This document shows, piece by piece, positions 1 to 36,026 of a stretch of 36,026 nt of DNA; the first letter of the stretch is position 1; each line of letters begins with the position of its first letter. The position numbers and the translations under genes were made by a program. The notes beneath the pieces are model-generated. The model did not search any database, was not told the DNA's origin, and worked only from the letters and a program-made list of their open reading frames with translations. The DNA is from Bacteroidota bacterium (GTDB lineage: Bacteria; Bacteroidota; Bacteroidia; B-17B0; Aurantibacillaceae): positions 1-36,026 of the forward strand of contig JAAFIL010000036.1 in the NCBI GenBank assembly GCA_013297775.1. The letters are read 5' to 3'.

Positions 1-119
1 CTTTGCGTGCTATCTTTAGTTCAATATTTAATTTCCACCTTTGCGCCCTCTGCGCCTTTGCGTGCTATTTTCTCGATATTCCTTCCTTTGCCAAATCTGC
101 GCCTTTGCGTGCTACTTTT
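1..119 (+). repeat. Degenerate TTTGCG-periodic repeat array
   Basis: Three imperfect copies of a unit ending in GCCTTTGCGTGCTA are seen, with cores at about 1-13, 55-67 and 102-114. Copies two and three also share an upstream CCTTTGC and CTGCGCC. The array probably runs on to the left of the window. Related sequence lies at 8580-8612 in the opposite orientation and, more diverged, at 29029-29066. No gene is visible in these 119 bases. The role is unknown; dispersed intergenic TTTGCG-type repeats are common in Bacteroidota genomes. Confidence 0.7.
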
Positions 120-140
120 AATGTAGTCTATTATTTAATC

Positions 141-192
141 GAGTTATAAACTTTATTCTAAAGACCCTCTTTCTTGAAATTTCGGTTTAATC
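141..192. repeat. Dispersed repeat, copy 1 (about 50 bp)
   Basis: This stretch matches 10772-10823 in the same orientation. Shared blocks are GAGTTA, a 12-nt block TTTATTCTAAAG, an 11-nt block TTTCTTGAAAT and TCGGTT, with a one-base gap between the second and third blocks and another near the end. The right end overlaps the stop codon of the M23 peptidase gene on the minus strand. It may be a transcript-end element or a fragment of a mobile repeat. Confidence 0.6.
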
Positions 193-1116
193 CACCCGAA
201 TGGTTTGCCCAACTTTTAAGTAATATCTTTTCTTAGTTCCGTTCATAGCTAAGAGTTGATTCATGCTTAGGCCATATTTACTAGCAATAACATACCAACT
301 TTCGCCTTTTTGAACGGTATGTAAAAATGAATTGCCAGGGTAAGCGCAAACCCCGTGCTTGTTATTTTTAATAATAATTTCGGGGTAATGGGTTTTACTT
401 TCGGTAAACGATACAATGGTTTCGGGGTTTAAATCTTTACCTTTGTATCTAATTTCAAAATGTAAGTGTGGCCCCGAGCTGCGCCCTGTGCTGCCTCCCA
501 AGCCTATCGGTTGACCACTTAATACCACTTGCCCAGGTTTTACTTTAAACTTAGATAAATGGGCATACACCGTTTCGAGGCCATTGGGGTGCATAATAAT
601 AACCACATTACCAAAGCCTCCCGATTTTTTAGCTACGCGCACTTTGCCATCAAATGCCGAAACAATCACATCGCCACGTTGCAAATCTATATCTATCCCT
701 TTGTGCATGCGACCCTCGCGCCACCCGTAATGACTGGTAACGCAGCCCATTTTAGGAAGACTGTAAAACCCAAGCGTTTGGCTTTCGAGGGTTAAGCGTT
801 CATAGGCGGCAATGGTATCGGTTAATGGAAATAATATATTTTCATCAACCTGATCGTAAAAATTTAAGTCGGCTAAATTCGGATTTAAAGAAAGCGTGTA
901 AGACGATTGATTTTGTTTTAACAAGCTATGGTAATACTTAACCAACTCTATGGTGGACTCTTCTACTTTATCGAGTTCTAGCAACGAGTCCACATAATGC
1001 GCTAAATAGCTTTTACTTACTAAAATAGTAGTGGGCGGCTTTAATGTATCTATAGGCACTTGTGCTTGTAACCAAAAGCTAGACAAAAAATAAATTATGG
1101 CAAAGCGTTTACGCAT
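187..1116 (-). CDS. Exported murein hydrolase: M23 peptidase with C-terminal LysM
   Basis: Predicted periplasmic zinc endopeptidase acting on peptidoglycan cross-links, 309 residues. Residues 1-18 form a signal peptide (basic MRKR, hydrophobic core, cleavage near LQA-Q). An uncharacterised helical segment spans about 30-120. The M23/LytM domain is at about 125-235, with zinc and catalytic motifs HKGID (His138, Asp142), YAHL (His186) and HLHFE (His217, His219), all present, so it should be active rather than a degenerate EnvC/NlpD-like activator. A LysM module at about 265-308 (HTVQKGESWYVIASKYG) should bind glycan strands. M23 plus LysM is NlpD-like in content, but here LysM is C-terminal. 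The gene has its own candidate promoter at 1132-1161 and a leader of about 10-15 nt. Confidence in the family is high; the exact cell-division or growth role is inferred. Confidence 0.93.
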   Translation of the reverse strand: MRKRFAIIYFLSSFWLQAQVPIDTLKPPTTILVSKSYLAHYVDSLLELDKVEESTIELVKYYHSLLKQNQSSYTLSLNPNLADLNFYDQVDENILFPLTDTIAAYERLTLESQTLGFYSLPKMGCVTSHYGWREGRMHKGIDIDLQRGDVIVSAFDGKVRVAKKSGGFGNVVIIMHPNGLETVYAHLSKFKVKPGQVVLSGQPIGLGGSTGRSSGPHLHFEIRYKGKDLNPETIVSFTESKTHYPEIIIKNNKHGVCAYPGNSFLHTVQKGESWYVIASKYGLSMNQLLAMNGTKKRYYLKVGQTIRVD

Positions 1117-1131
1117 TATTGAAACAAGAAA

Positions 1132-1161
1132 CTAAGATACAGTTTTGCCGAGTGTAGGCAA
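1132..1161 (-). promoter_or_regulatory. Candidate Bacteroidota promoter for the M23/LysM gene
   Basis: Read on the minus strand: TTG (complement of 1159-1161), 19 nt, then TATCTTAG (complement of 1132-1139), close to the TAnnTTTG -7 consensus. It lies in the 74-nt gap between the DUF4293 gene and the M23 gene. Confidence 0.45.
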
Positions 1162-1190
1162 GAAAAATTTGACGAATAAAAAAACCGATT

Positions 1191-1640
1191 TTAACGAATG
1201 CGATCGGCACTTTTGAGTAGGTTAATGTCTTTTTTTATAAAACGTGCCGCCAAATAACACGCTAAAACATTAACAATTACCAAATACACCGCCCAATTTT
1301 TTTGAACATTAGTTGATGAATTGATTTCAACCAAAGGAGTTAAAATAAGAAGTGCCGCCAAGATGAGGTTAACCATGGCTAATAGTAAGCATTGCAAGTG
1401 TTGTAAATTTCTTTTCTTGTATAAAAAAATGGTGATGAAACTTACAAATAGAGCCGCCGCATTTAATAAAATAGCTGCTAAAAAATTAGAAGTGGTGATG
1501 AACTCGCCTTTGGGCATGAGCAATGCTAAACCGTTTACTGGTGCATTAGCAGAAGTTATTAAAACTGAAGGAACAAATAACAACACTAAATTAACAAGTG
1601 CCGACGCTAATAAAAACAAAGTTTGTTTCCGTTGAATCAT
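1191..1640 (-). CDS. DUF4293 family four-helix membrane protein
   Basis: A 149-residue inner-membrane protein of unknown function. It opens with MIQRKQTLFLL, typical of DUF4293, and has four hydrophobic segments at about 7-28, 50-73, 82-102 and 115-132. It ends with the basic tail LLKSADRIR, matching the family's usual SADRLR-like end. The family is essentially Bacteroidota-specific. The start codon overlaps the stop of the upstream Nudix gene by ATGA (1637-1640), so the two are likely translationally coupled. Length and topology fit a complete family member. No catalytic motif is visible. Confidence 0.88.
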   Translation of the reverse strand: MIQRKQTLFLLASALVNLVLLFVPSVLITSANAPVNGLALLMPKGEFITTSNFLAAILLNAAALFVSFITIFLYKKRNLQHLQCLLLAMVNLILAALLILTPLVEINSSTNVQKNWAVYLVIVNVLACYLAARFIKKDINLLKSADRIR

Positions 1641-2077
1641 ATTATTTTTTTTAAAAGTTCGCCTACTTTTTTATCGGCAGCAAAGGTAAATTGTTTTTCC
1701 GAAATTTCGGATAAGGCTACCCACCGCAAAAATTGTTGGTTGTTAGTGGAATTAAGATTAAACGCTTGAATGGTATCGCTAATGGGATAGTTAATTTTTT
1801 CTAAGGGTTTTACGAGGTAGTAAATGCTAACGACCTGACTTTTATTAAACGCCGATTGCACAAAAAAATCGGTGGTATAAAAATGTTGAAGTATTTCTAT
1901 TTTGGTGTCTAGCTCCTCTATAAACTCCCGCTTTAATGCTTCTAATGTGCCTTCTCCAAACTCTAAGCCTCCTCCTGGAAACTTAGTCATTTCGTATCCG
2001 TTAATGTATTCATCCGATACTAACACCTTGTTATTTTCGAGCAGCAAACCATATACCCTCACGTTAAATGGATACAT
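1637..2077 (-). CDS. Nudix hydrolase
   Basis: A 146-residue cytoplasmic Nudix protein expected to hydrolyse a nucleoside diphosphate linked to another moiety. The Nudix box runs from about residue 36: Gly36, Glu42, then REFIEEL at 50-56, which supplies the metal-binding RE..EE residues. The canonical Gly after EEx is replaced by Asp57; the catalytic glutamates are intact, so activity is still expected. The substrate cannot be read from the sequence. It is the middle gene of a compact minus-strand set: 3 nt after the nucleoid-associated protein gene and a 4-nt overlap with the DUF4293 gene. The set looks like one transcript, although no functional link is obvious. Confidence 0.9.
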   Translation of the reverse strand: MYPFNVRVYGLLLENNKVLVSDEYINGYEMTKFPGGGLEFGEGTLEALKREFIEELDTKIEILQHFYTTDFFVQSAFNKSQVVSIYYLVKPLEKINYPISDTIQAFNLNSTNNQQFLRWVALSEISEKQFTFAADKKVGELLKKII

Positions 2078-2080
2078 CGT

Positions 2081-3130
2081 TTAAGCCTCGTTGGTGTAAA
2101 ATAATTTATAAAATTTTAAACCTCGCTCTTCATCGTAGCCACGTTCCACGTATTCGTGGCGGCTATGAATGTAGATGTGAAAATTTTTATCGAGTTTCAC
2201 AACGCTTTTCATGTACTTTTTATTTTTGTTAACGGCGGTTTCACTTACATCAAATTCATCTATGGCGGTTAAATCCATACGTTTGTTGTAATCGTTTCGG
2301 TAATCTTTAAAGGCACTAATCACTTCGGGTTGCACCAATACTTCTTTTTCAAACTCGTTGAGGTTAAACTTATCTTTTTCTTTAAAAAAGCCAGTGCTAC
2401 GGTTCAACATCATCATTTGGTCGGGTTTGGCTACGTTGTTGGCTTCGGTGAGTATTTCTTCGCAAAAGCCCCGCGAGGCATCAATAAAATTTTTGGTGTG
2501 GTAGTAAGCGTTGTGTTTAAGTTTGGCATTTAAAAAATCTTCTTCCCAATACAAAGCACATTCGGCTATTTTATTGTTGGTATCTATAATGCTAAGTTTG
2601 TAACCGTTTTTGGCATCGGTATTAAACACCAAGCAGCCCTTATCTAATTTATTAATGGCAATTCCATTTTCGCAGTCCACATCAAACGCTTCCACATGTT
2701 GGTAAACCTTTAAAAATTGCTCTTTATTTTCTGATTTAAAAAAACCAATGGCATCGCATAGTTCTCCGTCCACCATGGCATCTTTAAAATAGCAAACAAA
2801 CAATTCGCCTCCTTTAATTTTAGGATGTAAACTCTGGTTATACAACAACTCGGCTACTTGGTTGCTAATGCCATCAAAGTTTTGGCGGCTCTTAAATAAA
2901 TCTTCACACAACTCTGGAAGGCTTTGTATGCTCACATCTACCGCTTTTTTAAATTGATAATAGATGTCTGTTTTAAAAGGTGCTAAAAAATAACGCAACA
3001 AGGTTTCTTTAATAAAATCATCTTTAAATGTTAAAGATTTACTGCCTAGGCTCAATTCTTCGCCATTATTTTTATTCCCAACATAGTGAACGGTTATGTG
3101 CGTAAGTTCCGCTCTTGTAAAATCTATCAT
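2081..3130 (-). CDS. Nucleoid-associated protein, NdpA/YejK-like (NA37 family)
   Basis: A 349-residue cytoplasmic protein resembling the NA37/NdpA family (Pfam Nucleoid-associated protein NdpA) in its Bacteroidota form. Supporting features are the full family-like length, a start with IxxAxLTHITVHYVGNK, a central segment ending DKGCLVFN, and a C-terminus with KSVVKLDKNFHIYIHSR followed by RGYDEERGLKFYKLFY. No signal peptide or membrane segment is present. E. coli YejK is a nucleoid protein; its molecular action is poorly known, so binding to DNA here is by family only. It is the first gene of the three-gene minus-strand set. The 153-nt divergent gap to the prc-like gene holds promoters for both directions. 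Confidence 0.82.
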   Translation of the reverse strand: MIDFTRAELTHITVHYVGNKNNGEELSLGSKSLTFKDDFIKETLLRYFLAPFKTDIYYQFKKAVDVSIQSLPELCEDLFKSRQNFDGISNQVAELLYNQSLHPKIKGGELFVCYFKDAMVDGELCDAIGFFKSENKEQFLKVYQHVEAFDVDCENGIAINKLDKGCLVFNTDAKNGYKLSIIDTNNKIAECALYWEEDFLNAKLKHNAYYHTKNFIDASRGFCEEILTEANNVAKPDQMMMLNRSTGFFKEKDKFNLNEFEKEVLVQPEVISAFKDYRNDYNKRMDLTAIDEFDVSETAVNKNKKYMKSVVKLDKNFHIYIHSRHEYVERGYDEERGLKFYKLFYTNEA

Positions 3131-3269
3131 ATCTCCATTTTAGAAAGGCTAAATGTACAGTATATAAATAGCTCTATCTAACTACTTGTTTTAACAAAAT
3201 TTAAACAGCCTATTTGCTATTTGGCAAGATTTTAGCAATAAAATACCTGCAAAATACATTCTTAACAGT

Positions 3270-3277
3270 TAAATTTG
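3270..3277 (+). promoter_or_regulatory. TAAATTTG -7 element for the prc-like gene
   Basis: A perfect TAnnTTTG element ends 6 nt before the ATG at 3284. No good TTG lies about 20 nt upstream, so the -33 part is weak. If real, the transcript would have a leader of only a few nucleotides. Confidence 0.4.
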
Positions 3278-3283
3278 TTCTAT

Positions 3284-5380
3284 ATGTCAAAATTCATTCA
3301 GTCCCTTTCAAAAAAGAGCCTTCTAATTGGTTCTGTTATTTTATTATCTTCTTTTGGAGTTGCGAACTTTTTTTTCGACAAAAATACCATCATACTAGAT
3401 ATGGTCTTTACAGGTCTTAACAACGCGCATTATAGTCCATTAAAAATGAATGATGAGTTCAGCGAAAAAGCTTATGACCTTTATTTGAAACGCTTGGATT
3501 ACAGTAAGAAATTTTTGTTGCAGGCAGATGTTGATGTTTTAGCGCAATACCGAAAAGATATAGATAATCAAATTATAGCACAAAACCATGTGATGTATAA
3601 TAAATCGGTAGAGTTGATTAATAAACGCATTAAAGAAAAAGAATCTTGGTATAAAGCCTTTTTATCTAAACCGATAGATTACACAGTAGATGAGGAATAT
3701 GAAACAGATGGAGAAAAAGCTGTTTTTATGAAAACGGAGGCTGAGTTAAAAAAGGAGTGGGAAAAAATGATTAAGTACCAAGTTCTAAGCCGTATGGATG
3801 ACATGCTCGAAAAACAAGAGAAGGCAAAAGAAAAAAAAGATACCGTTATTAAATTACGTTCGTTAGATAGCATTGAGGTAGATGCGCGTAAAAAAACATT
3901 AAAAGCGAACGACGATTGGTTTAAACGCCTTTATAAATTTAGTAATAAAGACCGTTTTGCACAGTATGTAAATGCTATTGCAAAAGTATATGACCCCCAC
4001 ACCGAATACATGCCAGCAAAAGATAAAAAACGATTCGATCAAAGTATGAGCGGACAGTTTGAAGGCATTGGCGCGCGTTTGCAAGCTACCGAAACGGGAT
4101 TAAAAGTGAGCGAAATTATTGTTGGAAGTCCTAGCTTTAAACAAGGCGAATTAAAAGCCGGCGATGAAATTCAAAAAGTAGCGCAGGGCAGTGCCGAGCC
4201 TATTGACATTACGGGCATGGATATGGAAGATGCCATTGAATTAATTAAAGGACGCAAAGGAACTGAAGTGCGTTTAACCGTAAAAAAATCGGATAATAGC
4301 ACCAAAATTATTCCTATTGTGCGCGATGTAATAGAGATGGAAGAAACGTATGCCAAGAGTGCTATTCTCAATAATAACAACACTAAAATGGGTTACATTT
4401 ATTTGCCAAGTTTTTATACCGACTTTACACGTTCGGGGGCGCACCACTGCGCAAAGGATATGCGTAAAGAAATTGAAAAATTAAAAGCGCAAAACATTAA
4501 AGGTTTAATTATTGATTTGCGTGATAATGGCGGCGGTTCTTTGCAAGAGGTTGTTGAAATGGCAGGTTTATTTTTTGACAAAGGTCCTGTGGTGCAAGTA
4601 AAGGCTAAAAATAATTACATCAACGTGATGGAGGATCGTAACCCAGATGTGGCTTACGATGGCCCTTTGGCTATTATGGTTAACCACGGTAGTGCCAGTG
4701 CCAGCGAAATTTTAGCAGCCGCTATTCAAGATTATAAACGTGGAATTGTGGTGGGAACTCCCACTTTTGGAAAAGGCACTGTACAATCGTTTATTGACCT
4801 CGACCAAATGGTTATTCCGCAATTAGACACCATTAAACCCGTAGGTGCTATAAAAGTAACCCAACAAAAGTTTTACCGCATCAATGGGGGTGCCACGCAA
4901 TTAAGAGGTGTTGTGCCCGATGTGTTGTTGCCCGATCCATACGAGTTTATTGACCTCGGTGAAAAGGAAATGGAAAACCCAATGCCTTGGGATGAAATTA
5001 GTAGAGCCAATTACACCGAATTTAAAGGCATTGATTACCTGGGCTTGCAAAAAAATAGTATGGCTCGAATTAAAAAAAGCGTATCGTTTAACCTAATTGA
5101 ACAAGAATCGAAAGAAATTAAAGCGCGTAAAGACGATACCAAATACAATTTAAATTTAGAAAAATACCGAGCCGAGCAAAAGCAATTGCGTGAGCAAAGC
5201 AAAAAATACGATGTGCTCAAAAAAGAGATGAAAGGATTTACAGCCGAATTATTGAGCGTTGATAAAGAGCGTATGGCATCGGATACCACTCGCTTGGGGC
5301 GCGAAAACCGCTGGGCTAAAAACTTATCGAAAGATGTTTATGTGAACGAGGTAAGTCATATTATTAATGACATGAAATAA
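3284..5380 (+). CDS. prc: C-terminal processing (tail-specific) protease, S41A, Prc/Tsp-like
   Basis: A 698-residue periplasmic serine protease that cleaves proteins from their C-terminal tails. ATG 3284 is chosen over an in-frame TTG at 3275 because that TTG lies inside the -7 element and the protein then begins with a normal signal/anchor segment (about 1-31). A long N-terminal helical domain is followed by PDZ at about 259-346 (GIGARLQ, GSPSFKQGELKAGDEI) and the S41 protease core at about 365-540. The Ser-Lys dyad is Ser472 in GSASASE and Lys497 in FGKGT, 25 residues apart as in E. coli Prc (Ser452/Lys477). A lysine- and glutamate-rich helical Tsp-type C-terminal domain follows. Size and architecture match Prc rather than the shorter CtpA. 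The plug-like gene starts 9 nt downstream, so the two are probably co-transcribed. Confidence 0.93.
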   Translation: MSKFIQSLSKKSLLIGSVILLSSFGVANFFFDKNTIILDMVFTGLNNAHYSPLKMNDEFSEKAYDLYLKRLDYSKKFLLQADVDVLAQYRKDIDNQIIAQNHVMYNKSVELINKRIKEKESWYKAFLSKPIDYTVDEEYETDGEKAVFMKTEAELKKEWEKMIKYQVLSRMDDMLEKQEKAKEKKDTVIKLRSLDSIEVDARKKTLKANDDWFKRLYKFSNKDRFAQYVNAIAKVYDPHTEYMPAKDKKRFDQSMSGQFEGIGARLQATETGLKVSEIIVGSPSFKQGELKAGDEIQKVAQGSAEPIDITGMDMEDAIELIKGRKGTEVRLTVKKSDNSTKIIPIVRDVIEMEETYAKSAILNNNNTKMGYIYLPSFYTDFTRSGAHHCAKDMRKEIEKLKAQNIKGLIIDLRDNGGGSLQEVVEMAGLFFDKGPVVQVKAKNNYINVMEDRNPDVAYDGPLAIMVNHGSASASEILAAAIQDYKRGIVVGTPTFGKGTVQSFIDLDQMVIPQLDTIKPVGAIKVTQQKFYRINGGATQLRGVVPDVLLPDPYEFIDLGEKEMENPMPWDEISRANYTEFKGIDYLGLQKNSMARIKKSVSFNLIEQESKEIKARKDDTKYNLNLEKYRAEQKQLREQSKKYDVLKKEMKGFTAELLSVDKERMASDTTRLGRENRWAKNLSKDVYVNEVSHIINDMK

Positions 5381-5389
5381 AAACGTGTC

Positions 5390-6709
5390 ATGACTGTTAA
5401 CGCCAACAAGTACACCGTTTTTGTTTTTTTAAGCTTTTTCTTTTGGCTTTGTGCGAGTATTGCACAAGCACAAGACGATGATTACGTTAACGACAAGCAA
5501 TTGCGGTATTCGGATTTTGTTTATACACCCAACGTAAGAACTGTTCAATTTCATGAAACAACATGGGATTATGCGCCGCCCATTTTAGAGTTAGGAACAA
5601 ATCGTCAATTAGAATTAAGTTTCGACGATTTGGATAATGATCAAAAGCAATATAGTTTAAGTATTATACATTGCAATGCCGATTGGACACCGAGCGATTT
5701 AATGATTTCGGAATATTTGAATGGATTTTTTGATTTGAATATTTTGAATTTTACGTTCTCTGAAAATACGTTGCAAAAATACACGCATTATTCCATCATC
5801 TTTCCGAATGCGAACATGCAATTAACCAAAAGCGGAAACTATGTTTTATATGTTTACAAAAATGGCGACAAGAAAGATCTCATTCTAAGCCGACGGTTTA
5901 TGTTATCTGAAAATTTGGTAAGTATAACCACACTATTTACACAAACAGCAAGCAACGATTCGCAGTTCAATAAACAACACCTTGATTTTAGAGTTATTAA
6001 TTCGGCTTACGATATTACCAATCCGTATGCCGATTTAAAAGTTGTGATTACACAAAACAACCGTTGGGATAATGCGGTGAGTTCGATTAAACCTACTTTT
6101 ATTGAACCGCATCAATTAACCTATTCGCTCGATGATGCTTCAACCTTTAATGGCGGTAACGAGTTTCGTTTTTTTGATGTGCGCAGTTTACGCACTTATA
6201 CCGAACGTGTGCGTGATATTTACAAAGACGATGATTTAAAAAATCACGTTCAATTGTTTCCGGATGAGAGCAGAGCGAATAAGAACTATGTTTTTTATAA
6301 TGACTTTAATGGTAATTTTTTGATTAAGAACCGCGATATGAGAGGCAATCCGGACATTGAAGCCGATTATGTGTGGGTTGAGTTTTTTTTACCATATACG
6401 GCTGCCGAGGCCGATGGTAACTTTTATGTGCTTGGTAAATTAACCGATTGGATGTTAACTAAGTCGAATAAAATGACTTACAATGCCAATAAGAAAGGCT
6501 ACGAGTGTAAACTTTACCTCAAGCAAGGATTTTATAATTACACCTACGTTTTAAAAAAGGACGATGCCAAAGGCGGCGATGAAACTGTAACTGAAGGCAA
6601 CCATTGGGATACCGAAAACGATTATGCTATTTATGTGTATCACCGTCAACGTGGCACTTACTTTGATAAACTCATTGCGGTAAGAACCACTAACACTTTA
6701 AAACGTTAA
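5390..6709 (+). CDS. Type IX secretion plug-like protein (former DUF5103)
   Basis: A 439-residue exported protein. The signal peptide is residues 1-27 (cleavage after AQA). The N-terminal part (LRYSDFVYTPNVRTVQF at about 38-54, then a beta-rich domain with LSIIHCNADWTPSDL and LMISEYLNGFFD) and the middle strand pattern (SGNYVLYVYKNGD, LILSRRFML) are those of the family renamed in Pfam as type 9 secretion system plug protein. In Flavobacterium johnsoniae the Plug protein closes the periplasmic side of the giant SprA translocon when PorV is absent. The C-terminal third (FFLPYTAAEADGNFYVLGKLTDW, then GFYNYTYVL) resembles an early-set or carbohydrate-binding-like fold. No other core T9SS gene is adjacent. 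Its linkage to prc is suggestive of envelope quality control only. Family is fairly certain; the role in this organism is inferred. Confidence 0.8.
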   Translation: MTVNANKYTVFVFLSFFFWLCASIAQAQDDDYVNDKQLRYSDFVYTPNVRTVQFHETTWDYAPPILELGTNRQLELSFDDLDNDQKQYSLSIIHCNADWTPSDLMISEYLNGFFDLNILNFTFSENTLQKYTHYSIIFPNANMQLTKSGNYVLYVYKNGDKKDLILSRRFMLSENLVSITTLFTQTASNDSQFNKQHLDFRVINSAYDITNPYADLKVVITQNNRWDNAVSSIKPTFIEPHQLTYSLDDASTFNGGNEFRFFDVRSLRTYTERVRDIYKDDDLKNHVQLFPDESRANKNYVFYNDFNGNFLIKNRDMRGNPDIEADYVWVEFFLPYTAAEADGNFYVLGKLTDWMLTKSNKMTYNANKKGYECKLYLKQGFYNYTYVLKKDDAKGGDETVTEGNHWDTENDYAIYVYHRQRGTYFDKLIAVRTTNTLKR

Positions 6710-6745
6710 CTAACTTTATCTCACCTAAGTTAAATTTGGATCGCA

Positions 6746-6776
6746 TTGGATTGTTTTACCGAAACAATTACCTTTG
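6746..6776 (+). promoter_or_regulatory. Consensus promoter abutting argS
   Basis: TTG at 6746-6748, 20 nt, then TACCTTTG at 6769-6776: both elements and spacing fit the Bacteroidota -33/-7 consensus. The ATG of argS is at 6781, four bases after the -7 element, so the transcript probably starts at or next to the start codon. A second TAAATTTG lies at 6731-6738 but lacks a matching upstream TTG. Confidence 0.65.
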
Positions 6777-6780
6777 CCGA

Positions 6781-8559
6781 ATGATAAGTGCTGAATTTAT
6801 TTTAAGTAATGCCCTGCAACAGGCGTTAAATGCTGTGTATAAGATTTCGGAGGCGGCAATTAGTCTTCAAAAAACTCGTAAAGAATTTGAAGGCGATTTT
6901 ACCTTGGTAACTTTTGCGTTTACACGTGAGGCTGGTAAAAAGCCCGAAGAAATTGGTCAAGCACTTGGCGAGTATTTGCTGGCCAACGTGGCAGAGGTTA
7001 AAACGTTTAATGTTGTAAAAGGATTTTTAAACATCGGTTTATCTGATGCGTTTTGGTTAAGTTATTTTAATAGCGTTCGCACGCATGTTCATTTTGGATG
7101 GAAGCCAGCTAACAGCAGCGGTAAAACCATTATGTTAGAGTACAGTAGCCCGAACACCAATAAACCCTTGCATTTGGGGCATATACGCAATAACATTTTA
7201 GGGGCTTCGGTGTCGGCTATTTTGGCGGCCAATGGGCATAAGGTTATTAGAACCAATTTAGTAAACGACCGAGGCATTCACATTTGTAAAAGCATGTTGG
7301 CTTGGCAAAAATTTGGAAACGGTGAAACGCCCGAATCGAGCGGGATGAAGGGCGATCATTTTGTAGGAAAATATTATGTAGCCTTCGATAGAGCGTATAA
7401 AGCCGAAGTGGCGCAGTTGCAAGCCAATGGGTTAAGTGAAGCAGAGGCCGAGAAACAAGCCCCGTTGTTGCTGGCTTGCCAAGAGATGTTGCGGGAGTGG
7501 GAAGCGGGTAACGAAGCCATTGTAGCTTTGTGGAAAACCATGAATGGATGGGTTTACGAGGGTTTTGGCATCACGTATAAAGCATTAGACGTTACTTTCG
7601 ATAAAATGTATTACGAAAGCAACACGTATTTATTGGGTAAAGAATTGGTGCAAGAGGGCTTGGCTAAATCAGTGTTTTATAAAAAAGAAAACGGCAGCAT
7701 AGCCATCGATTTAAGTGCCGAAGGCTTAGATGAAAAAATTGTGTTGCGTGCCGATGGGACTAGCGTTTACATTACTCAAGATTTAGGAACGGCTATTGAA
7801 CGGTTTAAAGAGTTTCCGGATTTAACGCAATTAATTTATACAGTTGGTAACGAGCAAGATTACCATTTTAAAGTATTATTTAAAGCCCTCGAAAAGCTAG
7901 GCTATACTTGGGCTAAAGAGTGTTACCATTTAAGTTATGGCATGGTAGAGTTGCCAAATGGTAAAATGAAAAGTAGAGAAGGAACAGTAGTAGATGCCGA
8001 TGATTTAATTGCTGAGATGTATGAAACGGCTTTTTTAAAGTGCAGAGATTCTGAAAAGTTAAAGCACTTAACTGAAACAGAAATTAAATCCTTATCGAAA
8101 ATGGTAGGTATGGCGGCGTTGAAGTATTTTATTTTAAAGGTAGATCCTAAAAAGAAAATGTTATTCGACCCTAACGAAAGTGTTGATTTTGATGGCAACA
8201 CAGGACCATTTATACAATATGCATATACGCGCACACAATCGGTGCAAGAGAAAGCAGGTTTAGATTTAAGTGCAGATAAGTTAGTTACTTTGCAGGCGGC
8301 CGAGCGAGAACTATTAACGACGTTGTACGATTTTGCAGGTGTTATTGAAGAAAGTGCTAAACTCTATAACCCGGCTATTGTAGGAAACTATATGTACGAA
8401 GTGAGTAAGGTATTTAATCGCTTTTGGCACGATTGTCCTATTTTAAAGGAAGAAGACGAAGATTTAAAATTGTTTCGTTTGCAGTTAACCCGTTTATGTG
8501 GGTTTACCATTGCGAATGGCATGAAGTTGTTAGGCATTGAAGTACCCAATCGGATGTAA
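6781..8559 (+). CDS. argS: Arginyl-tRNA synthetase
   Basis: Class Ia aminoacyl-tRNA synthetase charging tRNA-Arg, cytoplasmic, 592 residues. The Arg-specific N-terminal (Add1) domain covers about 1-100. The HIGH signature is HLGH at 131-134 within SPNTNKPLHLGHIRNN. The KMSKS loop appears as GKMKSREG near residue 395. The C-terminal helical DALR anticodon-binding domain ends with GIEVPNRM, a typical ArgS terminus. ATG 6781 is used rather than an in-frame TTG at 6736, because the longer version would add 15 residues lying across the promoter and MISAEFILSNALQQAL is a normal ArgS start. It follows the plug gene by 71 nt and has its own promoter. Confidence 0.96.
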   Translation: MISAEFILSNALQQALNAVYKISEAAISLQKTRKEFEGDFTLVTFAFTREAGKKPEEIGQALGEYLLANVAEVKTFNVVKGFLNIGLSDAFWLSYFNSVRTHVHFGWKPANSSGKTIMLEYSSPNTNKPLHLGHIRNNILGASVSAILAANGHKVIRTNLVNDRGIHICKSMLAWQKFGNGETPESSGMKGDHFVGKYYVAFDRAYKAEVAQLQANGLSEAEAEKQAPLLLACQEMLREWEAGNEAIVALWKTMNGWVYEGFGITYKALDVTFDKMYYESNTYLLGKELVQEGLAKSVFYKKENGSIAIDLSAEGLDEKIVLRADGTSVYITQDLGTAIERFKEFPDLTQLIYTVGNEQDYHFKVLFKALEKLGYTWAKECYHLSYGMVELPNGKMKSREGTVVDADDLIAEMYETAFLKCRDSEKLKHLTETEIKSLSKMVGMAALKYFILKVDPKKKMLFDPNESVDFDGNTGPFIQYAYTRTQSVQEKAGLDLSADKLVTLQAAERELLTTLYDFAGVIEESAKLYNPAIVGNYMYEVSKVFNRFWHDCPILKEEDEDLKLFRLQLTRLCGFTIANGMKLLGIEVPNRM

Positions 8560-8870
8560 GGCGAATAGGTGGGGGGTGATGGCACGCAAAGGCGCAAGGT
8601 TCGCAAAGGAAAAGATTATGAATGGAGGGTGTTATGTTTTTGAGCGGATGGGATTTGGAAAAACTATAAATTTCATTTAGAGGTTTGATAAATAATTAAG
8701 GAGTTTTATTGAGTAGTTAAGATTAGTTTTTAACCTTAATTGTTTAAGTTAATTAACTAGGTTATTAGTAATTTGAAGACTAAAACTATTTCACGAATTA
8801 AGTAATTGATTTAGGTAGATATTTGAATTCAAGGTTTATAAAAAATTTATAAAATCAATTATTAATTTGT
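8560..8870. other. Intergenic region, argS to FG-GAP gene (311 nt)
   Basis: No gene is visible. The left part holds a TTTGCG-type repeat (8580-8612). The rest is very AT-rich. A TTAATTTG at 8862-8869, one base before the ATG at 8871, resembles a -7 element with one mismatch, but no TTG is correctly spaced. No convincing terminator follows argS. Confidence 0.5.
8580..8612 (-). repeat. TTTGCG-type dispersed repeat, single copy
   Basis: Read on the minus strand this is CCTTTGCG, six bases, then TGCGCCTTTGCGTGCC, nearly the same as the copy at 39-66 on the plus strand. It sits 20 bp downstream of argS. Confidence 0.65.
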
Positions 8871-10217
8871 ATGCTAAATACCCATTTAAAAAAAGTCATT
8901 TTATTAGTATTGTTTTTTCTTAACTTACTTGGTATTCATTCACAGATTAAACTTTCTGCGCCTGTTAAACTATGTTCAGATAAAAGAGTTCAAGGGGAAT
9001 GTTTTGGCTGGACCTGTGTTTTAAATAAAAACTATTGTTTAATTGGCACACCAGAGCGAAGTGTGAAAATTAAAGGCAACTATCTTCAAGAAGCAGGTAT
9101 CGTTTATCTATTCAGCAAGAAGGCAGCATTAAGCTGGGAGTTAAAACAAAAATTTAATAGCACCAATGTAAAAGCTTTTGATTTTTATGGGGGTTCTGTT
9201 TCTATGAATGATAGTTTTATTGTAGTAGGAGCTACGGGTATAGATGACTCTGTAACCAATAACTCACTGGTTAGAAATGGAGCGGTATTTATTTATAAAA
9301 AAAGTAAGACTTCTTGGTATTTACACCAAACGATAAAACTTTCTCAAAGTAATTACATTGATAATTTTGGTGATAAAGTCATAATTTATAACAATAGGCT
9401 TTATATAAATGCTTTAACCAAAAAAAGTAAAGTGGATGGAGGTATTTCAACAGGAGGAATATTTATATACGAATTAAATAATACAGGCTTGTGGGAATTA
9501 AAGCAACAAATACTACCTCCTGAAAAAAATTTAATAATGTTCGGGTCAAAATTGGCGATGGAAGATGATTTACTACTCGTTAACTGCGAAAGCACTAAAA
9601 ATGTTTTTCTGTTTCAATTGGATAAAGACTTGAGTTTACCACCTAAACTAATTTACACATTTAACGATCCGCAAAAAGAAGCCGAAGGATTTGGAAATGA
9701 ATTAGCATTTCATAAAGGGCAAATAATAATTGCATCTTATGGTAGCTTTGAACACAATGATAAACTTCCTGACGATGATTCATTAGTATTGAAGCAAAGA
9801 CAAAAGCTATTAAAAGGAGCGGGTTGCATTTATATATATGAACCTAATAAAGAGAAATACGAGTTAAAGCAAAAATTAGTGGCAAAAGATAATAAAGCAG
9901 ATCTACATTTTGGAAATTGTATGGCTATTAAGGACACATTACTATTAGTTGGTGCTTTTGGGGATAAATTGGATAAAATTTGTCCAGACAATAGATATGC
10001 TGGAGCGGCCTATCTATTTACATTTAAAAATGGACAATGGAAACAACACTCAAAAATAACATCTCCCCAAAGAGCTATTGGGGATAAATTCGGTTTCTCG
10101 GTAAGTGTTGATAGTGATAATATAATAATTGGCTCACGATTTGATAAAGAAGATGTTAACGAATTAAATCCCTTGGAGCAAGCCGGTGCCGCCTATCTAT
10201 ACAAACTAATAAAGTGA
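8871..10217 (+). CDS. Secreted FG-GAP repeat beta-propeller protein
   Basis: A 448-residue exported protein of unknown function. Residues 1-25 form a signal peptide (LKKVILLVLFFLNLLGIHSQ). The body is about seven repeats of FG-GAP type. Each has F-G/YGGSV or FGxxLA, then D/N-x-hhhVGA or IIIAS, then GAGCIYIYE or GAVFIYKK and a W/YELKQK strand. This is the pattern of Pfam FG-GAP_2 and predicts a seven-bladed propeller like the integrin-alpha head. The last blade ends at residue 448 (AGAAYLYKLIK); there is no type IX sorting domain, anchor or other domain after it. Such propellers in Bacteroidota are usually surface or periplasmic binding modules. No partner gene lies next to it, and the start codon lies just after an AT-rich region. 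Confidence 0.78.
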   Translation: MLNTHLKKVILLVLFFLNLLGIHSQIKLSAPVKLCSDKRVQGECFGWTCVLNKNYCLIGTPERSVKIKGNYLQEAGIVYLFSKKAALSWELKQKFNSTNVKAFDFYGGSVSMNDSFIVVGATGIDDSVTNNSLVRNGAVFIYKKSKTSWYLHQTIKLSQSNYIDNFGDKVIIYNNRLYINALTKKSKVDGGISTGGIFIYELNNTGLWELKQQILPPEKNLIMFGSKLAMEDDLLLVNCESTKNVFLFQLDKDLSLPPKLIYTFNDPQKEAEGFGNELAFHKGQIIIASYGSFEHNDKLPDDDSLVLKQRQKLLKGAGCIYIYEPNKEKYELKQKLVAKDNKADLHFGNCMAIKDTLLLVGAFGDKLDKICPDNRYAGAAYLFTFKNGQWKQHSKITSPQRAIGDKFGFSVSVDSDNIIIGSRFDKEDVNELNPLEQAGAAYLYKLIK

Positions 10218-10379
10218 TTTTAGAATACACTATTTTAAATGACACCCATCTTTTACGCGCAACTATTTACAACTTGTCGGAAAATAGAAAAATTAAAAAT
10301 TATTAAGTGAGTAGATAAGTAGACCACTAAGCGTTTCGGTGTCACCATTCGCACTATATTTAGATGGAAGAGTAATATT

Positions 10380-10397
10380 GAACCGATATTGGTATTA
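10380..10397 (-). repeat. Solo 18-nt end of the MITE-like repeat
   Basis: The 18 bases starting GAACCGATATTGG are an exact reverse complement of 21869-21886, the left terminus of the inverted-repeat element there. Similarity does not continue inward, so this may be an end left after deletion. Confidence 0.5.
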
Positions 10398-10465
10398 GGC
10401 ATAGTGGTGCTATAGTGAAGAAGAAAAAGTGGCGAAGTAAACATGTTTTGATGGGATTTCGGCTC

Positions 10466-10746
10466 GTAATAGATTTCTATTGCATAATTCCATCTAACTT
10501 ATTTTTTAAGCGTTTCCTAATTCCTCTTTCCCCCTCGTCCTTGTTTGAGCGTTAGCGGAAACGAGGACGTGCTAAATGGGCGTTTGTAACGCCAACGCTA
10601 TCACTTTATCTGCGTTACAAACGCAGTTCTCAAACGTCCTCGTTACGCTTCGCTAAACAAGGACGAGATAAAAACATTTCTAATCACTGCGGCAGGTTTT
10701 GTTTTGTGATAGATTTCGACGGTTTATCTCCACCTAACTCATTTTC
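10466..10746. repeat. Imperfect direct repeats flanking the palindrome
   Basis: Copies at 10466-10506 and 10706-10746 share ATAGATTTC and a CTAACT core, with about 30 of 41 positions identical. They are exactly 240 bp apart and enclose the palindrome at 10534-10667. They may be diverged duplications or parts of a larger repeat unit. Confidence 0.45.
10534..10667. repeat. Nested palindrome, REP-like (134 bp)
   Basis: Outer arms 10534-10570 and 10634-10667 are inverted copies: CTCGTCCTTGTTT pairs with AAACAAGGACGAG, and AACGAGGACGT pairs with ACGTCCTCGTT, with an internal loop between. Inner arms 10580-10592 (GCGTTTGTAACGC) and 10612-10624 (GCGTTACAAACGC) are perfect 13-nt complements around a 19-nt loop. 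The element is GC-richer than its surroundings. This form is reminiscent of extragenic palindromes mobilised by RAYT (IS200-like) transposases, but no such transposase is in the window. It could also serve as a bidirectional terminator between two convergent genes. Confidence 0.75.
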
Positions 10747-10771
10747 AAATTTTGATTTTAAATAGTTTACA

Positions 10772-10823
10772 GAGTTAGCTATTTTATTCTAAAGTGTCCG
10801 ATTTCTTGAAATCTCGGTTAAGC
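10772..10823. repeat. Dispersed repeat, copy 2 (about 50 bp)
   Basis: Partner of 141-192; identical blocks TTTATTCTAAAG and TTTCTTGAAAT in the same order and orientation. It lies 183 bp beyond the stop codon of the minus-strand glycosyltransferase gene, whereas copy 1 overlaps a stop codon. Confidence 0.6.
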
Positions 10824-11005
10824 CCTATTGAAAAAATGGGCACAGACTAAAGCTAAAACAAGAAAAGAAAGATGTAACCCGAATTTATGACTTTTTAAAT
10901 GGAGTTATCTATAACTGTAAGGGAACGCATTATCTTTTCAACAATCAATTAGACTCTCGTTAACTGAACCAGAATACCAATAACCATAGTCGCCTATTTA
11001 GTGCG

Positions 11006-12733
11006 TTAATTAGCTTTAGGCGCTGGATTGGGTTCGGCGACCGCAGGTGCAACTTGCGCCACATTGGTTTTGCGCTCGAACACAAAGATGCGGTATTGCG
11101 ATTTTGGCGGCCGATTGGTTAAATCTATATCTGGTGTCCAAACGTATTCGGTGCCTGTATCTAACATATCGGCAAAACCAATTAAATTATAATTAGCGGT
11201 ACTAAATTTATCGAACCACGGAAAAATTAAATTCTTCACATTTGGATTTGCTAACCACGAAATAGAGTGAGAGTAAAATACCAAATATTTAGGTTCGGCT
11301 TTTTCAACATCTTTTATAAACTCTTGTTGCCACTCTTCCGATTTTTTAACGTTAAATTCTAACAAAGCACCCGAACCGGCAAAACGCGAAGGCGAACGTT
11401 TGTTGGTGTAAAAATACATTTGAATTTCGGTACCAAACACAGCTAATTTATCTTCGGGTTTCATAATGGTATTCAGTTTATCGGCAATAACTTTCGACTC
11501 AGGAAACGGATTTAAACCATATACCTCGCGGGTTAAATTAGGGCCTTGCTTGGTAAAGTAATACCGTTTCATGGTGCTGAGGTGCATAAATCCATACACG
11601 GTAATTAAACCTAAGGTTGCATACAATGCTGTTGTTTTTAGGTTGAACCGATCTCTTAAAATAACATGAAGTGCGTAAAAGAATGCACCCGCCCCAATAC
11701 AGGCTGCTGGCACCCATTGTAAAAAGTAGTGTCCGTAAAAGTGATAGCCTGGTGCTACAGATAAAGCACCTGCTAAATAAAAACCAATCACCGACCATTT
11801 AACCCAATTTTTGGCTTTGCTAAATAAAAGTAAAACAGGACCAATGGCCGAGAGCATCCAAATAAATTTGTAATCTTTATAAATGGCTGGCCAACTCATG
11901 TCTAAGTATTGCATGCCTTGGTCGTAAGAGGTACTGCTAGCGTATTCTTTTCTAATGTCGAAAAACCAGTAATGAAAATCGTCCCAACCGCCACGCATTT
12001 TAACCACCAACAAATCAATAGCTACCGGAATAATAACGGCTAATGAATAAATTAAGCAACTCATTAAAATACGTTTGTAGTTACGATCTTTGTCAAAGAA
12101 ATGATACGCCACCACCAACATGCCGCCTACCAAGCCATAAAACAAAGAAGTTTGTTTTACTTCAAAGGTAAGTGAGAAGAAGAAACCCGCCAAGGCCAAG
12201 CGCCACCATTTATTGGCTTCAAAATAACGAATCAATGCGTAAATACCTGCTACCGCAAACAACGCCACAATGTGTTCAGATTGAATGGTGAAGCCCGATA
12301 TGGATTTATTCATGGATAATAAAGCCCAACAAAGCGCAGCACCCAAGGCCGCCACATTGCTAAGCATTTTACGGGTAATTAAAAAAATGAGAATGGCACT
12401 AATGATATTGAGAAAAATAAAACCAAAGTGTAAGGCTTCTAAGGTATAACCAAACAAGGCCACCATTAATGCATACGAATAAAATACGCCCGGTAAACGC
12501 TGCGATCCAATGTCTTTAAAAGGAATGGCACCGTCTAAAATAATATTTCCACAGTAGGCGTACGAGCCTTCGTCGCGCTCGAACGGTACACTTAAAAAAT
12601 TAGAGCGGATAATGGCAATCAAAAAAATGATGAACGCTAAACCTGCTAAGTATAACCCATCTGTTTTATCGAAGCCAAAATAGGTTTTAGGTGCGTTGGG
12701 CTTTTGAGCCAATGTTTTTGAAGGTGAAGCCAT
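11006..12733 (-). CDS. GT-C family glycosyltransferase (ArnT/PMT_2-like)
   Basis: A 575-residue inner-membrane protein with roughly ten to twelve hydrophobic helices between about 27 and 385. The first periplasmic loop carries FERDEGSYAY (acidic pair Asp54-Glu55) followed by DIGSQRLPGVFYS. This is the arrangement of catalytic acidic residues in polyprenyl-phosphate-sugar-dependent GT-C enzymes of the PMT/ArnT/GT39-83 type. The last 190 residues form a soluble extracytoplasmic domain (AVFGTEIQMYFYTNKRSPSRF region) and end in an Ala/Pro/Asn-rich tail. It probably transfers a lipid-linked sugar to an envelope acceptor; donor and acceptor cannot be told. It is 67 nt downstream of the giant sensor gene on the same strand and may be read from the same transcript, but no shared function is evident. 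Confidence 0.8.
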   Translation of the reverse strand: MASPSKTLAQKPNAPKTYFGFDKTDGLYLAGLAFIIFLIAIIRSNFLSVPFERDEGSYAYCGNIILDGAIPFKDIGSQRLPGVFYSYALMVALFGYTLEALHFGFIFLNIISAILIFLITRKMLSNVAALGAALCWALLSMNKSISGFTIQSEHIVALFAVAGIYALIRYFEANKWWRLALAGFFFSLTFEVKQTSLFYGLVGGMLVVAYHFFDKDRNYKRILMSCLIYSLAVIIPVAIDLLVVKMRGGWDDFHYWFFDIRKEYASSTSYDQGMQYLDMSWPAIYKDYKFIWMLSAIGPVLLLFSKAKNWVKWSVIGFYLAGALSVAPGYHFYGHYFLQWVPAACIGAGAFFYALHVILRDRFNLKTTALYATLGLITVYGFMHLSTMKRYYFTKQGPNLTREVYGLNPFPESKVIADKLNTIMKPEDKLAVFGTEIQMYFYTNKRSPSRFAGSGALLEFNVKKSEEWQQEFIKDVEKAEPKYLVFYSHSISWLANPNVKNLIFPWFDKFSTANYNLIGFADMLDTGTEYVWTPDIDLTNRPPKSQYRIFVFERKTNVAQVAPAVAEPNPAPKAN

Positions 12734-12800
12734 AAAATAAAATTATCTGCGAATATAAAAAAAAATCGTCTGCGATGTGCCTATTTATTTGTACCTGCGG

Positions 12801-15800
12801 TTACTCAACTTCAAAACAAAGTAAGCAAACATCGTCGGTTTGTTGCCCACCGCCTCGCCAGTCTAAATGCGCTTGTTGAATGAGTGCTTTTCGTTCGGCT
12901 TCGGGATAAGTAGCCATTTTAAGTAAAAGTTCTCTGAATTTAATTCGACCAAAGCGTTTGCCATTCAAAAGTCCAAATTGATCAATGTACCCATCGGTTG
13001 TTAGTATCACTATATCGCCCAGCTCCATGGCCATAAGGTGGGTTGTAAAATAGTTTTGCCTATCTACTTGAAACGAACCAATAGGGAAACGGTTACCTTT
13101 AATTTCGATGAGTTCTCCTTTTCGCACAATAAATAAGGTGTGCATGGCGGCACTGAAATGTAACAAGCGTGTTTTAGCATGGTATAATACGCACGAAATA
13201 TCTAAGCCATCTAAAATCTCGGTTTCGGAATTGGTTTGGTTAAGCGCCCCGCGCACCGATACATTCAAATGTTCGAGAATTAAGCCGGGGTCGGTTAAGC
13301 CTTTTTCTTTAATGGCTTGCTGCATGTAATTTGAGGCCAAGATGGTTAACAAAGAACCCGAAATGCCATGCCCCGTGCAATCGCCCACGGCTAAAATAGT
13401 GGCATCGTTGGCTTTATGAAACCAGTAAAAATCGCCACCCAAATCGTCGCGTTGCACAAAAAATAAAAACGATTTTGGAAAGGATTGTTTTAGCGTTAAA
13501 GGTGCCGACATAATAGCATCTTGTATGCGTTTGGCATAGGTGATGTTATCGCTAATGTCTTTATTTTTTTGAGAAATAATATCTTTATAAACAATTTGCT
13601 CAATGATTAAAGAGACCGACTCTTTAAGTTGTTTAATAATTGGTTTTTGTTCTTCAAAATTATTTAGCTCGCGCGAAAGCATATTAATGGCGCCAAATAG
13701 TTTACCATTTACAAACACGGGCACACAATAAACCGAGCGCATGGATACACTTAACCAATGCAAATCGTCGTCGGTTAATTCAGATTTACCCGATAAATCC
13801 GGAATGTCGTAATCTAAGTTCGCCTCAAAAAAAGGAATGGTTGGTAATTGAGTGGTAAGAATATTTTTATACTCTACATTCAGCGAAAGGCTATCCATGT
13901 AATAGAGGTGCCCATGTTGTTGGTCGTTTTCAAAAATAAGAAAGCTAACCCTGTGAATGTTATCTATTCTCGTATAAAGCAACTCAATTAAGTTAGTATA
14001 TAGTTTAGATAAAGACGTACTGTTGATAAGCAGTTGGCGGGCTTCATTGAGTAATTCTAAGCGTTTGGTATTTTTATTGATCTCCGCATTTTTAGAGGCA
14101 ATCACTTCATTTTGTTCGTCAATAGATAAGAAATTTTGAAGGGAGTTAGAAAGCTCAATTAAAAATTTCATATCCGATTTTTCATAAATATTTTCTTCGG
14201 TCGAGTACGTTCCAATAAACCCAATACTTTGCGTTGGATTTCGGAGCACCTTAAACATCATGGTTTTAGAATTAATGGAAGGTTGCTTGGTATCCATCGC
14301 AAATTGATAAATGGTGGCATAGTCGGCATCCTCTTGTTTGGCAATGCGTTCGTTGAGCGTATCTATATACAGTAACTGTTCGGCGTTAAGTGTAATTACT
14401 TCTTTGTATATAATGGTATTGTAGCGGCGAATACTGTAAACGGTAAGTGTAGAATTTACTTTATTAATAATATTGATGGAATAGGCTTTTGCAAAACGTG
14501 AGGCTTTAATAGTCAGAAGTAACAAACGATCTATTAAGGCATCTCGCTCTTTAGTGGAAATGATTAACTCTTTAATATGGTTTTGCTCTTCTAAGTCGTT
14601 ATTAATATATTCTAGCTGTTTCGAGTACCTCTGTATTTGCTCATTTTTGAGGTTAATGGCTAAATTGGAATAGTATTGTGAAATAAAAGAAGATGTAATG
14701 CTGGCAATGGATTCAACTTTTCGTAAATCTTCAGAATTGTATAACGATTCAGATGTTGTGTAAACGCCCAAAAAGCCATAGCGGTTTGAAATGGTTAGAA
14801 TGGGTACTAAAATGGCACAAGTTAAGTGTTCTAAAGGTTGATTAAACCAACTTAATTTTGTGTTCATCTCAGCTTCTGCTTTGTAAAAATAAAGTTGAGA
14901 TTCTAAAGAAAACAACATGGTGCGCATCTCCTCGCTAAGTTCATACTCGTAGCGTTTGAAAGGGCTATCTTTAAAGCCTTGGTATATGGCTATTTTTTCT
15001 TGGTCTGGATCTAAAATATTAAAACTATAACAATAAGACTTAACGGTTGTTGCCATAATATGTGTGAGCATGCGGTTGCAAACGTCGTCAATATCTTTAG
15101 CATAAATAACACTTTCTTTTAAAGAGTTTTCGTAGTGTAGCTCGTCGTTTAAGTCTTCTAGTTTTAATAAATACGAATGAATTTCTTCGTTTTTGGTAGA
15201 GATGATTCGCTTTTGCTCGGCTTGTGTAAAGTTAATGGTGAGGTAATTACTAACGTCGTCTAAAACCGATAAATAATCTTCGGCAAAAACCATGGCTTGT
15301 TCGGAGAAAACGTTTAAATAACCAAATAATTGCGTTGTTGTTTTAAGTGGAATGCTAAGTGCCTGCGATGGATTTTTAAGAAGCGCGGCATCTTGCTTTA
15401 AGTAATCGGGAAATTCATCAAACACCTGAATGCGCTTTACGCTGCTGGTTTTTAACAACTGCGAAGCACTGTCGGTTAAGGTATAACTCGATTTTAATAC
15501 CTCATCCGAAAGCGTGTTAAGAGCATATTGTTTAACCAAATGTGGCGTATCGAAAATACCAATGCTAAAATATTCGTTTTGCCGACGGTTATTAAATAGT
15601 TTTTTGAGTACACCTTCTAACAACACTTCTTCGTCTTCTTGGTGGCGTAAGATTAATTCTTTTACTTGGTTTAATACATTTAAGTCGTTGTTGGCTATTC
15701 TGAGTTTTTCTTCAGCTTCAACCCGTTTGGTAATATCTCTACAAATGGCTTGTGTGCCTTTAAATGTTTTGGTTATTTTATCTTCTAAAAAAAGTACTTG

Positions 15801-18800
15801 TTGACCCACCCACACAATTTTGTTGGCTTTTGTAACAATCGGAAATTCGAGGTAAGATTCTTGTTCTTTGCTTTTTAATTGCAAGGCATAAAACGTGGCT
15901 ACTTTTCGTTGGTGGTCGCGTTTAATAATATCTTTAAAATTTTTGGTTAACAACTCTTCTTTTGAATACCCCGTTACTTGAACAGCAATATCGTTCACAT
16001 AAGTAAAATCGCCATTGATAGAGGTGATATAAATAATATCTTTTGCATTTTCAACAATGTGCGAAAATCGTTTTTCATAGTTTTGTTTTTCGGTTACATC
16101 GCTACCTACCGAAACAGTAACGCCACTTTCTAAACGGGTATTTTGCCATTCTATCCAAAAGGAACGGCCGTTAGTGCCATTGATTAAGTTTAAAGATGTT
16201 TTAGGTATGGTGCCATTAATAATTGTTTCTTTCGCGCTTACTGTTTTTTGATTGTCTTTCTGCAAAATCCACCAGCCTTCATTTAATATTTCGGCTTCGG
16301 GTAGCCCCACCAGTTGGCTAAGGGCATGGTTAACAAAAATAATTTGTGCGTTACTGTTAGAGGCAATCACCAGTGTGTTACCTTTATTCATAACCGTATC
16401 TGCAAACAGAAGGCGTTGCCCTACATTTAATTTAACAAGCAACGAAATGAAACTTATAAAAAGAGAGGTAATAATAGCCAACGCAAATAAGACTTGATTG
16501 TATTCGGGAGATGAGCGCAAAATAATGAGTATAACCATCACACTAATTACAAAAGCAGCAAAATAAACGTAGCGTCTTATTTTTTCGATGATGAGGGTGC
16601 TTACCGTAACCGATAAGGTAAGGCTAATTACCGAAAAGGCATTTACATTGGCAATGTAAGTAACGGTCGAGTAACTCAATACAATAATTACATAAAGAAT
16701 AACAACTGTTGTATAAATATTTTTTTGAATGAAACGGCTGGTAAACGTAAGAACCCCTGTGCCAAGTAATAATACACCTACGCCAGATAGTATAAATAAT
16801 TTTATGTCGTATTCGTTATTAACGACGGCATTTATAAAACTGGCAAATGGAATAACGACTCCTGCAAAAAATAGCATGAGGCGAGCGGTTTGCAGGTTAA
16901 TAAACGTACTTTCTAAATCATTGATGAGTTCGTTTTTAAACCGTTGATTACTTCTAAAAAAATAAGTAAACAGCACCAAACAGATAATCATAACTAAGAA
17001 TCCAAAAAACCGCGTTCTCCAAAAAGGTGGTTTTTTATCGAAACTAAGTCTAATTGGCTTACCCCAAGTATTGCCTTGTCCTTTGGCTTTTAGGTCAACA
17101 AAGCTTAAGCCCGTTTGTATAGCTGGTAAAAATAATTCTTCTCCTTCGCCCAAAGAAATCCAAGTAGAGGTGTCTTTACTTAAACGGTACGCATAATCCA
17201 AGTTTTCGTTGGTGCTGTATTTAATACCAACAAATTTAATAATAAGGGTATTGGCATCGCTATTTAATTTGAAAAGGACGGGTAAGCCACTTTTATCAAA
17301 ATGGTTAGGGAATTGTAGTGGGTCAATTTCTTTATCATTAACTATGATGCTGCTCACCCTAATTTTAGGCGAAATGGAATTATCTTTAATTAAATTATTA
17401 AACAAGAGCAAGCCATTATCGCTTCCTACGGCAACCTCGCCCTTGTTAAACGTTTGAACCATACACGCTGGCGATAACTCGAAAGATACATCGTAATTTT
17501 CGGCTCTGAAGTAATAAACATTGGTTTGATTGCCTTTGAACTTAACGACATTAATGTATTTGGGCGAAGATAAAATAAGTTGATTGGTGTCAATAACTTC
17601 GACGTTAAAAAGATTATTCGATGCTAAGTAATTGGCCGTTGTTAAATGCGTTACCTTGTGTTTTTTTACATCGTAAATAAATAGCCCCATGCAATTGGTG
17701 GCCACGTAAATAAAATGCTTGTAAACTTTAATGGTGTGAATGGTAACATTTTCGAAGTTAAGGCTATCTAAAGGGAACGATTTTATTTGGAAGTGCTTAT
17801 CCATAAACAATAAGCCATTGTTAGTGCCAATGAGCAAGGTATCGCCACTCATGCTTTTTTCAAAACACGTTACATCGCTATCGAGAGTATCGGTTATGAC
17901 CGACGTTTTTTTTGTGCTGCGATTAAACGCATATATTTTTCCATACTCGGATGAAAAAAACAAATTGTCTTTAAAATCAGTAATGACTCTAATGGGCTCG
18001 TCGCTTTCGAGAACTTTAATTTTAGGAGAACTGAACTGTCCGTTTTTGAACCAACGCACAAAGCCATTGGCATAGCCCGCCATAAAAACGCCAGGTGTTA
18101 TTTCGGAGAGTGAGTGAACGGGATCGGTTTTTGTTTCTTCTACTAAATTAATGTTTGCATTTTTGATGCAACTGATGTAACCTCCGCTTAAACCAATCAA
18201 TTGTTGATTGGGTTCATCGCGAAATAAATGTTGTACCCTATCTCCTAAGAGGTTATGGTTTTTATTTAAGTTAATAATCCCATTTTTTTTAAATTTTACG
18301 ATTCCATGTGTGGTCGTAGCCAACCAAACATCGCCTTCTGTATCGCAAAAAATAGTAATGATGTTGGTGTATTTAAGCCCATTTTTTTCATTAATTAATT
18401 CTAACTTTTTGTTTTGATACTTCAGTAATCCTTGGCCGTATGCTGCCATCCAAAGTGTGTTGCTGCTTTTTTCGAATTGCAAGGATAGTATTTTAGGAGG
18501 AAGCGGAACACCCGACTCTATATTTAAGGGACTTACCACTTTGTTTTTAAGCCAATACACGCCTTCTTTTTTAGAAACGATGTAATAACTTTGATCTAAT
18601 CCTTCGGCCACATCGCCAATCAAAGGTTTGTTGAGCCAGTCTTTGGGTAAAATTTGTGCGCTTACATCTTTACCAAGTTTTAAGTTATAAATTCGCAATT
18701 GCCCTTGTTTTATGGTAACCCAAAGGTTATCTCTGCTATCTAAAAAAAACTTGAATAAGTGAAGCGTATCTAGTTCGGTGTGTGTAATTACTTTTTTTAA

Positions 18801-19253
18801 TTGTTGTCCTTGTAATTTATACAACCCTCTCGAACTAAGGGCGTAGGTTGTATCGCGAAAGTTAAATAGACGTGTTAATTGATGTTGGGGTGTTTCGCCT
18901 TTAAAAGGTATTTTATGAAAGTAACGCCCGCTTCCTTCGTAAAGTGTATGAAACGTGCTGAAATAATAGTGCGAACTGGTTTCACAAAACGCATTAATAG
19001 GTGCATGAAAGTAAGCGTCGTTTTCTATTTTTACATTTGAAAAAGAATAACTGTCGTAAAAACGAACGCCTTGCGTAAACCCAAACCACATAAGTCCCGA
19101 TTTATCTTGATACATGCTACTAACGTGCGTATCGGGAATACCATCTCTAAGACCATAATAATCGAAAGCGTAACTTTGTGCTTTACTAAGTTGTGCACTA
19201 ATCAACACACTAGAAAGGATAAAAAATTGAATTATTTTTTTTTGTAGTTTCAC
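12801..19253 (-). CDS. Giant sensor phosphatase: Reg_prop/Y_Y_Y, membrane block, 2 PAS, 4 GAF-like, SpoIIE
   Basis: A 2150-residue protein. GTG start at 19253 followed by a signal peptide (about 1-25, ending LSKAQS). Reg_prop beta-propeller repeats fill about 28-640 (YYGLRDGIPDTHVSSMYQDKSG, GLMWFGFTQGV, EGDVWLATTTHGI). A Y_Y_Y-type domain is at about 664-744. One helix at about 748-768 is followed by a six-helix membrane block (about 790-940). Cytoplasmic modules are PAS at about 954-1060, PAS/PAC at about 1064-1175 and four GAF-like domains at about 1198-1340, 1376-1524, 1558-1708 and 1734-1884, joined by similar helical linkers. It ends with a SpoIIE/PP2C phosphatase (about 1925-2150) with metal-binding motifs DLGGDFYW, GDCTGHGISG and LTTDGYIDQFG and end motif QTDDVCL. 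It should dephosphorylate a serine/threonine-phosphorylated partner, such as an STAS anti-sigma antagonist, in response to a periplasmic signal; none is encoded nearby. Confidence 0.9.
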   Translation of the reverse strand: MKLQKKIIQFFILSSVLISAQLSKAQSYAFDYYGLRDGIPDTHVSSMYQDKSGLMWFGFTQGVRFYDSYSFSNVKIENDAYFHAPINAFCETSSHYYFSTFHTLYEGSGRYFHKIPFKGETPQHQLTRLFNFRDTTYALSSRGLYKLQGQQLKKVITHTELDTLHLFKFFLDSRDNLWVTIKQGQLRIYNLKLGKDVSAQILPKDWLNKPLIGDVAEGLDQSYYIVSKKEGVYWLKNKVVSPLNIESGVPLPPKILSLQFEKSSNTLWMAAYGQGLLKYQNKKLELINEKNGLKYTNIITIFCDTEGDVWLATTTHGIVKFKKNGIINLNKNHNLLGDRVQHLFRDEPNQQLIGLSGGYISCIKNANINLVEETKTDPVHSLSEITPGVFMAGYANGFVRWFKNGQFSSPKIKVLESDEPIRVITDFKDNLFFSSEYGKIYAFNRSTKKTSVITDTLDSDVTCFEKSMSGDTLLIGTNNGLLFMDKHFQIKSFPLDSLNFENVTIHTIKVYKHFIYVATNCMGLFIYDVKKHKVTHLTTANYLASNNLFNVEVIDTNQLILSSPKYINVVKFKGNQTNVYYFRAENYDVSFELSPACMVQTFNKGEVAVGSDNGLLLFNNLIKDNSISPKIRVSSIIVNDKEIDPLQFPNHFDKSGLPVLFKLNSDANTLIIKFVGIKYSTNENLDYAYRLSKDTSTWISLGEGEELFLPAIQTGLSFVDLKAKGQGNTWGKPIRLSFDKKPPFWRTRFFGFLVMIICLVLFTYFFRSNQRFKNELINDLESTFINLQTARLMLFFAGVVIPFASFINAVVNNEYDIKLFILSGVGVLLLGTGVLTFTSRFIQKNIYTTVVILYVIIVLSYSTVTYIANVNAFSVISLTLSVTVSTLIIEKIRRYVYFAAFVISVMVILIILRSSPEYNQVLFALAIITSLFISFISLLVKLNVGQRLLFADTVMNKGNTLVIASNSNAQIIFVNHALSQLVGLPEAEILNEGWWILQKDNQKTVSAKETIINGTIPKTSLNLINGTNGRSFWIEWQNTRLESGVTVSVGSDVTEKQNYEKRFSHIVENAKDIIYITSINGDFTYVNDIAVQVTGYSKEELLTKNFKDIIKRDHQRKVATFYALQLKSKEQESYLEFPIVTKANKIVWVGQQVLFLEDKITKTFKGTQAICRDITKRVEAEEKLRIANNDLNVLNQVKELILRHQEDEEVLLEGVLKKLFNNRRQNEYFSIGIFDTPHLVKQYALNTLSDEVLKSSYTLTDSASQLLKTSSVKRIQVFDEFPDYLKQDAALLKNPSQALSIPLKTTTQLFGYLNVFSEQAMVFAEDYLSVLDDVSNYLTINFTQAEQKRIISTKNEEIHSYLLKLEDLNDELHYENSLKESVIYAKDIDDVCNRMLTHIMATTVKSYCYSFNILDPDQEKIAIYQGFKDSPFKRYEYELSEEMRTMLFSLESQLYFYKAEAEMNTKLSWFNQPLEHLTCAILVPILTISNRYGFLGVYTTSESLYNSEDLRKVESIASITSSFISQYYSNLAINLKNEQIQRYSKQLEYINNDLEEQNHIKELIISTKERDALIDRLLLLTIKASRFAKAYSINIINKVNSTLTVYSIRRYNTIIYKEVITLNAEQLLYIDTLNERIAKQEDADYATIYQFAMDTKQPSINSKTMMFKVLRNPTQSIGFIGTYSTEENIYEKSDMKFLIELSNSLQNFLSIDEQNEVIASKNAEINKNTKRLELLNEARQLLINSTSLSKLYTNLIELLYTRIDNIHRVSFLIFENDQQHGHLYYMDSLSLNVEYKNILTTQLPTIPFFEANLDYDIPDLSGKSELTDDDLHWLSVSMRSVYCVPVFVNGKLFGAINMLSRELNNFEEQKPIIKQLKESVSLIIEQIVYKDIISQKNKDISDNITYAKRIQDAIMSAPLTLKQSFPKSFLFFVQRDDLGGDFYWFHKANDATILAVGDCTGHGISGSLLTILASNYMQQAIKEKGLTDPGLILEHLNVSVRGALNQTNSETEILDGLDISCVLYHAKTRLLHFSAAMHTLFIVRKGELIEIKGNRFPIGSFQVDRQNYFTTHLMAMELGDIVILTTDGYIDQFGLLNGKRFGRIKFRELLLKMATYPEAERKALIQQAHLDWRGGGQQTDDVCLLCFEVE

Positions 19254-19635
19254 CTCAACGTACTAAAGTACATATTACTTAAAGAGTTTACAAGGTTAAA
19301 ATAGTAATTTTTACGAAGGTATTCGCTACGAAAATAAAAAAGTCCAATAAAAATAATACGTTCTATTTGATTTATAATTTCGTTTTACCGAAAACGAAAA
19401 CCATCATTTTGCTTCATTTAAAATACTTGCCGTAACCTTTGCTAGGCTTGTGTTTTCGCCTTATTTAATAGTAAGTTATTGGGGCCATGTCGAACTCAAT
19501 CGTGCAGTACGCAGTTATAGAGGGGTACTAGAGGTTAAAGTTATGAAACACAAGGTCTTAATAAGTTATTAATCCAACCGAAAAGAATGAAGATTTTTAA
19601 ACCAAATTTATAATATCTTATCAATAGGTAAAATT
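19254..19635. other. Divergent intergenic region (382 nt)
   Basis: This separates the minus-strand sensor phosphatase from the plus-strand PorE-like gene and must hold promoters for both. On the plus strand TTTG (19408-19411), 21 nt, then TAACCTTTG (19433-19441) is a near-consensus promoter with one extra base in the -7 element. It would give a leader of about 190 nt. A small inverted repeat around 19381-19399 (CGTTTT, ACCG, AAAACG) is visible. No gene is seen. Confidence 0.4.
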
Positions 19636-21750
19636 ATGTTTAATCGCACAGTAAAAAACTACATAGTGCTTATTGGGTTGTTACTAATGGCAACAACCTT
19701 AAAAGCCCAAAAGACGAGGGATTTGGAGGAGGAGGCCTACTATCAACTTGAAAATAGAGAGTTTGGAAAGGCTTATGCTTTATTCGATAAACTGTACAAT
19801 AAAGATCCTAAAAACTTCGATTATAAATACCGCTTGGGTTTATGTTGTTTAAGCTATCCTGAACGGAAAAGCCGAGCTATTGAAATTTTTGAAGAGATTA
19901 AAACAAAAAATAAATTAAAAGATATTGATTTTTTTCTGGGGAAAGCGTATCATTTGAATTACCGTTTTAACGATGCCATTACTTACATGCAGCGTTACAT
20001 AGATGCCCACACGCAAACGCAAGCTAAAGATATAGAGTGGCCATTGGTTCAAGAAGCGAAATTATTAATTAAAAACAGCACCAACGGATTTAACATTGGC
20101 AACATGAAAATTAAAGCCGATATAAAAAACTTGGGCACACCGCTTAACACCGACGAAGAAGAGTATGTACCTGTTATAACTACCGATGAGTCTATTTTAA
20201 TTTACACCTACCGAGGTAAAAAAAGTTTAGGTGGATTGGTTAATGATAATTTAGAACCCGACAACGACGAGGGGTATTTTCATGAAGATGTTTACATTAC
20301 TGTGCGAGGTGCCGATTCTGTTTGGGGTGCAGGCACAGCAATTACTTCTATTAACACCAAAGGACACGATGCGGCCATAGCCATATCGCCCGATGGACAG
20401 ACCCTGTTTACCTTTACAAGCACTAAACGCGATAGTGGCGATATTTATGTGAGTAAATTAACAGGTTCAGAGTTTACTAAACCCGAGCGTTTAAACCGAA
20501 ATATTAATACCAGTTCGTGGGAAGGGAGTTGCTCCATTTCGGCCGATGGTCGTTTTTTATATTTTGCAAGCGAACGCAAAGGTGGATATGGAGGTAGAGA
20601 TATTTGGGTAAGCGAGTGGATAAATAACGATTGGAGTACTGCCAAAAATTTAGGAGATAAAATTAATACACCCTACGATGATGACGCTCCGTTTATTCAT
20701 CCAGACGGCATCACGTTGTTTTTTAGTTCGAAGGGGCATACCAGCATTGGAGGTTATGACATTATGTTTTCTATTAAAAAAGATAACGAATGGTTAGAGC
20801 CTAAAAACATGGGCATACCGTTAAACACCACCGAAGATGATATGTATTACGTTATTAATTCGAGTGGTACACGCGGGTATTTTAGCAGTAACCGTGGCGG
20901 CACAGGCGGGAAAGGTAAAAATGATATTTACGTGGTTGAGCCAGGTATCTTAGGCGAGAAGCCAGTTATAGCCATGCTTAAAGGAACTATTTATGGCGAT
21001 GATAAACCTATTGAAAGTAAAATTCAAGTAACAAAAAATCCGGGAACCAATGTGTTAGGTCCTTACTATTCTAATAAGGAAAGTGGAAAATATTTAATGG
21101 CAGTTAGCCCAGGGGCTTCTTACCGAATTAAAATCGAAGCCAATGGTTACGAGTCTTTAGAAGAAGATTTAGATGTTGAGAGTTTGAATAAATTTGTGGA
21201 GTTGAAAAAAGATTTTTATTTGTACTCGCCGCCAGTAGTCGCCAGCCGCAAACAAGCCACCTTTAATCAATTGCTCGATAGTATTTACAATAAGGTTACA
21301 AATGCCGAAAACTTGAATAAGGATATACCCACCGATCCTCCTGTTAAAACACTTCCTTGTGGCGGCACACAAACTTTGCCTAATTTTAACCCGCTTAAAG
21401 GTAAATCGTTAAACGACCGCGCCACTTACGAAAAATTATTAAACATGGCTGGTAATTATTGCGCCGAGGGTTTAGTTTTTAAAGTGCAAATTGCGGCTTA
21501 CCGTAAACCCGAAAATTATAAATACGAACGTTTGTTAGAGTTTGGCGAACCAAGCCGAGCCGATTATCCAGACGGCATTACACGTTTTACGCAGTTACAA
21601 TTTACGACTCTAAAAGAAGCAGAGGTTCACCGTCAGAAAGCGATTGCTAAAGGACAAACCGATGCGTGGGTGGTTGCATTTGTAAATGGAAAACGTTACA
21701 CCTTAGAAGAATTAATTCTACTTGATTTTTTAGGGAAGTCAGTAAATTAA
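19636..21750 (+). CDS. PorE-like envelope protein: TPR, PD40 propeller, CNA/CRD-like, SPOR-like end
   Basis: A 704-residue exported protein. Signal peptide 1-24 (cleavage after LKA) without a lipobox cysteine. A TPR-like helical region covers about 28-140. PD40/WD40-like propeller repeats are at about 165-435, with recurring DE-x-LIYTYRG, SPDGQTLFTFTS, SADGRFLYFASERKGGYGGRDIW, HPDGITLFFSSKGH and SSGTRGYFSSNRGG. A carboxypeptidase-regulatory/CNA-like beta domain is at about 441-518. The C-terminal 613-695 (LVFKVQIAAYRKPE and TRFTQLQFTTLKEAEVHRQKAIAKG) looks like a SPOR-type peptidoglycan-binding fold. Porphyromonas gingivalis PorE has TPR, WD40, CRD and an OmpA-like end, so this protein has the same order with a different wall-binding module. 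Anchoring envelope machinery to peptidoglycan is inferred. Domain calls for TPR and PD40 are firm. Confidence 0.82.
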   Translation: MFNRTVKNYIVLIGLLLMATTLKAQKTRDLEEEAYYQLENREFGKAYALFDKLYNKDPKNFDYKYRLGLCCLSYPERKSRAIEIFEEIKTKNKLKDIDFFLGKAYHLNYRFNDAITYMQRYIDAHTQTQAKDIEWPLVQEAKLLIKNSTNGFNIGNMKIKADIKNLGTPLNTDEEEYVPVITTDESILIYTYRGKKSLGGLVNDNLEPDNDEGYFHEDVYITVRGADSVWGAGTAITSINTKGHDAAIAISPDGQTLFTFTSTKRDSGDIYVSKLTGSEFTKPERLNRNINTSSWEGSCSISADGRFLYFASERKGGYGGRDIWVSEWINNDWSTAKNLGDKINTPYDDDAPFIHPDGITLFFSSKGHTSIGGYDIMFSIKKDNEWLEPKNMGIPLNTTEDDMYYVINSSGTRGYFSSNRGGTGGKGKNDIYVVEPGILGEKPVIAMLKGTIYGDDKPIESKIQVTKNPGTNVLGPYYSNKESGKYLMAVSPGASYRIKIEANGYESLEEDLDVESLNKFVELKKDFYLYSPPVVASRKQATFNQLLDSIYNKVTNAENLNKDIPTDPPVKTLPCGGTQTLPNFNPLKGKSLNDRATYEKLLNMAGNYCAEGLVFKVQIAAYRKPENYKYERLLEFGEPSRADYPDGITRFTQLQFTTLKEAEVHRQKAIAKGQTDAWVVAFVNGKRYTLEELILLDFLGKSVN

Positions 21751-21868
21751 TTACCATTTAAACTTGTTTTATTTTCATGTGATTAAGTTTCTCCAAATGA
21801 AACTTACTATTCTACTTCGTTAAAAATACGAGCGATAGTTTTTTATTGTGCCTTCGTTGTTTATTTTG

Positions 21869-22034
21869 TAATACCAATATCGGTTCTAAAAGATACAAGT
21901 TGAACCAGAATTATTTTTCTTTTAGGCGACGAAAAAATTATAGGCGTAGCAAAGCCTGCGGGTATAATTTTTGAGGAAGTATAAGAGAAAAAGAAACTGG
22001 GTCAACGTATCTTTTAGAAATGATGTTGGTATAA
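21869..22034. repeat. MITE-like inverted-repeat element (166 bp)
   Basis: The two halves are inverted imperfect copies of about 80 bp. The left half starts ATACCAATATCGGTTCTAAA with AGATAC following; the reverse complement of the right half starts ATACCAACATCATTTCTAAA with AGATAC following. Both continue with TTGAnCCAG, a T-rich block and an AAAATTATA block near the centre, where AGGC..GCCT forms the hairpin tip. TA is found at both edges, which would fit a TA target duplication. It has no coding capacity. An exact 18-nt piece of the left end occurs in inverted orientation at 10380-10397, so the family is dispersed. Confidence 0.75.
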
Positions 22035-22165
22035 GATGATTGGACTTAATTATAAATCAAGTTGATCTCATTTATAACTTCGTAACATTCGGAGAAGCAC
22101 CGATTATTTTGTTAAATTTTTTTGACTTTGTTAAAACAATAGGTTAATGCTGCATTTTTAACAAT

Positions 22166-22197
22166 TTTGTTTGCTAATTTTTACCCCATTAAATTTG
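22166..22197 (+). promoter_or_regulatory. Consensus promoter of the RRM protein gene
   Basis: TTTG at 22166-22169, 20 nt, then TAAATTTG at 22190-22197: a full match to the Bacteroidota consensus. It predicts a leader of about 50 nt before ATG 22251. Confidence 0.7.
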
Positions 22198-22250
22198 AGT
22201 AATAAGAATTTTGTTTAACTTTAACTCAATTATTTTTAGAACCCAGTTTT

Positions 22251-22514
22251 ATGAACATTTTTGTTAGTAACATTAGCTTTAAAGTACGCGAACAAATTTT
22301 ATCTGACCTATTTAGTCCTTTTGGCGAAGTAGTAAGTGTACGAATTATTAAGGACAAAGAAACCCGCCGCAGCAAAGGGTATGGTTTTGTTGAAATGGCC
22401 GATGCCAATGCTGGTAACGCAGCTATAGAGGCACTAAATGGCACCATGCACTACGAGCGTAACATTGTAGTTGCAGAAGCCAAAGGTAAAAAAGAGGAGT
22501 CAACTGCCGCTTAA
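22251..22514 (+). CDS. RRM-domain RNA-binding protein
   Basis: An 87-residue cytoplasmic protein made of one RNA recognition motif. RNP2 is IFVSNI (residues 3-8) and RNP1 is KGYGFVEM (42-49), both with the aromatic positions that stack on RNA. The chain then ends in a short Lys/Glu/Ala-rich tail (AKGKKEESTAA). This is the size and form of the small single-RRM proteins common in Bacteroidota and cyanobacteria, where several are cold-induced. Cold regulation here is not shown by the sequence. It has a strong promoter of its own and a leader of about 50 nt. It stands alone: the next gene downstream is a broken phosphatase after a 407-nt gap. RNA targets are unknown. Confidence 0.92.
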   Translation: MNIFVSNISFKVREQILSDLFSPFGEVVSVRIIKDKETRRSKGYGFVEMADANAGNAAIEALNGTMHYERNIVVAEAKGKKEESTAA

Positions 22515-22921
22515 TTAGTTAAAGCACAGCCTAGAACCAGACTAGGACTTATTGTATATGCTTCCCTTTTCAACTGTAACGTTGATGGCTGATTGTTTAT
22601 TGTGTCTTTTAATGTAAAATTTAATTTTTCTTTGAGAAAGAAGATAGGTTGTAACACAAAGTACAATATTTGTATCTAATTAAAGCGTAGTGTAAATCTG
22701 TTGAGTTTAACCTTTTAATGATTCTATTTCTTTTAGGTAAAACTTTTCACGTATTAGTGGCAAGTTAAGGTGAAGTGATTGAATTAAATGGAAGTATGTT
22801 TGTTGGAGTAAGTTTGAATCTTAGAGATAAACGCGTTAACAAAATGCTGGCTTCGAGGAATTTTGGCGATGCGGAAAATTATGCTTTGACTTTTACCTAT
22901 ATGCTAATTGTTAAATAGTAA
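22515..22921. other. Intergenic region after the RRM gene (407 nt)
   Basis: A short stem (CCTAG 22530-22534, CTAGG 22542-22546) follows the RRM gene but lacks a T-run, so termination is doubtful. An open frame at 22775-22918 (47 codons from GTG, or 40 from ATG 22796) encodes GSMFVGVSLNLRDKRVNKML and ends 3 nt before the broken phosphatase gene. It could be a small coupled gene or the remnant of a transposase, since the LRDKRVNK segment faintly recalls the N-terminus of IS4-type transposases. It is not strong enough to call as a gene. Confidence 0.35.
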
Positions 22922-23478
22922 ATGGATGAAAAATCAGATAAACTTTTAATTCTTGACCTAGACGAGACGCTAATTCACGCCACTGAAAACGAATTAAATT
23001 TTTCTGCTGATTTTCGGTTTGATAGATATTTTATTTATAAACGACCATACCTTGACCAATTTCTTTTAGATATTTGAATACATTTTGCAGTTGGAATTTG
23101 GAGTTCGGCAGGTGACATTTATGTAAAAGAGATCGTAAATTATATAAAACCTGAAGGTATGGATTTTGAAATCGTTTGGGGAAGAAGTAGGTGTTCTCTA
23201 AAAAGAGACTTTAACCTAGATAATTTCTTTTTTGAGAAACGGCTCGACAAACTAAAAAAGAAAGGGTTTAGGCTTGAAAAATTCTTATAGTGGACGATAC
23301 GCCAGCAAAATCGAGGAGCAACTATGGGAATGCAATTTACATTAAAGAGTTTTTAGGTGATATGAAAGACCAAGAACTTAAATATTTAAGAGATTATTTG
23401 TTAACATTAAAAAATGTGGATAATGTAAGGGCTATTGAAAAACGAAATTGGCAAACTACTAATAGAGGTAACATATAA
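22922..23478 (+). pseudogene. Broken FCP/SCP-type (NLI-interacting factor) phosphatase, HAD superfamily
   Basis: Conceptual translation gives about 185 residues. From ATG 22922 it reads a HAD motif I LLILDLDETLIHA (DxDxT) near residues 8-20, the FCP/SCP signature, then YKRPYLDQFLLDI, where an in-frame TGA (23075-23077) stops it after 51 codons. Reading through gives HFAVGIWSSAGDIYV, motif II of the family. A second lesion follows: the A-run at 23277-23281 is one base too short, shifting the downstream part to another frame, where it continues as KILIVDDTPAKSRSNYGN (motif III/IV) to TAA at 23476-23478. With one nonsense and one frameshift lesion the gene is very likely dead. Bacterial members of this family are sporadic and their substrates mostly unknown. 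Confidence 0.82.
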
Positions 23479-23590
23479 CAAGAAATTTGGAAAGTGCTTG
23501 GTTGAGTGCTAAATTTAATGTTAGTTTGTAATCTCGATTAGGTTTATGCGCCAACATCGTGTAATAAATTTTATGCTTTAAAATAAATAT

Positions 23591-24217
23591 ATGAAAAAAA
23601 TAATTTTAACATTGATTCTCTTCACATCTATTATTGCATTCGGACAATCATTTGAGGGTGAAATTATTTATAAAAATTCTTTAAAAAGCAAAAAACCAAA
23701 AATGACAGATGAACAATGGACACAAATGATGGGTTCAAAACAAGAATATTTTATAAAAGAGGGGAGTTATAAATCCATTTCAAATGGAACATTAGCACAA
23801 TGGCAAATTTATGACAATAAAGAAAATAAAATTTATTCTAAAGGAAGTAACTCTGAAATAGCATTGTGGAATGATGCGTCTGTAAATTCTGACGAGGTCA
23901 TAAAATTAGAAACTAATAGAAATGCGACAACAATTTTAGGGTATGTTTGTGATGAATTAACCTTGATCTGTAAAAGTGGTATTCAAAAATATTATTACTC
24001 GTCTAAGTTACCCGTTGATATAAAATTATTTGTAAATCATAAGTATGGGAATTGGTATGAGTTCCTAAAAAACTCTAAAGCATTACCATTGAAAACAATA
24101 ATTGAAACACCTCAGTTTATAATAGAAACTACTGCTACTGAAGTTAAGCCAATGAAACTTGATGATAAAATATTCATATTACAGGCGGGCACCAAAACGT
24201 CTAAGAGTCCTTATTGA
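23591..24217 (+). CDS. Exported protein, DUF4412/GLPGLI-like
   Basis: A 208-residue exported protein. Residues 1-18 form a signal peptide (MKKIILTLILFTSIIAFGQ, cleavage near FGQ-S). The rest is beta-rich: FEGEIIYKNS at the start, a segment YFIKEGSYKS, then WQIYDNKENKIYSKG, TTILGYVCDELTLI and a tail with ATEVKPMKLDDKIFIL. This order resembles the DUF4412 and GLPGLI (Porph_ging) families of periplasmic Bacteroidota proteins, but I cannot decide between them. No catalytic residues or anchor are evident. The gene stands 112 nt after the broken phosphatase and 227 nt before a lipoprotein gene. An A-rich stretch precedes the ATG, as is usual in this phylum in place of a Shine-Dalgarno sequence. Confidence 0.72.
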   Translation: MKKIILTLILFTSIIAFGQSFEGEIIYKNSLKSKKPKMTDEQWTQMMGSKQEYFIKEGSYKSISNGTLAQWQIYDNKENKIYSKGSNSEIALWNDASVNSDEVIKLETNRNATTILGYVCDELTLICKSGIQKYYYSSKLPVDIKLFVNHKYGNWYEFLKNSKALPLKTIIETPQFIIETTATEVKPMKLDDKIFILQAGTKTSKSPY

Positions 24218-24444
24218 CAATAAAATCAGTTATTAATAGGTGGTATCCGTTACCAGTTAAACCCTTGAACTTTCGATTTTGACTGTATGGTGGTGTATAA
24301 TTTTACTTTCGGCTGAACTAAAAAATAGTTGTTTATCAACTAACCTAAGATTTAAAAATAGTGGTATTTTCAAAAATATACTAAATATAAAGTACGAAAC
24401 CATCAGCGGTAAAATGAACAAAAGAAAAATAATTACATTTACAC

Positions 24445-24918
24445 ATGACTTTAAAAGCAACTTTATTTACATTTTTAATCACTCTTTTAATCAGTAGTTG
24501 TCAAGGCGACTCTAAGGCGGTCGTAAAAAAAATGACAGCACAAGAACTAAGAGATCAATTGAGTAAATTAGAGTCATTAGATTCAATTCAATACGTTTCG
24601 GTACGATTAATTAATTTTGAGGAAAATTTAGTAATGGTAAGAGCTAGAGGTCTATTTCGAGCCCCTCAGTACAAAGTTGATGGCTGGAATGTTATTGGTG
24701 AGATAACAAACACAGCTTTACTAGCCACCTATAAGGATGTTGTTCTAACTATTTCTTATTTTTCTAAAACAAAATCTCTCATTGATAAGAAAGAAATTGT
24801 TGTTTATGAATATTTAAAACCAAACTCTTCTATTAGTTTTAATTCAAAGGTAAATCCACCAGATGGCACATACAAAATAGACTTGACCGTAAAATCAATG
24901 ACCCCTATTCAACGTTAG
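24445..24918 (+). CDS. Small lipoprotein with FxLYD-like beta domain
   Basis: A 157-residue predicted lipoprotein. The signal ends with lipobox LISSC (Cys19), followed by QGDSKAVVKK. After a helical linker (about 29-45), residues about 70-155 form a beta domain: GEITNTALLATYKDVVLTISYFSKT, then EIVVYEYLKPNSSISFNSKV. This is the pattern of FxLYD-like extracellular domains (GxVxN, VxVxVxFxD, L.PG..xxF). The function is unknown. A near -7 element TACATTTA (24434-24441) sits three bases before the ATG, so the message may be leaderless. An overlapping frame that starts earlier on the plus strand lacks any protein-like character and is not called. Confidence 0.68.
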   Translation: MTLKATLFTFLITLLISSCQGDSKAVVKKMTAQELRDQLSKLESLDSIQYVSVRLINFEENLVMVRARGLFRAPQYKVDGWNVIGEITNTALLATYKDVVLTISYFSKTKSLIDKKEIVVYEYLKPNSSISFNSKVNPPDGTYKIDLTVKSMTPIQR

Positions 24919-25208
24919 GACTGAGTCCATGCCTCTGATAGTTAGCAGAAAGAGTATAAACAAAACACGTCAACAATCTTCAATTCACTCGGGTTTATAC
25001 CATCATTGATTATCGCTAAAATCTAAATAATAAACTTTACTAGTACTTTCCACTTTCTTGAAAGGTACGGAATGCCACTTTTCACCAAAATCAGTAACAT
25101 TTTCTACTAAAACAGCTCTAAAAAATGTTTCCACTTATAAAATAAAACCTTCCACTTATCAAGTTTACTTTTATTATTCTAACAATACTCTTAAATTAGG
25201 CTTGTAAT

Positions 25209-28154
25209 ATGCCTAATAAACTCCTTATCCTCTTCCTTTTTTTGGTGAAATGTTGGCCTGCGCAGCAGTATTACTTTAAAAATTACAGTGCCGAAGATGG
25301 ATTACCATTTGTTCAAGTATATGCCATGTATCAAGATAATAAAGGCTATTTGTGGTGCGGAGGTTATGGAGGCTTGAGCAAATTTGATGGACAAACTTTT
25401 ACCAACTATTCTCCTAAAAATGGACTCGTTGACCATTATGTAAACGCCATTATAGAAGATGAAAAAGGACGCATCTATGTAGCCACTCGCGAAGGATTAA
25501 GCGTAATTGAAACCAATCGCATAACAAATTACACCGCAAAACAAGGCTTAAAAGCACGAAATATTAAAGCCCTTTACAAAGGGTTTGCCCACGGCGTTTA
25601 CATTGGCAGCGAAAACGGACTGTACAAACTTGCCAACGACTCTATTACAGAACTGCCTTTATTTAAAGGACGCAACATCAATTACCTCACCAAAATTGGA
25701 GATAACACCTTGTGTGTAGGCACCAACGATGGCTTATTTCTATCCAGCCACGAAGGAATGCAACACATAGATACTTCTGTTGGTTTAGCTAACCAACGCG
25801 TTAACTGTGTTTTAGAATTAAAATCTAAACACCAATTACTAATCGGAACAGCCAAAGGACTTACCTTTTATGATTTAATTACCAAAAAATGTGTGAACTA
25901 CTTTATCGAAAACGGATTAATAGATGAATTTATTACCACACTTTTAGCCGAACACGACGAAAAAGTGTGGATTGGTACCACCAGCGGCTTAATGCAGTTC
26001 GATGGTGTAACCTTTCATTTTTATTCGTTAGGAGAAGAATATAACGCCAATATTATTCGCACCCTCATGCTAGATTATGAAGATAATTTATGGATAGGAA
26101 CCCACAACGGATTTTTCAAATACCGCGATAACTCGTTTAACACATTCGACAAAGCAACAGGTCCAGGCAACGCCTCCTTGTACCAAATTTTTAGAGACCG
26201 AAATAAAAACTTATGGATGTGTAGCGATAACAATGGAATTTACCGCTACACCGATGGCTATTTTAAACGGTACTCGCTTCGCGATGGTTTACCCAGTATT
26301 ATTTGCCGTTCGGGTTTAGAAGATAACGATGGAAAATTGTGGTTTGGTACACAAAATGCGGTGTGTATATTCGAGAACGAACAGTTTTACCCGCTTCAAT
26401 TGCCCAATCGTTTCAACGGCGCTTACGACGTTTTATACAAAGCAAAAAATGGAAACATTTATATTGGCGGTAGTGGTGCGTATGCTAAATCCACAAAAGT
26501 ATTAAACGGCTATGCGTTCGAGAAACGCGATTTACCAAGTAATAGCAATTTTCCGGTTGAAGCATTTGGCGAAGATCAACAAGGCCGTTTATGGATTGGC
26601 ACGTGGGGCGATGGGCTATATTTAGAAACGAAACGTGGCCTAGTTAATTACAGTAAAGAACATGGTATTAAAATGGATGGTTTTTTTACAATCTTGATAG
26701 ATAACGATAATTTTTTATATGCACCAACATTAAGCGGTTTATTTATCCTAGATATAACTACCGATAAATATTACCTTATCTCTGAAAAAGATGGACTCAA
26801 CTCAGAGTTGTGTTACGCCATTAACTTTGCCGAAAACAAAAAATCGCTTTGGATAGGAACCAACCAAGGCATCAATAAATTAGATTTAGAAGCGCTAAAA
26901 AAAAATAATAAAATTCAAATTAAGTCATTTGGTAGAAACGAAGGGTTTAGTGGAGTAGAGTGCAACGCCTACGGAATATGGGAAGATAACGATAGCACAC
27001 TTTGGTTTGGCACAGTAAACGGATTAATAAAACACAGTCAGCAAGTTTTTAAACGTAATTTAATGGCACCACGTTTAGTCATCAACTCCATCGAAGTAAT
27101 GAATAAAGATACGCTGCTGCCCGATTTTAGCGAACTAGATCATTACAATAATTCCATCTCCTTTTATTACCGCGGAATTTGTTTAACCAATCCCGAAAAC
27201 GTTTTATACCAACGTAAATTAGAAGGACTTGATAAAGAGTGGAGTTCTCCGAGCCGCGACTACTTTTGTAAATACGCTAATTTATCGCCCGGTAATTATA
27301 TCTTAAAAGTTAAAAGCTGCAACAACGAAGGGATATGGAACGAGACCCCCACAGAGTTTCATTTCACCATTAAAACGCCCTTTTATAGTACATGGTGGTT
27401 TTTAACCTGCGTGTTTGGCGCATTGGCATTTGGGGTTTATATTGTTTTCCGTTTGCGCTTACGCAACATCAAAAAAACACAACAAAAAGAATTTGAACGC
27501 AAAGTAGAAATGAGTAAAATAGAATTAAAAGCTTTGCGCAGTCAAATGAATCCTCATTTCGTATTCAACTCACTCAACTCCATTCAACACTATATTTTCA
27601 ATAATAAAAGCGATGAAGCCATTAAATATTTAAATAAATTTGCACGGTTAGTGCGCATCATCTTAAATAATAGCGATAAGCCAACCGTTACCGTTGCCGA
27701 AGATTTAGAAGCCCTTCATCTCTATTTAGAGTTAGAACAAATGCGTTTCGATAATAAATTCGATTATAGCATTAAACTAGATGAAACGGTAGATGAAGAT
27801 TACGATGTGATGCCGCCTTTGTTAATGCAACCGTATGTTGAAAATGCTATTTTACATGGACTCAATCCTAAACCCGATAAAGGGGTGTTATCCATTCACA
27901 TCTCTACCGAAAATAATTTAATCATTTGCACAATTACCGATAACGGAATTGGTCGTAAACGAGCTGGAGAAATAAAACGCACCATGCCAGGTCGCAAACA
28001 CACATCTTTAGGAATGAAAATTACCGAAGAACGCTTAAAAATTTTGAATGAAATTTACCGTTCTAATCTGAATGTAAAAATTACCGATTTAGAAAACGAA
28101 GACGGAATACCAACGGGTACAAAAGTTGTACTTCATATACCAATAATTTCTTAA
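25209..28154 (+). CDS. Reg_prop/Y_Y_Y sensor histidine kinase, LytS type
   Basis: A 981-residue membrane sensor kinase. Signal peptide about 1-20. A periplasmic propeller of Reg_prop repeats covers about 22-640 (YSAEDGLPFVQVYAMYQDNKG, GYLWCGGYGGLSKFDG and repeats ending LWIGT). Y_Y_Y domain at about 648-724, one transmembrane helix at about 728-749, then the His_kinase (LytS/YehU) domain. The phospho-acceptor is His783 in RSQMNPHFVFNSLNS. MPPLLMQPYVENAILHGL is the N box and DNGIGRKRAGE the G box near 910; TSLGMKITEERLKIL follows. Unlike hybrid HTCS sensors it has no receiver or DNA-binding part. The response regulator starts 10 nt downstream, so they form a pair. A propeller that reads a carbohydrate or other periplasmic ligand is the usual inference for this sensor type; the ligand is not known. 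Confidence 0.95.
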   Translation: MPNKLLILFLFLVKCWPAQQYYFKNYSAEDGLPFVQVYAMYQDNKGYLWCGGYGGLSKFDGQTFTNYSPKNGLVDHYVNAIIEDEKGRIYVATREGLSVIETNRITNYTAKQGLKARNIKALYKGFAHGVYIGSENGLYKLANDSITELPLFKGRNINYLTKIGDNTLCVGTNDGLFLSSHEGMQHIDTSVGLANQRVNCVLELKSKHQLLIGTAKGLTFYDLITKKCVNYFIENGLIDEFITTLLAEHDEKVWIGTTSGLMQFDGVTFHFYSLGEEYNANIIRTLMLDYEDNLWIGTHNGFFKYRDNSFNTFDKATGPGNASLYQIFRDRNKNLWMCSDNNGIYRYTDGYFKRYSLRDGLPSIICRSGLEDNDGKLWFGTQNAVCIFENEQFYPLQLPNRFNGAYDVLYKAKNGNIYIGGSGAYAKSTKVLNGYAFEKRDLPSNSNFPVEAFGEDQQGRLWIGTWGDGLYLETKRGLVNYSKEHGIKMDGFFTILIDNDNFLYAPTLSGLFILDITTDKYYLISEKDGLNSELCYAINFAENKKSLWIGTNQGINKLDLEALKKNNKIQIKSFGRNEGFSGVECNAYGIWEDNDSTLWFGTVNGLIKHSQQVFKRNLMAPRLVINSIEVMNKDTLLPDFSELDHYNNSISFYYRGICLTNPENVLYQRKLEGLDKEWSSPSRDYFCKYANLSPGNYILKVKSCNNEGIWNETPTEFHFTIKTPFYSTWWFLTCVFGALAFGVYIVFRLRLRNIKKTQQKEFERKVEMSKIELKALRSQMNPHFVFNSLNSIQHYIFNNKSDEAIKYLNKFARLVRIILNNSDKPTVTVAEDLEALHLYLELEQMRFDNKFDYSIKLDETVDEDYDVMPPLLMQPYVENAILHGLNPKPDKGVLSIHISTENNLIICTITDNGIGRKRAGEIKRTMPGRKHTSLGMKITEERLKILNEIYRSNLNVKITDLENEDGIPTGTKVVLHIPIIS

Positions 28155-28164
28155 ATTTAACACC

Positions 28165-28917
28165 ATGATAAAAACCATCATCATCGAAGACGAAAAAAAG
28201 AGCCGGGATATGCTTGCTGGTTTGATTGAAAAAAATTGCCCCGAACTGCAAGTGATAGGTTTAGGAAAAGACGTTACCGAAGGCGAAGAACTCATCCGAC
28301 AGCTAAAGCCCGAATTGGTTTTTTTAGACATTAGTATGCCCGACGGCAGTGGCTTCGATTTACTCGAACGGGTGCAAGGTTCTAAGTTTGAATTGATTTT
28401 TGCCACAGCCAGCGATCAACACGCCATTCGTGCCATTAAATACAGTGCTTGCGATTACCTATTAAAACCCATTGATGTCGAAGAGTTACAACAAGCGGTT
28501 ACCAAGGTTTTCAATCGTAAAAAAACAGCACCTCCCGATATGGAAAATTTGCAGTTTTTGATTCAACAATTAAAACGAACCGACGAAAACTTTGCAAAAA
28601 TAACGCTTCCCACAGGCTCGGCCTACGAAGTGGTCAATTTAAAAGATATTATTCGTTTAGAAGCCGATGGCAGTTACACGTATTTTTACCTCAGCAATCA
28701 CCGAAAGTTAATGGTTACCGCCAGCTTAAAACATTATGAAGATATTTTACCAGAGGCCGATTTTTTAAGAGTACATCACCACAATCTAATTAATATGAAT
28801 CACGTAATCCGCTTTTTAAAGGAAGATGGCGGATATGCCATTATGAGTGATGAAAGCAAAGTCGAAATATCGCGCCGAAAAAAAGAGGCATTTATGGAAC
28901 GGCTCAATAAAATGTAA
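28165..28917 (+). CDS. LytTR-family response regulator
   Basis: A 250-residue cytoplasmic transcription regulator, the partner of the upstream kinase. The receiver domain is about 1-120, with acidic pair Glu8-Asp9 in IIIEDE, phospho-acceptor Asp55 in LVFLDISMPDG, Thr81 in FATAS and Lys101 in LLKPID, all present. A linker follows, then the LytTR DNA-binding domain at about 143-250 (VVNLKDIIRLEADGSYTYFYL, FLRVHHHNLINMNHV, VEISRRKKEAFMERL). LytTR proteins bind direct repeats upstream of target promoters. No such target can be assigned within the window, and none is evident directly upstream of the kinase gene. The gene ends an operon of two; the next 282 nt carry no gene. Confidence 0.96.
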   Translation: MIKTIIIEDEKKSRDMLAGLIEKNCPELQVIGLGKDVTEGEELIRQLKPELVFLDISMPDGSGFDLLERVQGSKFELIFATASDQHAIRAIKYSACDYLLKPIDVEELQQAVTKVFNRKKTAPPDMENLQFLIQQLKRTDENFAKITLPTGSAYEVVNLKDIIRLEADGSYTYFYLSNHRKLMVTASLKHYEDILPEADFLRVHHHNLINMNHVIRFLKEDGGYAIMSDESKVEISRRKKEAFMERLNKM

Positions 28918-29199
28918 ACCAGTTTTTTGGTAGCTTATTTTTTAGCAAGGAAGAAGAATGTATTTAGAGGTAGATATTGAACGAAAGGTATCTACAAATC
29001 GTGTCGGCATCAACAATCCATATCTTCATCTTTTGCGAACTGCGAACTTAGTGTCTTAGCGTGTCTTTTTTCGTACCCACAATTTGAGATTACTGTAAGC
29101 TATAACTCTTTTTGAACAAGCGTTTCAGATAGTTATACCAAATGCCAAGATTTTCGTGAGATAGAAAAAAGTGTCTAACTTTCCCTTGTAGCAATAAAG
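28918..29199. other. Intergenic region between the LytTR gene and the IS (282 nt)
   Basis: No gene is visible. It holds a weak stem (ACCA 28919-28922, TGGT about 28929-28932) just after the regulator and a TTTGCG-type repeat at 29029-29066. Confidence 0.4.
29029..29066 (+). repeat. Diverged TTTGCG-type repeat
   Basis: The stretch TTTTGCGAACTGCGAACTTA followed by GTGTCTTAGCGTGTC has the short GCG-centred periodicity of the arrays at 1-119 and 8580-8612, but with CTTAG in place of some CTTTG units. Confidence 0.5.
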
Positions 29200-29225
29200 G
29201 GGTCAATCATAATTTCTGGGGATAA
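29200..29225 (+). repeat. Left terminal inverted repeat of the IS
   Basis: Starts GGGTCA and ends TGGGGATAA; pairs with 30594-30619. Confidence 0.8.
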
Positions 29226-29245
29226 GCTATATTTATAAAAAAAAT

Positions 29246-29686
29246 ATGGTTATAGAAAAACGATTTTTAGAAAAAATATTTCCATTAGAATTACTGGAAT
29301 TTTTTGAGATTACAGATTACCAGGAGTTGTGTTCCATAGAAGATAAATTAGAATATATTATTGTAGATTTTACTGAGCGCAATGATCTACCCAACGGTTA
29401 TAGTTTTGATGAATATGAGACCAAGGACTTTATGTCATCCAAACTTATACAAGATTTTCCAATACGAGGTAAAGGCGTTTATTTACGAATAATAAAGCGG
29501 CGGTGGCGTCATAAACAAACGGGAGCTATTATAAAAAGAGACTATTCATTTATGGCAGAAGGTTCAAAATTTACAGCTGAACTTTCTGATTTTTTAAAAG
29601 ATGCAAGTGGATACAAGGCCCGATACCATGAGCAATATAGCGAGTTATTACTTCGTGAAGAGCAAAACCCTTCAAAAGCATTATAA
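29246..29686 (+). CDS. ISAon1-type transposase N-terminal region protein
   Basis: A 146-residue first gene of the insertion sequence. It has the features of the N-terminal-region proteins of ISAon1-like elements: LEFFEITDYQE near the start, a central DFPIRGKGVYLRIIKRRW (about 71-88) and an RRWRHKQTGAIIKRDYSF segment, which is basic and probably binds the IS ends. This frame is intact. It overlaps the second gene by 59 nt, in a frame one base ahead, so a +1 slip or separate initiation at ATG 29628 could produce the second protein; the sequence does not decide. With its partner broken, this protein alone should not transpose the element. Confidence 0.8.
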   Translation: MVIEKRFLEKIFPLELLEFFEITDYQELCSIEDKLEYIIVDFTERNDLPNGYSFDEYETKDFMSSKLIQDFPIRGKGVYLRIIKRRWRHKQTGAIIKRDYSFMAEGSKFTAELSDFLKDASGYKARYHEQYSELLLREEQNPSKAL

Positions 29687-30590
29687 ACACCAAGTAAGTG
29701 GTTATCATGACTGGGAACAAAAAAATCACGCCCAAGATTATTTAATTTTTCCAGAAAACATAACTGACTCCATTAGTATAGACTAGGTGAGTTTATCAAA
29801 AGGAGAACTTTATACCATTGTTACAAATAAGAACACAGATTGCAAAAATAAAAAATCAGTCATAGCTATTATTAATGGCACAGAGGCGAAAACGATAGAA
29901 GAGGTACTACTAAAACTACCCTTAGAAAGTAGAAACAAAGTAAAAGAAATAAGTATGGATATGGCACCGAACATGGCATTAGCCTCAAGAAATTGTTTTA
30001 CAAAAAGTAGTTTAGTAATAGACCGTTTTCATGTTGTTAGATTAGTGTGCGATTCTATGCAATACTTAAGAACACAATTAAGGTGGAAAGTAATAGATGA
30101 AGAAAATGAAGCCATTAAAAAATCAAAAGAACAAGGTTTAAAATATAAAGCAGAAATACTCCCTAACGGTGATACCCTAAGAGAATTACTTGTAAGAAGC
30201 AAATATTTATTGTATAAATACCAGGATGATTGGACTTTAAATCAAAAGAAACGAGCAGAGTTATTGTTTACTAAGTATCCTCAATTAAAGCAAGCCTATG
30301 AGCTTTGCATTAGCTTTAGAAATATTTACAAGTGTAAATCAAAACAGCAAGCTATTGAAAAATATACCGACTGGAAAAATAAAGTATTAGAAGTGAATAT
30401 AAAAGAATTTAATAGTGTTGTTAATTCTATAGAGCATCATTTTGACAACATAATGAACTTTTTTAACAACAGAAATACCAACGCAAATGCAGAGTCATTT
30501 AACTCAAAAATAAAAAACTTTAGAGCTAATTTAAGAGGTGTAACCGATATTAAGTTCTTCCTTTTTAGGCTACAAAAATTATTTGCTTAG
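29628..30590 (+). pseudogene. ISAon1/ISL3-like DDE transposase, amber-interrupted
   Basis: ATG 29628 opens MSNIASYYFVKSKTLQKHYK and reads to FPENITDSISID, where TAG (29784-29786) stops it after 52 codons. The same frame continues with VSLSKGELYTIVTNK to TAG at 30588-30590; intact relatives read SIDEVSLSKGELYT, so a single GAG-to-TAG change explains the stop. DDE_Tnp_ISL3 features follow: EISMDMAPNMALA, SLVIDRFHVVRL, NNRNTNANAESFNSKIK and TDIKFFLFRLQKLF. The stop falls directly after the likely first catalytic Asp (SID), so the two parts cannot each form a DDE site. A GTG directly after the stop could restart translation but would lack that Asp. Function would need amber readthrough. Confidence 0.88.
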
Positions 30591-30593
30591 GGT

Positions 30594-30619
30594 TTATCCC
30601 CAACTTTTAACACTGACCC
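30594..30619 (-). repeat. Right terminal inverted repeat of the IS
   Basis: Complement of the left end: TTATCCCCA inner block, TGACCC outer block; begins 3 nt after the transposase stop. Confidence 0.8.
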
Positions 30620-30654
30620 GGGATTATCTCGGCTTCATTCAACATAAATTCTGC

Positions 30655-30802
30655 AACAGCCCCCGCGTGAGGGATTGAAGCGGCAGCCCGCGAAGGGCTT
30701 TTGCGAACAGATGCGCGAGCGGCGAAGGCTGAGGCACGAAGACCCCGCACGCCGCAGCAGATGTAGCAAAAGCCCGAGCGGCTAAAGCGTAAAGCCCGAC
30801 CC
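30655..30802. repeat. GC-rich palindromic intergenic repeat (about 148 bp)
   Basis: A sharply bounded GC-rich island in AT-rich surroundings. Inverted blocks GGGCTTTTGC (30695-30704) and GCAAAAGCCC (30766-30775) are perfect complements. Further GC-rich inverted pieces (AGCGGC/GCCGCT-like) lie within and outside them. It starts CCCCGCGTGAGGGATTGAAG and ends AAAGCCCGACCC. Elements with this CGTGAGGGATTGAAG opening are, to my knowledge, dispersed in many Bacteroidota genomes. No protein is encoded. It could be a structured RNA or a mobile palindrome. Confidence 0.75.
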
Positions 30803-30980
30803 TATATTAATTTAAAAGTTTTTAATCTAAAATGAATAAGGGCGAGTATGGTAAGTTAAAGAAGAAGGTGGAACTGGGGACACGCCTAAAAAAATAATTA
30901 TTAATTTTAGTTTAAAGTCATATTTTCTTGAACTATGAAATTATAAATTTTGGGATTAGAATAGGTATTGCTTTTTCACT

Positions 30981-30988
30981 TAATTTTG
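30981..30988 (+). promoter_or_regulatory. TAATTTTG -7 element for the S46 peptidase
   Basis: A perfect TAnnTTTG, 21 nt before ATG 31010, giving a leader of about 18 nt. No TTG lies at the usual 19-21 nt upstream; the nearest TTTG (30949-30952) is 28 nt away. Confidence 0.45.
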
Positions 30989-31009
30989 CAGCCTAGATTT
31001 ATAAAATTC

Positions 31010-33154
31010 ATGAAAAAACTTTTGTTAGTACTTTTAGCAAGCGTTACCATAGCCAAAGCCGACGAAGGCATGTGGTTGCCACAACTTATTAGTGCCTTAA
31101 ACTATGCCGATATGAAAAAGAACGGCTTTAAATTAAGTGCAGAGCAAATTTATTCGATCAATAAATCGAGTATGAAAGATGCTGTTGTGCAGTTTGGTGG
31201 AGGTTGCACGGCCGAAATTATAAGTAACGAAGGATTAATTTTAACCAATCACCATTGTGGTTTTTCGTCTATTGCTGCCTTATCATCGGTGGCTAACGAT
31301 TATCTTAAAAATGGCTATTGGGCTATGAATAAAGGCGAAGAGCTGCGCTGCGAAAATTTAAGTGTTATGTTTATTCAGCGTATTGAAGATGTAACGGCTA
31401 AAGTACTTGGGGGATTAAATCCTAAATTTTCGGATGTGCAAAAAGATTCGGCTATTAAAGCAACCGTTAAAGCCCTCGAAATAGCGGCTAAAACCGATGG
31501 CATGGATGCGTTTATTCGTCCGTTTTTTTATGGAAATGAGTATTATATGTTTGTAACCCAAACGTATCGCGATGTTCGTTTGGTGGGTACACCTCCAGAG
31601 AGTATTGGTAAGTTTGGCGATGAAACCGATAATTGGGTGTGGCCTCGACACAATGCGGATTTCAGTATGTTTCGTATTTATGCCGATAAGGATAATAAAC
31701 CAGCCGATTACAGTAAAGACAATGTGCCTTATAAGCCTAAATACTTTTTTCCTATTTCGTTAAAGGGTGCCGAAAAAGGCGATTTTACGATGGTTTATGG
31801 CTTTCCGGGGCGTACAACCGAATATTTAAGTTCTAACGCGGTGGATTTGTTAGTGAACCAACAAGACCCAATTCGGGTGCGTTTGCGCGAAAAACGTTTG
31901 GCGGTTTTAGAAACTGATATGAAAAAAAATGATACCCTTCGTTTAATGTACACCAGTCGTTATGCGGGTATTGCTAATTATTATAAAAAGTGGGATGGCG
32001 AAATGAAAGGACTTAAAAAGTTTGATGCCGTCAATAAAAAGAAAGCTTTTGAGCAAGGGTTGTTAGATTTAGTGAAAACGGATGCTGTAAAATTAGCCAA
32101 GTGTAATGGCCTGTTTTCGGCGTTTCAAAAAACATATACGGAGTATGCGCCACTTAGTAAACAATACGATTATTACACCGAATGTTTATTGGGTATTGAT
32201 GGGTTAAGGTACTCGAACACGTATGCCAATGTGTTTGCCGAACTTAAAAAGAAACAAGCCGGGAAAGAAAATAAATTTGACAAGTTGTTGGAAGATTTTA
32301 AAAAAACAGTTCCATTTAAAAATTTGAATCCGGCTACCGATAAAAAGCTATGCCAAGCGATGTTGTCGGTTTATGCAACAGACATAGAAGCGGGAAATCG
32401 TCCGCCTTACTTAGATTCGTTGCTTAATGCGCATAAAGGCAATGCCGCCAGTTTAACCGATTTTTTATATGCTAATACCAGTTTTGTGAACAATGCTAAA
32501 GCACAAGTCATGTTATCTGATTTTGAAAAATCGGCGGCAGTGTATGAGCGCGATCCATTTTATCAATTGGCTACAGCGGTTACTAAGTATTATCAAACGG
32601 CTATCATCCCGCAATTGCAATACCTCGATTTACAAATTAATGACCTTCAAAAAGAATACGTGCAGTTACTTCGTGAGATTTATAAAAACAAGAAATTTTA
32701 TCCGGATGCTAATAGTACTTTACGCGTGGCCTACGGCAAAGTAGATGATTATCAACCCCGCGATGGCGTTAGATATGCCCATTATACTACGCTAGATGGT
32801 TTGGTAGATAAGAACGCCATGGGTATAGAAGATTATTATGTGAAGCCACGTTTGTTAGAATTGCATGCTGCCAAAGATTATGGGCAGTATGCCGATAAAC
32901 AAGGTAAGTTAAGAGTTGCTTTTATTGCCAGCAACCATACCACAGGCGGAAACAGCGGGAGCCCTGTGTTGAATGCTAAAGGCGAACTTATTGGTACAAA
33001 TTTTGACCGAAACTGGGAAGGTACGATGAGCGATGTGATGTACAATGTTAATCAATGTCGGAATATTACGTTAGATGTGCGCTTTACGTTGTGGATTGTG
33101 GATAAATACGCTGGGGCAGGGTATTTATTGAATGAGATGAAAATCATTAAATAA
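31010..33154 (+). CDS. dpp11: S46 dipeptidyl peptidase, DPP11-like (Asp/Glu-specific)
   Basis: A 714-residue periplasmic serine exopeptidase releasing dipeptides from peptide N-termini. ATG 31010 is preferred to an in-frame TTG at 30968 because it opens a signal peptide (MKKLLLVLLASVTIAKA, 1-17) and lies after the -7 element. The chymotrypsin-like triad is His82 in TNHHCG, Asp217 in WPRHNADF and Ser649 in GGNSGSP. FDRNWE carries Arg667. In P. gingivalis DPP11 the Ser is 655 and the specificity Arg is 673, the same 18-residue spacing; DPP7 has Gly there. So preference for Asp or Glu at P1 is predicted. The full length fits the family. Bacteroidota that ferment or scavenge peptides use such enzymes to feed on dipeptides. 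No peptide transporter is adjacent. Confidence 0.94.
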   Translation: MKKLLLVLLASVTIAKADEGMWLPQLISALNYADMKKNGFKLSAEQIYSINKSSMKDAVVQFGGGCTAEIISNEGLILTNHHCGFSSIAALSSVANDYLKNGYWAMNKGEELRCENLSVMFIQRIEDVTAKVLGGLNPKFSDVQKDSAIKATVKALEIAAKTDGMDAFIRPFFYGNEYYMFVTQTYRDVRLVGTPPESIGKFGDETDNWVWPRHNADFSMFRIYADKDNKPADYSKDNVPYKPKYFFPISLKGAEKGDFTMVYGFPGRTTEYLSSNAVDLLVNQQDPIRVRLREKRLAVLETDMKKNDTLRLMYTSRYAGIANYYKKWDGEMKGLKKFDAVNKKKAFEQGLLDLVKTDAVKLAKCNGLFSAFQKTYTEYAPLSKQYDYYTECLLGIDGLRYSNTYANVFAELKKKQAGKENKFDKLLEDFKKTVPFKNLNPATDKKLCQAMLSVYATDIEAGNRPPYLDSLLNAHKGNAASLTDFLYANTSFVNNAKAQVMLSDFEKSAAVYERDPFYQLATAVTKYYQTAIIPQLQYLDLQINDLQKEYVQLLREIYKNKKFYPDANSTLRVAYGKVDDYQPRDGVRYAHYTTLDGLVDKNAMGIEDYYVKPRLLELHAAKDYGQYADKQGKLRVAFIASNHTTGGNSGSPVLNAKGELIGTNFDRNWEGTMSDVMYNVNQCRNITLDVRFTLWIVDKYAGAGYLLNEMKIIK

Positions 33155-33543
33155 CACCAACGTATTTTTTATTCGTTAGATATTTTTCATCATTCAAATA
33201 CATACATTGTTGGAATGCCTGTCAATTGCGATACCGTGGCGTTTTTTATAAAAATACTGAAATGTATTGAGCATGGTTAATCAATTCTTGATTTGTAAAC
33301 GGCGTTGCTATTGAATGAACGTTATTGAATGATAAAAGAGGTCTGATAACACTAACGTATTTTTTATTTGTTAGATTTTTTTCGTCATTCAAATACATAC
33401 ATTATTGGAATGCTTGTCAATTCTGTTGCCGTGATGTTTTTTGTAACAACACTAAAATGTATTGAGCATAGATAATCAACCCTAGATGTGTACATGCTAT
33501 TGCGATTGAATGAACGTTGTTGAGTGATGAAAGGAGACCGCTG
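33151..33543. repeat. 195-bp tandem duplication
   Basis: Copy 1 is 33151-33345, copy 2 is 33346 to about 33543. They align end to end at roughly 80 percent: both start ATAACAC(C/T)AACGTATTTTTT, share CATTCAAATACATACATT, a TGTATTGAGCAT block and GAATGAACGTT, and end with a purine-rich stretch. Copy 1 contains the stop codon of the S46 peptidase gene. Each copy has CATTCAA near the left and TTGAATGA near the right, so each could fold on itself. No reading frame is conserved between copies. Sequence from 33544 to 33685 is AT-rich and empty. Confidence 0.85.
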
Positions 33544-33685
33544 CAAAAAATTTCTATTAGAATTCAAATTTTTTTTAAGCTATGAAAAATGATTTTACTA
33601 GTTTGATGCAATTTTGATAAAAGATAGAATTTTCTGAAACTCTTGTTCAGAAAGGGTTCTAGCTTGCAGCATTCTCGAAAGCAGT

Positions 33686-34723
33686 CTATTGAGAGGCGTT
33701 CATTTTTTTCTCTAAATCTCTTAGGCGATCGTTGAGTTTAGGCAAATTTTTGAATAGCACATAGCTGCGTTTATAATCACCAATACCAAAGGCAGGCGAA
33801 CCTTGCACAATTTCGTTTGGTTTTTCGATCGAATGCCCAACTCCGCTTTGCCCAGCTACTTTAGTACCATCAGCAATTTTTAAATGCCCTACGATACCCG
33901 TTTGCCCGCCAAGCATGCAGTTTTTACCAATTTTACTAGAGCCAGCAACGGCACTTAACCCAGCAATAACGGTATTTTCGCCAATCTCTACATTGTGAGC
34001 TATCTGAATTAAATTATCGAGTTTTACCCCTTTCCGAATAAAGGTTGAACCAAGTGTAGCTCGATCTATGGCGGTGTTAGCACCTATTTCTACGTAGTCT
34101 TCTATAACCACATTTCCAATTTGAGGAACTTTATGATAGTTGTTATCGGCATTTGGTGCAAAACCAAACCCATCACTCCCAATTACGGCACCTGCGTGAA
34201 TGGTGCAATTCGAGCCAATTTTACACTCTTGATAAACTTTTACGCCGGCAAAAAGGGTTGTGTCATCGCCAATAACGCAATCGTCGCCTATAAAACTATT
34301 AGGGTATATTTTTACATTTTTGCCAATTTTAGAACGCTGCCCAACGTACACGAATGCGCCAATGTAAACGCCTTCGCCTATTTGTGCGCTATCCGAAATA
34401 AAACTAGGTTGCTCAATGCCTACCTTGTGTCCTTTAAATTGATTATACAACTCTAATAACTTTGCAAAAGATTCGTAGGCATTTTCTACACGAATGAGTG
34501 TGCATGTGTTTTTTACAGGCCGCTCTAAAACTAAGGTTTCATTGACAATAACAATGCTCGCATCGGTTTCATAAATGTAATTGGTATATTGTGGATTTGC
34601 CAGAAACGACAAGGTTTTAGAGGCACCCTCTTCTATTTTCGATAAATTATTTACTGTGGTAGAAGCGTCTCCTTCTATTGAACCATTTAATAAATCAGCA
34701 ATTTGTTGCGCAGAAAATTCCAT
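33686..34723 (-). CDS. lpxD: UDP-3-O-acylglucosamine N-acyltransferase
   Basis: Cytoplasmic enzyme of lipid A synthesis: adds the N-linked 3-hydroxyacyl chain from acyl-ACP to UDP-3-O-acylglucosamine. 345 residues from ATG 34723, preferred to a TTG two codons earlier because MEFSAQQIADLLNG is the usual LpxD start. The N-terminal uridine-binding domain is about 1-100. A left-handed beta-helix of hexapeptide repeats runs about 105-310 (IGEGVYIGAFVYVG, IGSNCTIHAGAVIGSDGFGF). The catalytic His243 is in IQIAHNVEIG. The C-terminal helix with coiled-coil character (LNDRLRDLEKKMNA) is also typical. No other lpx gene is adjacent; in many Bacteroidota lpxD lies apart from the lpxC/fabZ-lpxA cluster. 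A -7 element TATATTTG lies 13 nt upstream. Confidence 0.96.
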   Translation of the reverse strand: MEFSAQQIADLLNGSIEGDASTTVNNLSKIEEGASKTLSFLANPQYTNYIYETDASIVIVNETLVLERPVKNTCTLIRVENAYESFAKLLELYNQFKGHKVGIEQPSFISDSAQIGEGVYIGAFVYVGQRSKIGKNVKIYPNSFIGDDCVIGDDTTLFAGVKVYQECKIGSNCTIHAGAVIGSDGFGFAPNADNNYHKVPQIGNVVIEDYVEIGANTAIDRATLGSTFIRKGVKLDNLIQIAHNVEIGENTVIAGLSAVAGSSKIGKNCMLGGQTGIVGHLKIADGTKVAGQSGVGHSIEKPNEIVQGSPAFGIGDYKRSYVLFKNLPKLNDRLRDLEKKMNASQ

Positions 34724-34736
34724 AACCAAATAACAT

Positions 34737-34744
34737 CAAATATA
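34737..34744 (-). promoter_or_regulatory. TATATTTG -7 element for lpxD
   Basis: On the minus strand this reads TATATTTG, a perfect TAnnTTTG, ending 13 nt before ATG 34723. No correctly spaced TTG was found. Confidence 0.4.
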
Positions 34745-34963
34745 AGTTTTAATTTACGCATTAAGCAGAAGTAAATTTAAACTTTAAATTAAATTTAACG
34801 ATTGTGCGTTCAAAACAGTAACCTTACATTTTTTATCTTTTGATGCGTAAATGATTAGCGTTTGTATCATGTTTTAACTCGAGTAAGTTAAAATTCTCTT
34901 CTGTTTAAAGCAGCTTAACAAAAACGATTACAGCTCTTATTTGATAACGTTAGTTTCTTGTAC

Positions 34964-35497
34964 CTACTTTACTTTAGAATTTTCTGAAGGGTTAAAATTG
35001 AGACTTAGACTATTAACGCAATAGCGCATCCCTGTTTTGGTGGGGCCATCGTCGAATATATGACCTAAATGGCCGCCGCAACGGGCGCATACAATTTCGG
35101 TGCGTACCATGCCGTGTGTGGTATCTTTTATTTTTTTGATACGCTCGCCACTACCTATTTCATTATCGAAACTTGGCCAACCGCAATGCGACTCAAACTT
35201 TTGATCATCTTTAAACAATTCAAAGCCGCAACCAGCGCAGGTATAAACCCCTTTTTCAAAGTGTAAATTGTACTTACCTGTATGTGGGTATTCAGTACCT
35301 TTCTCTCGCAATACATGATATTGGTCGTCGCTCAACGTCTTTTTCCACTCAAGTTCTGATTTGGTATAATTGGTATCCATATTTGATTTTTTTTCTGTGA
35401 TTATTGGCAAAGTATTTGTGTTTACAGCAGTTTGACAAGATACAAACCCTGCACAACAAACACTAAGTCCTACAATAAATAATTTAATTTTTTTCAT
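34964..35497 (-). CDS. msrB: Methionine-R-sulfoxide reductase B, predicted lipoprotein
   Basis: Reduces methionine-R-sulfoxide in proteins using a catalytic cysteine. 177 residues. An N-terminal signal ends in GFVSC (Cys21), a plausible lipobox, so the enzyme should be periplasmic and lipid-anchored. The SelR domain covers about 46-170: zinc ligands CAGC (Cys87, Cys90) and CARC (Cys137, Cys140), FESHCGWPSF with Cys105 as likely resolving cysteine, GHLGHIFDDGP, and catalytic Cys160 in RYCVNS (cysteine, not selenocysteine). All active-site residues are present. A linker of about 25 residues separates the lipidated Cys from the domain. It must be re-reduced by a periplasmic thiol relay, which is not visible here. 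It lies 240 nt upstream of lpxD on the same strand but is separately spaced. Confidence 0.95.
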   Translation of the reverse strand: MKKIKLFIVGLSVCCAGFVSCQTAVNTNTLPIITEKKSNMDTNYTKSELEWKKTLSDDQYHVLREKGTEYPHTGKYNLHFEKGVYTCAGCGFELFKDDQKFESHCGWPSFDNEIGSGERIKKIKDTTHGMVRTEIVCARCGGHLGHIFDDGPTKTGMRYCVNSLSLNFNPSENSKVK

Positions 35498-35700
35498 TTT
35501 TATAAAGTTAAGTTTAAAAGTATTACCCCAACATGTATTAATAAAAATTATGTTTTGTATGGTAAAACCATCTTTACAATATACGTTTTGATTGAGTAAA
35601 CGGTTTGTTTGGCTGCGTGAATAGCATTATTTTTGAATTAAATAAATTTTATTCTACTGATTATCAATAAGTAAGGAGTATTTGATGAAAAAAGTCTTTT

Positions 35701-35726
35701 TTGAACCAAAAAAGCAAGTATCTTTG
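35701..35726 (+). promoter_or_regulatory. rRNA operon promoter P1 (candidate)
   Basis: TTG at 35701-35703 (in a T-run), 15 nt, TATCTTTG at 35719-35726. The -7 element is perfect but the spacing is shorter than usual. Confidence 0.45.
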
Positions 35727-35793
35727 CACTCCGATTTTTAAGGTACTGGAGTTACAAAAAATAGAGTAGGTAAAAAAAATATTTCGAGAAATA

Positions 35794-35825
35794 TTTGGTG
35801 AGGAGGAAAAAAGTTTGTAATTTTG
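35794..35825 (+). promoter_or_regulatory. rRNA operon promoter P2
   Basis: TTTG at 35794-35797, 20 nt, TAATTTTG at 35818-35825: full consensus and spacing. It predicts a start near 35830 and a leader of about 190 nt before the mature 16S rRNA. Confidence 0.7.
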
Positions 35826-35902
35826 CAGCCCCGAAACGGGAAAAGAGTACGGGGGAAGAGTAGAGAGAAGGAATAGAGAAAGCGTAGAGGATAAGGATTA
35901 AA

Positions 35903-35920
35903 CGTTCATTGAAAATATTG
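35903..35920 (+). promoter_or_regulatory. BoxA-like leader element
   Basis: CGTTCATTGAAAATATTG resembles the GTTCATTGACATATTG-type sequence that precedes 16S rRNA in Bacteroidota rrn leaders, thought to act in antitermination or processing. The role is by analogy. Confidence 0.55.
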
Positions 35921-36018
35921 ATAATTAATAAAAAGATAGCAGGTTAGCTAGACGCGAGTTTAGTTTGATATTTACGGAGTTGTGAAACTGTTGTAGATAC
36001 GCTCGGTGTTTTAAATAA

Positions 36019-36026
36019 TACATTGA
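36019..36026 (+). rRNA. 16S rRNA, first bases only (truncated by window end)
   Basis: The window ends TACATTGA. Mature 16S rRNA in this phylum usually begins ACAATGAAGAGTTTGATC or similar, so these bases fit the 5' end directly before AGAGTTTGATC. Only the leader context supports the call; the gene body is outside the window. Confidence 0.5.

Follow-up and report, generated by a model that had tools for sequence, protein, structure and literature searches.

A predicted multi-input receptor phosphatase in a Bacteroidota bacterium and its probable link to a SiaC partner switch

Introduction

The gene at positions 12801..19253 on the minus strand of the window (the whole 36,026-nucleotide stretch of DNA analyzed here, from contig C59 of a Bacteroidota bacterium) raises the question of what a phosphatase at the end of a 2150-residue sensor acts on. 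A first-pass annotation placed a propeller, seven membrane helices, two PAS domains, four GAF-like domains and a SpoIIE phosphatase in this one chain and called its pathway unknown. SiaC is a small switch protein in the biofilm control of another bacterium; SiaD, a diguanylate cyclase, is to our knowledge the only known SiaC effector. We consider it probable that the chain is a multi-input receptor phosphatase feeding a SiaC partner switch whose output is other than SiaD-type. In the open-licence literature we found no paper joining SpoIIE with Reg_prop or a propeller, none on partner switching with SpoIIE in Bacteroidetes and none on a switch helix of SpoIIE/RsbU phosphatases, and such papers may exist elsewhere in print.

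Results

Domain Organization of the Receptor

The frame opens with a GTG codon and has a syntenic orthologue, a 2166-residue frame in a related genome (G052), that is 57% identical over residues 23–2150. A full-length orthologue of this kind excludes a chance or artefactual open reading frame. All receptor features below lie on the minus strand. A hydrophobic stretch at residues 7–25 suggests a signal peptide-like N terminus (approximately residues 1–25; 19179..19253). This is followed by the predicted periplasmic propeller region, residues 27–625 (17379..19175), recognized by Pfam Reg_prop (E = 1.3e-08 over the whole chain, 2.7e-10 in a segment scan). A Y_Y_Y-like domain at about residues 678–733 (17055..17222) was placed from a Pfam match in the orthologue (7.4e-4), as neither whole-chain nor segment scans of the window protein matched Y_Y_Y directly.

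Hydropathy reveals seven hydrophobic helices after the propeller, peaking at residues 748–766, 793–811, 819–837, 850–868, 872–890, 896–914 and 921–939. The first (residues 748–766; 16956..17012) has 86% identity to the orthologue over residues 743–770, and the other six form a block at approximately residues 792–940 (16434..16880), delimited by hydropathy and charge count. Each of the four predicted inner segments carries 2–3 Lys/Arg residues and the three short outer loops carry none, although the segment preceding the first helix carries 7; the distribution is consistent with an N-out/C-in topology. A scan of 16 members of the six-helix block gave no convincing Pfam family, the named membrane sensor domains MASE, MHYT and 7TMR-DISM included, with MHYT matching two of the 16 at a best E of 0.74; a single-sequence model of the membrane part was uninformative (pLDDT 59, pTM 0.25).

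The cytoplasmic stalk opens with two PAS domains, both found in the whole-chain Pfam scan together with three stretches of GAF_2. PAS 1 spans residues 962–1055 (16089..16370; PAS_9, 1.5e-05 in the segment scan), and PAS 2 spans residues 1062–1180 (15714..16070), where whole-chain scans place PAS_9 (6.1e-13, best stretch 1072–1176) and sensory_box (2.1e-27, best stretch 1060–1184). Four GAF-like domains follow, each of which was also compared as a profile with five Pfam-positive GAFs. GAF-like 1 (residues 1198–1372; 15138..15662) has a weak GAF_2 match (0.017) and a profile value of 91.3%, GAF-like 2 (residues 1373–1540; 14634..15137) has GAF_3 and GAF_2 matches (4.5e-05 and 7.6e-05) with a direct profile value of 15.2%, and GAF-like 4 (residues 1723–1888; 13590..14087) has a GAF_2 match (4e-04) and a profile value of 96.7%.

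GAF-like 3 (residues 1541–1722; 14088..14633) gave no GAF match in the Pfam segment scans and reached 11.4% against the Pfam-positive GAFs, but 97.8% when paired with GAF-like 2. Its model, built solely on the four GAF copies of the window protein itself (pLDDT 78.5, pTM 0.77), superposes on the solved GAF 3ci6_B with a Z score of 16.1 and an rmsd of 2.9 over 157 residues, and a Foldseek search returned a best match of 1.8e-07. Despite the silence of Pfam, the pairing and the modeled GAF fold led us to reject the view that this segment is not a GAF; it is a predicted GAF by fold and by kinship to GAF-like 2 only. The Pfam and profile matches and this model therefore dispose of the objection that residues 1198–1884 might hold no GAF-like folds, and the one-chain plan of the first-pass annotation holds on the evidence of Pfam, hydropathy, profiles and the model.

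The Phosphatase Domain Is SiaA-like

A helical linker with a NITYAKRIQ motif (residues 1889–1925; 13479..13589), defined by motif pattern, leads into the phosphatase. A loose form of the pattern occurs in 43 of 46 chosen phosphatases, the exceptions being G168, a paralogue on contig C45 of the same genome and the canonical phosphatase on contig C107. The output domain, residues 1893–2150 (12804..13577), is a SiaA-like PP2C/SpoIIE phosphatase according to Pfam, PDB and NCBIfam comparisons, with a whole-chain SpoIIE match at residues 1950–2149 (E = 3.2e-22); Pfam finds no HisKA, His_kinase or HATPase in the protein. A motif scan recovers four PP2C motif types intact, including those of the metal site.

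The only PDB sequence match to the phosphatase domain at E ≤ 0.01 is SiaA itself (6k4e, E = 6.7e-27). The NCBIfam SiaA equivalog model (NF038263) matches the window protein at 2.9e-50 and 171.5 bits, covering model positions 404–658 of 658 only, so the score lies below the full-length cut-off of 700 bits. Paralogues of the same genome that adjoin SiaB/SiaC genes score similarly (C67, 202.5 bits; C52, 179.5 and 164.2; C1, 164.3), as does an unlinked one on C96 (167.4), and the score thus fails to separate linked from unlinked paralogues. The canonical C107 domain, a 189-residue stretch, has no match to this model at 1e-06. A tree of the 46 chosen SpoIIE domains, in which the deep order is unresolved and two rows (G168 and C107) are very long, places the window protein near that of G335, weakly (89/49).

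Membership in the PP2C/SpoIIE family also fits an RsbU/SpoIIE-type function, in which an RsbW-type kinase would hold a STAS anti-anti-sigma protein and the receptor, by dephosphorylating that protein, would control a sigma factor. The genome-wide search for such partners called for in the first-pass annotation yielded one STAS gene (C91) and one small HATPase_c_2 gene (C24, a 136-residue frame), but these lie on contigs separate from the receptor gene and from each other, and for the STAS protein the canonical phosphatase on C107 would be the more plausible partner. Contig C59 has no STAS or HATPase_c_2 match, bearing out the remark that none is nearby, and no sigma factor is present among ten scanned proteins from window open reading frames. 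Given also that SiaA is the only solved relative of the domain at E ≤ 0.01, we regard this function as unlikely.

SiaB and SiaC Genes Accompany Related Phosphatases

Pseudomonas aeruginosa SiaA belongs to the SiaABC partner switch, as described in PMC7647112. In the genome that carries the receptor we found six SiaC matches and seven SiaB matches above the cut-off, with one more SiaB below it. None is on contig C59; the SiaB and SiaC genes are on other contigs. On C67, a Reg_prop-SpoIIE gene is followed on one strand by a 313-residue frame, SiaB and SiaC, and on C1 a SiaC frame stops 189 bases ahead of a Reg_prop-PAS-SpoIIE frame. In all, a SpoIIE gene is found no more than 1 kb away from four of the seven SiaB/SiaC clusters of this genome, an arrangement with a chance of ∼6.6e-06 under a simple placement model.

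Similar linkage is seen for receptors of the same plan in other genomes. In the nearest full-length relative outside the genus (G335), SiaC lies directly downstream of the receptor gene; the two open frames overlap, and the first SiaC ATG is about 20 bases past the receptor stop. SiaC directly follows a same-plan receptor gene in G019, and SiaC, SiaB and SiaC follow one in G014. The stretches around the G052, G344 and G205 genes and six f38 genes hold no SiaB or SiaC, and adjacent SiaB/SiaC genes occur in only 3 of 13 scanned SpoIIE-type hosts among the matches listed (G199 excluded). In an alignment of 14 chosen SiaC rows, 11 have Thr and 3 have Ser at the phospho-acceptor position; a 390-residue C52 protein and G019 10976–11275, both with Thr, were omitted. 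This column aligns with Thr68 of P. aeruginosa SiaC, its phospho-acceptor as given in PMC7647112.

Across 395 genomes of the class, with kinship ignored and SpoIIE counted from the best ∼8 matches per genome, at least three SpoIIE matches occur in 199 of 213 genomes with SiaC versus 6 of 182 without; the remaining 14 SiaC genomes show only one or two. Considered together, these data point to SiaC as the best-supported, predicted target of the phosphatase. The earlier statement that the pathway is unknown thus stands for the neighborhood but not for the genome, in which SiaC and SiaB lie beside paralogous phosphatases and the receptor's own domain is SiaA-like.

The absence of SiaB and SiaC beside the window gene is also compatible with action on some private substrate other than SiaC or STAS, perhaps in a pathway that includes the divergent neighbor, a TPR/PD40 protein (19636..21750, plus strand) resembling PorE and CHU_0125 below both cut-offs. 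This divergent pair is kept in the window, G052, G049 and G008, the last two lacking the propeller. However, by its resemblance to PorE and CHU_0125 the neighbor is probably an outer-envelope protein, beyond the reach of a cytoplasmic phosphatase, and the conserved neighborhood may reflect shared regulation only, making a private substrate improbable.

The Input Block Occurs with Two Kinds of Output

The same plan, with shorter or longer stalks, recurs in genomes of three families, so a search for it among relatives succeeded, and in G230 and G281 the input block is joined to HisKA-HATPase-REC. We therefore reject uniqueness of the architecture: the domain plan of the first-pass annotation stands, its singularity does not. 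Twenty hosts among the matches listed cover at least 90% of the 442-residue input-block query in one piece; shorter matches such as G080 (86%) were excluded, as was a second G052 protein (2019 residues, SpoIIE output) that matches in two pieces. SiaC is present in the genomes of 14 of 14 of these near-full-length hosts with SpoIIE output and 0 of 5 with kinase output, kinship being ignored and all five kinase-output hosts belonging to one family (f54). G199 was typed as SpoIIE by sequence motifs, without Pfam, and G168, which has SiaC, was counted in neither group, since the motifs are missing from its phosphatase-like end. Reg_prop has no match in three of the five hosts with kinase output (G256, G103 and G138).

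PAS/GAF number varies among relatives, and others lack the propeller (G049, 1233 residues; G205, 895 residues) or end in a kinase. The receptor could accordingly be an ordinary lineage-specific, swollen sensor in which PAS/GAF number drifts freely and the exact domain count means little, a reading that is compatible with the SiaC switch. The orthologue, however, keeps the exact plan, with every domain 45–86% identical, and we consider such drift possible but rather doubtful.

Discussion

In the SiaC-switch mechanism that we favor, the propeller would sense an outside ligand or the state of the envelope, and the signal would travel along helix 1 and the block of six further helices to the tandem PAS-PAS-GAF4 stalk, which would add inner signals. 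Stalk and NITYAKRIQ linker may then govern how active a dimer of the SiaA-like PP2C domain is; this dimer would act on one or more phosphorylated SiaC-family proteins, which SiaB-family kinases would rephosphorylate, so that an active receptor would yield more unphosphorylated SiaC and promote effector binding. Domains, motifs, relatives and the SiaB/SiaC genes with their linkage to paralogues are observed; substrate, dimer and linker switching, signal direction and effector are inferred. The earlier suggestion that outside, membrane and inside signals converge on one dephosphorylation step agrees with the anatomy of the chain, from which it draws its support.

GGDEF has no match in the receptor's own genome at E ≤ 0.01 and none above the cut-off in any of 26 genomes scanned, among which SiaD therefore has no counterpart. 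The effector would thus not be a SiaD-type diguanylate cyclase, and the output of SiaC must differ from that in P. aeruginosa. The genome encodes 17 SpoIIE proteins versus six SiaC, seven SiaB and one STAS, which would amount to convergent signaling onto few switch proteins. More tentatively, at somewhat less than even confidence, Bacteroidia may possess an enlarged SiaA-SiaB-SiaC switch without GGDEF, in which many receptors act through few SiaC proteins on a non-SiaD effector and the input block swaps between phosphatase and kinase outputs. If so, a large group of orphan phosphatases gains a candidate substrate, the 2150-residue receptor ranks among the most elaborate inputs to shared SiaC proteins, and an input block borne by a phosphatase or a hybrid kinase, depending on the genome, offers a clean case for how receptors switch output.

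The receptor resembles P. aeruginosa SiaA in its C-terminal PP2C domain, in being accompanied in its genome by members of the SiaB and SiaC families and in the conserved SiaC phospho-acceptor motif. It differs in its sensor part (propeller, seven helices, two PAS and four GAF domains), in lacking siaB and siaC on its contig and in a genome without a GGDEF match. With the HTCS/LytS-type Reg_prop kinases of Bacteroidota, exemplified in the window by a Reg_prop/Y_Y_Y/His_kinase gene (25209–28154, Pfam), it shares a Reg_prop part followed by a helix, but it has six more helices and a phosphatase in place of the kinase. Short Reg_prop-SpoIIE proteins of Bacteroidota (∼1050–1100 residues), such as that on C67 (Pfam) and one in Thermophagus xiamenensis (L030, BLAST only), likewise combine propeller and SpoIIE output, but the C67 protein has no PAS or GAF match and is too short for a six-helix block and stalk. 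The B. subtilis RsbU and SpoIIE phosphatases belong to the same PP2C/SpoIIE family as the output domain. In contrast to these, the window gene has no linked STAS or HATPase_c_2 gene, and among solved structures its phosphatase is closer to SiaA.

Domain organization of the receptor

The receptor is encoded on the minus strand at 12801–19253 as a 2150-residue frame with a GTG start; the window is the whole of contig C59 in a genome of 4.35 Mb and 128 contigs (G000). From N to C terminus, the chain comprises a signal-peptide-like start, a Reg_prop propeller region, a Y_Y_Y-like domain, one helix, six further helices, PAS 1, PAS 2, four GAF-like domains, a helical linker, and a PP2C/SpoIIE domain. 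Within this receptor type, Y_Y_Y is called in relatives only. The four inner segments of the membrane part each carry 2–3 Lys/Arg and the three short outer loops carry none, a charge pattern that fits a predicted topology with the propeller outside and the C terminus inside; the outer segment preceding the first helix has 7 Lys/Arg, so the charge rule is imperfect. All named matches to the gene are from Bacteroidota, and we presume that the class is Bacteroidia.

The four GAF-like domains, placed by the first-pass annotation in residues 1198–1884, are upheld. Pfam supports GAF 2 and GAF 4, GAF 1 weakly, and GAF 3 not at all. Against five Pfam-positive GAFs, profile comparison scores GAF 4 at 96.7%, GAF 1 at 91.3%, GAF 2 at 15.2%, and GAF 3 at 11.4%; GAF 3 scores 97.8% against GAF 2. 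A model of GAF 3 built from an alignment of the receptor's own four GAF copies (pLDDT 78.5, pTM 0.77) retrieves mostly GAF-bearing structures among the Foldseek matches listed (best 1.8e-07; 3k2n_A, 1.0e-06), and in a second structural comparison aligns with 3ci6_B over 157 residues (Z 16.1, rmsd 2.9). The third GAF-like domain stands on its predicted fold and kinship, rather than on a Pfam match.

No ATG precedes the mature part in the receptor frame (19253, GTG start) or in its G052 ortholog (L083:6473–12970), which has a GTG at codon 18. A TPR/PD40 protein resembling PorE/CHU_0125 is encoded at 19636–21750 (Pfam finds PD40 only), and in G052, G049, and G008, as in the window, such a gene is transcribed divergently from the receptor gene. 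The segment 25209–28917 encodes a Reg_prop/Y_Y_Y/His_kinase protein and, after it, a LytR/BtsR-like response regulator; sensors of this kind usually take this two-protein form.

Relatives share the plan with varied stalks and outputs

When the query is limited to the 194-aa membrane block, 4 of 40 genus genomes match, our own included; two further genomes of the genus, G019 and G014, are picked up only with the longer input block (residues 740–1181, membrane helices and PAS part). Against 395 genomes of the class, this block identifies 20 hosts among the matches listed, counting as a host any genome with a listed match that spans 90% or more of the query. The output is SpoIIE in 14 (G000, G052, G335, G148, G210, G265, G205, G076, G115, G180, G019, G344, G199, and G014), HisKA-HATPase-REC in five (G230, G281, G256, G103, and G138), and a SpoIIE-like end without catalytic motifs in G168. 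Outputs were assigned by Pfam in G000, G052, G335, G210, G344, G019, G205, G014, and the five kinase-type hosts, by BLAST to the receptor SpoIIE domain in the five remaining members of family f38, and by motifs in G199. By motif patterns, the G148 phosphatase lacks GGD.

The same architecture, which the first-pass annotation proposed seeking in relatives, is found at full length in G052 (2166-aa frame, 57% identity over residues 23–2150), where the neighboring genes for a glycosyltransferase (83%), a T9SS plug-type protein (83%), ArgRS (80%), and a PD40 protein (76%) are also shared, and with varied stalks elsewhere. The stalk comprises three PAS and one GAF in G210 (f38) and many PAS in G019, and gives no GAF match in G344. 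BLAST detects similarity to the receptor propeller in G052, G335, the six f38 genomes, G344, G019, G199, G168, and kinase-type G230 and G281, and not in G205, G014, G256, G103, or G138; Pfam reports a weak Reg_prop in G014. In G049, a 1233-aa protein combines the block with PAS, SpoIIE, and, by alignment, three GAF-like domains, and lacks a propeller. In G008, two contig-end pieces carry these elements, the three GAF-like domains again by alignment, and no propeller was seen. Because hosts differ in PAS/GAF number, propeller, and output, the architecture is one plan that recurs with stalks of varying make-up and with outputs that can be exchanged.

The G168 protein (L137:4897–9108), in which the input block precedes a SpoIIE-like end without GGD, DxTGHG, DG, and DD motifs, is possibly a pseudophosphatase receptor. 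A further SpoIIE protein of about 1750 aa occurs in several genomes of the genus (L016, L017, and L018); two of these pair together in the SpoIIE tree.

The phosphatase domain resembles SiaA

Among PDB sequences, Pseudomonas aeruginosa SiaA (6k4e) is the sole match to the receptor phosphatase at E ≤ 0.01. The NCBIfam SiaA model matches the receptor at 2.9e-50, under its full-length cut-off. It scores 164.2–202.5 bits on paralogs in the same genome that adjoin SiaB/SiaC and 167.4 bits on the C96 paralog, which lacks this linkage, and gives no match at 1e-06 to a 189-aa stretch of the canonical domain on C107. C107 is also the one exception among the 16 other SpoIIE frames of the genome, 15 of which match the receptor domain by BLAST. 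A loose pattern for the linker motif is present in 43 of 46 chosen phosphatase domains. The genome has 17 SpoIIE genes versus one STAS gene.

Two P. aeruginosa studies (PMC7647112, PMC8457831) describe SiaC Thr68 as dephosphorylated by SiaA and phosphorylated by SiaB, the SiaA PP2C domain as a dimer, and the diguanylate cyclase SiaD as the SiaC target.

SiaB and SiaC genes accompany SpoIIE genes

The genome gives six SiaC matches, with a solved relative in 6kko_C, a DUF1987 (SiaC) chain (1e-18), and seven SiaB matches above cut-off plus one below. The solved relative of SiaB is 6kko_A (1.5e-07), from an entry titled "putative serine phosphatase"; we take this chain to be SiaB because PMC7647112 cites a SiaB-SiaC co-crystal. 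The acceptor position is Thr in five of the six SiaC proteins and Ser in one; the 14 aligned rows divide into 11 with Thr and three with Ser, and one of the 14 (L052) has a cut or shifted start. A 390-aa protein on C52 (L103:347–1516), with a SiaC domain after about 265 N-terminal residues of unknown type, is a candidate SiaC effector fusion.

Of the seven SiaB/SiaC clusters, four have one of the 17 SpoIIE genes no more than 1 kb away and five no more than 5 kb away (chance about 6.6e-06 and 7.6e-06, respectively, by simple placement ignoring contig ends and operon duplication). The gene orders are Reg_prop-SpoIIE, a 313-aa frame, SiaB, and SiaC on C67; TPR-SpoIIE, SiaB, SiaB, and SiaC, and separately GAF/PAS-SpoIIE and SiaB, on C52; and SiaC followed after 189 bases by Reg_prop-PAS-SpoIIE on C1. 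SiaB/SiaC adjoin the receptor-type gene in 3 of 13 hosts scanned (the SpoIIE-type hosts except G199): SiaC lies directly 3′ in G335, where the frames overlap by five bases and the first ATG is about 20 bases past the stop, and in G019, and SiaC, SiaB, and SiaC follow in G014. Counter to this linkage, neither SiaB nor SiaC was found near the receptor gene of the window, near those of G052, G205, and G344, or near any of the six f38 genes.

Across the class, SiaC is present in 213 of 395 genomes and SpoIIE in 315 (best ∼8 SpoIIE matches per genome). At least three SpoIIE genes occur in 199 of 213 genomes with SiaC versus 6 of 182 without (Fisher p about 6e-86, lineage ignored). By output type of the input block, SiaC is present in 14/14 SpoIIE-type versus 0/5 kinase-type hosts, all five of one family; G168 has SiaC.

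No GGDEF domain was found in our genome at E ≤ 0.01, in a search that matched 8 of 14 controls, and none above cut-off in 26 chosen genomes, G000 and 25 others (SiaC found in the 24 searched for it, all but G049 and G008), with one sub-cut-off match in G157. The described SiaC effector, a GGDEF enzyme, is therefore missing from the chosen genomes.

Proposed mechanism and relation to known systems

We propose, as the most likely mechanism, that inputs from the propeller, membrane block, and PAS/GAF stalk would alter the linker and thereby change the PP2C dimer. By analogy with SiaABC and from the linkage of paralogs, from which we infer all steps from the substrate onward, the active phosphatase would remove phosphate from shared SiaC proteins, SiaB would rephosphorylate them, and unphosphorylated SiaC would engage an effector that is not a GGDEF enzyme.

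Neither a SpoIIE-Reg_prop combination nor SiaC partner switching in Bacteroidota was found in the literature searched, which lay mostly outside subscription journals. We rejected assignment of the receptor to SiaA proper, from which it departs in three defining features, and to the hybrid two-component sensors (HTCS), from which it departs in its output. We file it as a new variant, in which HTCS-like sensing is joined to a SiaA-like phosphatase.
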